Of a stretch of 64,000 nucleotides of DNA, positions 1 to 64,000 are shown one piece after another. Under the pieces are notes generated by a model that saw nothing but the letters and a program-made list of their open reading frames with translations, was not told where the DNA came from and made no database searches. Each line of letters starts with the position of its first letter. The stretch's first letter is position 1. The stretch is from an uncultured Alphaproteobacteria bacterium. GTDB taxonomy: Bacteria; Pseudomonadota; Alphaproteobacteria; CAAHEQ01; UBA3637. The translations under genes were made by a program, and so were the position numbers. The stretch is from contig CALXXW010000023.1 in NCBI GenBank assembly GCA_944392785.1, positions 1-64,000 of the forward strand, read 5' to 3'.

Positions 1-1929
1 TGCTTATGTTTTGCAATCATCACCCCGGCTTGGGCAGATTTATGCCCCGATGGAGAATATTTTGATGAACGATTGAATACGTGTTTAGAGCTCTCTCCCG
101 ATTGCCCCGAAGGACAAATTTATGACGAATGGAGAGGACACTGTGTACAACTGGGAGAAAATCAAGATATTCCTGATGAAAGTGGGGGCGATAACGGTTG
201 CTGCGATGTTGCTCTGAAATCCCAAAAATGCAACCCTGTTTTTTCACGCTTTAATTCAACCTATTGCGATTGCGAACCCATTGGGTATTGCGGTAATTAC
301 ACCCCCAGCGAAAACCCCGTTAACCCGGGAACATGCGATAAAAGCGGATGTCCGGCCAATTCGGAATGTATTGCTGTGCCCGGAGCTAATGTCAGTGAAA
401 CACCCCCCGGACATGCATCAGATATGAATGGTGATTTCTGCGGCTGCTCCTGCTATTACAGTCATAAAGTGAACGCTTGCGTTGGTTATTGCAGTGAGGT
501 AGGTTTTACGTGTCAGGAAACAGAGCCCGGTGTCTGTGATTGTATTCCACCTGAAACAACCACAACCTATGCAACAACCACGACCTATGCCACCACCACC
601 ACCTATGAAACAACCACGACTTCGTATGAAACAACAACGACTTCTGTCGCTGGAGATATCGTGACAACCACACATGTGACAACGACTCCGCAGGTGACAA
701 CAACCACCTATGAGACAACGACTCCGCAGGTGACAACAACCACCTATGAGACAACGACTCCGCAGGTGACGACGACCACCTATGAGACAACGACTCCGCA
801 GGTGACAACAACCACCTATGAGACAACGACTCCGCAGGTGACAACAACCACACATGTGACAACGACTCCGCAGGTGACAACAACCACCTATGAGACAACG
901 ACTCCGCAGGTGACAACGACCACCTATGAGACAACGACTCCGCAGGTGACAACAACCACCTATGAGACAACGACTCCGCAGGTGACAACAACCACCTATG
1001 AGATAACGACTCCGCAGGTGACAACAACCACATACCCTGAATCAACGATTGTCACCAATCCTGACTCAACCGAGGTTTCCACACCCGAGTCAACGATTGT
1101 CACCAATCCTGAGTCGACCGAGGTGACCACCACACTGCCTTCAGGTGAATTCTGCGATATTTACGGTGTCTGTCATGACTGCAGCGATTCATGGAGCTAT
1201 GAAGCGACCGCGGCCGAATGTGCGAAGTGTGATGACAGCAGCACACCCCGCAAGATGTTAGACAATGGATATTGTGCTTCTTTAGCCGATTGTGGGACGA
1301 ATCAGTTCCAGAGTACCGAAGGCAGGTGCTACCCTTGCAGCATGTCATCTGCCTATTCAGCGACCGAGGCCGAATGTGCCAAGTGTGATGCCAGTAATAC
1401 ACCGCGCGAGATGAGAAATGGGTTTTGTATCAAGAAAGGCTTTTGTCCTGAGGGATTTATAGATACCGGTGGCTATTGCCGCAGCTGCAGAGCTTCATCT
1501 GGCCTTTCAGCGACCGCGGCCGAATGTGCCAAGTGTGATAGCAGCGGCACACCACGTCACATGATGGATAATGGGTATTGTGCTCCGATATGCGGGACGA
1601 ATAAGTTCCAGAGTACCACTGGCTATTGCTACAGCTGCAGCGTTTCAGGTGGCGCTTTAGCGACCGCGGCCGAATGTGCCAAGTGTGAGGGCAGCAGCAC
1701 GCCAAGATTTATGAGTGGTAGCTATTGCTACAGCTGCAGCACGTCATCTAGCTATAAAGCGACCGCGGCCGAATGTGCCAAGTGTGATGGGACAAAAACA
1801 CCGCGCTATATGAGTGGAGGCTATTGTTATAAATGTCCAACAACTTTAAGTTCCGGTAGCTTGAACACGCGAGACAAGTGTGAATCATGCGGAGGAAAGT
1901 GGAGTTCTTTGACAAGAAAATGTTCATAG
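1..1929 (+). CDS. Secreted Thr-rich/Cys-rich repeat protein (5' end outside the window)
   Basis: The reading frame is open from base 1, so the gene begins upstream; the first visible residues end in a signal-peptide-like AIITPAWA followed by DLCPDG, which suggests export. About 642 residues are visible. An N-terminal Cys-rich part (to about residue 180) is followed by a low-complexity Thr-rich stalk (TTTPQVTTTTYE, ten copies), then Ser/Thr/Pro linker, then a C-terminal half with five ATAAECAKC or ATEAECAKC modules each followed by a TPR.M segment and paired cysteines. It ends in RKCS. The architecture suggests an extracellular stalk plus disulfide-rich head, for example an adhesin or surface protein; this is inference and no catalytic domain is recognised. 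It is convergent with the minus-strand type IV coupling protein operon. Confidence 0.85.
   Translation, partial: CLCFAIITPAWADLCPDGEYFDERLNTCLELSPDCPEGQIYDEWRGHCVQLGENQDIPDESGGDNGCCDVALKSQKCNPVFSRFNSTYCDCEPIGYCGNYTPSENPVNPGTCDKSGCPANSECIAVPGANVSETPPGHASDMNGDFCGCSCYYSHKVNACVGYCSEVGFTCQETEPGVCDCIPPETTTTYATTTTYATTTTYETTTTSYETTTTSVAGDIVTTTHVTTTPQVTTTTYETTTPQVTTTTYETTTPQVTTTTYETTTPQVTTTTYETTTPQVTTTTHVTTTPQVTTTTYETTTPQVTTTTYETTTPQVTTTTYETTTPQVTTTTYEITTPQVTTTTYPESTIVTNPDSTEVSTPESTIVTNPESTEVTTTLPSGEFCDIYGVCHDCSDSWSYEATAAECAKCDDSSTPRKMLDNGYCASLADCGTNQFQSTEGRCYPCSMSSAYSATEAECAKCDASNTPREMRNGFCIKKGFCPEGFIDTGGYCRSCRASSGLSATAAECAKCDSSGTPRHMMDNGYCAPICGTNKFQSTTGYCYSCSVSGGALATAAECAKCEGSSTPRFMSGSYCYSCSTSSSYKATAAECAKCDGTKTPRYMSGGYCYKCPTTLSSGSLNTRDKCESCGGKWSSLTRKCS
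676..1035 (+). repeat. 36-bp tandem repeat array coding TTTPQVTTTTYE
   Basis: The word CCGCAGGTG recurs at 688, 724, 760, 796, 832, 868, 904, 940, 976 and 1012, exactly 36 bp apart, giving ten in-frame 12-residue units. A CACATGTG variant unit occurs at about 672 and again 180 bp later, so five-unit blocks appear duplicated. This kind of array can change length by slippage or recombination. Confidence 0.95.
1204..1790 (+). repeat. Cys-rich module repeats (ATAAECAKC)
   Basis: Nearly identical DNA beginning GCGACCGCGGCCGAATG (one copy GAGGCC) starts at 1204, 1360, 1510, 1660 and 1759. The spacings are 156, 150, 150 and 99 bp. Each copy encodes AT(A/E)AECAKC(D/E) followed by a TPR motif. High nucleotide identity suggests recent duplication within the gene. 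Confidence 0.85.
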
Positions 1930-1960
1930 TTGCGCTCTGTCCCAACGACAGAACAAGCCA

Positions 1961-1990
1961 AGAAGCGGGCAGATTTCCCGCTTCTTTCTA
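1961..1990 (+). terminator. Rho-independent terminator after the repeat protein
   Basis: GAAGCGGG (1962-1969) pairs with CCCGCTTC (1977-1984) and is followed by TTTCT. It could also serve the convergent minus-strand operon, though the T-tract on that side is poor. Confidence 0.75.
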
Positions 1991-2077
1991 TGAGAGCCCT
2001 ATTTTTTTACAACATTAACCCAGCATTGTCCCGCTCTTATAAATGATCACAAATCACACGATATGCTTTAGGTTCTT

Positions 2078-2572
2078 TTACTTGATGGATGAAAGATTAT
2101 CTTCCTTATCCGCAACCTTGAGCGGTTCTTTTTCCATCAGTTCTCGTGCATAAAAATACAACACATCAAAAAAGCGCGGAAGCGTTAATATCACTTCATA
2201 GGTATACCGATCCAATATCTGATAGAGCTTGGCCTCGGCCGCATAAACAATCAACTCTTCGGGTGCGTATCCCAATAACAGCTTTTTATGCATCAGTGTA
2301 TTCTTCTGATAGCCGGCATATGTGTCCATAATGCCGGGATGATAAAAAGCGCCTTTTTCTCGCTCTTGCTTCGTCAAGGCAAACAAAGTCAAACCATTCC
2401 AAAACAGACCATTCGTCATGCTTAAAAAAACAACATAATCTGTCGGAATAACCGGAAAGCCTGCTTTGAACAGCTTTAACGAGGATTGTTGCACCTTGAT
2501 AGAATCCACTTTCGGAAAAACAACAGCATAATCCTCATACATTTTTTTGAGTAATTTATTTAACAGTGTCAT
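2078..2572 (-). CDS. SUKH superfamily (YrhA-like) putative immunity protein
   Basis: 164-residue soluble protein without signal peptide. The segment GFPVIPTDYVVFLSMTNG (about residues 38-55), followed by WNGLTLFAL, is the SUKH-type core: a hydrophobic Pro-x-x-Tyr helix leading to an Asn-Gly turn. It resembles YrhA-type SUKH proteins. SUKH proteins are common immunity partners of nuclease toxins in polymorphic toxin systems. The gene starts three bases after the HNH-like gene, and its Shine-Dalgarno GGGAG lies across that gene's last codons, so the two are translationally coupled. I infer that it neutralises the upstream protein. The alternative is a housekeeping SUKH protein of unknown role. 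Confidence 0.6.
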   Translation of the reverse strand: MTLLNKLLKKMYEDYAVVFPKVDSIKVQQSSLKLFKAGFPVIPTDYVVFLSMTNGLFWNGLTLFALTKQEREKGAFYHPGIMDTYAGYQKNTLMHKKLLLGYAPEELIVYAAEAKLYQILDRYTYEVILTLPRFFDVLYFYARELMEKEPLKVADKEDNLSSIK

Positions 2573-2575
2573 ATG

Positions 2576-3256
2576 TTATCTCCCGGGCATATTCTTTAGT
2601 GCCAACTCTCGCAGCTCCATCGCCGAATAGCCGGCAATAGCCGAACGATCTTGTTTATTTTTTCCGCCGGATCCTGTAAACATACCGAATGGAATATATA
2701 CTTTACCAATAGGAACGGGAACATATAAACGCTCGGGAGTCAATAATCCCATAGGCCCTAACAGCTGCCGCTCTATATACAGATGTATCAGCTCATGAAA
2801 GGGGGAAGCCTGCATAAACACCAAATTTTCAAATGTCAAATTGCCTGCATAATCCAGAGGGTATTTTAAATGCACCGTAAAATTCTCAGGCAGCTTACCT
2901 TTTTTCATATAAAACAAGCCTTCTTCCGAAACACCGGCTGAGCGCAAATCATTCGTGTAATGATAACTGAGCAAGCGCACAAAATCTCGTATTAAACGCC
3001 GATAGCGTGTATGAATCTCACGAATATCCAACGACTGAGGAAAATAAGGGACCGCCATCAAATCCATTCCTGGAAAATTCATTTGATTAAACAAATTTTC
3101 CCAGTAATCCTGACCTTGCTCCTCTAGTGTCAAGTCTTCTAATTTTTCTGTTCCACCCGAAAAGGTTTGCATTAAAGCCTCCCAATCGGGCATGACCTCA
3201 TCTATATTCAACTCGGACGCTTCCAGAATTTTGTTCGACAGAGGTTCGTTGGTCAT
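2576..3256 (-). CDS. HNH (beta-beta-alpha metal) nuclease-like protein, candidate T4SS effector
   Basis: 226 residues, no signal peptide. Residues 115-190 follow the pattern of HNH toxin nucleases: a KGKLPENF lead-in, VHLKYPLD (H129, D135), FENLV (N144), PFHELIH (H154 and H158 in HxxxH spacing) and a trailing VPVPIGKVYIP. Compared with the usual VHHKxPLDDGG, the metal-ligand His is kept but the second His, the general base in colicin-type HNH enzymes, is Leu130. The N-terminal 110 residues are acidic and unrecognised; they could be a delivery region. Start supported by AAAGGAG ten bases upstream. It lies 28 bp after the VirD4 gene and directly before a SUKH-like gene, the classic toxin then immunity order. 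Nuclease activity is uncertain because of the Leu substitution. Confidence 0.6.
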   Translation of the reverse strand: MTNEPLSNKILEASELNIDEVMPDWEALMQTFSGGTEKLEDLTLEEQGQDYWENLFNQMNFPGMDLMAVPYFPQSLDIREIHTRYRRLIRDFVRLLSYHYTNDLRSAGVSEEGLFYMKKGKLPENFTVHLKYPLDYAGNLTFENLVFMQASPFHELIHLYIERQLLGPMGLLTPERLYVPVPIGKVYIPFGMFTGSGGKNKQDRSAIAGYSAMELRELALKNMPGR

Positions 3257-3284
3257 CGTGCTTCAGCTCCTTTCTCAAGGCGTA

Positions 3285-5474
3285 TTATGCGTCCGTTGTT
3301 TCGGCTTTTAACTCTTCCAGTTCTTTTTGCATCAGTGTTTTCATGGCATTTTCATCCGTTTCTTCACGTTGTGCAACGATCCAATAGGGAACAAAGGGGG
3401 CCGTTGGAATAGAACACCGTTTTTTCATCCGTTTATCCAAATACCAGCGTGGAGAATCCGCCAAAATCGGTCGATTTAAAAAGCCTTGGAATAAAACGTA
3501 TTGTTTAAGAGCATCCAAACTCATCATACTGGCTGTTCCGACCACGTTAGAAGATTGTAATGAACGCGACACATTCGCCGCAAAAGGATTAACGTCTTTA
3601 GACACACCTTCGGTTCGAGAAGAGCTGGCCACTTCAATTGTCTTGGACCCAATCATTTCCGAAAAACGCTTAGCCGTTTTTTCATTATTTTGTGCCAAAA
3701 TAACTTTAGCAGCTGTGGTTGTAATAATTGTCTCCAAATCATCATTACCATACTGTCCGGATATCTGTCCTAAATCCTGTCCAATCAGTAAATAAGATAC
3801 TTTTTGTCCACGACCGACAGCCGGCCCGTCCTTGACTGCCGCTAATTTAGGCATTTGAGGAAATTCATCCAAAACAAACAAAACCGGATACGGACCGGAT
3901 TTGATGCCATCTGATCCCACAAAATTCGGCGGATTAGAAATTAAGAACGAGCTCATCAACTCAACAAACACACCCGTAATAACATTTAACGTCCGAGCAT
4001 CCACCTGATTCACGGATAAATACACCGAGACAGGCTTCATTTCTCCGGTCACCGGATCCACCATACCTCGCAAATCGCGGAAAGTTAAGTCACTAAACCG
4101 CGTCCGTGCGCGCACGGCCGAGTTTTTAAAAATACTGATTCCGGACAAAGCTGTCGACAAAATTGAACCACGCTCTTTATCCGGCGTTCCGGCTAACTGA
4201 TTCATTTCAACCATGGCACGCCGCGCGTATCCAAAGCGATTTGCCTCATTTACGGCGATATCCAACATATCACGCATTGGATCAGCCATCATCGCCATTT
4301 GATCACCTTGATCCGCGCGCCGCTTCAAATCTGCCGAGATTTTCATTTGTGTATCCGTTAACCAATCCAAAATCATGGCGATACAAGGCTCTGAGCCATG
4401 CCAGCTTTCCGGCAATCCTTCCCAGGTACCGACAGGCGCATAGTTATCCAAAGTCAAGTTGCCGGATTTCAAAGCTTCCAAAGCCAAACGCGCACTGGGA
4501 TCAGCCATATCCAAATAATATGTTTCCAAGACTTCGGCATCTTCTTTGTCAAAAGAGCCCTCACTCAGCTTATTCAAGAAATAATCATTAGCCCTGGCTC
4601 GTTCACATTTGCTGGAAATAAAATGTAAAAAACCGGCCATAGCATTTCGCCCTGTTTTAGACCAGTGAGGATCGGCTCCTCCCTTTGGTTCTTCGACCAG
4701 CACCGACACCATCGAGTCGATATACATATCTCGCCCCGGTCCCAATGGAGGCAAACACGTCGGAGATAACGGATTCCAGCTGGGATAATAAATACCTTTA
4801 GCCGGATCATCATCTGCTCCCCAGTTAATCACAAACACCGGCCCTTGTGTGGCACGATAACCCGTTGTATTATAGCATAGCTCTGGCTTTGGGTCGTTTA
4901 CGATAATACTTAACCCCGGCGATTCCAAAATTGTCGGGATCACAACGCCGGCTGTTTTACCGGTTCCCGGCGGAGCTACAACCAAAGCCGAAAGCGTTTC
5001 CGGCATCTTCAATAATTTTCCCTTAAATCGTCCCAGCACAATGACAAAGCCATCAAACAACTTCATCTTTTTAACATCGGCATATTCTGCCATGCGGCCG
5101 CCGCCAAAAACATTCGGCATATACCGATACGGATTCATCAAAAGACGTGTAAAGAAAAATACAAAAGTCAAAATAAACGGCAGAAAAGGCAGATAATACG
5201 TGTAGTGCGGATTTTGCATTTCCGACAAAGTCCGATACCATCCCATATAGGCTCGAAACAAGGGACGCATATTAACCGGATTGGCACTACGCTTCCAAAA
5301 ATCCATAGCCACCGATAAACTTTGAACACTTAGTCCCTCACGCAGCCACATTTGGAACGGCATGAAAAACAGCATGGAAAGAAACAACAAGATGAACGAC
5401 CAAAAAAATGTCCATCCGATCCATGCGATATGTTTTCCCTGCTCATCATATGCCTCATCTCGTTTAAAAGCCAT
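3285..5474 (-). CDS. virD4: VirD4/TraG-family type IV secretion coupling protein
   Basis: 729-residue inner-membrane ATPase of the type that recruits DNA or protein substrates to a type IV secretion channel. Two N-terminal membrane segments (about residues 20-40 and 95-113) precede a cytoplasmic ATPase. Walker A is APPGTGKT (ending at 174), followed by IIVNDPKPELC as in TraG/VirD4 proteins; Walker B is VLFVLDEFPQM (D535, E536), then a GQDLGQISGQYG motif. Start ATG preceded by GGGGAG. No other T4SS genes occur in the window, so the channel must be encoded elsewhere. The downstream HNH-like and SUKH-like genes, 28 bp away, are candidate cargo and immunity; the upstream gene, 18 bp away, is an accessory membrane protein. 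Confidence 0.9.
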   Translation of the reverse strand: MAFKRDEAYDEQGKHIAWIGWTFFWSFILLFLSMLFFMPFQMWLREGLSVQSLSVAMDFWKRSANPVNMRPLFRAYMGWYRTLSEMQNPHYTYYLPFLPFILTFVFFFTRLLMNPYRYMPNVFGGGRMAEYADVKKMKLFDGFVIVLGRFKGKLLKMPETLSALVVAPPGTGKTAGVVIPTILESPGLSIIVNDPKPELCYNTTGYRATQGPVFVINWGADDDPAKGIYYPSWNPLSPTCLPPLGPGRDMYIDSMVSVLVEEPKGGADPHWSKTGRNAMAGFLHFISSKCERARANDYFLNKLSEGSFDKEDAEVLETYYLDMADPSARLALEALKSGNLTLDNYAPVGTWEGLPESWHGSEPCIAMILDWLTDTQMKISADLKRRADQGDQMAMMADPMRDMLDIAVNEANRFGYARRAMVEMNQLAGTPDKERGSILSTALSGISIFKNSAVRARTRFSDLTFRDLRGMVDPVTGEMKPVSVYLSVNQVDARTLNVITGVFVELMSSFLISNPPNFVGSDGIKSGPYPVLFVLDEFPQMPKLAAVKDGPAVGRGQKVSYLLIGQDLGQISGQYGNDDLETIITTTAAKVILAQNNEKTAKRFSEMIGSKTIEVASSSRTEGVSKDVNPFAANVSRSLQSSNVVGTASMMSLDALKQYVLFQGFLNRPILADSPRWYLDKRMKKRCSIPTAPFVPYWIVAQREETDENAMKTLMQKELEELKAETTDA

Positions 5475-5492
5475 TCCTTTTCTCCCCTCTAT

Positions 5493-6590
5493 CTACAACA
5501 ATGAGTGAATTGCCTCAAAAGTATCTATATCCGTTTTTTCAGAAGCCGGAGGTATTGCCTCCGTGACGCTGGGTAGCTCGTCCGGTCCCCCTAAATCGGT
5601 ACGCATGACCAAAACCCCCAAATCAGCAAACGTTTTTTGCATATCCTCAGCATTGATAATGACCCCTGCTTTTTCAATCAGGACGGGCTGAACGGTTTGG
5701 GATAAACCCTGCTTTGATAAACGCTCTGTCAAAGCCTTTGCCTCCTGTAGCAACTGGTACACGGGACTGGTGCGATGAGATGTTTCAGAAAACCACAGCG
5801 GTTCTTCTCCGTTAAAGAATTCCTCATCGGCCAACCAATCTCCTTTTTCCTTATCCACCCGACAGAGTAAAATACGCTCTTTTGAGACGGCCACATAATC
5901 CAAATCGACTGCGCCCATATGGACATCTTGAACGACTTGATATCCGGCCTTTACCAAAATTTCTGCAATGTTTTCTTCCAATCGCACCCGTTCCGGCAGT
6001 TGAATATCCTCCAAAGCGATATCATCCAGCGGAGTTTGGTCGTCGTTCAAAAAGGCAGGGCGAGCTTCCGACAAGGCTGATGAGACGTCGGACGACGCAC
6101 TTTCCACCCCCAAGTCATCCACAGGAGCCTGAGCAGACGGTGACACTTCAAGATGAGCATCCATTGTTTTTCCCACTTTTTTCGTTTGCGGTCGCCCCAA
6201 ACGATTCATCGGTTGCGGACGCACTTTTTTATGGGAGGCCTTGGCCTTTATTTTCACCTTGCCTTTCGCCATCTTTTTTTCTCCTCCTTTAAGGTAAAAG
6301 AAGGCTTTACGCACGAACACCACCACGGTCTTGCGCCACTGAACATGTAAGCAGACACGCCAAATATAGATGAAAACGGGAATAGCCAGAACCAAAACCC
6401 AAAAGAAAATCCAATTACTGGCATACTGAATAATCCAGCCTGAGCGAAATTCCGTCCAAATATATGCCCAGTCCCGGATTTTAAAGATGTTAAAGTTCCA
6501 ATTCTGTAAAAAGAACCCGCGTAATAACCAGCCAAAGAAGACAAGACCGACAATACTGCCGACTAAAAGCGTACGTTTCCAGTTCTTCAT
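5493..6590 (-). CDS. Two-TM membrane protein with degenerate NERD-like domain
   Basis: 365 residues. The start at 6590 (MKNWKRTLL) is chosen because GGAACG lies just upstream and a longer reading would run into the promoter at 6630-6658. Two membrane helices (about residues 8-28 and 60-85) are followed by a basic, Lys-rich segment starting MAKGKVKIKAKASHKK (residue 107 on), an acidic linker, and a C-terminal domain. There LEENIAEILVKAGYQVV, GAVDLDYVAVS, ILLCRVDKEKGDW and PVYQLLQEAKAL follow the NERD nuclease-related layout. The expected E-x-K is CRVDK, so catalysis is doubtful. It is the first gene of the VirD4 operon and may be a coupling-complex accessory. A strong internal start occurs at 6272. 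Confidence 0.7.
   Translation of the reverse strand: MKNWKRTLLVGSIVGLVFFGWLLRGFFLQNWNFNIFKIRDWAYIWTEFRSGWIIQYASNWIFFWVLVLAIPVFIYIWRVCLHVQWRKTVVVFVRKAFFYLKGGEKKMAKGKVKIKAKASHKKVRPQPMNRLGRPQTKKVGKTMDAHLEVSPSAQAPVDDLGVESASSDVSSALSEARPAFLNDDQTPLDDIALEDIQLPERVRLEENIAEILVKAGYQVVQDVHMGAVDLDYVAVSKERILLCRVDKEKGDWLADEEFFNGEEPLWFSETSHRTSPVYQLLQEAKALTERLSKQGLSQTVQPVLIEKAGVIINAEDMQKTFADLGVLVMRTDLGGPDELPSVTEAIPPASEKTDIDTFEAIHSLL
6270..6290 (-). promoter_or_regulatory. Internal in-frame ribosome binding site and ATG
   Basis: On the minus strand AAAGGAGGAG (6290-6281), an eight-base A-rich spacer and an ATG (6272-6270) lie inside the membrane/NERD-like gene and in its frame. This is the best Shine-Dalgarno of the operon. 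Initiation here would give a soluble protein of about 259 residues (MAKGKVKIK...), lacking the membrane anchors. Confidence 0.55.
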
Positions 6591-6629
6591 TAACCGTTCC
6601 TTTCGCCAAAAAAAATTCCACCTGACGGT

Positions 6630-6658
6630 ATTATACCCAAAAACCCTCTTTTTTTCCA
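6630..6658 (-). promoter_or_regulatory. Predicted promoter of the coupling-protein operon
   Basis: The -10 TATAAT is perfect (ATTATA at 6630-6635 on plus); the -35 TGGAAA is weak at 17 bp. Transcription would start about 30 bases upstream of the ATG at 6590. Confidence 0.5.
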
Positions 6659-6711
6659 GAAAAAAAAGCATCTTTTACACATTTTTTATGCCTGTATCGT
6701 TTTTAACGGAA

Positions 6712-6749
6712 AATAAAGAAAAAGACGCTCTTATTAAAACAAGAGCGTC
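6712..6749 (-). terminator. Terminator after rpmB
   Basis: On minus, GACGCTCTT pairs with AAGAGCGTC (6741-6749 with 6724-6732) and is followed by TTTTTCTTT. It separates rpmB from the T4SS coupling-protein operon. Confidence 0.85.
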
Positions 6750-6782
6750 GGGAGGAAGAAGATATAGAAAAAAGGAAAAAAA

Positions 6783-7076
6783 TTAAGCGCTTTTCTTGGC
6801 TTTTGCACCTTCGATACGAGCACGCAACTTTTTAGATTCGGCTGACAATTTTGATACCGGTGTCGTCAACAAATAGGTATCCAAACCTCCGTTTTTTTCA
6901 ATTGTCCGCAATCCATAAGACGAAATACGCAACACGACGGGTGCCCCCAAGATATCGCTGTAAATAGCCACTTCCTGCAAGTTTGGCATAAACCGACGAC
7001 GAGTTTTGCGATTAGATTTGCTGACGTTATTTCCCGTTTGAACGCCTTTTCCTGTGATCATGCACTTTTTGGTCAT
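6783..7076 (-). CDS. rpmB: 50S ribosomal protein L28
   Basis: 97 residues, usual length for alphaproteobacterial L28. The N-terminus [19 protein letters not shown] and the [13 protein letters not shown] stretch are the diagnostic rRNA-binding parts of L28; the C-terminus is Ala/Lys-rich. It is a structural component of the large ribosomal subunit. It is transcribed alone, with its own promoter and terminator. Confidence 0.97.
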
Positions 7077-7123
7077 GTTTAGAATCCTTTGCTTTTAAAT
7101 ACGATAATAGAACTTGTGCAAAG

Positions 7124-7152
7124 CTTTTACACCATTTTTAAACAAAAGTCAA
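7124..7152 (-). promoter_or_regulatory. Predicted rpmB promoter
   Basis: On minus TTGACT, 17 bp, TAAAAG. The -35 is good and the -10 weak; it lies in the only gap upstream of rpmB. Confidence 0.45.
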
Positions 7153-7168
7153 GAGCTTTTTTTATTTT

Positions 7169-8659
7169 TTATTTAAAAGGATATAACTCTGAGAGAGCCT
7201 TTTTCTTTTGATGCTTTTGTTTGGAGCGGCTTATCGGTGAAAAGCCACCCTTTTGATGGCGCTTTTGCAACAACAGCATGCCCAATAACACCAACAAACC
7301 GCCAAAAAAGGCACCGCCAAACACCGCCGCCAAAACAAACGGGATAGAAATCGTTTCAATCACCTGTACCATCGGCTCGTGGGCCAAATGTTCAACTTGC
7401 CGAGCCTCTTTTTCCATGTCAGCCAGTGTCGTTTTCAACGAACGTCCCTCTTCGCCGGAAACCGTTAAAGCCGGCATCACTTCAATATTTTTTTCCAGTA
7501 ATTCAGCCTGTTCCCTTTTTCCCGTTTGAGTATTAAACCAGGGAACGGATACCGCCGGAATCGTCAAAGAGCCGGCCGTTGTCGGCACCAAAGCTACCGA
7601 TACACTGACCGTACCTATGACGCCATCCGGGCCCGAGACCGTCGAGCGTTTTTCCGGACTGGGATAGACTTTCAAAGTCGAATTTCCCGCTTGCACCGGT
7701 ATCGGCAAGCGCTCGGCCATAACGTGATCGACCGACAATGTTATGGTTCGCTCAATAGCATCCCCCACTCGAATTTCAGACGGCAAACGCCACGTCTCTT
7801 TTAGAACGGCTTTGGTGCCGGGCACCCACCATCCTTGCCAATTTGCCGGTTTGTTTTGAACATTCAGTGTTTCGGAAGGTGTTTCCAGGTAAACTTCCTT
7901 TTGTTGTCCCAGCAAGCCGAAAGTATCGAATAAGTCCCACGGATCACGTGTAGATGTTGCCTTTTTTTGTTCCGGCACCACGCCAAAAAAAGTTGCCGGC
8001 GTGACGGTTAAGGAACCGGATTGTGTCGGTGTCACCAAAAATGTGCGCTCAAAAATCGTGACGATTCGTCCGTCCTCCCGTTTTTGGTAAATTTTATCCT
8101 CACCGAACACACTCACCTCTGCGCCGGATATGACCGGCGGTCGAATTTCTCCATCTAAAAGCCCTACTTTATCTTTCAAGCGTACCGTATACAAAACGCT
8201 TTCCCCGACATAGGGCGTGGTTGTTTGAAACATACCGCTTAACGTCATTCCGAGCGAGGCCGAAGCCTCATCTGATTGAGCGGTATCCGGATGATCCGAT
8301 GCGGCAGAAACCGTTAAAACAGCCGGAGCAACCGTTTCGCCGTTCAATGAAAAAGACGGTGTCCGGATCACGCCTTCTTTTCTGGGGAAAACGGTATAAC
8401 TTAGTTCATAGGTTGTACCGCCGACACCATTCACCCAAGAAGAGGATTGGCGTTGTTGCTGACCGGCTATATGCAAGTCCGAGGCCAAAACCGACAGATC
8501 CGGTTTTTCTTTAAACGGCTTGTCCGACACAAAAACAAGCGAGACACTTTCCCCCATACGCGCGGCGGAAGGCTGGAATGACGCCGTTAAAGCGGCATGT
8601 GCCATACCTGCTGACAACAAAAATGCGACAACGATACTTAACGTTTGATATTTTTTCAT
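7169..8659 (-). CDS. batD: BatD-family membrane protein
   Basis: 496 residues: signal peptide (MKKYQTLSIVVAFLLSAGMAHA), a long periplasmic region of Ig/BatD-type beta domains (LTASFQPSAARMGESVSLVF at the start, PYVGESVLYTVRL mid-protein), one membrane helix near residue 440-465 (IPFVLAAVFGGAFFGGLLVLLG) and a short Lys-rich cytoplasmic tail. BatD proteins accompany BatA/BatB von Willebrand factor A proteins and MoxR ATPases in a conserved but poorly understood envelope-stress or protein-maturation system. It overlaps the BatB/C stop by four bases (ATGA), so it is co-translated; SD AAGGGGG. It is the last gene of the bat operon. Confidence 0.85.
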   Translation of the reverse strand: MKKYQTLSIVVAFLLSAGMAHAALTASFQPSAARMGESVSLVFVSDKPFKEKPDLSVLASDLHIAGQQQRQSSSWVNGVGGTTYELSYTVFPRKEGVIRTPSFSLNGETVAPAVLTVSAASDHPDTAQSDEASASLGMTLSGMFQTTTPYVGESVLYTVRLKDKVGLLDGEIRPPVISGAEVSVFGEDKIYQKREDGRIVTIFERTFLVTPTQSGSLTVTPATFFGVVPEQKKATSTRDPWDLFDTFGLLGQQKEVYLETPSETLNVQNKPANWQGWWVPGTKAVLKETWRLPSEIRVGDAIERTITLSVDHVMAERLPIPVQAGNSTLKVYPSPEKRSTVSGPDGVIGTVSVSVALVPTTAGSLTIPAVSVPWFNTQTGKREQAELLEKNIEVMPALTVSGEEGRSLKTTLADMEKEARQVEHLAHEPMVQVIETISIPFVLAAVFGGAFFGGLLVLLGMLLLQKRHQKGGFSPISRSKQKHQKKKALSELYPFK

Positions 8660-10335
8660 ATATTTCCCCCTTGATATTGTTGATAAAGCCGATACCGCAA
8701 GACACGAGACGGATCTTTTTGAAGACGATTTAAAAGGGACCGATCCTCTTGGTCAAAAGAAGAATCATATGGCTGTTCGAGCGACGATTCTTCGGTTGTA
8801 CTATTCTGTGATTGGGCTTCTGATTTTTCAAGAGGATTCATCTCTGATATAGACGTATTATCCTGAGTCGATTCGTTCACAACCCTACCTTCGGTCGGTT
8901 TTCTCTCCGGTGTTAAATCGCCCGTTTCAGGACGAGAAACCCCATCCGGTGCTTGTTGCGCGTTGATCTCCTCCCTCTCCGAGTCTTGAGGCTCTTGCCC
9001 CGAAGCATCCGAAGATGATTGCTCCAAAGAGGATTGAGACGAGGCGCCATGACGGGACATTTCATCCGAACCATCAGATGATGAGGGTGACGAAGAAGTT
9101 TGACCTTCCTGAGGAGGAAGCTGTTTTTCTAAATACGCCTTATTAAATGCGGCATCTTCATCATCGGGATTATACTGTAATGCTTCCTCATATGCCTCGA
9201 TTGCCTCTTGAATTTTATACTGTTGGGCCAAGGCATTTCCTCGATTATAAGCATTTTGAAATTTTTCCTGAGCCTGCACAAAATCCCCTTGACGATAAGC
9301 CTCAACAGCCCTTTGTTCCAACTGATACGCTTGCTGATCCGGACGAGCCCACCAATCGGCCGAGGCATGACCGGCGACCCCAAAAACCAACACAAAAACA
9401 ACGCCTCGACGAAACAATAACAGCATCAGCGGCAAAGAAAAAACAACCAACCATATTCCCTGATCTTGATAAATATCGGTCATTTGAGAAATCTCTCCCG
9501 TTTCTCGCTCTCCTTTCAAGTTTGTTTCAGCCAGCAATCGGGAAATATCTTCCCCGTCGGGACGTGCGGCCTGGTACACACCCAATTGCGACAAGGACGA
9601 CGCATCCAAGTGAATCAGCAAGGGTTTTCCGGTTTCATCCGTCATAAACCCACCGTTTGGAAGAGGAATGGGAGCCCCCGAGCTTTCTCCTATACCCAAA
9701 ACGCCTATCTTCCAAGGCAAACGGGATACCGCTGAAGCCAACTCATCCACGCCTAATGCCCCCGTTGTCAAAAACACAATCCGCCCATCCGGTGCCTTGA
9801 TATGACGCAATAACTCATCGGCCTTTTCAAAGCCGGCCAATGGCCGCTCAGCCAACTCTGGTAAAACGGCGGGGCTCAAAGTCGGAATCATCTGACGTAT
9901 CAACTCTAAATCCGGTGTGATAGGGACGGCCACATATCCTTTGGAACCGTATAAGACCAATCCCGCTTGCTCTCCTTTTAACTGTGTTATCAATTCATAA
10001 AGCTTTAATTTAGCCTGTGTTAAATTTTTACCTGTCATAGCCGGGCTTAAATCCAAAATGATGACATTGGCCGGCTGACGGGACACCGCCGGAACCTCGG
10101 CCACTCGCCAAGCCGGTCCGGCCAGAGCCAGCGACAAACAACACCACACCACCGTCATTAAGAAAGAAGACCGTCGACCACCTTGCCCTTGATAGGCCAC
10201 CATGACATAGGGGCGCAAACGCTTGTCTATTTTATCCTTCCAAGGATTGCTTATGTCTTGCCAGCGTCGATTGAGCCTTACAAACACCCAAGGAGCCAAC
10301 AGTAAAATCAGTGCCCATGGTCTTAGAAAAATCAT
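8656..10335 (-). CDS. batB: BatB-BatC fusion: VWA domain plus TPR repeats
   Basis: 559 residues from the ATG at 10335, which has AAGGAG six bases upstream and overlaps the batA stop as ATGA; the ATG six bases further upstream sits directly against the SD and is less likely. N-terminal membrane helices, a von Willebrand factor A domain (about 88-290), a further membrane helix (WLVVFSLPLMLLLF), a secretion-like hydrophobic stretch ending HASADWW, TPR repeats (about 320-385; NRGNALAQQYKIQEAIEAYE) and an acidic Ser/Glu-rich tail. The MIDAS is degenerate: DLSPA (D95, A99) instead of DxSxS, and FLTTGA instead of LTDG. The VWA is therefore probably metal-independent. It combines the usual BatB and BatC proteins in one chain. 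Confidence 0.85.
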   Translation of the reverse strand: MIFLRPWALILLLAPWVFVRLNRRWQDISNPWKDKIDKRLRPYVMVAYQGQGGRRSSFLMTVVWCCLSLALAGPAWRVAEVPAVSRQPANVIILDLSPAMTGKNLTQAKLKLYELITQLKGEQAGLVLYGSKGYVAVPITPDLELIRQMIPTLSPAVLPELAERPLAGFEKADELLRHIKAPDGRIVFLTTGALGVDELASAVSRLPWKIGVLGIGESSGAPIPLPNGGFMTDETGKPLLIHLDASSLSQLGVYQAARPDGEDISRLLAETNLKGERETGEISQMTDIYQDQGIWLVVFSLPLMLLLFRRGVVFVLVFGVAGHASADWWARPDQQAYQLEQRAVEAYRQGDFVQAQEKFQNAYNRGNALAQQYKIQEAIEAYEEALQYNPDDEDAAFNKAYLEKQLPPQEGQTSSSPSSSDGSDEMSRHGASSQSSLEQSSSDASGQEPQDSEREEINAQQAPDGVSRPETGDLTPERKPTEGRVVNESTQDNTSISEMNPLEKSEAQSQNSTTEESSLEQPYDSSFDQEDRSLLNRLQKDPSRVLRYRLYQQYQGGNI

Positions 10336-11318
10336 CTGCATCTCCTTTTAATAAACACCAGCCCCAAAAAGATCAGCGCCGCGGTCAAAGGAAGGTAGAA
10401 AAGCTCTTTTTGGGGACGCAACTCATGGGATTCATCCGGTGTCGTTTCCAAGGCATCGATTGTGTCATAGATTGTTTTCAAGTCTGCTGTCGATTTGGCA
10501 CGAAAGTATTGTCCCCCGGTTGCTGTCGCAATTTCTTTGAGAGTTTCTTCATCTAACTCTCCTCCCGATGTCAACACCGGCAGGCCGAAAAAATCCTGAT
10601 ATGACCGAGCATCCGAACCCATGCCGACCGTATAAACCTTGGCCTGATGTTTTTGTGCCAACGCGACGGCTTCGGATACCGAAACCACACCGGCATTTGA
10701 CTTACCGTCTGACAACAAGATAATAATTCGACTGTTTGCCGGGACGGAGGCTGTATTTTCAACGGCTAAAGCCAGGGCATCTCCGATAGCGGTCATGTCT
10801 CCGGCAATACCGACGCCGACCTCGGAAAACAGCTGACGCAATGTTTCGGTATCCAGCGAAAGCGGCGCATAGACATAAGCTTCTGTTCCAAACAAAACAA
10901 GGCCGATACGATCACCGCTTCGATTTTTAATAAAATCATCTGCGACACGTTTAACCATATCCAAGCGGGTTATCTGTCGACCTTGCGTATCAAAGTCACT
11001 GGCCGCCATCGAGCCGGACACATCGATAGCCAACATCATGTTGCGTGCTTCTTGCGGTAAGACGACGGCCTCCCCGACTGTCACCGGTCGCATGCCGGCC
11101 ACCACCAGACATATCCACCCCAACGTCAACAACAGCCACGATCCTCCGGACGCTGAAGAGGTTGACACCAATCCCAGACGCGTTGCCCGCTGAAAAAATG
11201 GCGCGCGCAAGGCCTCAACACCGGTCTCATTGTCAATCACGGACGGTCGTAGAAAGCGACGCACCAAAAACGGCAACGGCAACAACAGCAACATAAAAGG
11301 CCATATGAACGTATCCAT
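10332..11318 (-). CDS. batA: BatA, VWA-domain membrane protein
   Basis: 328 residues, usual BatA size. Hydrophobic N-terminus (MDTFIWPFMLLLLPLPFLV), a second helix near residue 58-75, a VWA domain with intact MIDAS (IDVSGSM, then GDMTAIGDAL and LLSDGKSNAG), and a C-terminal helix (LFYLPLTAALIFLGLVFI). The VWA domain faces the periplasm between membrane anchors, as in the Bat family. First gene of batA-batB/C-batD. The canonical partners moxR and DUF58 are at 57.5-59.4 kb instead of adjacent. The predicted promoter lies so close that the transcript might begin at or next to the start codon. Confidence 0.9.
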   Translation of the reverse strand: MDTFIWPFMLLLLPLPFLVRRFLRPSVIDNETGVEALRAPFFQRATRLGLVSTSSASGGSWLLLTLGWICLVVAGMRPVTVGEAVVLPQEARNMMLAIDVSGSMAASDFDTQGRQITRLDMVKRVADDFIKNRSGDRIGLVLFGTEAYVYAPLSLDTETLRQLFSEVGVGIAGDMTAIGDALALAVENTASVPANSRIIILLSDGKSNAGVVSVSEAVALAQKHQAKVYTVGMGSDARSYQDFFGLPVLTSGGELDEETLKEIATATGGQYFRAKSTADLKTIYDTIDALETTPDESHELRPQKELFYLPLTAALIFLGLVFIKRRCR

Positions 11319-11325
11319 GCAGCCT

Positions 11326-11354
11326 AATATAGAAATTTTTCAAACGAAACGCAA
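11326..11354 (-). promoter_or_regulatory. Predicted batA promoter
   Basis: On minus TTGCGT, 17 bp, TATATT. The -10 ends seven bases before the batA ATG, which has only a weak TAGG as Shine-Dalgarno, so a leaderless or near-leaderless mRNA is possible. Confidence 0.55.
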
Positions 11355-11373
11355 TACGTTTTCGTCAGAGACT

Positions 11374-11964
11374 TTATTCATAAGACCGTTCGATAGTCTT
11401 ATCCTGCATAATCCAACGCCGCATGGAAACAGGGAATGAAATTCCTAACCATGTCAAACGCCGTTCTGCCTGTGTCTGGCAAAGTACAGAAAGTTCTTTC
11501 ACCTTTTCCGGCAAAACTGAAATCATACACAAGTGAGTGCACTGAGAAAGATTAATCGGACGAATCACGCGTGCATTGATCAGGTTCATATCTCTTAGTG
11601 TTTTAGGCAAAATCAACTGCTTGGTCTGGCTTAAATCCGCCCCTTGAAAATTGATGCTTGTTACCTGTGTTTCAGATAAATCCAAGTATTTGGGGAGTTT
11701 TCTGCCGACAAAAGATAGACAATTTAAGGCGCTCTCCCCCTTAATCACACGTAATTGAGACACATCGGCCTCGGCTAAATTCACACTTTCTAAATCCAAC
11801 AATCCATGAAAATTTAAAACCGGCGGCACAATCACATTATTCTTGATGAATAAATGATGCATATCTTGAGGCCAAATCAGCGTATCATAGCTCATCAATT
11901 CTTCGCTCACGGTTAAAAGACCATGATGGGGTTTATTAAAAAATAATTCTGTTTTTTCGTTCAT
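11374..11964 (-). CDS. Hypothetical protein with pentapeptide/LRR-like strands
   Basis: 196 residues from the ATG at 11964 (SD AGAAGG); an upstream TTG at 11988 lacks support. Not recognised. The middle shows irregular short repeats of the type LDLESVNLAEADVSQLRV, LDLSETQVTSINFQGADLSQ and MNLINARVIRPINLSQ. These resemble pentapeptide or leucine-rich solenoid turns with Asp/Glu-Ala/Leu pairs. The C-terminus is basic (SMRRWIMQDKTIERSYE). No signal peptide. It sits alone between truA and batA and has a strong promoter overlapped by an inverted repeat, so it may be regulated. Possibly a DNA-mimic or protein-binding solenoid; that is speculation. Confidence 0.7.
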   Translation of the reverse strand: MNEKTELFFNKPHHGLLTVSEELMSYDTLIWPQDMHHLFIKNNVIVPPVLNFHGLLDLESVNLAEADVSQLRVIKGESALNCLSFVGRKLPKYLDLSETQVTSINFQGADLSQTKQLILPKTLRDMNLINARVIRPINLSQCTHLCMISVLPEKVKELSVLCQTQAERRLTWLGISFPVSMRRWIMQDKTIERSYE

Positions 11965-11994
11965 TTTTTCCTTCTTAATATTCGGCAAACATCT

Positions 11995-12022
11995 TATACT
12001 CTGAGTTCTAAAATAGAGTATA
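11995..12022 (-). promoter_or_regulatory. Inverted repeat (operator-like) over a -10 box
   Basis: TATACTCT (11995-12002) and AGAGTATA (12015-12022) are perfect 8-bp inverted repeats with a 12-bp spacer. They cover the -10 and start region of the promoter of the 196-residue gene, the position expected for a dimeric repressor site. Confidence 0.5.
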
Positions 12023-12044
12023 ATTTGTTCTATAAATTTGTCAA
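12017..12044 (-). promoter_or_regulatory. Predicted promoter of the 196-residue hypothetical gene
   Basis: On minus a consensus TTGACA, 16 bp, TATACT, placed just downstream of truA and about 50 bases upstream of the ATG at 11964. Confidence 0.7.
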
Positions 12045-12052
12045 GATATTTC

Positions 12053-12787
12053 TCAGTATGCTACGGAAACAAAATACAATCCGGCTGCCGGTGCTGTTTG
12101 TCCGCCTTGTTGACGATCGCATGCTTCAAACGCTCGGCGAAAGTCTGCCACCGTCCAGCGACCATTCCCCACCATCACAAGCGATCCAACCATATTACGC
12201 ACCTGATGGTGCAAAAAAGAGCGTGCTCGAACCTCAATCAAAATCAATTCACCTTCTCGTCTTACGGTGATACTGTCCAGTGTTTTAACGGGAGATTTGG
12301 CTTGGCATTGTGAAGATCGAAATGTTGAAAAATCATGACGACCTATCAATAAGTTTGCCGCCTCCTGCATAGCCTGCACATCCAACGGGTGAACATACCA
12401 CCAAACACGATTTTTATCCAATGCCGGCGGAAAGCGCGTGTTTTGAATTTTATATAAATAAGTGCGTTGACAAGCACTGAACCGAGCATGAAAATCATCC
12501 GATACCCGCTCAAGCGCATGAATACTCACCGGATACGGTCGCACTAAAGCATTTAAAGACTCTCGCACTCGATACGTATCCAGCTCTTCATCATAGTCAA
12601 AGTGGGCCACCTGCCCCAACGCATGGACCCCCGTATCCGTTCGTCCCGAACCGAAAATAGTTATCTCAGAGCGCAAACAAATCCGCAATGCCTCTTCCAA
12701 CACCTGCTGCACGGTGTGGGGAAGCTCTTGCCTTTGCCATCCGACAAAGGGCGTCCCATCATATTCAATATCTAAGCGATAGCGCAT
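12053..12787 (-). CDS. truA: tRNA pseudouridine(38-40) synthase TruA
   Basis: 244 residues, family length. It isomerises uridines 38-40 in the tRNA anticodon arm. MRYRLDIEYDGTPFVGWQRQ at the N-terminus and GSGRTDTGVHALGQ, with the catalytic Asp in the RTD motif, are diagnostic; HHQVRNMVG is the conserved C-terminal motif. It overlaps the end of fmt by 16 bp and is the last gene of def-fmt-truA, an order common in Alphaproteobacteria. Confidence 0.97.
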   Translation of the reverse strand: MRYRLDIEYDGTPFVGWQRQELPHTVQQVLEEALRICLRSEITIFGSGRTDTGVHALGQVAHFDYDEELDTYRVRESLNALVRPYPVSIHALERVSDDFHARFSACQRTYLYKIQNTRFPPALDKNRVWWYVHPLDVQAMQEAANLLIGRHDFSTFRSSQCQAKSPVKTLDSITVRREGELILIEVRARSFLHHQVRNMVGSLVMVGNGRWTVADFRRAFEACDRQQGGQTAPAAGLYFVSVAY

Positions 12788-13689
12788 GAAAGCAGCGTTC
12801 CTTTCGGCAGATGAAAACCTCTCAGCAACTCATCGGCTTGCATCACACGCTTACCGGCCCGTTGCACGACCAACAAACGTAAGCTTGTGCCGTTCCCGCA
12901 AGCAATTCTGAGCCCCCCATCTAAAACCGTGCCGGGAGCCTCATTCGTCTTTTCCGCCACCTCGGCCGCAAAAACCTTAACACGTTCTCCGGCCACACGG
13001 AACCACGCTGTCGGATAGGGATTAAATGCCCGAATGTCCCGCTCAATTTGAAAAGCCGGTTTAGTCCAGTCTATTTCTGCCTCTTCTTTTTGAATTTTCG
13101 GCGCATAAGTCATACCGGCGGAAGGCTGAGGGAATGGTGTCGGTTCTTCATCCAAGGTTCGAACAATCAGGTCTGCCCCCATTTTTGCCAAAACATCATG
13201 CAGCTTCCCGGCCGTCATATCCGGTGTCAACGGTGTTTGGGCAACCATCAACATATCCCCTGTATCTAAACCGGCATCCATTTGCATGGTCGTGATGCCC
13301 GTTTCGGCATCTCCGGCTTGGATGCAACGCTGTATCGGAGCGGCCCCGCGCCAACGCGGCAACAGCGAGGCATGCACATTGATACACCCTTTTGGGGGTG
13401 CCTCTAATATAGCCGGCGGTAAAATCAACCCATAAGCACACACCACACCGACATCCGCACCCAAGGCACGAAAGTCCGCCTGTGTTTGCGCATCTTTCAA
13501 AGAAAGAGGCGTCCGCACCTTCAGACCCAACTCTTCAGCCAATACATGGACGGGAGATTTCGTCAATCGCATGCCTTTTCCGGCCGGTCGCGGCGGCTGA
13601 GTATAAACCGCAACAACCTCATGTCGAGCGGCCACAGCTTTTAAGATAGCTGTTGCAAAATCCGGCGTCCCCATAAAAATGACCTTCAT
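12772..13689 (-). CDS. fmt: Methionyl-tRNA formyltransferase
   Basis: 305 residues. It formylates Met-tRNAi using 10-formyl-tetrahydrofolate. MKVIFMGTPDFA, then PAGKG, INVHASLLPRWRGAAPIQRCIQ with the catalytic Asn/His of the formyltransferase fold, and a GITTMQMDAGLDTGDML segment are all present; the C-terminal domain begins near residue 205. It overlaps def by four bases (ATGA) and truA by 16, a coupled operon for translation initiation and tRNA modification. Confidence 0.97.
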   Translation of the reverse strand: MKVIFMGTPDFATAILKAVAARHEVVAVYTQPPRPAGKGMRLTKSPVHVLAEELGLKVRTPLSLKDAQTQADFRALGADVGVVCAYGLILPPAILEAPPKGCINVHASLLPRWRGAAPIQRCIQAGDAETGITTMQMDAGLDTGDMLMVAQTPLTPDMTAGKLHDVLAKMGADLIVRTLDEEPTPFPQPSAGMTYAPKIQKEEAEIDWTKPAFQIERDIRAFNPYPTAWFRVAGERVKVFAAEVAEKTNEAPGTVLDGGLRIACGNGTSLRLLVVQRAGKRVMQADELLRGFHLPKGTLLSCAIA

Positions 13690-14234
13690 TCGTTTAAATC
13701 CCTTTCTTGATCCTCGGCGATACGCGCTTCTTTTTTACGGCGCTTTTCCAAGTGTTTTAACAAACGCTGCCGCTTAAACGGCGACAAATAATCAATAAAT
13801 AACTTACCGTCCAAATGATCCAACTCGTGTTGAATAGCAATCGCCAACAATCCCGTAGCCGAACGCTCGCAAACTTGACCATTTTCATCCTGATAGCGCA
13901 CCGTTACGGCCGCCGAACGCTCCACATCGGCATACTCACGCGGGACAGAAAGACATCCCTCGTTATGACAGACACACTCTGACGAACGAGCAATAATTTG
14001 CGGATTAACCAACTTGATAGGGTCAGGATTTTCATGTTCATCCTGACAATCGATGACCACGACTCGTTTCAACACCCCCACCTGATTTCCGGCCAAGCCG
14101 ACACCATTTGTGGCATACATTGTCTCCAACATATCGGATAATAACTGTTTAATTTCCTGATCGACGGCCTCAACCGGTTCTGCCGTTTGACGTAGAATGG
14201 CATGAGGCACCTCTAGCACTTTTAGTTTCGTCAT
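13686..14234 (-). CDS. def: Peptide deformylase
   Basis: 182 residues. Removes the formyl group from nascent proteins. All three metal/active-site motifs are visible: GVGLAGNQVG (GxGLAxxQ), EGCLSVP with the metal-ligand Cys, and QHELDH with the HExxH pair. The Ala to Gly change in motif 1 is minor. The C-terminus is strongly charged (KRQRLLKHLEKRRKKEARIAE). First gene of def-fmt-truA, diverging from thpR. Confidence 0.97.
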   Translation of the reverse strand: MTKLKVLEVPHAILRQTAEPVEAVDQEIKQLLSDMLETMYATNGVGLAGNQVGVLKRVVVIDCQDEHENPDPIKLVNPQIIARSSECVCHNEGCLSVPREYADVERSAAVTVRYQDENGQVCERSATGLLAIAIQHELDHLDGKLFIDYLSPFKRQRLLKHLEKRRKKEARIAEDQERDLNE

Positions 14235-14237
14235 TTT

Positions 14238-14266
14238 TTTACTTTCCTTTTCTGTTAGAGTATTAT
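14238..14266 (+). promoter_or_regulatory. Predicted thpR promoter in a divergent region
   Basis: TTTACT, 17 bp, TATTAT. On the other strand a TATAAT overlaps the same AT-rich core and could serve def, so the two promoters would interfere. Confidence 0.45.
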
Positions 14267-14303
14267 ATACTGAAAAACGGGTTTTGAAAAGGAGATTTTT
14301 TAC

Positions 14304-14855
14304 ATGATACGTCTGTTTGTCGGGATTGAATTACCGGAATCAATTAAAGCACAGTTGTTAGAGCTACAGAAAAATTTACCGGGGACCCTCTGGAGAAACC
14401 CGGAAAAACTGCATATCAACCTGCGCTTTGTCGGCAATATCGAAGAACACGTGGGAGAGGAATTGTTAAAGGAATTACAGTATGTCCGTTTTCCCGCCTT
14501 TCATATTGCCTTAAAAGGCATTGGCTATTTTGCGACGGGAGACAGACCCCATCATATTTGGGTTGGGATTGATCCGGATAAAGCCATTCGAGAATTTCAA
14601 GAACATATCGATTCGGCCGTCAAAAAAGCAGGGGCCGGAAATCAAGATAAATTTAAATTTGTCCCCCATGTCAATATCGGCAAACTGAACGGAACGACAC
14701 TGGAAGAGGTCGGCGCTTACATAGCGGCAAACAACTTATTTCATACCGAGGATTTTTTAGTCGATTCATTTACTTTATACCAAAGTATCGCGCGGGATAA
14801 CGGCGAAGGGAAATATCATCGCCTGATTGAAAACTATCCTCTGAGTCTTGTCTAA
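14304..14855 (+). CDS. thpR: RNA 2',3'-cyclic phosphodiesterase, 2H family
   Basis: 183 residues, family length (formerly 2'-5' RNA ligase). The fold is clear: MIRLFVGIELPESIK, WRNPEKLHINLRFVGNI, FHIALKGIG, HIWVGI and FVPHVNIGKL. The two His residues of the 2H active site are H37 and H122. The paired Thr/Ser of each HxTx motif is Asn here (HINL and HVNI), which is unusual. SD AAAGGAGA. Monocistronic, convergent with mnmA. Confidence 0.92.
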   Translation: MIRLFVGIELPESIKAQLLELQKNLPGTLWRNPEKLHINLRFVGNIEEHVGEELLKELQYVRFPAFHIALKGIGYFATGDRPHHIWVGIDPDKAIREFQEHIDSAVKKAGAGNQDKFKFVPHVNIGKLNGTTLEEVGAYIAANNLFHTEDFLVDSFTLYQSIARDNGEGKYHRLIENYPLSLV

Positions 14856-14896
14856 GCCACGCAATAAAGACATCACCGAAGCAACCACTTGATTTT

Positions 14897-15982
14897 TTAG
14901 GAACCTCGGGTATCCTTAACAATAATGCCCCCACCGATGACTGCCTCATCTTTATAAAAAACCGCGGATTGTCCCGGCGTTAAGGCACGTTGAGGCTCGT
15001 CAAAATCTATCCGAATGCGCCCCTCTGCTTCAGGTGTCAACGTTGCTCCGACCGAACGCCCTGTCGAACGATACTTCACCTCTGCCCTCATCGGCGCTGT
15101 TAAAGGAGGTATCAGACCACCCCATACCGTCGCCTCCACCCGGCAAGATTTTTTCAGAACGGCTTCGGCCGTTCCCACGATGACCACATTTTCCTTCGGA
15201 TCCACATCAACAACAAACAACGGCCGTGGATACGATATACCCAGACCTTTTCGTTGTCCTATTGTATAATTCCAAAAACCTTGGTGTTCTCCCAAGACCT
15301 CACCGGTTGTCAGGATAATTTTCCCTGTCCGAGCGGGCTCTTGCAATAAATCATTATAATCACCGGCATAAAAATCTTGACTATCTGCCTTTTCGGCGAC
15401 GGCTAATCCGCGCTCACGCGCCATTTCCCGGACGCGTTCTTTTGTCAAATGTCCCAACGGGAACATGGTTTGAGATAACTGCTCTTGTGTTAAACGGTAA
15501 AGAAAATAACTTTGATCTTTATAAGCATCTATCCCCTTTTTCAAGACGAATCGATTATCTTGTTGTTCAATCCGAGCATAATGTCCCGTTGCAAAAGCAT
15601 CAAAGTTCAAACCGCTTTTTCGTGCCGATTCTAACAACAAACCAAATTTCATTTCAGCATTACATTGAACGCAGGGATTAGGGGTAATACCCTTCAAATA
15701 GGCCTGTTTAAAATAAGCTAAAATCGTTTGTTTATAGACGTCTGATAAATCCAACACATAGACGGGGATATTCTGTTTTTTCCCCCATTCACGGATTTCG
15801 TTTAGCTCGTGTTTTTCTTCGGGACCGTAGCAAGAACGTCCGGCAAGCGTCATATTCGGAATATCTTTATTGTAAATAGACATGGACAATCCGATAACGC
15901 GGTATCCAGCCTCTTTCAACAAAAGAGCCGTCAATGTTGAGTCCACTCCACCGCTTAGCCCGACGGCTATTGTTTTAGACAT
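14897..15982 (-). CDS. mnmA: MnmA-like tRNA 2-thiouridylase, variant active site
   Basis: 361 residues from the ATG at 15982; longer readings would overlap the exchanger gene further. Thiolates U34 of tRNA-Glu/Gln/Lys. The PP-loop SGGVDST (residues 10-16), TPNPCVQCNAEMKFG (C104, C107), ATGHYARI, QSYFLYRL and IGQRKGLG are typical. However the second catalytic Cys (in ...GICFIG of E. coli MnmA) is absent: the region reads ADSQDFYAGDYNDLL. Remaining cysteines are C51 (RSCYG), the CxxC and one near residue 300. This suggests a variant in which C51 and the CxxC do the chemistry, perhaps through an Fe-S cluster (inference). It overlaps the exchanger gene by eight bases. Confidence 0.88.
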   Translation of the reverse strand: MSKTIAVGLSGGVDSTLTALLLKEAGYRVIGLSMSIYNKDIPNMTLAGRSCYGPEEKHELNEIREWGKKQNIPVYVLDLSDVYKQTILAYFKQAYLKGITPNPCVQCNAEMKFGLLLESARKSGLNFDAFATGHYARIEQQDNRFVLKKGIDAYKDQSYFLYRLTQEQLSQTMFPLGHLTKERVREMARERGLAVAEKADSQDFYAGDYNDLLQEPARTGKIILTTGEVLGEHQGFWNYTIGQRKGLGISYPRPLFVVDVDPKENVVIVGTAEAVLKKSCRVEATVWGGLIPPLTAPMRAEVKYRSTGRSVGATLTPEAEGRIRIDFDEPQRALTPGQSAVFYKDEAVIGGGIIVKDTRGS

Positions 15983-16922
15983 AGCCTTGTCCTTGTGTAA
16001 ATAGATACCCGACATAGGTCGCATATGCCACAAGGAATAACACCCCCATGGGACGTGAGATTTCTTTTTTCCAAAACGCTATCCCGATTAACACCAGCGT
16101 CACCACTGTCATTAAGGTCACATCCAGACTCATACCGGAGGGCACCACAACCGGCATAAACAATGCCACCACACCTAAAATAAACAACGCATTATAGATA
16201 TTACTGCCCACGACATTACCCCAAGCCACATCATTATGACCGCGCAAAGCCGACATAACGGAGGTCGCCAGTTCCGGCAACGACGTTCCAACAGCCACAA
16301 TCGTCAGACCGATAACGGCCTCGCTGACTCCCCAATCACGAGCCAAAACAATAGCACTGTCTACCAACAACTTGGCCCCCAGCATGGTTAAGGCGATACC
16401 GACAAGTGCCTTGAATAACGGCTTCCACAGCGGTGTTTTAGCTACGGTGTCGTCAACCTTTTCCGACTTTCCCTTTTGTTCTTTTTTATCTGACAGATAA
16501 GAATAAATAACATATCCTATCAAAAGCCCAACCAGAATCAATCCCATCCATCGATTGATTCCCCCCATAATCAACGCCACAATCAACCCAACCGTTGAAA
16601 TGCCCAAGAAAACGGCATCTCGTCGAAAGGCCTTCAAATCTACACGCACCGGCATAACCAAAGCGGCGGCACCCAAAACCAACAAGATATTGGCGATATT
16701 ACTACCCACCACATTACCGACAGCAATACCCTCCGATTGTTTGATAGCGGCGACCAAGCTTGTCAACAATTCGGGCGTTGATGTTCCGAATCCGACCAGC
16801 GTCAATCCGATCAGCAGACTGGAAACACCCATGCGCCTGGCCACGCCGACGGCTCCAGACACCAACGTATCTCCTCCAAAAGCCAATAAACACAATCCCA
16901 TGACCAAAAATAAGTATGTCAT
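15975..16922 (-). CDS. Na+/Ca2+ exchanger family (YrbG-like) antiporter
   Basis: 315 residues, about ten membrane helices in two inverted halves. Each half carries an alpha-repeat: GFGTSTPELLTSLVAAI with GNVVGSNIANI (residues about 45-80), and AVGTSLPELATSVMSAL with GNVVGSNIYN (about 205-245). The two Glu in TPEL and LPEL are the ion-binding residues of the CaCA superfamily. It probably extrudes Ca2+ in exchange for Na+ or H+. It starts an operon with mnmA (eight-base overlap); SD AAGGAG. Confidence 0.93.
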   Translation of the reverse strand: MTYLFLVMGLCLLAFGGDTLVSGAVGVARRMGVSSLLIGLTLVGFGTSTPELLTSLVAAIKQSEGIAVGNVVGSNIANILLVLGAAALVMPVRVDLKAFRRDAVFLGISTVGLIVALIMGGINRWMGLILVGLLIGYVIYSYLSDKKEQKGKSEKVDDTVAKTPLWKPLFKALVGIALTMLGAKLLVDSAIVLARDWGVSEAVIGLTIVAVGTSLPELATSVMSALRGHNDVAWGNVVGSNIYNALFILGVVALFMPVVVPSGMSLDVTLMTVVTLVLIGIAFWKKEISRPMGVLFLVAYATYVGYLFTQGQGYV

Positions 16923-16936
16923 ATTTTCTCCTTAAC

Positions 16937-16966
16937 AATATAAATGATTCCTTAAATATAAATGAT
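16937..16966. repeat. Direct repeat AATATAAATGAT x2 upstream of the exchanger
   Basis: The 12-mer occurs at 16937-16948 and 16955-16966, an 18-bp period, in the leader of the exchanger gene. It may be a regulator site or simply AT-rich coincidence. Confidence 0.35.
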
Positions 16967-17077
16967 AGAGAGTTATATATCTGATTTTCACGTAAGATAC
17001 AAGCCTTATTTTTGTGACACAATTATGACGCTTCGGATACAATAATATGACATTTTAGAAAAAAAACGCCTCTCTTT

Positions 17078-17106
17078 TTGCCAAATACGCTTTTTTGACA
17101 TAAAAG
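17078..17106 (+). promoter_or_regulatory. Predicted promoter of the FadL-like gene
   Basis: TTGCCA, 17 bp, TAAAAG, about 40 bases upstream of the ATG; the SD GAAGGAG follows. Confidence 0.45.
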
Positions 17107-17146
17107 GATAGTCATTGTTTCATCTAAACAGTGAAGGAGAAAAATT

Positions 17147-18370
17147 ATGAAACACATTTCACACGTGACATTGACGGCCATAACCGCTCTTTTGATAGCC
17201 CAAACGGCTTCGGCTGCCGGCTTTCAACTCAACGAGTATTCTGCCACAGGGATGGGTCGAGCGTTTGCCGGCATGGGCGTTCATGCCGATGATTTTTCCG
17301 CTTTGGGTTATAACCCGGCAGGAATGTCCTTAAATAAAACCAGCGGTGTTCAAATGACGGCTTCCATGGTATCATTGCACAGTGACTTTGAAGGGGCCGC
17401 TTCACCTGTCCATACAGGCAAAGGCCATACGCGCATCACCAAAGTATTGCCCAGCGGCTTTATGCAATATAAAATGGGCGAAAAAACGACTCTGGGTATA
17501 GGGCTTTATACCCCTTATGGTTTAGCCACCGATTATGATAACGGATGGTTCGGTGAAATGCATGCGGCGCGTTCGCAAGTATCCGCCAATACCCTTTCGA
17601 CGGGTGTCTCCTATAAAATCACGGACACTATTGCTTTGGGCGGCGCCTTGAATGTGGAACAAATCAGCGCCAGCCTTGCCAGTACGGGAACACATTTGGA
17701 AGGAGATGATTATGCTTTGGGATATTCCGTCGGGGCGACCTTTACACCGCGTCAAGACACACGTATCGGTATCAGTTATCGCTCAAAGATGCACCATGAA
17801 CTTGAAGGACACCTCAAACAACGTCCGTTGAACAATGTTCCGTATGGTATTCAAGCTGAAGTCACGATGCCGGAATATGTTCTGTTCTCAGCGGCACATG
17901 ATATCAATGATCGGTTGACCGTATCTGCCTCTGCACGTTGGACACGTTGGAGCCAATTTAAAACACTGGATGTCTTCTTAACGGAGCAAATGGCTCTCTA
18001 TCCGGCCGGCACTGCCGTTTCTTCAACAAATGAAAATTGGCGTAATACCTGGTTTTATTCATTGGGCGCCGACTATAAATATAATGACAACTGGACGTTC
18101 CGATTAGGGGCCGCCTATGATCAATCCGTTGTCAAATCTTCTTTATACCGTACGCCTCGTATCCCGGACGGACGGCGAATTTGGACATCTGTCGGTGCCT
18201 CTTATGCTTTTGGTAATTGGCAAGTAGATGCCGGCTATTCCCATATCTTTTTGAAGACGGTGACGGCACGCGGCTCTGACACAAATGTCATAGCACAAAC
18301 AGGGCGCCCGAATATCAAATACCGTTCGGATGCGGATATGCTAAGTATCGGCTTACAATACAAGTTCTAA
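17147..18370 (+). CDS. FadL/OmpP1-family outer-membrane transport protein
   Basis: 407 residues. Signal peptide ending QTASAAG, then FQLNEYSATGMGRAFAGMG and NPAGMSL, the hatch motifs of the FadL/TodX family, followed by alternating beta-strand sequence to an aromatic C-terminus (SIGLQYKF) as needed for barrel assembly. The family takes up long-chain fatty acids or other hydrophobic compounds; the actual substrate cannot be read. Strong SD, own promoter and terminator, so monocistronic. Confidence 0.93.
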   Translation: MKHISHVTLTAITALLIAQTASAAGFQLNEYSATGMGRAFAGMGVHADDFSALGYNPAGMSLNKTSGVQMTASMVSLHSDFEGAASPVHTGKGHTRITKVLPSGFMQYKMGEKTTLGIGLYTPYGLATDYDNGWFGEMHAARSQVSANTLSTGVSYKITDTIALGGALNVEQISASLASTGTHLEGDDYALGYSVGATFTPRQDTRIGISYRSKMHHELEGHLKQRPLNNVPYGIQAEVTMPEYVLFSAAHDINDRLTVSASARWTRWSQFKTLDVFLTEQMALYPAGTAVSSTNENWRNTWFYSLGADYKYNDNWTFRLGAAYDQSVVKSSLYRTPRIPDGRRIWTSVGASYAFGNWQVDAGYSHIFLKTVTARGSDTNVIAQTGRPNIKYRSDADMLSIGLQYKF

Positions 18371-18388
18371 ACCCTGCCGGGTTTCATC

Positions 18389-18424
18389 AAAAGCGTTCAA
18401 GGGATAACTTGGACGCTTTTTTTA
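18389..18424 (+). terminator. Terminator of the FadL-like gene
   Basis: AGCGTTCAAG (18392-18401) pairs with CTTGGACGCT (18408-18417, one G-U) and is followed by a T-run. Confidence 0.88.
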
Positions 18425-18445
18425 TATGATGATCGTATTTTTTAG

Positions 18446-18474
18446 TTGCAAATATATTTTGTTTTTGCTACAAA
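18446..18474 (+). promoter_or_regulatory. Predicted promoter of the DsbA-like gene
   Basis: TTGCAA, 17 bp, TACAAA, about 50 bases upstream of the ATG at 18527. Confidence 0.45.
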
Positions 18475-18526
18475 AAGCAAGAGTGATTATATCTTTGTTC
18501 GTTCTTATATCATAGAGGAGAAAAAA

Positions 18527-19465
18527 ATGACGAAAAAACATAAAAATACACCTGTAAAAGAAAACACAAAAGCAGAAAATACCTGCCAATGTGGTTGCGA
18601 AACAGAAGGATGTCACTGCCATGACAAAGCCGACGGCACCATTAAACCGGCCGTTTGGTTGAAGTGCGGAACCATGCTGGCTTCGGCAATTATTATTTCT
18701 GCAACTATCCTGGGCGTGACGCCTTGCGACAGAGGTCCGATGCGCGGCCCCGCGGACAAAGCCGCATTCCATAGACCGGAAAAGGCTCCGAAAGCATGGC
18801 GCGGCAACGAAGAAGAAATGAGAAAATTCATCATGCAAAACCCCAAGGTGTTAATTGATTCGGTTGAGGCATATTATCAAGCGCAACAAGCGAAACAAGC
18901 ACCGGCCCAACCTCAGGAATTAAAAACGGCTCCGGCTGATTTGGTTGCTAAAATCGTCAATGATAAAACAAACTATTCTTTAGGAAACCCTAAGGGAAAA
19001 TTCGTTATCATTGAATTCTTTGACTATCAATGTGGTTGGTGTAAACGGACCAATAAGGCCTTGGCTGAAGTGATTGCCAAACCGGAAGGCAAAAACATTC
19101 GCTGGATTCCGATTGACACCCCGATTTTCGGAGACGCTTCCGAAACAATTGCACGCTATGTTTTAGCGGCGGGAGAACAAGGAAAATATGCCGAAATGCA
19201 TGATGCTGTCGGAGCGGCGACAGAACGCTTAGATGAAAAAGCCTTAATTGAAATGGGTAAAAAATTAGGGTTGGATACTAAGAAGTTAACAGCCGATGCT
19301 AACGGTGATAAAATCAAGGGCAAACTCAAAGCCAACCAGGAATTCGCACGGACTTTAAATATCTCAGGTGTTCCGATGTTAATCGTTGATGGTAAAATCA
19401 ATCCGGGTGCACTTTTAGGTGAGCGCTTGGACAAAGCCGTCAAGGCATCTCAAGCCAAGAAATAA
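18527..19465 (+). CDS. DsbA/Com1-family thiol-disulfide oxidoreductase, membrane anchored
   Basis: 312 residues from the ATG at 18527 (SD GAGGAG). A cytoplasmic N-tail with a striking CQCGCETEGCHCHDK cluster is followed by one membrane helix (about residues 42-63), a NPKVLIDSVEAYY helix seen in Com1/BdbD-like proteins, and a thioredoxin fold with FFDYQCGWCKR (active-site CGWC) and cis-Pro loop SGVPML. The periplasmic domain probably forms or isomerises disulfides, for example in the Cys-rich exported proteins of this organism (inference). The Cys/His-rich tail on the cytoplasmic side looks like a metal site and is not part of the DsbA fold. Monocistronic. Confidence 0.9.
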   Translation: MTKKHKNTPVKENTKAENTCQCGCETEGCHCHDKADGTIKPAVWLKCGTMLASAIIISATILGVTPCDRGPMRGPADKAAFHRPEKAPKAWRGNEEEMRKFIMQNPKVLIDSVEAYYQAQQAKQAPAQPQELKTAPADLVAKIVNDKTNYSLGNPKGKFVIIEFFDYQCGWCKRTNKALAEVIAKPEGKNIRWIPIDTPIFGDASETIARYVLAAGEQGKYAEMHDAVGAATERLDEKALIEMGKKLGLDTKKLTADANGDKIKGKLKANQEFARTLNISGVPMLIVDGKINPGALLGERLDKAVKASQAKK

Positions 19466-19494
19466 GTCGTTTTTCTTGAAAACGATGTTAACTA

Positions 19495-19528
19495 GAAAAA
19501 CAGGAAGAATCAAACTTCCTGTTTTTTC
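19495..19528 (+). terminator. Terminator of the DsbA-like gene
   Basis: AAAAACAGGAAG pairs with CTTCCTGTTTTTT around an AATCAAA loop (19496-19527). Confidence 0.9.
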
Positions 19529-19563
19529 TTGCTTTTTTGTCAAAAACCGCATAGGATGTTGAC

Positions 19564-20454
19564 ATGATGGTGATACAAGGGCTCAAAATAGGACTGATTT
19601 GCCTATTGGCGGGTGTAACGGCTTGCACTCCGCCGGGGGTCCGTGTGCGCCGTGGCGACACGCTTTACAGTTTATCCCAAAAGTATGACATTCCTCTAGA
19701 AGCCATCATGGCCGAAAACAATCTGACATCCTCTAACATTTCGATTGGTCAATATCTTAAATTTCCCTCGCACACAATCCATAAAGTCCATTCGGGGGAC
19801 ACCCTTTACAGTCTTTCAAAAAAATATGACATTTCCATTGAAACCATCGCGCATGACAACAACCTGAAAAAACCCTATATTTTAAAAGTCGGAGACCGCT
19901 TAAAGATTTCATCTTGGGACAGCTGGCTTGGGGAGGAAGAGACAAACACCAACGTTCAAAAGAAAACACCCCGGCACTCTGAAAAAACTAAAAAAACAGC
20001 CAAAAAATCATCAAAATCCAGCAAAAAAACGGCCTATAAAGTTCCTCAAAACATCAAAATACCGGCCTCCCAAAGCCAGAAAAAATTTGCGTGGCCCGTT
20101 AAAGGGAAAATTATTTCTGATTACGGTGCTCTTCATGGAACAACCAGCAATGACGGCATCAACATTGCCGGAAAAATCGGATCGGCTATTAAAGCGGCAG
20201 ATGCCGGCTCTGTCGCTTATGCCGGCAACGAGCTGAAAGGATATGGGAATCTGATCCTTTTAAAACATAAAGACGGTTGGATTACCGCTTATGCCCATAA
20301 TGACTCGCTTCTTGTTAAAAAGGGAGATACCGTCAAAAAAGGCCAAACCATTGCAAAAATGGGGCAATCGGGCAGTGTATCATCTCCGCAACTTCATTTT
20401 GAGGTCCGCTACCGGACGAAAGTCGTCAACCCTAAAAACTACCTGACTAAATAA
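19564..20454 (+). CDS. nlpD: LysM x2 / M23-like lipoprotein, NlpD-type amidase activator
   Basis: 296 residues. Lipoprotein signal with lipobox GVTAC, two LysM domains (VRRGDTLYSLSQKYDIP..., VHSGDTLYSLSKKYDIS...), a Lys/Ser-rich linker, then a LytM/M23 domain (about residues 178-290). Metal-binding residues are lost: the HxGxD region reads NDGINIA and the second motif is QLHFE, while YAHN is kept. This is the pattern of NlpD/EnvC proteins, which do not cut peptidoglycan but activate AmiA/B/C amidases. The amidase at 54.5 kb is a plausible partner. SD AGGA seven bases before the ATG. Confidence 0.88.
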   Translation: MMVIQGLKIGLICLLAGVTACTPPGVRVRRGDTLYSLSQKYDIPLEAIMAENNLTSSNISIGQYLKFPSHTIHKVHSGDTLYSLSKKYDISIETIAHDNNLKKPYILKVGDRLKISSWDSWLGEEETNTNVQKKTPRHSEKTKKTAKKSSKSSKKTAYKVPQNIKIPASQSQKKFAWPVKGKIISDYGALHGTTSNDGINIAGKIGSAIKAADAGSVAYAGNELKGYGNLILLKHKDGWITAYAHNDSLLVKKGDTVKKGQTIAKMGQSGSVSSPQLHFEVRYRTKVVNPKNYLTK

Positions 20455-20476
20455 TATACCCCTGATGAAAAAAGTG

Positions 20477-20505
20477 TTTACAACCCCGTTGAGGCGTGGT
20501 ATAGT
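20477..20505 (+). promoter_or_regulatory. Predicted promoter of the Sel1-repeat gene
   Basis: TTTACA, 17 bp, TATAGT. A 6-bp inverted repeat GTATAG/CTATAC (20499-20516) overlaps the -10 and could be an operator. Confidence 0.65.
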
Positions 20506-20546
20506 ATGACCTATACGACATAGAGATAACAAGAAAGGAATCTACG

Positions 20547-21935
20547 ATGAAACTGTCCCTATTTTCGGTTCTTATAAGCAGCGTTTTATTGTCCTCTACC
20601 GCCATGGCCGGCCTCAGCGAAGCCATTGAAGCCTTTAATGCCAAACGATATCCGACGGCTTTTTCGGAATTTTCCTATTTGGCCAATGCCGGTGATGTGA
20701 CAGCGATGTATTATTTGGGACAAATGTATCGTGACGGCTTGGGGGTTGAAAAAAATACGGAACGAGCCGTTCAATTATTTGAACAAGCCGAAGGGGCTCA
20801 TAACACGGAAGCGACAACCACGCTGGGGCATATGCTGTTATATGGAGATGGGATTACTCAAAATGCCGCATTAGGGGTTGAGTACTTGAAAAAAGCGGCT
20901 CATGCCGGAGATGCCAATGCTCTGTTTGAGTTGGGAGAAGCCTATAGCGAGGGAATCGGCGTTGAGCGAGAACTGACTTATGCTTTCGGATTTTACTTGA
21001 TGGGAGCGCTGAAAGGTGATATGCGTTCCCAGCATAAATTGGGTCTGGCCTATTACAACGGACGCGGGACTCCGCAAGATTACAGTGAAGCCTTGCGTTG
21101 GTTAAAGCGCTCGGCAAATCAGGGCTATGTTTGGGCACAGGTTGATCTGGGAGATATTTATGCTTTGAATAAACGTCTATATAATCCGGTTGAAGCGTAT
21201 GGTTGGTATAGTATTATCGCCGCTTACAACACAGATGAAGTGGGACAAGCCGCGGCCAAGCAACGTGATGCTTTGGCAGACAAACTGAAAAAAGGAGAGG
21301 AGATGTTCCGTGCTCAGCGTCGGACAACCGAATGGCGGCCGGTGACGGGTCTGGACTCAGTTCCCGAAAGTGTCATTCTCAAAACACCCACGCCCATCAT
21401 TCCGGGCTTTAATGATCCTGAGACGACTCAAAAAATGCTGGCAGCCGGGCAGACGCTTTTCAATGACGGTTCCCGTTTTGGTATTACCTCAGCTTTGGTT
21501 GAAGAGGCTTTAGCTTTAAAGGATACCACTGCTCTTGAAGCGGCAGTCGAATCAGCGGCTGCTGGTGGCAAAATTCAGGCTTATACCTATTACGGCGACG
21601 TATTGGTCAGCCGCTTTAATGATGACAAGAAGGCTGCCGAGTGGTATCAAAAAGGGGCAAAAGCCGGGGATGCCTATGCTCAATACCAATTAGCCAAAAT
21701 GTATTGTGAAGGGCGGGGTGTGGAACCGAATGCCGCCACGTGCTATGGTTGGCTTATGTTGGCCGAGAAAAAAGCCGATACCGTATTAAAGCCCAGTGTT
21801 CAAAATGCCCTTGCAGCGGTTGAAGCGGCGGCAACACCGGAAGAGCTGGCTCAAGCCAAAGAATTCGTCGAGAGTTCACAAAAACAAACAGAGTCGACAA
21901 AAACAAAGAACGTCTTGCCGATTAATCTGTTTTAG
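20547..21935 (+). CDS. Exported Sel1-like repeat (SLR/TPR) protein
   Basis: 462 residues. Signal peptide to about residue 21 (STAMA then GLSEA). Sel1-like repeats with the A..YYLGQMYRDGLGV signature fill residues 25-235 (YLGQMYRDGLGV, TLGHMLLYGDGI, ELGEAYSEGIGV, KLGLAYYNGRGT) and return near 340-420 (QLAKMYCEGRGV). The middle is less regular. Sel1 proteins are protein-interaction scaffolds, often in cell-envelope or secretion contexts; the partner is unknown. SD AAAGGA. Monocistronic with its own promoter and a strong terminator. Confidence 0.92.
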   Translation: MKLSLFSVLISSVLLSSTAMAGLSEAIEAFNAKRYPTAFSEFSYLANAGDVTAMYYLGQMYRDGLGVEKNTERAVQLFEQAEGAHNTEATTTLGHMLLYGDGITQNAALGVEYLKKAAHAGDANALFELGEAYSEGIGVERELTYAFGFYLMGALKGDMRSQHKLGLAYYNGRGTPQDYSEALRWLKRSANQGYVWAQVDLGDIYALNKRLYNPVEAYGWYSIIAAYNTDEVGQAAAKQRDALADKLKKGEEMFRAQRRTTEWRPVTGLDSVPESVILKTPTPIIPGFNDPETTQKMLAAGQTLFNDGSRFGITSALVEEALALKDTTALEAAVESAAAGGKIQAYTYYGDVLVSRFNDDKKAAEWYQKGAKAGDAYAQYQLAKMYCEGRGVEPNAATCYGWLMLAEKKADTVLKPSVQNALAAVEAAATPEELAQAKEFVESSQKQTESTKTKNVLPINLF

Positions 21936-21945
21936 TCAAAACAAT

Positions 21946-21982
21946 AAAAATCCTCTTAACCTCTTTAAGGGGATTTTTATTG
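21946..21982 (+). terminator. Terminator of the Sel1-repeat gene
   Basis: AAAAATCCTCTTAA pairs with TTTAAGGGGATTTTT around a CCTC loop, followed by ATT. Confidence 0.88.
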
Positions 21983-22009
21983 ACCTATATCATTTCTCAG
22001 AGGTAGGAT
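21980..22009 (+). promoter_or_regulatory. Predicted promoter of the uracil-DNA glycosylase gene
   Basis: TTGACC, 18 bp, TAGGAT. The start would be about six bases before the ATG, which lacks a Shine-Dalgarno, so a near-leaderless mRNA is possible. Confidence 0.45.
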
Positions 22010-22021
22010 AAAATTTAGAAA

Positions 22022-22603
22022 ATGTATGAAGAACTGGAACACATTCGTGAAGCGTGCTTAACCTGCCATAAATGTCCCTTGGGGAACACACGAACGCATG
22101 TTGTTTTTTCCGACGGTGTACCCAATGCCAAAATGATGCTCATCGGAGAGGCTCCCGGATTTCATGAAGATCAGCAAGGGAAACCCTTTGTTGGTAGAGC
22201 CGGTCAGTTATTAGATAAAATTTTTACAGCCGTGGGACTAAGCCGTGAAAAAGACATTTATATCTGCAATACCTTAAAATGCCGTCCCCCCGACAATCGA
22301 GATCCCCTTCCGGCAGAAAAAGAGGCTTGCCGCCCGTATTTGAATGCTCAACTTGACATTTTGCGTCCCAGAATTATCTTGTTGTGCGGGCGTGTGGCAC
22401 TCACCTCTTTTTTACCGCAAGCTCAGAGTATTTCTCGTGTGCGAGGCCAATGGTTTGATGGGCCTTATGGCGCCAAAATGATGCCGATTTTTCATCCCTC
22501 TTATCTCTTGCGCAATCAATCGCGTGAAAAGGGATCACCGAAATGGCTCATGTGGCAAGATATTCAAGAAGTTAAAAAAGCATATGATCAGTTGGAGGGC
22601 TAG
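22022..22603 (+). CDS. Uracil-DNA glycosylase, family 4 (Fe-S)
   Basis: 193 residues. Removes uracil from DNA in base-excision repair. Motif A GEAPGFHEDQQGKPFVGRAG and motif B HPSYLLRN are typical of family 4. The four cluster cysteines are visible as CxxC near the N-terminus (CLTCHKC), NTLKCRPP and EACRPYL. No Shine-Dalgarno before the ATG. It is followed one base after its stop by a phosphoesterase gene, forming a short operon. Confidence 0.93.
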   Translation: MYEELEHIREACLTCHKCPLGNTRTHVVFSDGVPNAKMMLIGEAPGFHEDQQGKPFVGRAGQLLDKIFTAVGLSREKDIYICNTLKCRPPDNRDPLPAEKEACRPYLNAQLDILRPRIILLCGRVALTSFLPQAQSISRVRGQWFDGPYGAKMMPIFHPSYLLRNQSREKGSPKWLMWQDIQEVKKAYDQLEG

Positions 22604-22604
22604 C

Positions 22605-23738
22605 ATGTTTTGGATTTTATCGGCATCATTGTCTGTCATTATAACAACCTATTTAACTTTAAGATTAACCGGTGGGTTAAACTGGCCTTTATCCCTACGC
22701 ATGTTAATCGGAGCTAGTTTGCTTGGAATGTTTATGTTGCCGTATTTTTCTCAAAAAATCATACCGCTTTTTGACAATCAACAGATTCGCTATGGAATAA
22801 GCATATTGGCTTATCTGCCGATGGTTATCCTGATGTTGTTGTTTTGCTTGAGTATTCTGCGAGATATCATCTGGATGCCTCTGTCTCTCTTTTTAGACAA
22901 TCGGTTTTCTGCCGTCAATCCGGCTCTTTTACGTCTCAGCAATCTGGTGTTTATCGGCATTGCTTTGGCAATGGGCGGTGTTTCTGTTTTTCAAGGTTTA
23001 AAATCCCCCGTGGTTAAAGAGATTACGTTAAGCTCGCCCAAAATTCAGACCCCTATGCGCATCGTTTTATTATCCGATCTTCATTTAAACTCTCTGACTC
23101 CGCCAAAACAGATTGAAACAATGGTTCAAAAGACAAATGCTTTACGACCGGACGTCATTTTGATAACCGGAGATATCGTGGACGCTGGATTGGAGGAACT
23201 GAACACTTACATTCCATTGTTGCGACGATTAAAAGCACCTAAAGGGATTTATGCAACCTTGGGAAATCATGAATTCTATGTCGGGCAAAAGCGCAGTCTT
23301 GAGTTTTTTCATGCCGCAGGTATGCAGCACCTTTTCAATACGGGCGTGCGTTTATCTCCGGATGTTTATTTAGGCGGTGTTCCCGATCACCAGGCCATCA
23401 AACGTCTACGGCTTCATCATATCACAGCCGATGCTGAACAAGCCTTGGCCGAAGCCACAAAAACAGACTACAAAATTTTAATGTCCCATCAACCGGCCTT
23501 TATTGATACCTTACAGCCGAACATGCTGGATTTACAAGTATCCGGACACACACACGGTGGACATATTTTCCCGCTGCATTTTGTGATTCGCCTGGTTAAT
23601 CATTATCTGAGCGGTCTTTATCATACCCCTCATGGCTCGTTGTATGTCTCGTCCGGGACCTTTCAATGGGGCCCTATTATGCGATTGGGCTCTGAAAAAG
23701 AAATAACCCTGATCCGCTTGGAGCCGGAAACACCTTAA
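22605..23738 (+). CDS. Membrane-anchored calcineurin-like metallophosphoesterase (YkuE/YaeI-like)
   Basis: 377 residues from the ATG at 22605 (SD GGAGGG inside the UDG end). Four N-terminal membrane helices (residues 1-150) precede a metallophosphoesterase domain with the five motifs LLSDLHLN, ITGDIVDAG, GNHEFY, MSHQPAF and SGHTHGG. All metal ligands are present. YaeI/YkuE-type enzymes act on phospholipid head groups or lipid A precursors at the membrane surface; the substrate here is unknown. It is the second gene of a two-gene operon. Confidence 0.92.
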   Translation: MFWILSASLSVIITTYLTLRLTGGLNWPLSLRMLIGASLLGMFMLPYFSQKIIPLFDNQQIRYGISILAYLPMVILMLLFCLSILRDIIWMPLSLFLDNRFSAVNPALLRLSNLVFIGIALAMGGVSVFQGLKSPVVKEITLSSPKIQTPMRIVLLSDLHLNSLTPPKQIETMVQKTNALRPDVILITGDIVDAGLEELNTYIPLLRRLKAPKGIYATLGNHEFYVGQKRSLEFFHAAGMQHLFNTGVRLSPDVYLGGVPDHQAIKRLRLHHITADAEQALAEATKTDYKILMSHQPAFIDTLQPNMLDLQVSGHTHGGHIFPLHFVIRLVNHYLSGLYHTPHGSLYVSSGTFQWGPIMRLGSEKEITLIRLEPETP

Positions 23739-23767
23739 AGGCATCCAGAAAGGATTGAAGCGAACAA

Positions 23768-23801
23768 AAAATCCCTAAAGGAAGCACCTAAAGGGATTTA
23801 A
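23768..23801 (-). terminator. Terminator of the small lipoprotein gene
   Basis: On minus AAATCCCT and AGGGATTT (23792-23799 with 23769-23776) flank a GC-poor loop and are followed by TTTTG. It lies between convergent genes. Confidence 0.7.
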
Positions 23802-23825
23802 CCGGCAACCAAAAGCCGTTGTGAT

Positions 23826-24173
23826 TTAATCGACACGGAACCAAACATCATCACGATACTCTTCATAGACGGTGCATTGATTGCCTTCATAGTCCCAACC
23901 AATCACACGATCTTGGGAGGTATAAACAACCAAGGTGCAATAATCGATAGACATTTGCGACCAATCTCGCGTAATTTCTTGACGCTCGTAAATGTAGTGG
24001 ACCTCATCCTCTGAGATAATCTCACGACGCTTGGGAACACCAAAATTTTCATACATATCCCAAACCGTCTGACCTTTATAAAGCGTTGAGCGTCGCTCTC
24101 GATTAGGATTATTCATTTGAACACCGCAAGCCGTCAATGTCATCCCGATTAAAAACAGGTATAAAAAGCGCAT
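23826..24173 (-). CDS. Small outer-membrane lipoprotein, SmpA/BamE-like
   Basis: 115 residues from the ATG at 24173 (SD GGGGAGG). Lipoprotein signal MRFLYLFLIGMTLTAC with cleavage before Cys16. The mature part has LYKGQTVWDMYENFGVPKRR, which matches the G-x-T-x-x-x-x-x-x-x-G-x-P turn of SmpA/OmlA (BamE-like) domains, then short beta strands (HYIYERQEI, CTLVVYTSQDRVIGWDYEG). The resemblance is by motif only; it may be a lineage-specific lipoprotein. Monocistronic with its own promoter and terminator. Confidence 0.75.
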   Translation of the reverse strand: MRFLYLFLIGMTLTACGVQMNNPNRERRSTLYKGQTVWDMYENFGVPKRREIISEDEVHYIYERQEITRDWSQMSIDYCTLVVYTSQDRVIGWDYEGNQCTVYEEYRDDVWFRVD

Positions 24174-24204
24174 GTTTGCCTCCCCATGATAGGTTCTTTT
24201 TTTC

Positions 24205-24233
24205 AAAATATCATCTCTTTAAAAGGAAGTCAA
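24205..24233 (-). promoter_or_regulatory. Predicted promoter of the small lipoprotein gene
   Basis: On minus TTGACT, 17 bp, TATTTT, about 30 bases before the ATG at 24173. Confidence 0.55.
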
Positions 24234-24295
24234 ATATTTTTATTTTCGAAAACAAAATACCTTTTCAGAAAATGATTTAAAAGAATAAAAGATGC

Positions 24296-24324
24296 TTGTT
24301 TTTCATTTTAAAATTGGCTATATA
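24296..24324 (+). promoter_or_regulatory. Predicted promoter of the BI-1/DsbA/F0 ATP synthase operon
   Basis: TTGTTT, 17 bp, TATATA, about 45 bases before the BI-1 ATG. No other promoter is obvious before the atp genes, which follow with no gap above 30 bp. Confidence 0.5.
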
Positions 24325-24372
24325 TAAGAAAAGAATGATTTAGTATATCAGGAAAATTAAAGGAGACTCAAT

Positions 24373-25095
24373 ATGCAAAACGAAAAAACAACATCATCTC
24401 TTATGGCTCGGGCTGCCAGCGGCATTCAAAGCTTTTTTAACCGCGTTTACGGCTATATGGCCGGCGGATTGGTTGTGTCGGGAATTGTTGCTTATTTGGC
24501 AACACAACCTCCCTTTATCGGACTTTTTTATAAGATTAATGCAACAGGTCAGGCCACCTATTCTGTTCTGGGATATGTTGCTATTTTATCTCCGCTTCTG
24601 CTTGTGTGGCTTATTTCGTCCTCAGCGCGAGATAACAATGCCGGCAAGGCTCAAAGTTTATTCTGGCTATTTTCCGGCTTAATGGGGATATCGCTTTCCA
24701 ACATCTTTCTGTTATTTTCCGGAGCGGCTATTTTCCAAACATTTTTAATTAGTGCCGCTTCTTTCTTGGGATTGAGCTTATTCGGCTATACAACCAAAAA
24801 AGATTTATCCGCCTGGGGACGTTTTTTATTTATGGCACTGATGGGACTTATTGTGGCTATGCTGGTCAATTTATTTGTCCGCTCCAGCGAATTTAATTTT
24901 GCCCTTAATGCTCTGGGTGTTCTCATTTTTGCCGGATTGACGGCTTATGATACCCAAAAATTGAAAGTCATGTATGACATGACACATGGGGAAGAAGCCG
25001 TGAAATCTTTGGCTATTGTCGGGGCTTTAAACCTTTATTTAGACTTCATCAATCTATTTACCAGCTTATTGACCATTATGAATGATCGACGCTAA
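24373..25095 (+). CDS. Bax inhibitor-1 (YccA/YbhL) family membrane protein
   Basis: 240 residues, seven membrane helices typical of the TMBIM family. FNRVYGYMAGGLVVSGIVAYLAT at the start and the C-terminal DTQKLKVMYD ... ALNLYLDFINLFTSLL are diagnostic, with the Asp residues thought to sense pH and gate a Ca2+ leak. In bacteria the family also binds FtsH. First gene of an operon that continues into the DsbA-like gene and the F0 ATP synthase genes (9-bp gap). SD AAAGGAGA. Confidence 0.93.
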   Translation: MQNEKTTSSLMARAASGIQSFFNRVYGYMAGGLVVSGIVAYLATQPPFIGLFYKINATGQATYSVLGYVAILSPLLLVWLISSSARDNNAGKAQSLFWLFSGLMGISLSNIFLLFSGAAIFQTFLISAASFLGLSLFGYTTKKDLSAWGRFLFMALMGLIVAMLVNLFVRSSEFNFALNALGVLIFAGLTAYDTQKLKVMYDMTHGEEAVKSLAIVGALNLYLDFINLFTSLLTIMNDRR

Positions 25096-25104
25096 GGAGC
25101 GAGA

Positions 25105-25707
25105 ATGAAAAAACTCTTAACCTTGATTGTTGCCCTGTATACTGCAACGGCAATGGCCGCCCCTTTAAAACAGGGATTAAAGCCTATGGATTTACGTTCC
25201 TTTGGTTCTGAAAATGCACCGGCAAGAATCTATGTTTTCACGTCCCTATCTTGCCCGCATTGCAGCATTTACCATCAAAAAGTCATGCCCCGGATTCAAT
25301 CTGAATTTATCGATACGAATCAAGCCGAACTGGTGATTGTTGATATGGCGTTTGACGGACGAGCCATGGCCGGTACCTTATTGGCACGTTGCCTGCCTGC
25401 TACAGCGTATGCTCCCTTTATATCGACCATGTTTGAAAATCAGGACAAGTGGGGATATGGTCCCAATGCGCGTCAACTGATAACGGGCTATGCCAAAATG
25501 TTAGGAATGACAGATACAGATATCAATACCTGTTTAAGCGACAAAGCCCTACAACAAAAAATTGCCGATCAACGCGATAATTTATCTCAACTGTATAAAG
25601 TCAGCGGTATGCCGACAACCGTCCTTGTCAAAGACGGTAAGCATAAGTCTTTCGTCGGAACAACAACCGACGTGATTATAGCCGGTATTAAGAAGGGATT
25701 AGAATGA
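25105..25707 (+). CDS. Periplasmic DsbA-like thioredoxin-fold protein
   Basis: 200 residues. Signal peptide MKKLLTLIVALYTATAMA, then FTSLSCPHCSIY with a CPHC active site, an all-helical insert and cis-Pro loop SGMPTT. It probably oxidises or isomerises disulfides in exported proteins. Unlike the 18.5 kb paralogue it has no membrane anchor. It overlaps atpI by four bases (ATGA), an unusual companion for ATP synthase genes. Confidence 0.9.
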   Translation: MKKLLTLIVALYTATAMAAPLKQGLKPMDLRSFGSENAPARIYVFTSLSCPHCSIYHQKVMPRIQSEFIDTNQAELVIVDMAFDGRAMAGTLLARCLPATAYAPFISTMFENQDKWGYGPNARQLITGYAKMLGMTDTDINTCLSDKALQQKIADQRDNLSQLYKVSGMPTTVLVKDGKHKSFVGTTTDVIIAGIKKGLE

Positions 25708-25994
25708 CCGATGAAACAAATGCTCTGAAAGAAAAAATTCACGCTGCTCGCCAGAACCGTCAAACATCATCAAGGCCCTCCGAGGCTGTCACGGGCTATA
25801 ACGCCGTCGTGACTGTCCTGACTGATTTATTGGGAAGTATTTTTGTCGGGCTGGCGATTGGCGTTTTATTACAAAAAATTTTCGGAACATCGGTCTTATT
25901 GACGGGAGCACTGACAATTTTAGGGGGTGTTGCCGGTCTTTGGACCACGGCACGATATGCTTTGCGCTTGGATAAGAAGGAGGATAAAAAATGA
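25704..25994 (+). CDS. atpI: ATP synthase accessory protein AtpI
   Basis: 96 residues. A charged N-terminus is followed by two membrane helices (LLGSIFVGLAIGVLLQKIFG and LLTGALTILGGVAGLWTTARYAL), the AtpI/ATPase gene 1 layout. AtpI helps assemble the c-ring and may carry Mg2+. It overlaps dsbA-like and atpB by four bases each, at the head of the F0 genes as in other Alphaproteobacteria. Confidence 0.85.
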   Translation: MTDETNALKEKIHAARQNRQTSSRPSEAVTGYNAVVTVLTDLLGSIFVGLAIGVLLQKIFGTSVLLTGALTILGGVAGLWTTARYALRLDKKEDKK

Positions 25995-26713
25995 ATCCTC
26001 TCCACCAATTTCAAGTCAAAACATTAATTCCTTTTGAGCTGGGAGGGCTCAATCTAGCCTTTACCAATTCGGCACTATTCATTGTTTTATCCGCCGTTTT
26101 AGGGACTTTAATTCTCTGGTTTTTATTAAGAAAGGAAGCAATTATTCCGTCAACGGGACAATCTTTGGCCGAGTCTCTGTATGGTTTTATCAAAAGCACG
26201 GCTCATGATTCCATCGGAGAAGGATATGAAGCTTACTTACCTTTCATTTTAAGCGTCTTTATCTTGATTTTTATGGGCAATCTTTTGGGATTAACACCTT
26301 ATAGTTTTACATTTACAAGCCAGCTGGCACCGGTTGGTGCTTTTGCTTTATTGGGATTATTTGTTTCAATGGGGGTCGGTTTATATCATCACAAACTGGC
26401 TTGGTTTCGAACATTTTTACCTGTTGGGATTCCGATTATTTTAGCGCCCTTGGTCGTGCCGATTGAGCTGATTTCCTTTCTAGCCAAACCGTTCAGTTTA
26501 ACGGTCCGTCTTGTCATGAACATGGTCGTCGGACATATTTTATTAAAAATTCTTGCAAACTTTATCTATACATCCGGCATTGGCGGTGCCTTTCCTTTAG
26601 TTTTCGTCATGCTGCTGATGGTATTTGAATTAGGTATTGCCTTTCTACAAGCCTATATATATACGATTTTAACAAGTATTTATTTGGGTGAAGCACTGCA
26701 TAGTCATGCCTGA
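25991..26713 (+). CDS. atpB: F0 ATP synthase subunit a
   Basis: 240 residues with five to six membrane helices. It forms the proton half-channels next to the c-ring. The essential Arg is in PFSLTVRLVMNMVVGHILLK (about residue 175), matching the alphaproteobacterial SVRLFANMMAGH pattern; the C-terminal YIYTILTSIYLGEALHSHA is typical. N-terminus NPLHQFQVKTLIPFELGG is also characteristic of the subunit. Confidence 0.96.
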   Translation: MNPLHQFQVKTLIPFELGGLNLAFTNSALFIVLSAVLGTLILWFLLRKEAIIPSTGQSLAESLYGFIKSTAHDSIGEGYEAYLPFILSVFILIFMGNLLGLTPYSFTFTSQLAPVGAFALLGLFVSMGVGLYHHKLAWFRTFLPVGIPIILAPLVVPIELISFLAKPFSLTVRLVMNMVVGHILLKILANFIYTSGIGGAFPLVFVMLLMVFELGIAFLQAYIYTILTSIYLGEALHSHA

Positions 26714-26741
26714 ATAACTCATCAAGGAAAAGGAGGAAAAA

Positions 26742-26987
26742 ATGGATCCACAATCAATGCAATATATCGCCGAAGCGGTTCGTTATTTATCTGTCGGTAT
26801 CATCAGTTTGGTGATGCTTGGGGTTGCCAAGGGCGTCTCACAAATTTGGGTGACAATTATTTCATCTGTCAGTCGAAATCCTGAGTCCAAAAATGACGTC
26901 AGCCTCTTTGCCTGGGGCGGTGCTGCCATCACGGAAGCTATCGCTTTATATGCTTTAGGTTTGGCTATCATTATGCTTTATATGTAA
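26742..26987 (+). CDS. atpE: F0 ATP synthase subunit c
   Basis: 81 residues, two helices. The proton-carrying Glu is in AAITEAIALYALGL, followed by Ala rather than Ser, so H+ rather than Na+ specificity is likely. The polar loop SRNPESKND is typical. The Gly-rich motif of helix 1, normally GxGxGxG or GxAxGxGxxxG, reads GVAKGVSQIWV: two glycines are replaced and a Lys sits within the helix. This may change c-ring packing or stoichiometry. Confidence 0.93.
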   Translation: MDPQSMQYIAEAVRYLSVGIISLVMLGVAKGVSQIWVTIISSVSRNPESKNDVSLFAWGGAAITEAIALYALGLAIIMLYM

Positions 26988-27014
26988 TCATGATAGTGTA
27001 TCAATAGGAGCCTT

Positions 27015-27467
27015 ATGCCACAGTTTGATGTTGCCTTTTTCCCCAGTCAGATATTTTGGTTGATTGTTAGTTTTATTTTTCTCTATCTCATGACCAGCCA
27101 TTTAATTCTGCCGATGCTACATGATATTTTTCAAGAGCGAGATGATGCCATTCAACATCATTTAGATAGGGCAGAACGCCTGAATAAACAAGCTGAATCC
27201 CTTATGATGGCCTATGATGCCTTTTTAAGCGCGGCAGAAGATGAAAAGACACGCCTTCTTCAAACAACGCATGATGACATTCAACGACGCCTGGCGATGG
27301 AGGAAGATAAAACAGATCGAGCCATTCGTCGTCGTTTTTCAAACTTTAAGCAAAAAATGACCACGGCCAATCGTGCGATTCAAAAAGAGTCCAATCGTGC
27401 GGCTTCTCAAATTTCAGAGGATTTAATTCGTAAATTTTATACACCTCAACAAGGAGGAAATTCATGA
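27015..27467 (+). CDS. F0 ATP synthase subunit b'
   Basis: 150 residues: one N-terminal membrane helix (QIFWLIVSFIFLYLMTSHLIL) and a long charged coiled-coil. N-terminus MPQFDVAFFPSQIFWL is the usual start of the b' paralogue, which pairs with subunit b in the peripheral stalk of alphaproteobacterial and photosynthetic enzymes. It overlaps atpF by four bases (ATGA). Confidence 0.93.
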   Translation: MPQFDVAFFPSQIFWLIVSFIFLYLMTSHLILPMLHDIFQERDDAIQHHLDRAERLNKQAESLMMAYDAFLSAAEDEKTRLLQTTHDDIQRRLAMEEDKTDRAIRRRFSNFKQKMTTANRAIQKESNRAASQISEDLIRKFYTPQQGGNS

Positions 27468-27994
27468 CATCTGTTGTGACCATTCTTCAAAATCCGGAAT
27501 TTTGGGTGTCTTTGGCCTTTGTTTTAGTTGTTTTAATCGCTTTTCGGCCTTTGGGGCACTATTTATCTTCATGGGGACAGAAGCGCGCTAAACACATCGA
27601 AGAGGATATTCAACATGCCCAAGCGCTTGAGGAAGAGGCGGCTCAATTATTAGCCTCTTATCGTAAAAAAGAGCGCCGTAAAAATAAAGAGAGGGCTGAA
27701 ATTTTAGCCTCGGCCGGTCAAGAAATTGATTTTTTATGGCGTGAAGCCGAGCAAAAAATAACCGACCAACGCACCCACAAAAAACAAGAGGCAGAACACC
27801 GTTTAAAAATGCTGCAAGAGCAAGGACATCAAGAAATTAAAAACAAAATTCTCATGGCAGTCCTTCAAAAGACCGAGCAAAAAATTCTCACACATCAACA
27901 AAACGGCACCATGACCGAAAATATGGATCATACCATTGATATGTTGTGCCATATGCTGGAAGAACAGGCCGAAAACATAAAACGCGCTCTTTAA
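27464..27994 (+). CDS. atpF: F0 ATP synthase subunit b
   Basis: 176 residues: membrane helix (PEFWVSLAFVLVVLIAF) then a Lys/Glu-rich helical stalk with a Gln/His-rich C-terminal part. Peripheral stalk partner of b'. Last gene of the F0 cluster; the F1 genes are not in this window. It ends directly against the rsmB stop, so the two convergent operons have no intergenic spacer and no evident terminator. Confidence 0.92.
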   Translation: MTSVVTILQNPEFWVSLAFVLVVLIAFRPLGHYLSSWGQKRAKHIEEDIQHAQALEEEAAQLLASYRKKERRKNKERAEILASAGQEIDFLWREAEQKITDQRTHKKQEAEHRLKMLQEQGHQEIKNKILMAVLQKTEQKILTHQQNGTMTENMDHTIDMLCHMLEEQAENIKRAL

Positions 27995-29269
27995 TTAACA
28001 CAGGCGCTTTAAGCGGGCGACGAAAAAGCCATCTCGCCCCTGTGTCGGCAGGCACCTCAAGTCTCCGACCGAAGTCGCCCACGACGCAAATATCGGTTCT
28101 GTGATGGGCTCTCGCACAACAGAGAGATGTTCACTCAGAAAGTGCTCAATCAAAAGCTCTCCTTCCTCTGGTTCCAGCGAACACGTCGAAAAAATAATCA
28201 TTCCACCGATTTGAGTCCCCTCGACCGCTTTTTCCAACAAGCGATACTGCATCTGAGCCAAACGTTGAATATCCGCCAACGTCCGATGAATTTTAATATC
28301 GGGATGCCGTTGCAAGGTACCCGTTGCGGAACAGGGCGCATCTAATAAAACCGCTGCATATGGCTCCCGTGGATGAAATGTTTGAGCATCTCCTACGAAC
28401 ACACGCACACTTTGTGTCAGCTTTAAACGCTCTAAATTTTCCCGCAAACGAAGCAAGCGCCGTTCCGAGATATCAAAAGCATCCACACAAGCCCCTTTCA
28501 TGGCTAATTGAGCCGTCTTACCGCCGGGAGCCGCACATAAATCGGCAACCCGCATCCCGGGTGTCGTCGGCAATACCTGCGCCGGCAAAGCCGCAGAAGC
28601 CTCTTGCACCCACCAAGCTCCTTCGGCATATCCCTTGAGTTTTTTGACCGGCTGAGGTATCAATCGCACCGTTCCGCCCGGTGACAATACGGTTCCCTGC
28701 CAGCAAGCGGCCCAAGCCTCGGGATTTTCCTTAACGGTAATATCCAACATCGGCTCTGTCAAAGCCGCCTGAGAAAAAGCACGCGCCTGCGATTCACCAT
28801 AGATTTGACACCATCTTTGCCACATCCATGCGGGTAAGTTATCTTGTGCTTCATCGGTCTGAGCCAAAAGCTCCGGACGACGCGCCAACGTACGTAAAAC
28901 ACCATTGACCAATCGTCCAAAAGATGACAGCCCTATTTCTTTTGTCACCTCTACGGCCGTATCCACACATGCATGCGGCGGCACGTCCATAAAAAACAAT
29001 CCGGCCGCACCGATATATAAAATTGTCCGAACCGACATACGACGTGCGGGAAGCTCTTTGGGCATCACCAAACGAATCAAGCGATCCAATTGCCCTTGTC
29101 GCCGTAAAACCATCATAACAATAGCACGAACAAAGGCCCGATCTGGCTCGGGCATATCAACATAGCGCCCCAACACATCATCCAGAGCCATTTCCAATGT
29201 TTTTTGCTGATGCAAAATACGTTCCAGAATGTGAAAAGCCGCATACCTTATCAATACTGCAGATTTCAT
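27995..29269 (-). CDS. rsmB: 16S rRNA (cytosine-967-C5)-methyltransferase RsmB
   Basis: 424 residues. NusB-like N-terminal RNA-binding domain (residues 1-140) and a Rossmann methyltransferase domain with DLCAAPGGKTAQLA (SAM site), LLDAPCSATGTLQRHPD and FSTCSLEPEEGE, which hold the two catalytic cysteines. It follows ftsZ with no gap, as the last gene of the cell-wall operon, a non-standard place where Alphaproteobacteria often carry lpxC. Confidence 0.95.
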   Translation of the reverse strand: MKSAVLIRYAAFHILERILHQQKTLEMALDDVLGRYVDMPEPDRAFVRAIVMMVLRRQGQLDRLIRLVMPKELPARRMSVRTILYIGAAGLFFMDVPPHACVDTAVEVTKEIGLSSFGRLVNGVLRTLARRPELLAQTDEAQDNLPAWMWQRWCQIYGESQARAFSQAALTEPMLDITVKENPEAWAACWQGTVLSPGGTVRLIPQPVKKLKGYAEGAWWVQEASAALPAQVLPTTPGMRVADLCAAPGGKTAQLAMKGACVDAFDISERRLLRLRENLERLKLTQSVRVFVGDAQTFHPREPYAAVLLDAPCSATGTLQRHPDIKIHRTLADIQRLAQMQYRLLEKAVEGTQIGGMIIFSTCSLEPEEGELLIEHFLSEHLSVVREPITEPIFASWATSVGDLRCLPTQGRDGFFVARLKRLC

Positions 29270-30796
29270 CTACATTTTCCGTAAAAATTCCGGTAAATCA
29301 ATATCCTCTTCAAAGGAGCTGAAAACACCGGTTTTGCGTGTCGGAACGGGTTTTGGTTTAGGTGTTGCCTTAGGTTTTCCCATCAAATTTCCCCAATCAA
29401 ATAACCCACTACGTATCGGCTTTACATTGGCATCCGCTTTCTGAGGCTCCACATTAATATCCGGACGTTCTTGCGGTTCATTTGCCATCCGAGTCATATC
29501 CATCCGAGGTGTTGCCTCGTCAAACAAGGCCGGTTCCGGCAACGGCGCTTCAGCTGCATCTAATTCCACCTCTTCCATCATAATCATTGTCTCGGATGAA
29601 ACAGAGCGAACGGGCGGGATTTCTTCCGATGCTTGTATCAACGGCGGTTCGGAAGATATCACCTCCGGTGTTGGTTCTGTTGCTCCAATCGAAACATCCT
29701 CAATCACCGAAGAAATTGTGGGGATAGGTGTTTCAACTTTGGGAATAATGGGTTTCTCTGCGGCATGTATGGCATCAACAACATCATCTCGACGAATACC
29801 TGTTGCGACCAAAGAAACACGGATTTTTCCCGTTAATTCCTCACTGATAGCCGTTCCAAAAATAATGTTGGCATCCGGATCCACTTCGGCGTTAATTCGC
29901 TGCATGGCCGCATCCATTTCCGTAATACCCAAATCACGCCCACCACAAATATTGACAAGAATACTTTTAGCACCCTTAATGGAGGCATTATCCAAAAGCG
30001 GATTTGTTGTAGCTTTTTCGGCAGCGATTTCCGCTCTGTTTTCTCCTTCGGCCTCACCGGTTCCCATCATGGCCCGTCCCATGGTGGTCAAAACAGTCTT
30101 TAAGTCAGCAAAGTCAATATTCCAAATGCCGGGATTTACAACCAAATCCGTCACACTTCGCACCCCCTGACATAACACGTCATCAGCCATTTTAAAAGCT
30201 TCACAAAAAGTCGTTTTTTCAGTGGCGATTCGGAAAAGGTTTTGATTCGGAATAACCACCATGGTATCGACATATTTTTGTAACTCCGTAATTCCCGCTT
30301 CGGCGGCGCGATTACGAGGACGACCTTCAAACATAAAAGGTTTTGAAACGACGGCCACCGTTAAAATACCCATTTCTTTAGCCAACTTGGCAATAACAGG
30401 AGCCGCTCCCGTTCCTGTTCCCCCGCCCATACCTGCTGTGATAAACAGCAGATGCAGTCCTTCCAACAGCTCTCGAATTTTCGGTAAGGACTCTTCGGCA
30501 GAAGCCTTTCCCACTTCGGGATTAGCCCCGGCTCCCAGACCTTTTGTGATGGTGATACCTAACTGAATTTTATTGGCCGCCAAAGACTTTGACAACGCCT
30601 GAGCATCCGTATTAGCCGCAAAAAACGATACCCCGTTCAATTCGGATACAATCATATTGTTAACGGCATTACCCCCGGCACCACCAATACCTATTACCCC
30701 GATATTGGGAACTTCCAATACCTCGGGAGGCGGTGTTGCCAAACCGATAGAAAGTCCTTCATCTTGCGGTATCCCTAGAAATTCTGAATCAGCCAT
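29270..30796 (-). CDS. ftsZ: Cell division protein FtsZ
   Basis: 508 residues from the ATG at 30796 (SD AAAGGGA). Tubulin-like GTPase that forms the Z ring. The signature [10 protein letters not shown] is at about 124-133, NTDAQAL near 62, and the T7 catalytic loop reads [14 protein letters not shown] long disordered, acidic/Pro-rich linker (about 330-485) joins the core to the C-terminal [11 protein letters not shown] peptide that binds FtsA. The start overlaps ftsA by 22 bp, so it is coupled. No separate promoter was seen. Confidence 0.97.
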
Positions 30797-32028
30797 TGTA
30801 ATCCCTTTCCTAATAAACCTTTGCGTCTTGGCGGCACCGTCAATGGCACGCTTGGCTTTTCCGTCGAATGCATAAGCACATACATTAACAAGCCGACGCA
30901 TGTAGCAAATGTATACGAATCATACTGATTTGGCAAGTTTTTTATTGATGTTGGTTTACCAAATCTCACATTTGCCCCCAAAAGAGCCGCCGTTTTTTCT
31001 TTTATTCCCTCTAAAGAAGCCCCGCCGCCAGTCAAAACCAGACGCCGTGTAGCCACCTGAAACCTCGCCTCCTCCGTGATTTGAGCACCGACAGCCTCTA
31101 AAATTTGTTCTAATCGCGGCACGATCATGGAAATCAAGGTGGCTCGCGGAATTTGAATACTGGCCTCATCTTCCTCTCCGATAAGGGGAACAATCAAGCG
31201 CTCCAATTCATCTTTCGGTGATAAAAAGGCCGCTCCGTTCAATGTTTTAAGACGCTCGGCTGTTTCCTGGGAGGTGCTTAAACCCTGAGCAATATCTCGT
31301 GTCATCAGTTTTCCCCCTATGGGTACGTTTCCCAAATGCACCAAACCGCCGGACATAAAAAGAGCGTAAGAAGTTGTGCCGCCGCCAAAATCAATTACCG
31401 TTGCGCCCAGTTCTTTTTCTTCCTCTGACAAAACGGCCAAAGCTGCCGCATACGGTGTAGCGACTTTTGTTTCGATACTGACATGGCATCGGTCCAATAC
31501 CGCCACCAAGTTTTTAAGCTGCGTTTCGGGCAAAGTCACCATATGGACATGAGCCCCCAAGCGCTTACCGTATAAATCTCTTGGATCATAACACCCTTTT
31601 TCTTTATCCACCACATATCCCAGCGGAAAAGTATGCAATAACTCGTCATCTTCATCCAAATGATCACTCACGATTCTATCCACTAAATGCCGCACATCCT
31701 GAGTGGTAATCGGTCGTCCCTCAACGATATCCATTTCCTGATAGATATGTTGTGATTTCAACTGTGTTGATGACACATTGACAACGACTTTTGTTGTTTG
31801 GTAATCGGCTTGTCTATCGGCCTCGGCCAGAGCCGTCTGAATAGAGTCGGTTGCCGCATCTAAATCTATAATAGCGCCGGCTTTAATACCTTTAGCCGGC
31901 ACAACGCCGGCACCGATAACTTCCGGTTTATCGCCGGCCACTTTAACGACCAGGGCGCACACTTTGGTTGTTCCGACATCTAACAGACTGACAAAGGGTT
32001 CTAATTTACGTTTTGTCTGAAATATCAT
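30775..32028 (-). CDS. ftsA: Cell division protein FtsA
   Basis: 417 residues. Actin-like ATPase that anchors FtsZ to the membrane. [14 protein letters not shown] at the N-terminus, the [14 protein letters not shown] phosphate-binding motif and [12 protein letters not shown] are present. The amphipathic membrane-targeting helix [14 protein letters not shown] ends the protein, as required. It overlaps ftsQ by four bases and ftsZ by 22. Confidence 0.97.
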
Positions 32029-32819
32029 TGTGCTTCCTTTCGTTTCTGAGTCAGTGTTTTTGAGCGAACCAACAATCGGTCTTCCAAACGTAAATCGATC
32101 ATATCCAAATCACGCTTTAATAGCTCTTTTTGGGCCTCTAAACGCGCCAAAGCCTTTTTCATTCCTTCTTCCGGCAAATAAATTTTCAAACCATTTTCGG
32201 CGTCATTTAGAACCAACGTCCAGCGCCGATTCCCGACACGGACGGCCGAGCGCACCCGCACCCGAATATCCGGGAAAGATTCCAAAGCCTCAATCAAATC
32301 CGGCGTATGCTCCGGCGCATCTTGGCCAACCACCAACAAAACATTTGATACAACTGCTTTTGGGTCCTGTATCGGTTGCCCTTCCTCGTCCAAAGGCAAA
32401 TAACGCTTATTATATTGCCACAAAGCAATCGGTGTCTTTTCCGTAAACACAAGGCGCAAGGTATTTGGCAAATAACGTTCGACGGAGACATCCTTTACCC
32501 ACGGCAACGCCAACAGACTATTTCGAACCTTTTTCAAATCAACGTCCAGTATAGGTGTTCCTTGCATTAAACTCAAGGCACGATTGATATCCTCTTTTGT
32601 TGTTCGTTGATGCCCCTCTAATACAATTTGTCCCAAATTTAAATAAGATTTTTCCAAAATCGTATGCCATAGAGCAGATACCTGTGTCCGACAATACACC
32701 CCCCAAGGAGAAACCCAAAAGCCAAGACAAATCCCCCCCAAAACCACCATAGCAGCCAGATAATAGCGCCATGACATCATTCTTTTTTGAGTATGTTTTC
32801 TCTTTTTTATACGTCGCAT
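32025..32819 (-). CDS. ftsQ: Cell division protein FtsQ
   Basis: 264 residues from the ATG at 32819 (SD AGAGGG); an upstream ATG at 32840 has no SD. Basic cytoplasmic tail, one membrane helix (YYLAAMVVLGGICLGFWV), a POTRA domain (about 60-140, EGHQRTTKEDINRAL and WVKDVSVERYLPNTLRLVFTEKTPIALWQ) and the FtsQ beta domain. It links FtsL/FtsB and the septal synthases to the ring. It overlaps ddl by 13 bp. Confidence 0.94.
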   Translation of the reverse strand: MRRIKKRKHTQKRMMSWRYYLAAMVVLGGICLGFWVSPWGVYCRTQVSALWHTILEKSYLNLGQIVLEGHQRTTKEDINRALSLMQGTPILDVDLKKVRNSLLALPWVKDVSVERYLPNTLRLVFTEKTPIALWQYNKRYLPLDEEGQPIQDPKAVVSNVLLVVGQDAPEHTPDLIEALESFPDIRVRVRSAVRVGNRRWTLVLNDAENGLKIYLPEEGMKKALARLEAQKELLKRDLDMIDLRLEDRLLVRSKTLTQKRKEAQ

Positions 32820-33730
32820 GTTGCCCTCTGAATCAACCATAGAACCAGTTCTTCATATGACATGCCCTTCATTGTCTGAGCTATCTCTGGGACCAATGAA
32901 ATGGGTGTCATACCGGGGTTTGTATTCACCTCTAAAAAAGCAATACGCGACTGTTCTGCACTTGTATCATCATAGCGAAAATCACTACGAGTTATTCCCC
33001 GACACCCCAGTGTGGTATGAACCGTAAAGGCATATGTCATCAACCGCTCATAGACGGCCTTTGGCAACTCGGCCGGGACGACATGACGTGCGGCCCCCGT
33101 CGTATATTTATGTTGGAAATCATAAAACCCTTCTTTCGGTATAATTTCAATGACGCCCATGGGTCCGTCATCCGAAACGGCAACGGACAGCTCTCGTCCG
33201 GCAATATAAGCCTCTTGTAAAACAGATTTGGCTGATTCTAACTCGGTCATGGCACGACGTTTATCGTCCTCATTAAACACTAAATGAACCCCACGGGAAG
33301 AACCTTCGTCATTTGGCTTTATCACATAGGGAAAAGGTAATCCTTCTCCTTTTTCCAAAGCGTCTCGCCTAATCAAACCACCATCGGCTACCGGGACTCC
33401 GACGGCACAGACCAATCGTCGCGTCATATCTTTGTTCATGGCCATAGCTGAGGCCAAAGCTCCCGAATGTGTATAGGGAATTTTCAATAAATTTAGAATG
33501 CCCTGGACACAACCATCTTCGCCATATTTCCCATGCAGAGCATTAAAAACGACGGTTGGCTTTTCTTGTTCTAATCGTCGAATAAACGCGCCTAAATCTT
33601 GCGTTAAATCAATCGGAAAGGCATCATAGCCGTTTCTATGTAAAGCCTCTAACACACCTCTTCCCGTTTGCAGGGATATTTCTCGTTCCGAAGAAATCCC
33701 TCCCATCATCACCGCTATTTTTAAAGCCAT
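32807..33730 (-). CDS. ddl: D-alanine--D-alanine ligase
   Basis: 307 residues, DdlB length. ATP-grasp enzyme that makes D-Ala-D-Ala. ALHGKYGEDGCVQGILNLLKIPYTHSGALASAMAMNKD, KPNDEGSSRGV, and the C-terminal EVNTNPGMTPISLVPE motifs are typical, with conserved Ser and Tyr near KIPYTHSG. It starts immediately after murB and is followed by ftsQ, as in many Alphaproteobacteria. Confidence 0.96.
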   Translation of the reverse strand: MALKIAVMMGGISSEREISLQTGRGVLEALHRNGYDAFPIDLTQDLGAFIRRLEQEKPTVVFNALHGKYGEDGCVQGILNLLKIPYTHSGALASAMAMNKDMTRRLVCAVGVPVADGGLIRRDALEKGEGLPFPYVIKPNDEGSSRGVHLVFNEDDKRRAMTELESAKSVLQEAYIAGRELSVAVSDDGPMGVIEIIPKEGFYDFQHKYTTGAARHVVPAELPKAVYERLMTYAFTVHTTLGCRGITRSDFRYDDTSAEQSRIAFLEVNTNPGMTPISLVPEIAQTMKGMSYEELVLWLIQRATCDV

Positions 33731-34693
33731 TTAATCTATCTCAACCCCCATTTTTTTGATTTCCCATTCTAAGGTAATCCCTTCTTGGCGTCGAACGGCT
33801 TGGACAATACGATTTCCCAATGTTTCAATATCTTTCGCCGTGGCCGAGCCTGTGTTAATTAAAAAATTTGCATGTTTTTCTGATACCATGGCACCTCCCT
33901 CTTTAGCCCCACGCAAGCCAACGTTATCAATCAGCTTCCAGACCTGCAAGCCATCCGGATTTTTAAAGGTTGAGCCGGCCGTCCGTACCCCCTGAGGCTG
34001 TGCCGCTTCACGTTTTTCTTTATACAACCGCATTTTTTCCGTAATATCGTGCGCATCAGGGACCTTTTCTCCTCGCAAACGCGCTTCAACAAACACCCAG
34101 TCATTGGGCAAATAACACTGTCTATAGGCAAAAATCTCCATATCTTTCGGGTTAACCTCTTGCAGTTCGCCATTCGGCATCATCACTGTCAAAGAAACCA
34201 AAACATCCTTTAAAGAGCGTTTAAAAGCCCCGGCATTCATGCGTATACCGCCACCTAAAGACCCTGGGATTCCCGACATAAATTCAAAACCGGCAATACT
34301 GTTTTTTTCGGCGAATCGAGCGATTTCCATTAAAGAAGCCCCGGCTCCGCAAATCAATGTTTCACCTTCTAATGAGATACGACTAAAAGGTTGCCCTAAA
34401 TGGATAACGATACCGGGTATACCGCCGTCTCGAATCAACACATTACTTCCGGAGCCCAAAATCGTGCATGGCTCATTGGGCATAAAACGCATCATTAAAG
34501 AAAGATCATCTATATCTGCCGGTTCGAAATAGACCTCTGCGGCACCGCCGACGCCGAACCAATTTTTTTTATGAAGAGGCTCGGATGCTCGTAAAATACC
34601 ACGAACCGGCGGCAAGCGATCAATTAAGTTTATGTTTTTCCGACAAAGCCGCTGTAAAAATGATTTGGAACATATTTTATTTAATAATCCCAT
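33731..34693 (-). CDS. murB: UDP-N-acetylenolpyruvoylglucosamine reductase MurB
   Basis: 320 residues. FAD enzyme that reduces UDP-GlcNAc-enolpyruvate to UDP-MurNAc. The FAD-binding LGSGSNVLIRDGG, SGIPGSLGGGIRMNAGAF, AGSTFKNP (catalytic Ser) and EWEIKKMG (catalytic Glu) motifs are all visible. Type II MurB without the Tyr loop insertion. Abuts ddl and follows murC by three bases. Confidence 0.97.
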   Translation of the reverse strand: MGLLNKICSKSFLQRLCRKNINLIDRLPPVRGILRASEPLHKKNWFGVGGAAEVYFEPADIDDLSLMMRFMPNEPCTILGSGSNVLIRDGGIPGIVIHLGQPFSRISLEGETLICGAGASLMEIARFAEKNSIAGFEFMSGIPGSLGGGIRMNAGAFKRSLKDVLVSLTVMMPNGELQEVNPKDMEIFAYRQCYLPNDWVFVEARLRGEKVPDAHDITEKMRLYKEKREAAQPQGVRTAGSTFKNPDGLQVWKLIDNVGLRGAKEGGAMVSEKHANFLINTGSATAKDIETLGNRIVQAVRRQEGITLEWEIKKMGVEID

Positions 34694-34696
34694 CTA

Positions 34697-36091
34697 TCAT
34701 CTCCTTTTTTTTAAGACTTTCACTAACCTGACGGCATGTGCGGAAATAGAGCCGGCTCCCAGATACACCACAGTATCCAACGGACGCATTTTGCTATCAA
34801 TCAAAGCCGGCAAATCCTCTAAAGACGGGCAGTATACAACCCGGGGATGATTCAACTGCAACACCTGAGCAAAAGCAGAGCCGCTCACCCCATCTATCGG
34901 TTTTTCTCCGGCGGCATACACATCGGTGACAATCACCTGATAGGCATCCGAAAAAGCCGTCAAAAAATCATCCCACAAATCATGTAAACGACTATATCTA
35001 TGGGGTTGAAACACGGCGATGACCCGTCCTTGAGTGTTCTCTTTTAGAGCTTTTAACGAGGCCTTAATTTCCGTGGGATGATGCGCATAGTCGTCATAGA
35101 CCATCACATCTCCGATCCTACCGCGAGGCGTTAAACGTCGTTGTATTCCCTTAAACGAAGCCAACGCTTTTTTAATCACTTTATCCGAGATTCCCAATTC
35201 AACACCCACGGCAATCGCCGCCAAGGCATTTTGAACATTATGAATACCCAACATGGATAATGTGATATCTTTTATTTTATGAAATTTATTACCTTGTTTT
35301 ATAAAAGCATCAAATACACTGCAAGTCCCCTGATGCCGGATATGATCCGCATGAACATCGGCCTTTTTATCCAACCCATACGAGATAATACGCCGCCCCC
35401 GTATGTGCTCAACGACCTCACGAACAACGGGATGATCAACACAAGCCACCGAAAAACCATAGAAAGACGTATGATCGATAAAAATACGATAAGCATCCTT
35501 CATTCTGTCAAATGTTTGATAAAAATCCATATGTTCCGGTTCTATGTTTGTAATTACCGAAATAGTTGTCGGCAGTCTCAAGAAAGAGCCGTCTGACTCA
35601 TCTGCTTCGACCACCACATAATCCCCTTTGCCCAAGCGGGCGTTTGAGGCATGAGCATTCAAAATACCACCGATAATAAAACTCGGCTTTTTATGGGCCT
35701 CGATTAACACACTGGCTATCAATGAAGAGGTTGTTGTTTTCCCATGTGTTCCCGAAATACAAATACTCTGTTTATACTTTAAAATCTCCGCCAACATTTC
35801 CGAGCGGTGTGCAATCGGTAATCCGGCTTGTTTAGCTGCCAACAACTCCGGATTATCTGGTTGGATGGCCGAAGAAATAACAACGGCATCTGCATGATCC
35901 ACATGTGACGCTTCATGACCGATGAAGACAGGTATGCCTTTTTGAGACAAGCGCAACGTATTGGCATTTTCCCGAGCATCCGAGCCCTGAACGGCAACCC
36001 CTAAATCATCCAACATTTCGGCTATAGCGCTCATCCCGATTCCCCCGATACCGATAAAATGAATGCGCTTCAGCGGCATAGTTAGTTTCAT
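34697..36091 (-). CDS. murC: UDP-N-acetylmuramate--L-alanine ligase MurC
   Basis: 464 residues, family length. Adds L-Ala to UDP-MurNAc. IHFIGIGGIGMSAIAEML (UDP-binding), ISGTHGKTTTSSLIA (ATP loop), EADESDGSFL and VYDDYAHHPTEIKAS are all present. In the next step D-Glu is normally added by MurD, whose gene is not in this cluster. Two-base gap after murG. Confidence 0.97.
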   Translation of the reverse strand: MKLTMPLKRIHFIGIGGIGMSAIAEMLDDLGVAVQGSDARENANTLRLSQKGIPVFIGHEASHVDHADAVVISSAIQPDNPELLAAKQAGLPIAHRSEMLAEILKYKQSICISGTHGKTTTSSLIASVLIEAHKKPSFIIGGILNAHASNARLGKGDYVVVEADESDGSFLRLPTTISVITNIEPEHMDFYQTFDRMKDAYRIFIDHTSFYGFSVACVDHPVVREVVEHIRGRRIISYGLDKKADVHADHIRHQGTCSVFDAFIKQGNKFHKIKDITLSMLGIHNVQNALAAIAVGVELGISDKVIKKALASFKGIQRRLTPRGRIGDVMVYDDYAHHPTEIKASLKALKENTQGRVIAVFQPHRYSRLHDLWDDFLTAFSDAYQVIVTDVYAAGEKPIDGVSGSAFAQVLQLNHPRVVYCPSLEDLPALIDSKMRPLDTVVYLGAGSISAHAVRLVKVLKKRR

Positions 36092-36093
36092 GT

Positions 36094-37203
36094 TTAATCT
36101 CCTTTGATGATATCTACGACGGCGTCAGCCATTTTATCCGCCGCTTGAGGCTCAGCCAAGCGCAAAGCCTGTTTTGCCGTTTCGGCTAACAATTCCGGTT
36201 GTTTCATTAACGTTTCCAAGCGTTCGGCAAAAAGAGCCGGTTTAAAATTTTTCTCCACAAACAACCATCCGGCCCCCGCATCACAAAAGACACGTGCATT
36301 TTCCATTTGATGATTATCTGCCGCCGTCGGTAGAGGAAATAAAAGCGCCGGACGCCCCACAATCATCGCTTCCGTCAACGTAGAAGAGCCGGCGCGCCCG
36401 ATCAACAAATGACAGGCGGATAAAAGCTCGGGCATATTGGAAAAGAATGATGACAACGTCACTTTCCCGAAAGCGGCTTTTTTATACAACGCCTGAACGG
36501 CAGCCATATCTTCGGGACGAACCTGTTGAGTCAAATGAATCTGTTTTTGCAGTTCTTCCGGCAATAATAAAAGGCTTTTAGCTAACTTCGTTGAAAAAAA
36601 GTGAGCCCCTTGACTACCCCCGAAAATAAGCAGATGAAAAGGCTTACTACGTGTTGGATAAGGTGTTGCCGCAACTTTCAAAATAGCCGGACGCGCCGGT
36701 TGACCAACCGGAATTTGTGGCACATCTGTCGGTACACGCTGTGTCGGCATAAACGATGTGGCGATAGCGCGCACCCCTTTAGCCAACATACGATTAGCTC
36801 TGCCAAGAACGGCGTTTTGTTCATGTAAAATAACCGGTATTTTCAACAAATGGGCCGCCATCACACCCGGGATAGAAGCATATCCCCCAAACCCAACGAC
36901 AACGGATGGCTTTAGTTTCATCAGCAATAAGCCGGCCTGAGCTGTTCCGTACAATAATTTAACCGCGGCTATTCCCTTATGAAAAAGCGAACCGCCAGCC
37001 ACGTGCTCGGCCGAGACACAATAGGTCTTTACGCCTTTGAGCCGTTGAAAAGAGGTCCCTCTTTTATCGGTAATAAAAACCACTCGGAACCCACGATTAA
37101 GAAGGGCCTCAGCAATAGCTTCGGCAGGAAAAATATGTCCACCGCTTCCCCCTGTCGTAATGACGATGAGCTGTGTGTGTTTTTGATGTTTTTGTCGGTT
37201 CAT
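36094..37203 (-). CDS. murG: Lipid II-forming GlcNAc transferase MurG
   Basis: 369 residues. Transfers GlcNAc to lipid I on the inner face of the membrane. GGSGGHIFPAEAIAEAL (residues 17-33), HEQNAVLGRANRML, FGGSQGAHFFS and RAGSSTLTEAM are the conserved donor and acceptor motifs. It overlaps ftsW by four bases. Confidence 0.97.
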   Translation of the reverse strand: MNRQKHQKHTQLIVITTGGSGGHIFPAEAIAEALLNRGFRVVFITDKRGTSFQRLKGVKTYCVSAEHVAGGSLFHKGIAAVKLLYGTAQAGLLLMKLKPSVVVGFGGYASIPGVMAAHLLKIPVILHEQNAVLGRANRMLAKGVRAIATSFMPTQRVPTDVPQIPVGQPARPAILKVAATPYPTRSKPFHLLIFGGSQGAHFFSTKLAKSLLLLPEELQKQIHLTQQVRPEDMAAVQALYKKAAFGKVTLSSFFSNMPELLSACHLLIGRAGSSTLTEAMIVGRPALLFPLPTAADNHQMENARVFCDAGAGWLFVEKNFKPALFAERLETLMKQPELLAETAKQALRLAEPQAADKMADAVVDIIKGD

Positions 37204-38324
37204 TCCAACCCCCTACTTAATGTATGACGACGTGTCAACGCTAAAATCACCCCAAAGGCAAACCCGATAGAAACCAACGACGAGCCACCATAGGATATGA
37301 ACGGTAGTGTCATTCCCTTTGTCGGCATCAAATTCAAAGTCGACCCCATATTGACAATAACCTGAAAAGCTATCTGTGTCAACAATCCTCCAACGGCAAT
37401 TTGACAAAAATAGTTATTTTCTTTACGAATTAACCAAAACCCGCGCAACAATAAAAAAGCGAAAACCAAAACCAATCCGGCCGTTAAAACAAACCCGAAT
37501 TCTTCGGCCGAAACAGCTAATATAAAATCTGTATGCGCATCCGGCAAATCATACTTGACGATACCCTCTCCCGGTCCTTTTCCGAATAAGCCGGCATTTC
37601 TTAAAGTTTCCATGGATTTTTCGACTTGATAAGCCTCTCCTTGCTCTGGGCTTAGGAAGCGATCAATTCGAACACGAACATGATCTAACAAAAAATAACC
37701 GGCTGTACTTAAAAGAGACAAAACACCTCCCAACAACCCTATTAAGTACTTTGGGATACCGGCCAAAAATAGCTCGGCAGCCAAGATGGCCGTCAACGTT
37801 AAGGTCATACCAAAATCCGGTTGCCGAAACAATAAAAAGCCACAGATACCATATAGAACAAAGGACAAAATATATCCGTGGAAATTCTTAATCAATCGAG
37901 CCGAAGCCAACAACCAAGCGCAAACAACGGCAAAGGCCGGTTTTAAAAACTCAGACGGTTGAATACTGCCCAAAACGCCCAGATAAATCCAACGGCGAGC
38001 CCCTTTCACCTCCTCGCCCACAAGCAATACATAGACCATTCCCAGCAAAGAAATGACGAACACCAGTCCGGCAATTCTTCGCACGATTTTAAGCGGCAAG
38101 ACAGAAATAACCAATAACACGCCTATGGCCGGCACTAAAAAAATCAATTGTCGATAAACAAAATGAAAAGCGCTCAGATGATTTCTTTCGGCCACACCGG
38201 GACCGGCGGCAAAAATCAAGAAAATACCGAATAGAATCAAGATAAAAACGCCATATAAAATCCCCTTATCCAAGCTACGATAAGCGTCCAAATAATTGCG
38301 AATCAGTTTGATAAGCCATGCCAT
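37200..38324 (-). CDS. ftsW: SEDS peptidoglycan polymerase FtsW
   Basis: 374 residues, about ten membrane helices. With its partner FtsI it polymerises septal peptidoglycan from lipid II. WIYLGVLGSIQPSEFLKPAF, RQPDFGMTLTL, and the C-terminal MPTKGMTLPFISYGGSSLVS are SEDS signatures, including the catalytic Asp region. It begins three bases after mraY; the usual murD between the two is missing. Confidence 0.96.
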   Translation of the reverse strand: MAWLIKLIRNYLDAYRSLDKGILYGVFILILFGIFLIFAAGPGVAERNHLSAFHFVYRQLIFLVPAIGVLLVISVLPLKIVRRIAGLVFVISLLGMVYVLLVGEEVKGARRWIYLGVLGSIQPSEFLKPAFAVVCAWLLASARLIKNFHGYILSFVLYGICGFLLFRQPDFGMTLTLTAILAAELFLAGIPKYLIGLLGGVLSLLSTAGYFLLDHVRVRIDRFLSPEQGEAYQVEKSMETLRNAGLFGKGPGEGIVKYDLPDAHTDFILAVSAEEFGFVLTAGLVLVFAFLLLRGFWLIRKENNYFCQIAVGGLLTQIAFQVIVNMGSTLNLMPTKGMTLPFISYGGSSLVSIGFAFGVILALTRRHTLSRGLE

Positions 38325-38327
38325 ATG

Positions 38328-39410
38328 CTACCTCAATTTTAACGTTGCCAAAGCCAACAAGGCCAGTAGGATGGAAATAATCCAAAACCGAACGACAACG
38401 GTTGTTTCCGACCAACCTTTTTTTTCAAAATGATGGTGCAGCGGAGCCATTAAAAACACCCTTTTCCCTCGTAATTTATATGACCCGACCTGAATAATAT
38501 CCGACAAGGCTTCTGCCACAAAAACGCCGCCGGCGATAGCCAAGACAATCTCATGCTTGGTAGCGACGGCCAAAGCGCCCAAAGCGCCTCCCAGAGCCAA
38601 TGAACCGGTATCTCCCATAAATACCTGAGCGGGATGTGCATTATACCATAAAAAGCCCAACGTCCCTCCGATTAACGCTCCACAAAAAACAGCCAATTCA
38701 CCGGCGTCACGAATATGATGAAGTTGTAAATAAGTCGCATAATCAATACGACCAATCACATAGGCAATCACCATAAAAACAAGCGTCGTCATAATCACCG
38801 GTACACTGACCAGCCCATCCAAACCATCTGTCAAATTGACCGCATTTGCCGTTCCGACCATAACGAATAAAACGAATGGGATATAAAACCAGCCTAAATC
38901 CAAAAAGATATTTTTAAAAAACGGGATTGTTAGGGTTGTTGCCATAGAACCATCTTCCAAATAAATCATCCCCAAACACGCAACAAAGCTCATGAAAAAC
39001 TCGACAAGCAAGCGTTTTTTCCCGGAAATACCCGCTGTATTTCGGCGTGTTAATTTCAAATAATCATCTAGGAACCCAACGGCCCCAAATGCTAAAAATA
39101 CCCCCAAAACAAGCCAAATATAAGGGTTTGTCCAACGTGCCCACAGAAAAGTAGCACACACACCGGCAACAATAATCATCAAACCGCCCATGGTGGGGGT
39201 ACCTTTTTTGGCTTGATGCGTTTCGGGCCCTGCGGATCGGATAGGTTGGCCGGCTCCCTGCATCTGCTTTAAGTGTCGTATCAGAGCGGGTCCTATCAGC
39301 AAAGCAATCATGAAAGCCGTCACCAAAGCCCCGCCCGCACGAAAAGTCAAATAGCGAAACACGTTGAACACGGATATATCTTGAGCCAAATACGACAGCC
39401 AGAACAACAT
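38328..39410 (-). CDS. mraY: Phospho-N-acetylmuramoyl-pentapeptide transferase MraY
   Basis: 360 residues, ten membrane helices. Makes lipid I from UDP-MurNAc-pentapeptide and undecaprenyl phosphate. GTPTMGGLMII, GFLDDYLKLTRRNTAGISGKKRL, NAVNLTDGLDGL, AHPAQVFMGDTGSLALGGALG and MAPLHHHFEKKGWSE are the catalytic motifs, all intact. The start codon shares one base with the murE/F stop (TAATG). Confidence 0.97.
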   Translation of the reverse strand: MLFWLSYLAQDISVFNVFRYLTFRAGGALVTAFMIALLIGPALIRHLKQMQGAGQPIRSAGPETHQAKKGTPTMGGLMIIVAGVCATFLWARWTNPYIWLVLGVFLAFGAVGFLDDYLKLTRRNTAGISGKKRLLVEFFMSFVACLGMIYLEDGSMATTLTIPFFKNIFLDLGWFYIPFVLFVMVGTANAVNLTDGLDGLVSVPVIMTTLVFMVIAYVIGRIDYATYLQLHHIRDAGELAVFCGALIGGTLGFLWYNAHPAQVFMGDTGSLALGGALGALAVATKHEIVLAIAGGVFVAEALSDIIQVGSYKLRGKRVFLMAPLHHHFEKKGWSETTVVVRFWIISILLALLALATLKLR

Positions 39411-42232
39411 TATTTACTTCCTTTCAAAGCCTCAACAACAACCTTCAACCCTGTGCCGTTTGAAGCCTTAACCAGCACTGCATCATTTTCCTGTAAATCT
39501 TTTTGAAGCACCTCTATTAAATCACGAGGCTCTTCGACCGCCCGTGCGCGCATATCATCGGGAAGAGTTTGAAACAGTTCATTCATCAAAGGACCCACCG
39601 TGTAAACCCGTTGGATATGATGGCGTATCAAAACGTCTTTTAATGCCATATGCAGTGCCGGACCTTCGGCTCCCAATTCACGCATATCTCCCAAAACAGC
39701 TATGCGCCGACCGGCCGTCATTAACCCCAGTGTTTCAATGGATGCCGCCATAGAGGCCGGATTAGCATTATAAGCATCATCAATCAAAACCACGTTTTTG
39801 CCCGAAGGAAGCGTCACGACAAATTGTGCTCCACGCCCTATGGCCGGATGAGCCTTTGAAAGTGAAGCCATGGCTTTTTCGACATCAGCTCCGACGGCCT
39901 CGACCACACCCAATACAGCCAAAGCATTCATCGCAAAGTGCTGACCTAAAAAATGCAAAAGGAAGTGATACTCTTTTTGATGCCACCTCATTTTGACACG
40001 GGTATCTAAGCCATCTGTTTCCGTAGAAAGCAAACAAAAATCCGCTTTTTCATGTGTGCCGAAAGATGTTGTATGCATAATACCCTGTTGTTTCAAGGCT
40101 TTCACAAAAAAGTCGTAAAATGCATTATCTCTATTCAAGACGGCGGTTCCTTCTCGCGTTTGATATTCAAAAATTTCAGCTTTGGCCGCCGCAATATCTT
40201 CTTCTGTTTTGAAAAAGGCCCGATGTGCCGAAGCCAGAGACACAATCACCGTTATATCCGGACGCACAATATCCGATAGCTCTAACATTTCACCGGCATG
40301 ATTCATCCCCATTTCAACAATTGCATAACGTGTATTCAAGGGGATTCGTGTCATTGTCAAGGGCACGCCGATTTGATTATTTAAATTACCCGAGGTTGCG
40401 AACGTCGGTCCCTGATCCGCCAAGACGGTTTTTAACATTTCTTTGGTTGTTGTTTTACCGGAGCTTCCCGTGATACCGATAAAGATAGCCTCACTCCGCA
40501 TACGGGCAAAACGTGCCAAATTTTCCAAAGCTTTTTGTGTATCGGCAACAATGATTTGCTTTTGAGGAGGCACACCTTCCACCATCTGACTTACCAAGCA
40601 AACGGCGGCACCTTTTTCAACGGCCTGAGCCACATAGTGATGTCCGTCTGCCTTGTCTCCTTTCAAGGCAATATACATGTCACCGGCTTTCAATGTCCGC
40701 GTATCAATAGAAACATCAAACACCGTAATAAGAGGAGAGACGGGAACCGATAATGCCAGAGATAATTCCTGCGCTGACCATAACATGGTTTGCTCTCGCT
40801 TCATAACTGCCAGACGCGCCTCTTCTCTATCGCTGAAAGCATAGGAAATACCGTGAATCTGCTGACCCGTTTCATGCCCTTTTCCAGCCAATAATAAGAC
40901 ATCGTCTTTCTGTAAGCTTTGAACAGCTTCCAGAATTGCTTGTGCTCGATTAGCCACTTCGATTCCCCGAGGGCAAGCAACTTTAATCTCATTTCGAATA
41001 ATATCCGCCTCTTCAAAACGCGGATTGTCGTCCGTGATATAGACACGATCCGCCAATCGTTCGGCGATAGCTCCCATCTGAGGACGTTTCCCTTTATCTC
41101 GATTTCCGCCGCAACCGAACAAACAGACCAATCGCCCTTTCGTATGTGCTCGCAAAGATAACAGGACACGCTCTAAAGCGTCCGGCGTATGCGCATAATC
41201 CACAAAAATCTGAGCGCCGTTTTTCAACGAGGCAACCAACTCCATCCGTCCTGCCGGTGCCGTTAGTTGCGGCAGAATTGCCATGACTTTTTCGATAGGA
41301 GCCCCCACACCGACACATAACCCCACAGCAGCCAAGATATTCATTGCCTGAAATGCCCCGGCAATATTTACCGTCACCTGATAATGCTTGCCCCATGCCT
41401 CAATCTCCAACGTCTGTCCCATTTCCGTTGCGGCAAGCGACACCAATGTTAGATCTTGTCCCTTTTCCCCATATGACAAGATTCGATGTCCTGTTTGTTG
41501 ACATACATGTCGGATATAATCATACTCTGGGATATCAGCATTCAGGACGGCCACTCCTTCCGGGCACAAATATGTGGTAAACAGTTTCAACTTAGCCTCT
41601 AGATAGGCCTCCATGGTTTTATGATAATCCAGGTGGTCCCGCGTGATATTCGTAAAAGCGGCCGCCTGAAAAAGATGCCCCTGCAATCGTCCCTGTTCCA
41701 AGCCATGGCTGGACGCCTCCAAAGCAACCAACTGTCCGCCGGCTGACGCAAACTGATGTAAATCACGATTAAGTGTCACCGCATCCGGTGTTGTCATACG
41801 ACCTGAGTGCGTATAAACGGGAGATTCCATTCCTATTGTTCCCAAACTGGCTGAGACGGTTCCCAAAGCATTCATTATCTGCCGCACAAAGAACACCGTA
41901 GACGTTTTACCATTCGTTCCCGTGACAGCCACTTTAGTCAGATTGTCAGAAGGATATAAAAGACTGGCCAGATGAGAGGCCATTTCACGCGCTTTTTCGT
42001 CCACAATAACCGGCACCTCTGCTGCTGTCGGTGTTTCGGACAAAATGGCGACAGCTCCGTTTTGGACAGCCTCGGGAATAAAATGAGCGCCATCTGCTTT
42101 TGCACCCTTTAAGGCGACAAACAAGTCACCCGGCTGCACTTTTGATGCTTCAAGGCTCAGACCATTCACCTCGAGATCCTGAGACAACACCACGGGATGA
42201 TTGATACGCTTAAATAAAGTTGACAATAACAT
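39410..42232 (-). CDS. murE/murF: MurE-MurF fusion ligase
   Basis: 940 residues. Residues 1 to about 478 are a complete MurE: TGTNGKTST (104-112), the SSHGLEQGR region and TDDNPRFEE (DNPR at 402-405), the meso-diaminopimelate-specific motif. Residues from about 484 are a complete MurF: SIDTRTLKAGDMYIALKG, GITGSSGKTTTKEML (586-600), EMGMNHAGEM and DDAYNANPASM. Both active sites look intact, with only a few linker residues between. The protein would add DAP and then D-Ala-D-Ala. Fusions of this pair are known in a few bacteria such as Bordetella; the usual arrangement is two genes. Single start with no internal SD seen at the junction. Confidence 0.95.
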   Translation of the reverse strand: MLLSTLFKRINHPVVLSQDLEVNGLSLEASKVQPGDLFVALKGAKADGAHFIPEAVQNGAVAILSETPTAAEVPVIVDEKAREMASHLASLLYPSDNLTKVAVTGTNGKTSTVFFVRQIMNALGTVSASLGTIGMESPVYTHSGRMTTPDAVTLNRDLHQFASAGGQLVALEASSHGLEQGRLQGHLFQAAAFTNITRDHLDYHKTMEAYLEAKLKLFTTYLCPEGVAVLNADIPEYDYIRHVCQQTGHRILSYGEKGQDLTLVSLAATEMGQTLEIEAWGKHYQVTVNIAGAFQAMNILAAVGLCVGVGAPIEKVMAILPQLTAPAGRMELVASLKNGAQIFVDYAHTPDALERVLLSLRAHTKGRLVCLFGCGGNRDKGKRPQMGAIAERLADRVYITDDNPRFEEADIIRNEIKVACPRGIEVANRAQAILEAVQSLQKDDVLLLAGKGHETGQQIHGISYAFSDREEARLAVMKREQTMLWSAQELSLALSVPVSPLITVFDVSIDTRTLKAGDMYIALKGDKADGHHYVAQAVEKGAAVCLVSQMVEGVPPQKQIIVADTQKALENLARFARMRSEAIFIGITGSSGKTTTKEMLKTVLADQGPTFATSGNLNNQIGVPLTMTRIPLNTRYAIVEMGMNHAGEMLELSDIVRPDITVIVSLASAHRAFFKTEEDIAAAKAEIFEYQTREGTAVLNRDNAFYDFFVKALKQQGIMHTTSFGTHEKADFCLLSTETDGLDTRVKMRWHQKEYHFLLHFLGQHFAMNALAVLGVVEAVGADVEKAMASLSKAHPAIGRGAQFVVTLPSGKNVVLIDDAYNANPASMAASIETLGLMTAGRRIAVLGDMRELGAEGPALHMALKDVLIRHHIQRVYTVGPLMNELFQTLPDDMRARAVEEPRDLIEVLQKDLQENDAVLVKASNGTGLKVVVEALKGSK

Positions 42233-42235
42233 TTT

Positions 42236-43987
42236 TTACCTCTTTTTTTTCTTTTTATACTCTTGTGAAGCCTCTATCGCACGTGTGATATAGGTTGGTT
42301 GCTTACCGATTTCTTGCGGTGCAACGCCCAAATACGGTGCAATTTGGGTAATAATTTCTCTTCCGACCGGTTTAGCATTCCAACCGGCGGTATTGAAATA
42401 CCAATTTTCTTTTAACCGTTTGGGATTTTCCAATGTCACCAACACCGCATATCGAGGCGCCGCCATGGGGAAAACTCCCACAAAGCTTGTTCGCAACATT
42501 CCCTGCACATATTTGCCGTCTTGAATCAAATTGGCCGAACCTGTTTTTCCACCGACCGCATAAACGGACATCATATCCGTCGGTTTGATATCCCAGTTAA
42601 TAACGGCCCACATCATATGGCGCATTATGTCAGATGTTTTGGGCGACAGCACCAAACGTTCCGGCTCATGTTGATTGCCGTTTTTAATGAATGTCGGCAC
42701 ACGGTAATATCCCCCATTGACCAAAGCGGCCACAGCGGCAATCAAGTGAAGAGGTGATACGGAAATACCATATCCGAAAGCTACATTGGCCAATGTAATA
42801 TCCGCCCATTTTTCTCCGGTTGGGTATTGCGGCATGGCACGCTCCGGCAACTGAATGGGCAAACGATCAAAAAATCCCAATTGCTGCATAAAATCTCGCT
42901 GTTTTTGAAATCCGATTTCTTTCGCGATTTTAACCGAACCGATATTGGAAGAATGGATTAAAATTTCCGGTACGGTCAAAGAACGATTCTGACCTTGATA
43001 ATCCGTGATAACTTTGCGACCGATTTTGACGTTTTCCGAAGCATCAAATAAATCCGTCGGCCGAATAACGCCCGACTCTAATCCCAAAGCCGTATTAAAC
43101 AGCTTAAACACGGAACCAAATTCATAAATACCCGCGGTAGCCTTATTAAATCGCACAGACAAATCTTCGCCGGCCGGCAAATTCGGATTATAGTCAGGTA
43201 AAGATACCAGTGCCAACACTTCCGCATTTCGAACATCCATCACAATACCAAGTCCACCTGTTGCCTGATGCTTGGTCATTCCTTTTTCCAGCGCCCGACG
43301 AACCGTTTCCTGAACCGACATATCCAAAGATAATTGCAGCTCTGTTTCCGACAGTTCTTTTTCATAGGATTTTTCCAATCCCGCAATACCCCTATTATCG
43401 ATATCAACCCCGCCCAAAATATGCGAAAACAAATGACTATGGGGATACACGCGTTTTTCACCCTGTGTTTCATTCAAGAAATAATAACCCAACCAGTTAA
43501 TATCTTGACGCTCCTTAGGTGTTAAATTCCGCTTGATATAGCGGAAGGATGCATCATCTGTTAATTTTTCCAGAACCTCTTGATAGGATACATCCGGCAA
43601 GACGGCACTCAAACGTTTTGCTACCTCTTCCGGATTTTTAACCAACCGCGGATTAACGGACAAATCGACGGTGGGCAGACTGGTTGCCAGCACAAAACCA
43701 TTTCGATCAACGATATTTTGCCGCCTCAAGTCAATATCCGTTTTCAACGTAGAGGGCGCAAAAGTTCGCCCTTGATAATTCATAACCGTCAAATAAAACA
43801 ATCGTCCCAGAATGATAAAGAATAACACACCGAGGACACACATAATGAACGAGATTCGACCCCGCGCCGTCATTAAGACACTGCGTGTTGCCTCATCCAA
43901 ATAGCGATAGCGGTCGACTTGTATCCGCTTAATTTCTACAAACGGATAATAGAAAGCTTCTTTCCTTTTACGACGAAACAAACTCAC
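42236..43987 (-). CDS. ftsI: Septal transpeptidase FtsI (PBP3)
   Basis: 583 residues. Short cytoplasmic part, one membrane helix (about residues 45-70), a pedestal domain and a class B transpeptidase domain. SVFK (in YEFGSVFKLFN, catalytic Ser), HSSN and KTG (GGKTGSANLI) are the three active-site motifs. The residue before Gly-Ser is Phe (EFGS) rather than the more common Pro. Partner of FtsW. A Lys/Arg-rich C-terminus. Four-base overlap with ftsL. Confidence 0.96.
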   Translation of the reverse strand: MSLFRRKRKEAFYYPFVEIKRIQVDRYRYLDEATRSVLMTARGRISFIMCVLGVLFFIILGRLFYLTVMNYQGRTFAPSTLKTDIDLRRQNIVDRNGFVLATSLPTVDLSVNPRLVKNPEEVAKRLSAVLPDVSYQEVLEKLTDDASFRYIKRNLTPKERQDINWLGYYFLNETQGEKRVYPHSHLFSHILGGVDIDNRGIAGLEKSYEKELSETELQLSLDMSVQETVRRALEKGMTKHQATGGLGIVMDVRNAEVLALVSLPDYNPNLPAGEDLSVRFNKATAGIYEFGSVFKLFNTALGLESGVIRPTDLFDASENVKIGRKVITDYQGQNRSLTVPEILIHSSNIGSVKIAKEIGFQKQRDFMQQLGFFDRLPIQLPERAMPQYPTGEKWADITLANVAFGYGISVSPLHLIAAVAALVNGGYYRVPTFIKNGNQHEPERLVLSPKTSDIMRHMMWAVINWDIKPTDMMSVYAVGGKTGSANLIQDGKYVQGMLRTSFVGVFPMAAPRYAVLVTLENPKRLKENWYFNTAGWNAKPVGREIITQIAPYLGVAPQEIGKQPTYITRAIEASQEYKKKKKR

Positions 43988-44313
43988 GGTTGTTCTTCCT
44001 CCAAAAGCGCGGGTCGCACAGCCGGCAAAGGCGCCGAACGATACGGCAAATCCGTCAAGTTAATCACTTGTTTTGGGTCAACCGTTTGCCAGGGAGTTTG
44101 TGCTTCAACCAGCAAACGCAGCCTTTCCGGGTCATTCAATAAAGCCCAATCAGCTTTTAACATATGAATTTCCCGTTTATCACTTAAAATCTGACGATGA
44201 AGTTGAGCCAAAGCCGCCTCTTCATCAATCACACGATACTTTAATACAAACAATGCCGCACCGGCCGATACCGCCATAAAAACGCACATGATATTCATCA
44301 ACCAGCGCTTCAT
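43984..44313 (-). CDS. ftsL: Cell division protein FtsL
   Basis: 109 residues. Short N-terminus, one membrane helix (LMNIMCVFMAVSAGAALFVLKY), then a leucine-zipper-like coiled coil (DEEAALAQLHRQILSDKREIHMLKADWALLND) and a Pro-rich C-terminal tail. Position between rsmH and ftsI and the architecture identify it. It overlaps both neighbours by four bases. Confidence 0.9.
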   Translation of the reverse strand: MKRWLMNIMCVFMAVSAGAALFVLKYRVIDEEAALAQLHRQILSDKREIHMLKADWALLNDPERLRLLVEAQTPWQTVDPKQVINLTDLPYRSAPLPAVRPALLEEEQP

Positions 44314-45242
44314 GACATAGCCTCCTGTCGCCGGCGAGCTGCGCGTAATTTAGCCGAATGTGCTCGTGGATTACAAGCCAATTCTTCTTCCCCGGCCACG
44401 ATCGGTTTTTTGGTAAGAACCTCAAACAAGATAGGTTCCGCCGTCATTTCCGTCATGGCATGTCGATTATTATGAGGACGCAAAGCCGAATGGTGGATCA
44501 AGAAATTTTTAACCAACCGATCTTCCAATGAGTGGAAAGAAACAACCACCAAACGTCCTGATGGCTTTAACAAATCAATGCTGGCTGTCAGAGCCCGTTC
44601 CAGTTCACCCAACTCATCATTCACAAAAATTCTCAATGCCTGAAATGAGCGCATTGCACTGTCCGAACCATCTTTCGGCCGAGGCATCACACGATGAATA
44701 ATATCTGCCAGCTGAACCGTCGTTGTAATGGGAGCCTTTTGACGTGCCTGCACCACCGCAGCAGCAATGCGATACGAGGCTTTTTCCTCACCATAGCGGA
44801 ATAAAATATGGGCGATTTCTTGTTCGGGAAAACCGTTCACGACCTCTTGTGCCGAGATACCTCTTTGAGCCATTCTCATATCCAAAGGGCCCTCTGATCG
44901 AAAAGAAAATCCTCGCTCCGGTTGATCAATCTGCATAGAGGAAACTCCCAAATCCAACACTATACCATCCACTTGATTATGGACATGTTGTGCCATATTT
45001 CCGAAACAATCGTGTATAAAGGTAAAGCGGCCGTTAAAATCCGTCATCATCTGATGCGCCGTCCCCAACGTGTTGGGATCACGATCAAATCCGATGACGT
45101 GCACTCCTGGATTCGCGTTCAACATGGCGCGCGTATAGCCACCGGCACCGAAAGTACCATCAATAAACAGACCGCCGGAACGGCAGTCTAAATATCCCAA
45201 AACCTCTTTGAGCAAAACCGGAATGTGCGGTTCTTGCGTCAT
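44310..45242 (-). CDS. rsmH: 16S rRNA (cytosine-1402-N4)-methyltransferase RsmH
   Basis: 310 residues, first gene of the dcw operon. HIPVLLKEVLGYL, DGTFGAGGYTRAML (SAM site), DLGVSSMQIDQPERGFSF and the C-terminal HSLEDRLVKNF are diagnostic. Normally preceded by mraZ; no mraZ is found upstream. SD AAAGGG. Transcribed from a near-consensus promoter. Confidence 0.97.
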   Translation of the reverse strand: MTQEPHIPVLLKEVLGYLDCRSGGLFIDGTFGAGGYTRAMLNANPGVHVIGFDRDPNTLGTAHQMMTDFNGRFTFIHDCFGNMAQHVHNQVDGIVLDLGVSSMQIDQPERGFSFRSEGPLDMRMAQRGISAQEVVNGFPEQEIAHILFRYGEEKASYRIAAAVVQARQKAPITTTVQLADIIHRVMPRPKDGSDSAMRSFQALRIFVNDELGELERALTASIDLLKPSGRLVVVSFHSLEDRLVKNFLIHHSALRPHNNRHAMTEMTAEPILFEVLTKKPIVAGEEELACNPRAHSAKLRAARRRQEAMS

Positions 45243-45272
45243 CTTGTCTACCCTTTCTTATCCCTTTTGCTC

Positions 45273-45301
45273 AGTATACGCAAAAACGCCCTTTGTTTCA
45301 A
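45273..45301 (-). promoter_or_regulatory. Promoter of the division/cell-wall operon
   Basis: On minus TTGAAA, 17 bp, TATACT, about 30 bases before the rsmH ATG. It is the only good promoter found for the fourteen genes from rsmH to rsmB. Confidence 0.75.
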
Positions 45302-45533
45302 TCTTTTTTTACATAAAAAAACATGTTGTTATTCCTCATAAAGCAAATGTTCTCAAACCAGAAAAACAGAATGTTTATTTAACCGAAGCTTAAGACGGAT
45401 AAAGGGAGATTTTTTCGACTTAAGTAAGCACAATATATGTTCATTTAATATATTGATATTAAAAATAATTTTTATTTTTTGTCAGCCATCTTGAAAAAAA
45501 CAAAACAAATCATGAACCTTTTATCCGGCCGTT
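45302..45533. other. AT-rich intergenic stretch, no gene seen
   Basis: Between the dcw promoter and a small possible reading frame, this stretch is AT-rich with A/T runs. No tRNA, rRNA, SRP, RNase P or tmRNA signature was recognised on either strand. Confidence 0.5.
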
Positions 45534-45647
45534 ATGTCAGGACGATTTGACGATCTGCCGCCATCTGATGTTTATTTCAAGGAGTTGCAAAAAAAGGGAT
45601 ACGAAAATCCGTCACAAGGTGACTCACTGATTTTTCGTAATCCCTGA
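45534..45647 (+). CDS. Possible small protein of 37 residues
   Basis: ATG at 45534 to TGA at 45647 encodes MSGRFDDLPPSDVYFKELQK and 17 further residues ending SLIFRNP. Composition looks protein-like, but there is no Shine-Dalgarno and the frame lies over a long hairpin that serves as the ndk terminator on the other strand. Could be a gene remnant, a real small protein, or chance. Confidence 0.25.
   Translation: MSGRFDDLPPSDVYFKELQKKGYENPSQGDSLIFRNP
45589..45644 (-). terminator. Terminator of ndk (long hairpin)
   Basis: On minus GGGATTACGAAAAATC pairs with GATTTTCGTATCCC around an inner GTCAC/GTGAC stem and is followed by TTTTTTTGC. The arms are nearly perfect, about 14 bp. A second small hairpin GACAAC/GTTGTC sits right after the ndk stop. 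Confidence 0.85.
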
Positions 45648-45720
45648 TAGTTGTAGCATCCCCCGTCGCCGTCAAGTGTCGAAAGGGCTTATCTCTGAGA
45701 CAACTGCCGTTGTCTAAGCA

Positions 45721-46143
45721 TTACCCGACGATTTCATTCTCTCCGAACCAAAAAGCTATTTCACGAGCCGCACTGACCTCAGAGTCAGAACCATGCACAC
45801 TGTTGCACGGCAGCTCTTGTCCAAACTCCGCCCGGATCGTCCCGGGGGCTGCATTTGCCGGATTTGTTGCTCCCATCAGTTCACGATAAGCCGCAATCGC
45901 ATTTTCTCCTTCCAAGACCTGCACGACAATGGGGGCACAAGTCATCGAATCGACCAAGCCTTCAAAGAAAGGCTTTCCGACATGTTCCGCATAAAACCGT
46001 GCGGCCTGTTCTCGGGTCATTTTTACCCGTTTTTGAGCGATAATCCGCAAACCGGCGGCTTCAATTTTAGCATTAATCGCCCCCGTTAACTGACGTTGTG
46101 TTGCATCCGGTTTAATCATTGAAAAGGTTCTTTGTATAGCCAT
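45721..46143 (-). CDS. ndk: Nucleoside diphosphate kinase
   Basis: 140 residues, standard length. Transfers the gamma phosphate between NTPs and NDPs. [32 protein letters not shown] and the active-site NSVHGSDS (catalytic His) are intact. Own promoter and a long terminator hairpin. Confidence 0.98.
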
Positions 46144-46183
46144 AAATTTAACTCCTTATTTTTGATTCGACATCCCTTTAAAC

Positions 46184-46214
46184 AAAAAAAACGAGAGGCA
46201 TCGTATCATGCCCC
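46184..46214 (-). terminator. Possible terminator of rph-rdgB
   Basis: On minus a GGGGCAT/ATGCCTC stem with a six-base loop, then TCG and eight T. It overlaps the predicted ndk promoter. Confidence 0.45.
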
Positions 46215-46228
46215 CTGTTGAAAGTCAA
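46200..46228 (-). promoter_or_regulatory. Predicted ndk promoter
   Basis: On minus TTGACT, 17 bp, TACGAT, overlapping the end of rdgB. Confidence 0.5.
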
Positions 46229-46806
46229 TTCTTTTCCAAGAAAGCAACGAATGCTGCCAAAGCTCTGCCGCGATGAGACAAACGATGTTTAACATCCGAC
46301 GGTAAAACACCGAATGTATGTTCATATCCCTGCGGACGAAAAATCGGATCATACCCAAAAGCCCCTAAGCCTTCCGGTTGAGAAACAATTTCCCCCTCAA
46401 CCGTTCCGTTAAACACAAACGAATCGCCCTTTTCATTGACAAAAGCCAAACAGCATCGAAAATACGCACTTCTGTCCGCCTGACCTTTCAAAGAGGACTC
46501 AATAACATCAAAAACGGTAGGATATCCGCCATTTTTTGCTGCGAATCGTGCCGAAAAAAGCCCCGGCGCATCATTCAACGCCCGAATACACAAGCCGGAA
46601 TCATCGGCCAGTGTCGCCAAACCCGTTTGTTGAAAACCAAACCGAGCCTTCAACAGAGCATTTTCCTCAAAAGTCTGACCGACTTCTTCGACGTCAGCCA
46701 AGCCACACTCTTCGGCACCGACGACTTCAATCGCCAACGGTTTCAATATCTCTTGTACTTCCTGTAGCTTGTGGTGATTATGTGTTGCCAGCAATAAACG
46801 TTTCAT
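46225..46806 (-). CDS. rdgB: XTP/dITP diphosphatase (RdgB/HAM1)
   Basis: 193 residues from the ATG at 46806; a GTG three bases earlier is possible because AGGAG lies six bases before it. Hydrolyses non-canonical purine triphosphates. LLLATHNHHKLQEVQEIL, LADDSGLCIRALNDAPGLFSARFA, FGYDPIFRPQGY and LSHRGRALAAF are diagnostic. Begins four bases after the rph stop, one operon. Confidence 0.96.
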   Translation of the reverse strand: MKRLLLATHNHHKLQEVQEILKPLAIEVVGAEECGLADVEEVGQTFEENALLKARFGFQQTGLATLADDSGLCIRALNDAPGLFSARFAAKNGGYPTVFDVIESSLKGQADRSAYFRCCLAFVNEKGDSFVFNGTVEGEIVSQPEGLGAFGYDPIFRPQGYEHTFGVLPSDVKHRLSHRGRALAAFVAFLEKN

Positions 46807-46810
46807 CACA

Positions 46811-47527
46811 TCAAACTCCTAAAACCGATTTTTGTTGTTGGATCAACGCAGAAATACCTTTTTCTGCTAGGGACATCAACTGTTCCAGTTCTGCCTTTGT
46901 AAAAGGTTCATGTTCCGCCGTTCCCTGAATTTCAATCAAGCGCCCATTTCCCGTCATGACAAAATTCGCATCTGTGCCGGCATGGGAATCTTCCACATAA
47001 TCTAAATCTAGAACCGGACACCCTTGCACCACACCGGCCGAGACAGCGGCGACAAAATCCGTTAGAGGAAGAGAGGGCAATTTCCCCTGGTGTACCAACT
47101 GTTGTAAGGCCAGATAAAGAGCAACAAACCCACCCGTCACGGAAGCCGTTCTTGTTCCCCCATCCGCTTGCAAGACATCACAATCAATTTTAATCGTGAT
47201 ACCGTCCAGTGCCGTCATATTGACACAGGCGCGTAAAGCTCGACCGATCAACCGTTGTATTTCTTGCGTCCGACCGCTTTGGCCTTTTTTAGCCTCTCGC
47301 TCGACACGTGTTCCCGTTGCACGCGGCAACATGCCGTATTCTGCCGTAATCCAGCCCTGTCCGCTGTTTTTAAGCCAAGCCGGGACCTTTTCTTCGACAC
47401 TGGCCGTACACATAACGCGCGTACCGCCGCAAGTGATTAAACACGACCCCTCGGCATACTTGTTGACATTCACCTCAATCGATACTGGCCGCAATTCATC
47501 TGCGGCACGCCCAGACGGTCTTGTCAT
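46811..47527 (-). CDS. rph: Ribonuclease PH
   Basis: 238 residues. Phosphorolytic 3' exonuclease that trims tRNA 3' ends. [58 protein letters not shown] and [22 protein letters not shown] are intact catalytic regions. Paired with rdgB and divergent from grpE. Confidence 0.97.
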
Positions 47528-47560
47528 CTATCCTCCTTAAAACAACTTGTCAATGGCGCC

Positions 47561-47589
47561 ATGTTAGCACTTTTGAACGCGAAATGCAA
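47561..47589 (-). promoter_or_regulatory. Predicted rph promoter
   Basis: On minus TTGCAT, 17 bp, TAACAT, about 25 bases before the rph start region. Confidence 0.5.
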
Positions 47590-47613
47590 GAAGAATAAAA
47601 TTGATACACCCCT

Positions 47614-47640
47614 CTTGATTTTCAAGACAAAACCCTCTAT
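47614..47640 (+). promoter_or_regulatory. Possible sigma32-like grpE promoter
   Basis: CTTGATT, 12 bp, CCCTCTAT resembles the heat-shock form CTTGAAA-N-CCCCATNT. A 5-bp inverted repeat CTTGA/TCAAG spans the -35. Weak evidence; supported by grpE being a heat-shock gene. Confidence 0.35.
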
Positions 47641-47677
47641 CTATATACTATCATATGCAAGCGGAAGGATCAAAACT

Positions 47678-48280
47678 ATGACAAAAGTGCACAAAGAAGC
47701 AAAAGACATCAAAGAGCAAAAGGAAATAAAAGACAACAAACAAACCGCCACCTCCTCCGAAACGGTTGCTGCGTCGACAAAGCCGGGTTCGGAGGCTGCG
47801 GAAAAAACCGACAAACCGGCCGAGGATGCCGCTCATTGGAAAGATGTAGCCATGCGGGCTGCTGCCGAAGCTGAAAACATTCGAAAACGTGCTAAAATTG
47901 ATGTTGAAAAAGCGCATCTGTATGCCAACAACGCTTTTGCAAAAGATTTGTTGCCGGTTGTAGATTGTCTTGAAAGCGCCATTCAATGCGCGGCGGATGA
48001 GCTGAAAAAAAATCCGGAAACGACCGAACATGATTTTGTTAAAAATCTGGAAAAAGGCGTCGAAATGACCCACAAACAATTGATGAGCGCCTTAGAAAAA
48101 CAAGGTATCAAAAAAATCGAATCTCTCGGTCGTGTCTTTGACCCCAATTTACACAAGGTGATACAAGAGGTGGAAGATGAAACGCATGAGGCGGGAACCA
48201 TTCTTCAAGAGCTTCAAACCGGCTATACCATCGGTTCAGACCGCGTCCTGCGCGAGGCTATGGTCATTGTTGCCAAATAA
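47678..48280 (+). CDS. grpE: GrpE nucleotide exchange factor
   Basis: 200 residues from the ATG at 47678 (SD GGAAGG); a longer upstream reading includes AT-rich leader. Nucleotide exchange factor for DnaK. An unusually Lys/Glu/Thr-rich N-terminus, long helix (WKDVAMRAAAEAENIRKRAKIDVEKA), LLPVVDCLESAI and the C-terminal beta-wing FDPNLHKVIQEVE...GTILQELQTGYTIGSDRVLREAMVIVAK identify the family. The usual hrcA is not upstream. Confidence 0.95.
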   Translation: MTKVHKEAKDIKEQKEIKDNKQTATSSETVAASTKPGSEAAEKTDKPAEDAAHWKDVAMRAAAEAENIRKRAKIDVEKAHLYANNAFAKDLLPVVDCLESAIQCAADELKKNPETTEHDFVKNLEKGVEMTHKQLMSALEKQGIKKIESLGRVFDPNLHKVIQEVEDETHEAGTILQELQTGYTIGSDRVLREAMVIVAK

Positions 48281-48310
48281 TACTCTCTCTTATAACATGA
48301 GGTCGACACA

Positions 48311-48335
48311 TAAGGGGGTATTTCCCCCTTTTTTA
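48311..48335 (+). terminator. Terminator of grpE
   Basis: AAGGGGG pairs with CCCCCTT around TATTT, followed by TTTT. Confidence 0.9.
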
Positions 48336-48336
48336 C

Positions 48337-48365
48337 TTGCTTTTTGACATAAAATTGTGTACAAT
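48337..48365 (+). promoter_or_regulatory. Predicted dnaE promoter
   Basis: TTGCTT, 17 bp, TACAAT, about 30 bases before the ATG at 48398. Confidence 0.65.
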
Positions 48366-48397
48366 GTCAACTGTTTTTTCTTTAAAAGAGGCCTTTC

Positions 48398-51300
48398 ATG
48401 TTGACACCCGAATTTATTCATCTGCGCGTTCACACAGAGCACTCCCTGCTGGAAGGAGCCATCAAAACCGCCAAATTATGCCACTGGGCCAAAGAGCACA
48501 ATATGCCGGCAATCGGTATCGCGGACTCGGGTAATATCTTTGGAGCCATGCTTCTGGCCAAAGAAGCCGCCCATGAAGGGGTTCAACCGATTTTAGGGTG
48601 TCAGCTGCTGATTAAGACTCCTCATGATACGCCTCATCCTTTTCACGACGACAAACCGACCTATGACAAAGTTGTTATTCTGGTTCAAAACGAAACAGGA
48701 TATCAAAATTTATTGCTTCATTTTTCAGAATACTATATGGGAGCAGATAAGCAAACAACGCCTCATCTAACCCTTTCTGAGCTTTGTACGAGAACCGAGG
48801 GATTGCTGTTATTAACCGGCGGTGTTGAAGGGCCGTTAGGGCGACAATTACTGGCCGGTCATCCGGATATGGCCGAACAAATTTTATCGCAACTGATGGC
48901 CGCCTTTCCCAATCGTTTATATATCGAGTTGCAACGTCATGGTATGCCGGCTGAAGAAGAAACAGAGGAGGCTTTTTTAAATCTTGCCTATCGGCATAAC
49001 ATTCCCTTAGTTGCCACCAATGAAGCTTTTTTTCTCACGCCGGATATGTATGAGGCGCATGACGCTTTGATTTGCATTGCCGAAAAAACGTTTGTCAACG
49101 AAGATAACCGCCGCCGTGTGACACCAGAGCATTACTTAAAGACTGCTGAGGAAATGAAAGAATTGTTCCGAGATATTCCCGAAGCGATTCAGAACACGGT
49201 TGAGATTGCCAAGCGCTGTTTTTTTATGGCGACGAAGAAAAAGCCCGCTTTTCCCAATTATGACTGTCAGGGGAAAACAGAAGATGAAGTTCTGCGTGAC
49301 ATGACAGAAGCCGGTTTTGAAATGCGGATGCGCGGGCGCTCTGAGGAGGAGCGAAAAAAATATCGAGAAAGAATGCTTTACGAATTAGACATCATCAAAC
49401 AGATGGGGTTTCCGGGATATTTTCTCATTGTGGCGGACTTTATTCAATGGTCTAAAAAACACGGAGTTCCGGTCGGTCCTGGGCGAGGTTCGGGGGCAGG
49501 TTCTGTCGTCGCTTGGTGTTTGACGATAACGGATATTGATCCGTTGCGTTTTAATCTTTTGTTTGAGCGCTTTTTAAACCCTGAACGTGTATCCATGCCG
49601 GATTTTGACGTTGATTTTTGTCAAACGAATCGCGCCAAAACGATTGAATATGTGCAAAAGCATTATGGCTTTGATCATGTGGCTCAGATTATTACGTTTG
49701 GGAAGCTCCAAGCCAAGGCCGTTATTCGTGATGTCGGTCGTGTTCTTCAAATTCCCTATCCGGTGGTAGATCGTCTTTCAAAATTGGTACCAAACACGTT
49801 GGGTATCACGTTAAAAGAGGCTTTGGAGCAAGAGCCTGAGTTTGAGAAAGAAGCGGCTGCCGATGAAAACATTCGTCAATTATTGGAAATTGCCTTAAAG
49901 CTTGAGGGACTATATCGTAATTCTTCCACGCACGCGGCGGGTGTTGTGATTGGAAACAAACCGCTGGATCAAATTGTCCCTATTTATAAAGACCCCTCTT
50001 CTGACATGCCCGTCACCCAATATAACATGAAGTTTGTTGAGGATGCCAGTCTGATTAAATTTGACTTTTTGGGATTAAAAACGCTCACAACGATTGCCGA
50101 AACGGTGGCTTTATTAAAAAAACGCGGCATTGAAGTCGATACCAGCAACTTACCGTTAGATGATGAAGAGACCTTTAAGCTGTTAAAAGCAGCCAATTCG
50201 ACGGGTGTGTTTCAGTTAGAATCGACCGGCATGAAAAAAATTCTTCATGACATGCAACCGGATAAAATTGAAGATATTGTCGCGTTGGTTTCCTTGTATC
50301 GACCGGGACCGATGGACAGTATCCCCAGTTATATTGCGCGAAAAAAAGGACTTGAAAAGCCGGACTATATGCATCCGATGCTTGAGCCGATTTTAAAAGA
50401 AACCTATGGCATCATGATTTATCAAGAGCAAGTCATGCAAATTTCTCAGGTTATGGCGGGATATACGCTGGGGGGTGCCGATTTATTACGACGCGCCATG
50501 GGGAAGAAAATAAAAGAGGAAATGGCTCGTCAGCGAGATATCTTTATTGAAGGCGCCCTTAAAAACCATGTTGAACAAGCAACAGCCGAACTGGTCTTTG
50601 ATAAAATGGCTAAATTTGCCGAGTATGGATTTAACAAATCTCATGCGGCGGCTTATGCTTATATTGCTTATCAAACAGCTTATTTAAAGGCTCACTATCC
50701 GGTAGAGTTTATGGCGGCGACCATGACTCTTGATAAATTAAATACAGATAAATTAGAGTTCTTTAAAAATGATTTACACAAGATGGGGTATAAGGTTTTA
50801 CCGCCGGATATCAACAAATCTGACGTTAATTTCACTGTTGAAAACGGAGCCGTTCGATACGCGCTTTCGGCTATCAAGAATGTCGGGGAAGCCGGCATGC
50901 AAACAGTGGTTGCCGAACGAAAAGCGCATGGTCCTTTCAAGTCAATGGAAGATTTCTTGAAACGTGTTGATGTTTCGGCTTTAAACAAACGCTATGTCGA
51001 AAACCTGGCCAAGTCCGGTGCGTTTGAGTGTCTGGATAAAAACAGAGCCAAGCTCTTCCAAAACGTTGAAACCATGGTCGCCTATGCGGCGGATGCCACC
51101 ACCATGCGGCACAGTTCCCAAATGGGCCTATTTGGGAATGACTCAACGGCAACCGCTCTCAAGCTGACGCCGACGCCCGAGTGGGGTCACATTGAAAAAT
51201 TAGAGCATGAAGCCGAAGCTTTGGGTTTTTATCTATCCGCTCATCCCTTGGATAACTATCATGCCGTCTTTGAACGATTGCGCATTACGGCCTCCAATGA

Positions 51301-51811
51301 AGTGGCAACACTGCTGCATCTTTCCAGTCCGTGCCGACTTCAAATGGCCGCCATTATTTCATCTGTTCGAGAACGAATCAGTCAAAAAGGCAATAAATTT
51401 GCTTTTGTTTCCGCCAATGATAAGGCCGGATCATACGAATTGATGTGCTTTGCCGAGCCCTTGTCTTTGCATAAGGAAAAGCTCAAATCAGGACAGCCTT
51501 TGTTATTAACAATCACCGCTGACAAACGACCAGATGACGGCGAGATTCGTATGACTCTGCAAAATGTAGAATACCTGGCTGATGTCATGGCCAAAACGCC
51601 GACGACACTTATCATTAATCTGAATAACGCGGGGGAAATCCCTGTTATTAGCGAAGCTTTAGGCTCCCATGACAGTGGGAAAAGCCGCGTCTTTTTATTG
51701 ATACGAGAAAATGGTTATGATATTGAACTGGCTTTAAATGGCACCTATGAACTAACACCAACCATTTTGGAAAAATTGACGGCGCACACGATTGATTACC
51801 GCCAAGTGTAA
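48398..51811 (+). CDS. dnaE: DNA polymerase III subunit alpha
   Basis: 1137 residues, replicative polymerase, DnaE1 type. PHP domain at the N-terminus (FIHLRVHTEHSLLEGAIK), palm with PGRGSGAGSVVAWCL, PDFDVDFCQTNR (two catalytic Asp) and KFDFLGLKTLT (third), then fingers, helix-hairpin-helix and OB domain. QMGLFG near residue 910 matches the beta-clamp binding motif. Own promoter and a strong bidirectional terminator. Confidence 0.98.
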   Translation: MLTPEFIHLRVHTEHSLLEGAIKTAKLCHWAKEHNMPAIGIADSGNIFGAMLLAKEAAHEGVQPILGCQLLIKTPHDTPHPFHDDKPTYDKVVILVQNETGYQNLLLHFSEYYMGADKQTTPHLTLSELCTRTEGLLLLTGGVEGPLGRQLLAGHPDMAEQILSQLMAAFPNRLYIELQRHGMPAEEETEEAFLNLAYRHNIPLVATNEAFFLTPDMYEAHDALICIAEKTFVNEDNRRRVTPEHYLKTAEEMKELFRDIPEAIQNTVEIAKRCFFMATKKKPAFPNYDCQGKTEDEVLRDMTEAGFEMRMRGRSEEERKKYRERMLYELDIIKQMGFPGYFLIVADFIQWSKKHGVPVGPGRGSGAGSVVAWCLTITDIDPLRFNLLFERFLNPERVSMPDFDVDFCQTNRAKTIEYVQKHYGFDHVAQIITFGKLQAKAVIRDVGRVLQIPYPVVDRLSKLVPNTLGITLKEALEQEPEFEKEAAADENIRQLLEIALKLEGLYRNSSTHAAGVVIGNKPLDQIVPIYKDPSSDMPVTQYNMKFVEDASLIKFDFLGLKTLTTIAETVALLKKRGIEVDTSNLPLDDEETFKLLKAANSTGVFQLESTGMKKILHDMQPDKIEDIVALVSLYRPGPMDSIPSYIARKKGLEKPDYMHPMLEPILKETYGIMIYQEQVMQISQVMAGYTLGGADLLRRAMGKKIKEEMARQRDIFIEGALKNHVEQATAELVFDKMAKFAEYGFNKSHAAAYAYIAYQTAYLKAHYPVEFMAATMTLDKLNTDKLEFFKNDLHKMGYKVLPPDINKSDVNFTVENGAVRYALSAIKNVGEAGMQTVVAERKAHGPFKSMEDFLKRVDVSALNKRYVENLAKSGAFECLDKNRAKLFQNVETMVAYAADATTMRHSSQMGLFGNDSTATALKLTPTPEWGHIEKLEHEAEALGFYLSAHPLDNYHAVFERLRITASNEVATLLHLSSPCRLQMAAIISSVRERISQKGNKFAFVSANDKAGSYELMCFAEPLSLHKEKLKSGQPLLLTITADKRPDDGEIRMTLQNVEYLADVMAKTPTTLIINLNNAGEIPVISEALGSHDSGKSRVFLLIRENGYDIELALNGTYELTPTILEKLTAHTIDYRQV

Positions 51812-51834
51812 AATACCGACACTTCAATTTCTAT

Positions 51835-51876
51835 AAAAAATCCCCCGCCTGTCAAAAGCCGGGGGATTAATTTTTC
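51835..51876. terminator. Bidirectional terminator between dnaE and rne
   Basis: AATCCCCCG and CGGGGGATT form a stem with A-rich and T-rich flanks on both sides, so it can end both convergent transcripts. Confidence 0.9.
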
Positions 51877-51884
51877 ATCCCAAA

Positions 51885-54257
51885 TCAGTCAAGCAGTTTA
51901 TTCCACCAACCCGTTTTTTTGGGCATACTTTCCGTTGATTCACCCTCATCAAACCCCTTGGAAGACGGTAAGGTCAAGATATTCTCATCTTTCTTTTCAT
52001 CTCCCGTCGGCGAAAAAGAAGTCGGCCCACCGGATGTCATCGGCACCGAAGAGGTATCATCAGACAGCGGCTTTTGCTCTACTGCGTTTTGCGAGAGCCC
52101 CTCGGCGGCTCTTGTTTTGGTATTGTGACGCGTCCGTGGACGGCCGCCTTGACGTGGTTGTTTCTTCCCTTGAGGTCTTTTCTCTGCGGGGACTTGGTCC
52201 AACTCAGACAATGTCGTTTGTTCCACCACGGTAAAATGTTCTTCCGACGCCGATCCAGAGTCACTTTCTTTCATTTCCGACAGCGGGGTATCATGCACCG
52301 GCAAAGTCATCCGCTCCGCCGCCTCCTGGATTGGTTCAGCTTTTGCAGGTGTTTCTTCCACAGGCGATTCCGAGCTCATACGCAACCGAGCCTCTTCCGC
52401 TAATTTTTTCTGCTTACGCTTCCACTCGCGCCGGCGTTGATTACGAGATTTTCGGCGCTGAGACGGGACCGAATGACTTTCCTCGGAGGGCGTTTCAAGA
52501 TTTTCAGTCGTATCCGAGAGCGCGGTTTCCTCAGGCACCAAAGAGATGGAGGACGCCTGCTTTTTCGGCATTTCCCGTCTGTTTTTCTGTTCTTTTACGG
52601 CTGACTTATCAAGGCGATAAGGACTAAACTTTTGAACTTGAATAGTGGCGGTTTCACCATCTGCGCGTAAACGCTCCAAGCGGAAATCCGATGCTTTCGG
52701 CAACGTTGTATCGCCGATAATCCGCACCGTCATTTCATAACGTTGCTCCAGATTCATCAAATGCGCCCGCTTATTATTCAAAACATATAAAGCAACCGCC
52801 GGAGGCAATGTCAAAATAATGGTATTTCCTTGATTTCGCACGCCCACTTCTTCCAACATATGTAAAGCATGCATGGCACAAGATTCGGTTGAACGAACCA
52901 TTCCCTTTCCCCCACAGCAAGGACAAACCGTATAACTGCTTTCCAAAAAGCTGGAATGCAATCGTTGTCGAGACATTTCCAACAAACCGAATCCTGACAT
53001 TTTACCGACTTGGATACGTGCTCTGTCTCGTTTCAAAGCCTCTTTCAAACGACGCTCAACCGCGGCATTATTACGCGCTTCTTCCATATCGATAAAATCG
53101 ATCACAACCAACCCCGCCAAATCACGCAATCGCAGTTGGCGTGCCAACTCATCGCATGTTTCCAAGTTAATACGTAGTGCGGTTTCTTCAATATCATGTT
53201 CTTTGGTCGCACGCCCTGAGTTGACGTCTACGGCGACCAAAGCCTCTGTTTGATCGATAACCAAATATCCGCCGGAGGACAGTTGAACGATATTACTGTG
53301 TAAGGCCTCTAATTGCTGTTCAACCTGATTGGCTTGGAATAGAGGTACAGTATCCTTGTATTGTTTGATTTTTTTTGCCTGTGAGGGCATTAACATTTTC
53401 ATAAAATCGCGTGTTGTTTTAAAAACAGCTTCACCTTCTACCCAAATTTCATCAATATCCGGCGTGAACACATCTCGCAAAGAGCGCTTAATAATATCGC
53501 CTTCCTCGTGAATCAGTTTAGGAGCCAATGACTCCAGCGTCAGGTCCCGAATTTTCGACCATGTTTTGATTAAATAATCATAATCACGTTTAATTTCCGT
53601 TTTTGTTTTTCCCTGACCGGCGGTTCGAATAATAACACTCATTCCTTCGGGGATGGGTAATTTATCCACAATGGTTCGCAGCGCTTTACGATCCTTCACA
53701 TTACTGATTTTACGAGAAACACCGCCGCCTTTACCGTTGTTCGGCATCAAAACACTGAAGCGACCGGCCAAAGATAAGTATGTTGTTAAAGCCGCTCCCT
53801 TGTTTCCACGTTCCTCTTTAATCACCTGGACCAACATGACTTGTCCCTGATGAATGACTTCTTGGATTTTATATTTGCGTAAAAAAGTGGTCTGAGGGCG
53901 AAGTTCATCCACGTCCACGTCGTTAAAATTTTCCGCGTCATCCGTGTCAAGGTCTTTTTCTTCAGTGGCTTTTTGAGCCATCAATGACTTTAACTCCTCT
54001 CTATCTGCGACAGGAATCTGATAATAATCCGGATGTATTTCACTGAAAGCCAAAAATCCGTGGCGATTGCCGCCATATTCAACAAAGGCCGCCTGCAGAG
54101 ACGGTTCTACCCGCACTACTTTTGCTAAATAAATGTTTCCTTTAATTTGTTTTTTAGTCGAGGTATCGACATCGAATTCATCTAATCTCCCCTCATCCAA
54201 AACGACGACGCGCGTTTCTTCGGCATGCGTTGCGTCAATAAGCATTTTTTTTGACAT
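51885..54257 (-). CDS. rne: Ribonuclease E/G family endoribonuclease
   Basis: 790 residues. S1 domain (about 37-130, with an acidic insert TEEKDLDTDDAENFNDVDVDEL), then an RNase E catalytic core with VDVNSGRATKEHDIEETALRINLE and LAGLVVIDFIDME (catalytic Asp pair) and the Zn-link CPCCGGKG (CPxCxGxG). Then an extended Arg/Lys- and Pro/Glu-rich C-terminal half (from about 560: RRKSRNQRRREWKRKQKK), probably the degradosome scaffold. Functions in mRNA decay and rRNA processing. Long leader with a hairpin suggests autoregulation as known for E. coli rne. Confidence 0.95.
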   Translation of the reverse strand: MSKKMLIDATHAEETRVVVLDEGRLDEFDVDTSTKKQIKGNIYLAKVVRVEPSLQAAFVEYGGNRHGFLAFSEIHPDYYQIPVADREELKSLMAQKATEEKDLDTDDAENFNDVDVDELRPQTTFLRKYKIQEVIHQGQVMLVQVIKEERGNKGAALTTYLSLAGRFSVLMPNNGKGGGVSRKISNVKDRKALRTIVDKLPIPEGMSVIIRTAGQGKTKTEIKRDYDYLIKTWSKIRDLTLESLAPKLIHEEGDIIKRSLRDVFTPDIDEIWVEGEAVFKTTRDFMKMLMPSQAKKIKQYKDTVPLFQANQVEQQLEALHSNIVQLSSGGYLVIDQTEALVAVDVNSGRATKEHDIEETALRINLETCDELARQLRLRDLAGLVVIDFIDMEEARNNAAVERRLKEALKRDRARIQVGKMSGFGLLEMSRQRLHSSFLESSYTVCPCCGGKGMVRSTESCAMHALHMLEEVGVRNQGNTIILTLPPAVALYVLNNKRAHLMNLEQRYEMTVRIIGDTTLPKASDFRLERLRADGETATIQVQKFSPYRLDKSAVKEQKNRREMPKKQASSISLVPEETALSDTTENLETPSEESHSVPSQRRKSRNQRRREWKRKQKKLAEEARLRMSSESPVEETPAKAEPIQEAAERMTLPVHDTPLSEMKESDSGSASEEHFTVVEQTTLSELDQVPAEKRPQGKKQPRQGGRPRTRHNTKTRAAEGLSQNAVEQKPLSDDTSSVPMTSGGPTSFSPTGDEKKDENILTLPSSKGFDEGESTESMPKKTGWWNKLLD

Positions 54258-54291
54258 AAACTTTTATTCTCCAAAATCATATTAAATCGGG

Positions 54292-54315
54292 CACTTGCCT
54301 TCCCAGAAGCAAGTG
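54292..54315 (-). ncRNA. Stem-loop in the rne 5' leader
   Basis: On minus CACTTGC and GCAAGTG form a 7-bp stem with a 10-base loop about 35 bases before the rne ATG. It lies in a predicted leader of about 170 nt. Confidence 0.45.
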
Positions 54316-54437
54316 AATGAGATTCGGTCACATAACTGCTGCAAAGGGAACATGTAAAAAAATCCATCATCTTGTCCATATTATTCCACCGAATCTTAAA
54401 AAATTTTTTTGGCAATTACTTTTTAATTGCGTTTTGA

Positions 54438-54466
54438 ATTATATCGGTATATGAATAAATAAGCAA
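54438..54466 (-). promoter_or_regulatory. Predicted rne promoter
   Basis: On minus TTGCTT, 17 bp, TATAAT. It gives a leader of about 170 nt. Confidence 0.65.
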
Positions 54467-54497
54467 GTTTTTTTATACCAAATAGCACTTTTTTTAC

Positions 54498-55652
54498 ATG
54501 AGACATTTAAAAACAGTCGTTTACGCTTTCTTTTTTTGTCTGTGGGCCTTGTGCGCAACAGCCGCCACCATTCAGGACATGCGCCTATCGGCCAAGCAAA
54601 ATAATGCCGTGCGATTTGTTGCTGATTTATCGGCAAAAACAGACATTTCTGTCTTTCGCCTGACAAATCCTTCTCGTTTGGTTGTCGATTTTAAACACAC
54701 GGATTTTACAGAGAAGGCTCGTAAAAGAAACTTTGGGAAAACCGGTTTTATTTCCGGTATTCGATTGGGACATCCGGATAAAGACACAGCCCGAGTTGTT
54801 CTGGATTTACCGGCTAGTGAGTTAACGGAAAGCCACTTTTTGCTCAAACCTCAAGGGAACATTCCCTGGCGCTTTGTTTTGGACTTAGCGCCGACCGGGA
54901 GCTCCTCTTCCATCTTAGAGTCCGATCAAAATCTTGCGGGTAAAAGCAGCGGAACTTTCAAGAAAAAGCAAAAAATTATCGTCCTGGATCCCGGACACGG
55001 TGGACAGGACCCGGGAGCTATTTCTAAAAACGGACATTATGAAAAAGACTTAACGTTGAAAATGGCGCGCGAGACACGAGAGCTTTTACAAGCGGCAGGA
55101 TATAAAGTCGTTTTAACACGAGACAAAGACATTTTTATTTCCTTACGCGGCCGTATTCAAAAGGCACATGCCGCCAATGCCGACCTGTTCATCTCCATTC
55201 ATGCCGATAGCGCCAAAAATACATCGGCACGCGGCTTATCCATCTATACCATTTCCGAAACGGCATCCGATAAAGAGGCCGCTGCCTTGGCAGAACGTGA
55301 AAACAAAGCCGATATTCTGTTCGGTATGGATTTAGGCGAATATCAACCGGAAGTCGGCAACATTTTAATTGATTTTGCCAAAAAATACACCATGGATCAA
55401 TCGGCTTTATACGCTTCTTTGGTTGTGAAAGAGATGAAAAAGAATGTCAAGCTGGTTCCCAATCCACATCGTTTTGCGGGGTTTGTTGTTTTAAAATCAC
55501 CGAATATTCCCTCGGTTCTGTTGGAGATGGGCTATTTATCCAACCGAACGGAAGAGCGGCAATTACAAAAAAAGAGCTATCGTCGAGAGCTGGCCCAAGC
55601 TTTAGTCCGCGCGGCAAACAACTACTTTAAAACAGTGGAGGCATTAGAATGA
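54498..55652 (+). CDS. amiC: N-acetylmuramoyl-L-alanine amidase (AMIN plus Amidase_3)
   Basis: 384 residues. Signal peptide (MRHLKTVVYAFFFCLWALCATAA), an AMIN septal-targeting domain (about 25-130) and a zinc amidase domain. Zn ligands and catalytic Glu are in VLDPGHGGQDPGAI, YEKDLTLKMA, LFISIHADSA and PSVLLEMGYLSN. It splits septal peptidoglycan and normally needs an activator such as the NlpD-like lipoprotein at 19.6 kb. No Shine-Dalgarno precedes the ATG. Overlaps the next gene by four bases (ATGA). Confidence 0.95.
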   Translation: MRHLKTVVYAFFFCLWALCATAATIQDMRLSAKQNNAVRFVADLSAKTDISVFRLTNPSRLVVDFKHTDFTEKARKRNFGKTGFISGIRLGHPDKDTARVVLDLPASELTESHFLLKPQGNIPWRFVLDLAPTGSSSSILESDQNLAGKSSGTFKKKQKIIVLDPGHGGQDPGAISKNGHYEKDLTLKMARETRELLQAAGYKVVLTRDKDIFISLRGRIQKAHAANADLFISIHADSAKNTSARGLSIYTISETASDKEAAALAERENKADILFGMDLGEYQPEVGNILIDFAKKYTMDQSALYASLVVKEMKKNVKLVPNPHRFAGFVVLKSPNIPSVLLEMGYLSNRTEERQLQKKSYRRELAQALVRAANNYFKTVEALE

Positions 55653-56347
55653 CACACGTGCTTTCTTTTATTCGCAACGGTGCCGGATATGGTATCAAAC
55701 TGACCCTTTTGTTCGCCGGAGCCATAGCCGTTGCTGTCATGGGCATTGCCGGCCTCTTCTTACAAGATTTGATAGCCCAGACAGAAGAGCATCCCTTATT
55801 CCGACAATTACCGACCCTGATTATCACGCCTGAGGGGTTGTCCGATTCAACGAAGCCTTTCACATATACGGACGCCCAAAGCGGTATTTCATTGATGATT
55901 GACCCTCAACTTTCTCCGGATGAGGCTACAAAGGATAACACCATTTATCTCACGCGACATCACATGGTGGTCCGTCTTGAGGGAGCCTCTCCGACCACGT
56001 TTGATTTACCGCGAGAAAATATCATCATCACCCCTCAAACCATTCGGGATAGCTTAACGACAACGGCCGTTTTCATTCCTCTTTTATTGGGGGTTTGGGT
56101 TGGTTTATGGGTTGTCTTGGGATTTTTATTGTCCTGGGGCTTGACCGGTATGTTGTCCAAACTGATATATCGTCCTTATCCAACGGATGTCATCGGGCGT
56201 GCCGTAGCGTTCAGCTGGGGAAGCATCATTCTGGTTGACATTTTTATGGTGTTGGCGGGCTATGGCTTTTCTTTGGCTGCCGCCGTTTTATTTACCGTTG
56301 CGTTAGGTCTGATTTTGCTGCGCGGACTTCCCTCGGTTTCTCAATAA
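55649..56347 (+). CDS. Integral membrane protein with periplasmic domain, DUF1189-like layout
   Basis: 232 residues. One N-terminal helix (about 15-38), a soluble region (40-128; TLIITPEGLSDSTKPFTYTDAQSG) and three C-terminal helices (135-225). The layout recalls DUF1189 proteins but I do not recognise a diagnostic motif. Co-translated with the amidase (ATGA), so a cell-wall role is suggested. Its last 56 bp overlap the end of queA on the other strand. Confidence 0.75.
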   Translation: MTHVLSFIRNGAGYGIKLTLLFAGAIAVAVMGIAGLFLQDLIAQTEEHPLFRQLPTLIITPEGLSDSTKPFTYTDAQSGISLMIDPQLSPDEATKDNTIYLTRHHMVVRLEGASPTTFDLPRENIIITPQTIRDSLTTTAVFIPLLLGVWVGLWVVLGFLLSWGLTGMLSKLIYRPYPTDVIGRAVAFSWGSIILVDIFMVLAGYGFSLAAAVLFTVALGLILLRGLPSVSQ

Positions 56348-57365
56348 GACAGGCATCTCCATAGGAAAAAAAGCGGTATTGATGTCGAATAGCATAATCA
56401 TAAGCCGCTTTCATCGGTTCAATCCCCGCAAAAGCACAGACCAACATAAACAACGTCGAACCCGACAAATGAAAATTTGTAAACAACGCATCCGTCACCC
56501 GAAATTGATATCCCGGTGTAATAAAAATTTGTGTTTCAGCCGCAAACGGATGGATTATTCCCTTCTCATCGGCGGCCGACTCCAATAAACGCAAAGAAGT
56601 GGTCCCGACCGGAATAATCCGACGCCCTTCTTGTCGGGCTTTGTTTAAAAAATCGGCGGTCTCGGGTGTTATGACACCGTATTCGGCATGCATGACATGT
56701 TTATCCGTGTCATCTACTTTAACCGGTAAAAAGGTTCCGCCGCCGACATGCAAAGTGACAAAGACACGCGCCACTCCTTTGGTATCCAAGCGTTCAAATA
56801 ACTCCGGCGTAAAATGTAATCCGGCGGTCGGAGCCGCAACAGCTCCCTCGTGTTTGGCATAAATTGTTTGGTAGTCTGTTTTATCTGAATCCAAACCACC
56901 GCGTAGCCTTTTAATATACGGGGGCAAAGGCATCGTCCCGATTTGATGCAACGCCGCCATTAACGCCGGTCCCTTTTTGTTAAAGCGCACGATAACCGAC
57001 CCGCCGGGTGTTTTATGCAACACATGAGCCGACAACGCTCCTTCAAAGGTGACGACATCTCCGGATTTTAAGCGACGAGCATTTTTGACCAAGGTGACCC
57101 AATCACTCAAACTTTCCTGTTTAAACAGCGTCATTTCAATTTTAGCCTCACCGCGCATCCCATAAAGACGAGCCGGTATAACTTTTGTATCGTTAAAAAC
57201 CAACACATCATTCGGACGCAACAGAGCATCCAGATCGGCCACCTGTCGATCTTCTAACTTTCCGTTTTCCATGATATGCAACAAGCGTGCGCTATCCCGC
57301 GGCTCCACCGGCGCATGAGCAATCAAGCTTTCCGGCAAATCAAATTGAAAAATATCCGTTTTCAT
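56292..57365 (-). CDS. queA: tRNA preQ1(34) S-adenosylmethionine ribosyltransferase-isomerase QueA
   Basis: 357 residues. Makes epoxyqueuosine in the queuosine pathway using SAM as ribosyl donor. FDLPESLIAHAPVEPRDSARLL, DVLVFNDTKVIPARLYG, APTAGLHFTPELF, LHVGGGTFLPVK and FHLSGSTLFMLVCAF with YRFFSYGDA are diagnostic. The C-terminal 15 or so residues lie antisense to the neighbouring membrane-protein gene. No SD; the promoter -10 is nine bases before the ATG. Confidence 0.97.
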   Translation of the reverse strand: MKTDIFQFDLPESLIAHAPVEPRDSARLLHIMENGKLEDRQVADLDALLRPNDVLVFNDTKVIPARLYGMRGEAKIEMTLFKQESLSDWVTLVKNARRLKSGDVVTFEGALSAHVLHKTPGGSVIVRFNKKGPALMAALHQIGTMPLPPYIKRLRGGLDSDKTDYQTIYAKHEGAVAAPTAGLHFTPELFERLDTKGVARVFVTLHVGGGTFLPVKVDDTDKHVMHAEYGVITPETADFLNKARQEGRRIIPVGTTSLRLLESAADEKGIIHPFAAETQIFITPGYQFRVTDALFTNFHLSGSTLFMLVCAFAGIEPMKAAYDYAIRHQYRFFSYGDACLIEKPREVRAAKSDLTQR

Positions 57366-57373
57366 GAGGGATA

Positions 57374-57402
57374 AGCATAAGCTCTTTTATACCAAAAGTC
57401 AA
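57374..57402 (-). promoter_or_regulatory. Predicted queA promoter
   Basis: On minus TTGACT, 17 bp, TATGCT. The transcription start would fall within two bases of the ATG at 57365, suggesting a leaderless mRNA. Confidence 0.55.
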
Positions 57403-57428
57403 GCACACCCCTCCTGACCGCTTTTTTG

Positions 57429-57457
57429 TTGCATTCCTGTTGAAAAACAGATAAGAT
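57429..57457 (+). promoter_or_regulatory. Predicted moxR operon promoter
   Basis: TTGCAT, 17 bp, TAAGAT, about 40 bases before the moxR ATG, which has SD AGAGGA. Confidence 0.55.
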
Positions 57458-57495
57458 GGCTTATATGAAACAAGAAAAGAGATAAGAGGATTGTT

Positions 57496-58458
57496 ATGAC
57501 AACTGCCAGCACACAATTTCAAAATTTAAGAAACTATATGAGTCAAAGAATCGTCGGACAGCCGGAATTAGTTGATGCCCTTCTGATCGGGCTGTTATGC
57601 GACGGACATTTATTGGTCGAGGGCGTACCGGGACTGGCCAAGACAAAAGCGATTAAGGTCCTGTCCGAAACGGTTGATGCTCAATCTCAGCGGATTCAAT
57701 TCACGCCGGATTTATTGCCTTCGGATATTACCGGCAGTGATGTTTATCGTCCGGAAACCAACTCCTTTTTTTTCCAAAAGGGCCCCATTTTTCACAACTT
57801 AATTTTGGCGGATGAAATCAATCGAGCGCCGGCCAAAGTTCAATCTGCTCTTTTAGAGGCCATGGGAGAACGTCAAGTCAGTATCGGCAATCAAACTTAT
57901 CGTCTGCCGGATTTATTCATGGTTATGGCCACACAAAATCCGATAGAACAAGAGGGGACCTATACCTTGCCCGAAGCTCAACTGGATCGTTTTTTGCTAT
58001 ATGTCAAAATTCAATATCCGGATATTGAAGCCGAACGCCAGATTTTAAAAATCGTTCAAGGGGAGGAAAAACAAGAGCCGGCTCCCGTTTTTTCCAAAAT
58101 CAAACAAGAACAGATTTTTGCGGCTCGACAAGAAGTTTTAAATACATACATGTCCCCGGAATTGGAAGAATACCTTATTCAATTTATTATGGCGACCCGC
58201 CATCCGGAGGCCTATGACAAAAAATTAGCTGAATTGATCAAATTCGGAGCCAGCCCTCGCGGGACGATAGCTCTGGATATAGTGGCACGAGCTCGCGCTT
58301 GGTTAGACGGGCATGATTTCGTCACACCGGCGGATATTCAACGATTGATACCCGCGGTTCTTCGGCATCGCATTATTCCTTCTTTTGAGGCAAAGGCTGC
58401 CCATATGACGTCAGATGATATTTTGGCCTCTTTGTTAGATTTGGTTCCACTGCCGTGA
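57496..58458 (+). CDS. MoxR-family AAA+ ATPase
   Basis: 320 residues, typical MoxR. Walker A LLVEGVPGLAKTKA, Walker B LILADEINRAPAKVQSALLEAMGE, sensor MATQNPIEQEGTYTLPEAQLDRF and the C-terminal lid (GASPRGTIALDIVARARAWLDG). Acts as a chaperone that activates VWA-domain partners. First gene of moxR-DUF58-DUF4381. Its likely BatA/BatB clients are 46 kb away in the same window. Confidence 0.96.
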   Translation: MTTASTQFQNLRNYMSQRIVGQPELVDALLIGLLCDGHLLVEGVPGLAKTKAIKVLSETVDAQSQRIQFTPDLLPSDITGSDVYRPETNSFFFQKGPIFHNLILADEINRAPAKVQSALLEAMGERQVSIGNQTYRLPDLFMVMATQNPIEQEGTYTLPEAQLDRFLLYVKIQYPDIEAERQILKIVQGEEKQEPAPVFSKIKQEQIFAARQEVLNTYMSPELEEYLIQFIMATRHPEAYDKKLAELIKFGASPRGTIALDIVARARAWLDGHDFVTPADIQRLIPAVLRHRIIPSFEAKAAHMTSDDILASLLDLVPLP

Positions 58459-58473
58459 TAATCAGGAGAGAAA

Positions 58474-59394
58474 ATGTCCCCGCACTCCTCCCACAATCCC
58501 GTTCGTGTGTCATTGAAAGAGCTGTCTGCTTTGAAAGAAAAGGCGCGTTTTTTAAAAGCCTTCTCGACGAAAAAACCGGTCCATCACCAAACAGGGGAAA
58601 CAAGATCTCTTTTCAAGACGCGAGGGCTTGATTTTCAAGAGCTGCGCCCCTATCAACCCGGGGATGATTTGCGTCAAATTGATTGGCGTGCAACCGCCAA
58701 ATACGGTAAGCCGTTTACAAAGTTATATACCGAAGAAAAAGAACGTCCTGTTTTTTTTCTATGCGATTTACGCAGCCGAATGAAATTTGCCTCACGGGGA
58801 GATTTTAAGTCCGTTATGGCTGCCCGCATGACAGCTCTTTTAGCTTGGGTTTCTCTTCAGAAAAAGGATCCTATCGGTTATGCTCTCCTTCAACCTCATG
58901 TTATTACCACCTCAGCGCCGACAAAAGGCGAAAACGCTGTTTTAGAGCTTTTAAAAGCCCTGGAACAATGTTCATCTCCGGACACAGAGACAGAAGATGA
59001 GACCACATTAGCGCAAGCCTTAGAGCTTGTTCAACTTCATGTCAAACGCGGTGCTTTCATTTTTGTTTTCAGTGATTTTGAAGATTTAACAAGTCCTGCC
59101 GTTCGGATACTCACGCAATTGGCCGACAAACAAACCGTTGCCCTGATTCGGCTGTATGATATGCTTGAAAAAGAGTTGCCGGAAGGTCTTCTACCGATTT
59201 CGGATGGGAAAACTTCCGCCTATTTAAATATGTCGTCACATAACCGGCATGTGTTTACGCAAGAATTTGAACAAAACACGCAACGGTTGAAACAGTTGGC
59301 AGAGACTCATGGATTAGGTTTTCTGTCATTTGCAACGACAGATGCTTATTTAAACATTCTGATGAAAATCTGTGAAGCGGGGGGAATCAGCTGA
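58474..59394 (+). CDS. DUF58 domain protein (BatA-associated)
   Basis: 306 residues, cytoplasmic. GLDFQELRPYQPGDDLRQIDWRATAKYGKPFTKLYTEEKERPVFFLCDLRSRM is the DUF58 signature; a VWA-like Rossmann fold with DLRSRM in place of a full MIDAS follows. Normally encoded between moxR and the bat genes. SD AGGAGAG, and its stop overlaps the next start (TGATG). Confidence 0.93.
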   Translation: MSPHSSHNPVRVSLKELSALKEKARFLKAFSTKKPVHHQTGETRSLFKTRGLDFQELRPYQPGDDLRQIDWRATAKYGKPFTKLYTEEKERPVFFLCDLRSRMKFASRGDFKSVMAARMTALLAWVSLQKKDPIGYALLQPHVITTSAPTKGENAVLELLKALEQCSSPDTETEDETTLAQALELVQLHVKRGAFIFVFSDFEDLTSPAVRILTQLADKQTVALIRLYDMLEKELPEGLLPISDGKTSAYLNMSSHNRHVFTQEFEQNTQRLKQLAETHGLGFLSFATTDAYLNILMKICEAGGIS

Positions 59395-59933
59395 TGCCGA
59401 TACCCTCCTCTTTACAAGATTTGCCGACTCAAGCCCCGATTGATTTATCCGGCTTACGAGATATTCATATCCCGATTGCTCCTTCTTTTTGGCCGCCGGC
59501 CATCGGTTGGTGGTATCTGGCGGGGTTGATATTAGCCGTTCTGATAGGGATGGTGATATGGCGCATTCATATTATTCATGGCTGGAGATATCAAGCACAA
59601 CGCGTTCTTTATCACTCGTTCATTTTGCATGCCAACGCTCCCGTGTTATTAGCCCGAGATATTTCTCATGTGTTAAAACGCGTCCTGCGTACGATTCATC
59701 CGACGGCCAAAATAGGACGATTGGCGGCGGAGCAGTGGGCTGATTTTTTGCAAAAAGAAGTTCCTCATGTTTTTTCAAAAGAAGAAGCGAAAATCATTGC
59801 CTTTTCAACTTATATGCCTCATAATAGAGTCATTACTGTTCCGGCGAGCAGGCTTTATCGCAAGACCCGGCTTTGGATTCGCCGCATTAAAAAGGAGAAG
59901 AAACATGCACATTACCACCGAAGACATTCATGA
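59394..59933 (+). CDS. DUF4381 membrane protein
   Basis: 179 residues. A single membrane helix (WWYLAGLILAVLIGMVIWRI, about residues 40-60) follows LSGLRDIHIPIAPSFWPPAIGWW, the hallmark of DUF4381 proteins from MoxR/Bat operons. The cytoplasmic part is basic. It overlaps the next gene by 29 bp. Function unknown but part of the Bat system by context. Confidence 0.9.
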   Translation: MPIPSSLQDLPTQAPIDLSGLRDIHIPIAPSFWPPAIGWWYLAGLILAVLIGMVIWRIHIIHGWRYQAQRVLYHSFILHANAPVLLARDISHVLKRVLRTIHPTAKIGRLAAEQWADFLQKEVPHVFSKEEAKIIAFSTYMPHNRVITVPASRLYRKTRLWIRRIKKEKKHAHYHRRHS

Positions 59934-60690
59934 TGCCGTTGGGTTGTTGGCTCCCAACGCCTTTCGTCTGCCCAAAGCGCCCTTGCCGCCCAAAATTGCC
60001 GATATTACTTCACATGCCGAAGAAAAAATGGTCGGAATTTCTGTGCTGGCATCCATTTCATACACCTCCCTTTCCGGGAATGTTAAGGATCGAGACATTT
60101 TAATTCGCCGCGTGATTCAGAATAAAGATTCCTACTATATTGACGGCTTGGCCATGGATATCAAGGCTCCGCGCCTGATCAATGTGGCGCACATTACCCA
60201 GATTCGTGACGGCATTTCGGGACGTGTTTATGATGATCCGTTTGTTTTTTTGCATACCAAACTCGGTGTTCCCTTACCGGCGAAAAAATCAACGGATGCA
60301 CCGATAGCGACGGATGATTTCAGTACGGCCATCGCTCGTATCGGCTCAGAGTTGACGGTTTTGATGTATCTTGTTGCGATTGACGGACGGCGAGATAAAT
60401 CCGAAAGAGAGGTTGTTAAAGAATATGCTCGAAAGCGGACTGCTGATTTAAGCTATCCAGAGGAATCTTTATCAGAATATCTTATTTCCTTAGCGCCGGA
60501 TGAGGAAAGCTTTGAACGCGCCTTGCATAAAACGCTCACAAAAGACAAAAGCGTTGTTCAAACTTTCTTTGGGACTCTGTTTCGGATTGTGATGGCTGAC
60601 AATGTCGTTGATGAAAAAGAACGGGCCTTTTTGGCCAAGATTATGGATATATTGGAAAAAGAGGGTTATGAATTTAGTTTACCTTTATAA
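59905..60690 (+). CDS. WYL-like plus TerB-like domain protein
   Basis: 261 residues from the ATG at 59905 (SD AAAGGAG); the longer reading from 59767 lies inside the DUF4381 gene. A WYL-like module (about 40-115: ISYTSLSGNVKDRDILIRRVI, SYYIDGLAMDIKAPRLINVAHITQI) is followed by a TerB-like helical domain (about 140-255: LMYLVAIDGRRDKSEREVVKEYA and MADNVVDEKERAFLAKIM, two acidic EF-like helical turns). WYL modules sense ligands and TerB domains occur in envelope-stress and defence systems. It ends the MoxR operon, so it may regulate that system (inference). Confidence 0.8.
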   Translation: MHITTEDIHDAVGLLAPNAFRLPKAPLPPKIADITSHAEEKMVGISVLASISYTSLSGNVKDRDILIRRVIQNKDSYYIDGLAMDIKAPRLINVAHITQIRDGISGRVYDDPFVFLHTKLGVPLPAKKSTDAPIATDDFSTAIARIGSELTVLMYLVAIDGRRDKSEREVVKEYARKRTADLSYPEESLSEYLISLAPDEESFERALHKTLTKDKSVVQTFFGTLFRIVMADNVVDEKERAFLAKIMDILEKEGYEFSLPL

Positions 60691-60707
60691 AATATAAAAA
60701 TTTTCAC

Positions 60708-60736
60708 TTGACTTTTCACAAAAAAATTTGTATAGT
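60708..60736 (+). promoter_or_regulatory. rpmG promoter
   Basis: TTGACT, 17 bp, TATAGT. A strong sigma70-type pair, about 45 bases before the rpmG ATG. Confidence 0.75.
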
Positions 60737-60782
60737 GGAAAACCTATAACGTTTAACTTATTGATAAGAACAGGGTGTAATC

Positions 60783-60950
60783 ATGGCAAAGCCAACAGTT
60801 ATTGAAATCAAATTGGAAAGCACGGCCGGAACCGGCACTTTCTATGTGACAAAAAAGAATCCGCGGACAAAAACCGAAAAAATGGTCGTTCGCAAGTATG
60901 ACAAAAAAGCAAAAAAGCATGTTGAATTTAAGGAAAAAAAGATTAAATAG
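60783..60950 (+). CDS. rpmG: 50S ribosomal protein L33
   Basis: 55 residues. Starts [18 protein letters not shown], then [36 protein letters not shown]. This is the L33 form without the four zinc-binding cysteines. Own strong promoter and terminator. Separate from rpmB, which is 54 kb away. Confidence 0.97.
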
Positions 60951-60984
60951 GCTTTTTTACTTATTGGACATCCAGAAATAAGGA

Positions 60985-61012
60985 AACTCTTACCGATTGG
61001 TAAGAGTTTTTT
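60985..61012 (+). terminator. Terminator of rpmG
   Basis: AACTCTTACC pairs with GGTAAGAGTT around GATT, followed by TTTT. Confidence 0.92.
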
Positions 61013-61092
61013 ATTGCACTTTTGCTGAAGATATGCTAATCTGGTATTGTTATATATGATTTTGAGCGATATGTGAAAAAAAGGAGATCATC

Positions 61093-61503
61093 ATGACACC
61101 ATCCGAATCCGGACGTAGTATGGTAGAAATGCTGGGTGTTTTAGCTATTATCGGCGTCTTATCTATTGGAGGCATTGCCGGGTATACCTCGGCGATGAAT
61201 CGCTTAAAGGCCAATAACATTATTTCCCTGGCTTCTGAGGTTGCCATTATTGGCATGAGTAAGAATCGCGGCGCCGGAGGTCATGCGGATCTATCCGATC
61301 TCAATATCGATATTGCCAGTGTCCCCTGTCTGGCCGGAGGAAGCGGCCTACAATCCGAGGGTGATGGTTCCGTCAGCATCTCTTTAACACCGCAGGGGTG
61401 TGATGAGGTCCGTGAAATGATTGTTCAGATTGCCGCATCCAAAATCACGGATCCGGCGGCCCCCTGTACAAACACATCTCCTTGTAAATTGGTATTTGAC
61501 TAA
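61093..61503 (+). CDS. Type IV pilin-like/pseudopilin protein
   Basis: 136 residues. The prepilin leader MTPSESG is cut after Gly7; then RSMVEMLGVLAIIGVLSIGGIAGY, with the conserved Glu at +5 and the hydrophobic assembly helix. The globular part has three conserved Cys in the C-terminal half (SVPCLAG, TPQGCDEV, APCTNTSPC), allowing disulfides. No pilus assembly gene is nearby. A pilin of this form, GRSMVEMLGV, seems characteristic of gut Alphaproteobacteria (from memory). SD AAAGGAG. Confidence 0.88.
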   Translation: MTPSESGRSMVEMLGVLAIIGVLSIGGIAGYTSAMNRLKANNIISLASEVAIIGMSKNRGAGGHADLSDLNIDIASVPCLAGGSGLQSEGDGSVSISLTPQGCDEVREMIVQIAASKITDPAAPCTNTSPCKLVFD

Positions 61504-61511
61504 AATTTTTG

Positions 61512-61540
61512 TTGCTTTTTTCAAAAGAGTGACATATAAT
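61512..61540 (+). promoter_or_regulatory. tRNA-Glu promoter
   Basis: TTGCTT, 17 bp, TATAAT, directly upstream of the tRNA. Confidence 0.75.
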
Positions 61541-61558
61541 GGCGATACTTTTAGCCGA

Positions 61559-61633
61559 GACCCTATCATCTAACGGTTAGGATACAGCCCTCTCAAGGCT
61601 GGTATACGGGTTCAAATCCCGTTAGGGTCGCCA
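61559..61633 (+). tRNA. tRNA-Glu (anticodon CTC)
   Basis: Cloverleaf with acceptor GACCCTA/TAGGGTC, D-arm TCTAACGGTTAGGA, anticodon arm CAGCC-CTCTCAA-GGCTG giving CTC, T-arm ACGGGTTCAAATCCCGT, discriminator G and an encoded CCA. It reads GAG; the TTC isoacceptor must be elsewhere. A Glu tRNA is a normal MnmA substrate only if it carries U34, so this one is not. Confidence 0.95.
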
Positions 61634-61644
61634 ATTTTTGTAAG

Positions 61645-61670
61645 ACGCCTTTTATTGGCGTTTTTATTTT
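61645..61670 (+). terminator. Terminator of tRNA-Glu
   Basis: ACGCC pairs with GGCGT around TTTTATT, followed by TTTTATTTT. Confidence 0.8.
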
Positions 61671-61725
61671 GTTTTCAGCCGATTAAACTTATGATATTTT
61701 GATAAGATAACATCGATGTTTTCCC

Positions 61726-61754
61726 TTGACTCAAAAAATAAAATCGCATATCGT
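61726..61754 (+). promoter_or_regulatory. Predicted lemA operon promoter
   Basis: TTGACT, 17 bp, TATCGT, about 33 bases before the LemA ATG. Confidence 0.55.
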
Positions 61755-61787
61755 GAAACCTGTTATGTTAAACAAAAGGATACTCAA

Positions 61788-62375
61788 ATGAAAAAAAATC
61801 TCATTATACTAGCTGTTATCGTGGCTCTATTATCATGGGGCGTTGTTTCTTGTATGAACGGATTGGTCAGGATGGACGAAAATGTGACGGCAAAATGGTC
61901 ACAGGTCTTAAACCAATATCAACGGAGAAGCGATTTAATTCCTAATTTAGTGAGCACGGTGAAAGGTTATGCGGCTCATGAGCAAGAAACGTTAGAGGGT
62001 GTCGTTGAGGCTCGTGCCAAAGCAACCAGCATGACATTGTCAACCCGGGATTTATCCAATGTCGCCGCCATGCAGCAATTTCAAGAAGCGCAAAACTCTT
62101 TAACATCCGCTTTATCCCGGTTGATGGTTGTTGTAGAAAAGTATCCCGAATTACAAGCGAATGAAAACTTTATGGCTTTACAAAGTCAATTAGAGGGAAC
62201 AGAAAACAGGATTGCGGTGGCTCGTCGAGATTATATTGAAGCCATTCAAATCTTTAATAGCAAAATTCGGACGATTCCGACGTCTTGGGTTGCTCGAATC
62301 TTCACCGATCTGGAACCGAAAGCCTCCTTTGATATCGCCGAAGAGGCCAAAACAACACCAAAGGTGGAGTTTTAG
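61788..62375 (+). CDS. lemA: LemA family membrane protein
   Basis: 195 residues from the ATG at 61788 (SD AAAGGA). One N-terminal membrane helix (LIILAVIVALLSWGVV), then MDENVTAKWSQVLNQYQRRSDLIPNLVSTVKGYAAHE, the LemA signature, and a helical bundle. It is usually paired with TPM-domain proteins, as here; the next gene starts six bases later. Role in envelope maintenance unproven. Confidence 0.95.
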   Translation: MKKNLIILAVIVALLSWGVVSCMNGLVRMDENVTAKWSQVLNQYQRRSDLIPNLVSTVKGYAAHEQETLEGVVEARAKATSMTLSTRDLSNVAAMQQFQEAQNSLTSALSRLMVVVEKYPELQANENFMALQSQLEGTENRIAVARRDYIEAIQIFNSKIRTIPTSWVARIFTDLEPKASFDIAEEAKTTPKVEF

Positions 62376-62380
62376 TTCAT

Positions 62381-63469
62381 ATGAAGATATTCAGACGCAT
62401 TATTTTCTGTGGCTTTGTTTTCTCTTTTCTGTTGGGAGGAATACCGGCATCGGCATTTCCACAGCTGACGGGGCGAGTCGTTGATGATGCTCATATCTTG
62501 TCCGCAGAACAACAACAACAACTGACCCAAACACTTCAAGCCGCGGCACCTTATCAAGTTGTCGCTGTCTCCCTGAATTCACTAGAGGGACAGGAAATTG
62601 AAGAGTATAGTGTGGCTTTGGGGCGTCACTGGGGAATCGGCCAAAAGGACAGAAATGATGGCGTGCTGGTATTGATCGCCCCCAATCAACGTCAAATGCG
62701 TATAGAGGTTGGTTATGGATTGGAAGGTGAGTTAATGGATGCGGCAAGCAGTCAAATCATTAACCGGGTGATGCTACCTCTAGCCAAACAAGGGAAATAC
62801 GCGGAAGCCCTGATAAGGGGAAGCGAAGCCGTTGTCCGTCTCTTAAGCGGCACAGATACGGGATGGACACAGGCGCTCTCGGAAAAACAGCCGCATGCCT
62901 TATCCGAGAAACGGCATATATCACCCTCGCAACAGGATAATTCATCCTTTTCTATCGGCCTTGTTCTGTTCTACTTTATGCTTATTTGGATTATTCGTTT
63001 GACGGTTCCGCATTATGTTTATACTTTGTTTAAAACGAAGAGTAATCCACCTGCAAATATCTCGTTTTCTGATCAAGAGTTAAATGAAATACATCGGAAT
63101 AGAAGGAAGTATATTTCTCTCATTCTGCGCTTTTCCCTGTTTTATTCCATCTTTTTCTTGGCGGGTATCATATTGGCTTTTCAAGATTTTCTCTTTGCTC
63201 TGATTTGGCTGCTGCTTTGCTTTTTCTTCTCATTTATATTTATCCCGATTAACTTGTGGTATCAACTAAAACAAGACAACCTGTTTACCGATCGAGAATA
63301 TAACCAATGGATCAAGAAACTGTATTCTGAACATTCATCCTCTGACAGATCTGTGAAGTGGGGCTTTTTACACAGAAGAGGCTCTGTCGGCCGCGGCGGT
63401 TCCGATCATGATATCTTTTTCGGAGGCGGCGGCTCTTTCGGTGGCGGCGGTTCCTCCGGAAGGTGGTAG
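62381..63469 (+). CDS. TPM-domain membrane protein (YgcG-like)
   Basis: 362 residues. Signal peptide (about 1-24), TPM domain (about 25-150: LTGRVVDDAHILSAEQQQQLTQTL, GIGQKDRNDGVLVLIAPNQRQMRIEVGYGLEGELMDAASSQIINRVMLPLAKQGKYAEAL), membrane helices in the middle and near 240-290, and a Gly/Ser-rich C-terminus GGGGSFGGGGSSGRW, as is common in YgcG proteins. Operon partner of lemA. Confidence 0.93.
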   Translation: MKIFRRIIFCGFVFSFLLGGIPASAFPQLTGRVVDDAHILSAEQQQQLTQTLQAAAPYQVVAVSLNSLEGQEIEEYSVALGRHWGIGQKDRNDGVLVLIAPNQRQMRIEVGYGLEGELMDAASSQIINRVMLPLAKQGKYAEALIRGSEAVVRLLSGTDTGWTQALSEKQPHALSEKRHISPSQQDNSSFSIGLVLFYFMLIWIIRLTVPHYVYTLFKTKSNPPANISFSDQELNEIHRNRRKYISLILRFSLFYSIFFLAGIILAFQDFLFALIWLLLCFFFSFIFIPINLWYQLKQDNLFTDREYNQWIKKLYSEHSSSDRSVKWGFLHRRGSVGRGGSDHDIFFGGGGSFGGGGSSGRW

Positions 63470-63497
63470 AGCTCCGGTTTGTTGAGACGATACTAAA

Positions 63498-63533
63498 GGC
63501 CGATGTTTGAATGCTCATCGGTCTTTTATTTTA
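63498..63533 (+). terminator. Terminator of lemA-TPM operon
   Basis: GGCCGATG pairs with CATCGGTC (one G-U) and is followed by TTTTATTTT. Confidence 0.85.
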
Positions 63534-63777
63534 TCCGCCTTTTAGTCAAGAAAACCGCCCTCCCGGTTTTGAAAGGCTTTATCTCAACACGACCAGTCCC
63601 CAAGAAAGGTATAAGACATTAATGCTTGCAAAGCATCAAATCGGTCTAGATACACGTCGACACCCACCGAAGTCCCCTGGTAAGAACCCCTCAAGAAACA
63701 GCCAAAAATACCATCATTCATTCGGAAAAGTAGCAACTTCCGAAACGAAAGCAATAAACTGCAAACGCATACGGGCA
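63534..63777. other. Intergenic stretch without a supported gene
   Basis: A 94-codon plus-strand frame here has poor composition and crosses the terminator. On minus a hairpin AAAACC/GGTTTT (near 63551-63570) follows a 45-codon frame starting MNDGIFGCFLRG that lacks a ribosome binding site. No RNA gene signature recognised. Confidence 0.5.
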
Positions 63778-63799
63778 ATAAAAAAACGGCCGTAGCCGC
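63778..63799 (-). terminator. Terminator of tRNA-Gly
   Basis: On minus GCGGC-TACG-GCCGT with a UACG tetraloop, followed by TTTTTTATT, ten bases after the tRNA 3' end. Confidence 0.8.
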
Positions 63800-63808
63800 T
63801 GGAAAATT

Positions 63809-63882
63809 TGGAGCGGGTGAAGGGAATCGAACCCTCGTCTTAAGCTTGGGAAGCTTCCGCTCTACCATTGAGCTACACCCGC
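63809..63882 (-). tRNA. tRNA-Gly (anticodon CCC)
   Basis: On minus the acceptor GCGGGTG/CACCCGC, D-arm GCTCAATGGTAGAGC, anticodon arm GAAGC-TTCCCAA-GCTT giving CCC, T-arm GAGGGTTCGATTCCCTT, discriminator T and encoded CCA. It reads GGG codons. Confidence 0.95.
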
Positions 63883-63895
63883 ACGAGATGAGAGC

Positions 63896-63924
63896 ACTAT
63901 AATCGAAATCAATCGGAATGTCAA
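63896..63924 (-). promoter_or_regulatory. tRNA-Gly promoter
   Basis: On minus a consensus TTGACA, 17 bp, TATAGT, about 14 bases upstream of the tRNA. Confidence 0.85.
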
Positions 63925-64000
63925 GAATCTTTTTCTGTCGTCCGGAAAAAGTCTTTTCGAGGGAAAAAGCACCATGAAAATTCGTTGACATAGACATATA

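Follow-up and report, generated by a model that had tools for sequence, protein, structure and literature searches.

The mechanism of the tRNA thiolase MnmA is openly disputed, with a persulfide on Cys199 (E. coli numbering) set against a [4Fe-4S] cluster (PMC11784392), and the dispute has so far rested on mutants and on the reconstitution of Cys199-bearing proteins. The window, a 64,000-nucleotide stretch of DNA from an uncultured alphaproteobacterium, raises the question of how an MnmA can work when this cysteine is missing. An earlier note, made from the sequence, had described its mnmA as lacking the second catalytic cysteine and had suggested that the remaining C51, C104 and C107 could hold an Fe-S cluster. 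Below, proteins with C51, CxxC and FY in place of Cys199 are called the FY type. The features of the locus are as follows:

14897..15982, minus strand: mnmA of the FY type, 361 aa, the only MnmA gene of the genome
15938..15955, minus strand: PP-loop SGGVDS (residues 10–15), the ATP-pyrophosphatase motif, read from the sequence
15830..15832, minus strand: codon of C51, the proposed third cluster ligand, from conservation among relatives
15671..15673, minus strand: codon of C104, the first Cys of CxxC (Cys in 78/78 FY sequences)
15662..15664, minus strand: codon of C107, the second Cys of CxxC, aligned with E. coli Cys102 (Cys in 78/78 FY sequences)
15356..15385, minus strand: DSQDFYAGDY (residues 200–209), in place of the canonical DSQDICF with the catalytic Cys
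15990..15994, minus strand: AAGGA, Shine-Dalgarno-like, 7 bases ahead of the ATG at 15982
15975..16922, minus strand: upstream antiporter gene, presumably of the CaCA type (Na+/Ca2+ exchanger-like), overlapping the mnmA start by 8 bases

The window gene encodes a full-length MnmA without Cys199

The gene is a full-length member of the MnmA family that passes the family libraries. Its product scored 372.5 bits against NF001138 (equivalog cut-off 284) and 327.5 bits against TIGR00420 (cut-off 236.95), and the Pfam domains PF03054 (HUP, PP-loop), PF20259 (middle) and PF20258 (C-terminal) were all found above cut-off. The PP-loop residues S10, G11, G12, D14 and S15 are present in 78/78 FY sequences. 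An AlphaFold2 model built from seven sequences (mean pLDDT 84.8) predicts the MnmA fold: the best Foldseek matches were 2det, 2hma, 2der and 2deu, with TM scores of 0.85–0.88 by query length (0.88/0.87 for 2det), and TtuA came next, among other PP-loop enzymes. The pLDDT falls below 50 at residues 42–52 and 200–207, which comprise both key loops, so the model gives no confident placing of C51 near C104 and C107. A second, canonical MnmA in the window genome (G000; 1.12 Mb, 98% complete) was considered and rejected, as a single match lay above the cut-off and the others, at 12.6 and 12.4 bits, lay below it.

Translation of 14897–15982 on the minus strand gives cysteines at positions 51, 104, 107 and 280. 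Residues 200–209 read DSQDFYAGDY, as the earlier note had stated, and in HMMER alignments to 2der and 9hln the GICFIGE stretch of E. coli MnmA lies opposite DFYAGDY of the window protein. The absence of the second catalytic cysteine is thus confirmed by translation, by alignment and by 78 relatives that also lack Cys199. These relatives come from an alignment of 203 rows including the query, which holds 202 distinct MnmA sequences: 78 of the FY type, 122 with Cys199, and two fragments of a single FY gene from contig edges (L049 and L050), which were left out of the counts. A cysteine occupies the 199 position in 0/78 distinct FY sequences and in 122/122 canonical ones, and the loss is therefore not due to chance or sequencing error. 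Eight further FY sequences (seven complete, and an eighth truncated by the end of its contig and lacking its N-terminus) agree in having no Cys199. The stretch aligned to residues 192–212 measures 21 residues in 78/78 FY sequences, 25 in 93/93 canonical sequences from Gastranaerophilales and 23–26 in the other canonical ones; the loss of Cys199 therefore went along with a shorter loop.

C51, C104 and C107 are the invariant cysteines of the FY clade

The three cysteines named in the earlier note proved to be a conserved set, kept in all 78 FY sequences of the alignment and in all seven further complete ones. They are the sole invariant cysteines of the clade (85/85 members with a complete N-terminus). 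The next-best column, C79, is Cys in 60/78 FY sequences and is not Cys in the window protein, and C280, absent from the earlier note, is poorly conserved (Cys in 17/78). CxxC is found in every complete FY sequence, and Asp never occurs at the position of E. coli D99. The loop that carries C51 (residues 34–55) varies in length from 19 to 43 residues across the FY sequences while C51 itself stays constant; a cysteine fixed within a length-variable loop, as one of only three that are invariant, strengthens the three-cysteine idea. The earlier note had counted close homologues with the cysteine at an alternative position as evidence against its proposal. In a sense C51 is such a cysteine, and it supports a moved ligand rather than a refutation.

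The relation of C51 to Cys199 depends on the group examined. In the Gastranaerophilales sets, C51 is present in 49/49 FY and 0/93 canonical sequences; in the canonical proteins the loop is just 6 to 10 residues long and leaves the C51 column empty, and 8/93 of them have some Cys elsewhere within it. The two Gastranaerophilales types therefore mirror each other, with either CxxC and C199 or CxxC and C51. Among the other canonical sequences (from alphaproteobacteria, viral contigs, Thermus and others), a Cys stands at the C51 column in 26/28, with Cys199 also kept, and from this co-occurrence in the alignment C51 may have another, older role. Among the 200 sequences counted, no complete one lacked both C51 and C199.

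Distribution of the FY type

An MnmA match was found in 48 of 57 relatives of the window genome. Of the 33 genomes in the family of the window genome (code f1), 28 had a match, and all 28 read SQDFY instead of SQDICF (27 in full or nearly so, and G017 from a fragment). The five f1 genomes with no MnmA match (G003, G005, G007, G016 and G030, four of them 92–99% complete) are possible cases of s2U34 loss, and, given these 5/33 genomes, mnmA may be dispensable in this family. In 210 evenly sampled alphaproteobacteria, an MnmA match was obtained for 195, 12 of them FY; the motif of each of these 12 was read directly, and most of the remainder were called canonical by score only. The strongest non-fragment, previously unread scores below those 12 (G540 and G651) were read and are canonical. 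Alphaproteobacterial FY sequences occur in seven family codes (f1, f22, f98, f104, f111, f114 and f133).

A scan of named genomes placed the FY type in two alphaproteobacterial metagenome-assembled genomes and in one from horse faeces (L036), which we infer to belong to Gastranaerophilales from the relatives that it shares with the order of the genome of L038. Among 117 Gastranaerophilales genomes, 28 had FY only, 77 canonical only, 9 both (G363, G396, G404, G405, G430, G448, G449, G463 and G466) and 3 neither. The profile scan of viral contigs yielded nine MnmA loci, seven of them distinct and all canonical, and the exact pattern scan of these contigs found none of the FY type. The viral-classed contigs with a canonical MnmA (L162–L170, from IMG/VR, several >100 kb) may be either large phages or host DNA. 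On plasmids, 76 records had a match, all at <60% identity, and the single one read for its motif, from T. thermophilus, is canonical. When the exact DNA pattern was run on 299 Pseudomonadota genomes, only G156 matched besides the window's, at a site outside its D-type MnmA. Such an exact pattern is too stringent for survey work, and a protein search was used instead.

The FY type forms one clade that appears to be exchanged with the canonical enzyme

With the motif columns removed, the FY sequences form one clade, with support of 100/99 (ultrafast bootstrap/SH-aLRT) on a careful tree of 71 rows and an SH-aLRT of 96 on a quick tree of 138 rows. Because the FY type arose once, the complementarity of C51 and C199 counts as a single event, maintained many times. 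Those from alphaproteobacteria are split between two parts of the tree, one of them among Gastranaerophilales, and form a single group in 0% of the bootstrap trees; this split points to transfer between the phyla, in either direction. The alphaproteobacterial FY sequences L030 and L031 (genomes G024 and G010, of the window's own family code), L349, L350 and L352 group with those of Gastranaerophilales, separately from the remaining alphaproteobacterial ones.

If the two types were distributed independently over the 117 Gastranaerophilales genomes, 27 would be expected to have both and 21 neither, versus the 9 and 3 observed (Fisher one-sided 5e-16, with kinship ignored). Mapped onto a recA tree covering 70 of the genomes, FY presence changes 15 times; across 11 independent pairs, the change in the canonical gene was on average opposite in 6.5, the same in 0.7 and without difference in 3.7, giving an exclusion test with a median p of 0.07 (range 0.008–0.45). 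The pattern is that of interchangeable enzymes, which is suggestive, the kinship-aware result being borderline. The same gene order, Fe-dependent repressor–mnmA–MetY-like (a Cys/Met PLP enzyme), is found with a canonical mnmA at L083 (genome G392) and with an FY one at L060 (genome G413). The FY genes are under strong purifying selection, with dN/dS of 0.021–0.096 in 13 pairs; these values are rough, as dS is saturated in several pairs.

Sulfur supply and gene neighborhoods

The window genome has the substrates of MnmA, since its 44 tRNA matches include Lys UUU, Gln UUG and Glu UUC (together with Lys CUU, Gln CUG and Glu CUC). Its sole class-V aminotransferase is the cysteine desulfurase SufS, encoded in a SUF operon (G000:C13:66000-80000, L173) with the order sufB–sufC–sufD-like–sufS–sufT-like. 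The SufD-like gene is short (213 aa) and, at 168.8 bits, falls short of the cut-off for SufD (222). On this gene content, the Fe-S clusters of the organism are probably made by SUF. No match to TusA was found in the genome, which thus lacks the IscS-to-TusA sulfur relay of E. coli. There is a precedent for SUF-derived sulfur in MnmA in the apicoplast of P. falciparum, where SufS provides the sulfur for tRNA modification (PMC10219651).

A relative of the antiporter gene is the upstream neighbor in 22/29 alphaproteobacterial FY loci. In Gastranaerophilales, a divergent gene of one family stands upstream of mnmA at six FY loci (L060, L067, L077, L146, L158 and L161) and at the canonical locus L083. 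The one that was scanned, at L146, is an iron-dependent repressor (Fe_dep_repress and Fe_dep_repr_C), an arrangement of genes suggesting that iron may control mnmA in this group.

A thiocarboxylate carrier resembling TtuB was considered as a general sulfur donor and rejected, since ThiS is rare and no commoner with FY. ThiS-sized genes occur in 13/80 genomes searched, with 0/21 alphaproteobacterial FY genomes among them, and in Gastranaerophilales they occur in 7/35 genomes with FY versus 6/24 without. The only ThiS match in the window genome lies within a 713-aa frame and is below cut-off; long ThiS-matching frames are presumably TGS domains of RelA/SpoT. Some local clustering was nevertheless seen at Gastranaerophilales FY loci: a ThiS-like gene (PF02597) is directly upstream in 5/49 (L062, L063, L064, L069 and L076) and a ThiF-like gene (PF00899) directly downstream in 4/49, versus none of either at 32 non-FY loci having flanks. 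At several of the ThiS-flanked loci, ThiF-like, cysteine-synthase-like or MetY-like genes follow. Such local sulfur-carrier operons around mnmA are possibly worth a separate study.

A putative cluster with a moved ligand

We favor, with a probability of about 0.5, the reading that the FY type is a working third type of MnmA that would make s2U34; its likeliest cofactor would be a [4Fe-4S] cluster in which C51 has taken over from the residue at position 199 as third ligand. The protein would bind tRNA-Lys, -Glu and -Gln (UUN) and adenylate U34 through its PP-loop, as other MnmA proteins do, and would then pass sulfur on by a route that needs no persulfide on Cys199. Its chemistry would most likely be of the NcsA/TtuA and T. 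thermophilus MnmA kind, with a [4Fe-4S] cluster held by three cysteines, the free iron of which would bind hydrosulfide for an attack on the adenylated U34. C51, in the loop after the second strand, would serve as the third ligand instead of Cys199, and SufS would be the sulfur source in the window organism, supplying it either directly or in the form of sulfide. A cluster of this kind has been described for NcsA, in which three cysteines hold a [4Fe-4S] cluster and the free iron can bind hydrosulfide (PMC10067955), and the T. thermophilus MnmA (CxxC-C type) carries a [4Fe-4S] cluster and requires anoxic conditions for activity (PMC8584467). CxxC is the signature of this cluster-bearing type (PMC8584467; PMC11784392). 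In E. coli, Asp99 assists the proposed persulfide route, and a cluster on D99, C102 and C199 has been both claimed and contested (PMC11784392). The cluster route appears the more likely one because the FY type keeps CxxC and never has Asp there, and C51 would be the obvious third ligand.

It is doubtful that the FY type instead uses a cluster-free persulfide, moved to C51, C104 or C107 and resolved by a second cysteine, although three invariant cysteines suffice for a carrier and a resolver and sulfur could be handed over directly, as from the desulfurase YrvO to MnmA in B. subtilis (PMC11784392) or, for tRNA modification, from the apicoplast SufS (PMC10219651). The E. coli variants of C102, C199 and D99 are inactive (PMC11784392), and the FY type lacks two of these three residues; moreover, the CxxC types are those known to carry clusters. 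The dispute over the E. coli cluster (PMC11784392) weakens arguments from analogy in both directions.

Rather improbable, too, is a cluster on C104 and C107 with a non-Cys or outside ligand, C51 being structural or accepting sulfur. A ligand other than Cys has a parallel in the Asp proposed for the E. coli cluster (PMC11784392), candidates exist in D203 (78/78 FY sequences) and Y205 (77/78), and C51 is common in canonical proteins outside the Gastranaerophilales sets. However, D203 is also present in 110/122 canonical sequences and hence is no replacement, Y205 gives way to F in one FY sequence, and neither residue would explain the invariance of C51 in a freely varying loop. That FY proteins have lost thiolation and keep tRNA binding or adenylation for another purpose, or are relics, is very unlikely: a residue essential in E. 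coli is missing and a canonical copy stands beside FY in 9/117 Gastranaerophilales genomes, but the genes are under strong purifying selection, FY is the sole MnmA in 28/117 of these genomes and in the window genome, and it appears to have been repeatedly exchanged with the canonical gene.

Comparison with known types

Two types of MnmA have been published, C-DxxC-C and CC-CxxC-C (PMC11784392). Alignment with the MnmA subfamilies, which the earlier note had proposed as a check, shows that the FY type fits the cysteine pattern of neither. It has the family, fold, PP-loop and CxxC in common with the C-type of Thermus thermophilus (CC-CxxC-C in Shigi's classes), and differs from it in two places: a single Cys stands opposite the CC pair (SCYG in the window protein), and the third Cys (position 199/200) is replaced by FY in a shorter loop. 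The plasmid-borne T. thermophilus MnmA of strain AA3-7 (L171), which is not the studied protein, reads ESCC, PCARCN and SQNLCF at these sites. With the D-type of E. coli (C-DxxC-C) the FY type shares the family and fold (37% identity to 2det in the structural alignment), whereas D99 is replaced by Cys and C199 is missing. C-type MnmA without the CC region has been reported for Campylobacter and Helicobacter (PMC11784392). These proteins, the canonical ones of Gastranaerophilales and the FY type all have three active-site cysteines, and are mirror images of each other: CxxC and C199 without C51 in the former, CxxC and C51 without C199 in the FY type. NcsA and TtuA belong to a different PP-loop subclass and have a weak structural likeness to the window model (TM about 0.35). 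Their third Cys sits in the C199-like region. The likeness proposed here is that in the FY type, as in these enzymes, CxxC and one further Cys would hold a cluster that has a free iron (PMC10067955).

No description of a Cys199-less MnmA clade was found in the open-access literature searched, the scope of which excludes the type-founding paper (Shigi 2020), and the novelty of the FY class, surveyed in alphaproteobacteria and Gastranaerophilales, is provisional. Tentatively, and at a little short of even odds, it would represent a third naturally occurring MnmA class, with the third cluster ligand shifted to C51, that has spread between phyla and repeatedly replaced the canonical enzyme. Automatic annotation as MnmA conceals this altered active site. 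The FY clade, which is under strong selection, is the sole MnmA in many genomes and appears to swap with the canonical enzyme, offers a naturally Cys199-less enzyme on which the disputed mechanism can be tested. If the FY type does make s2U34, the Cys199 persulfide would be no general requirement.
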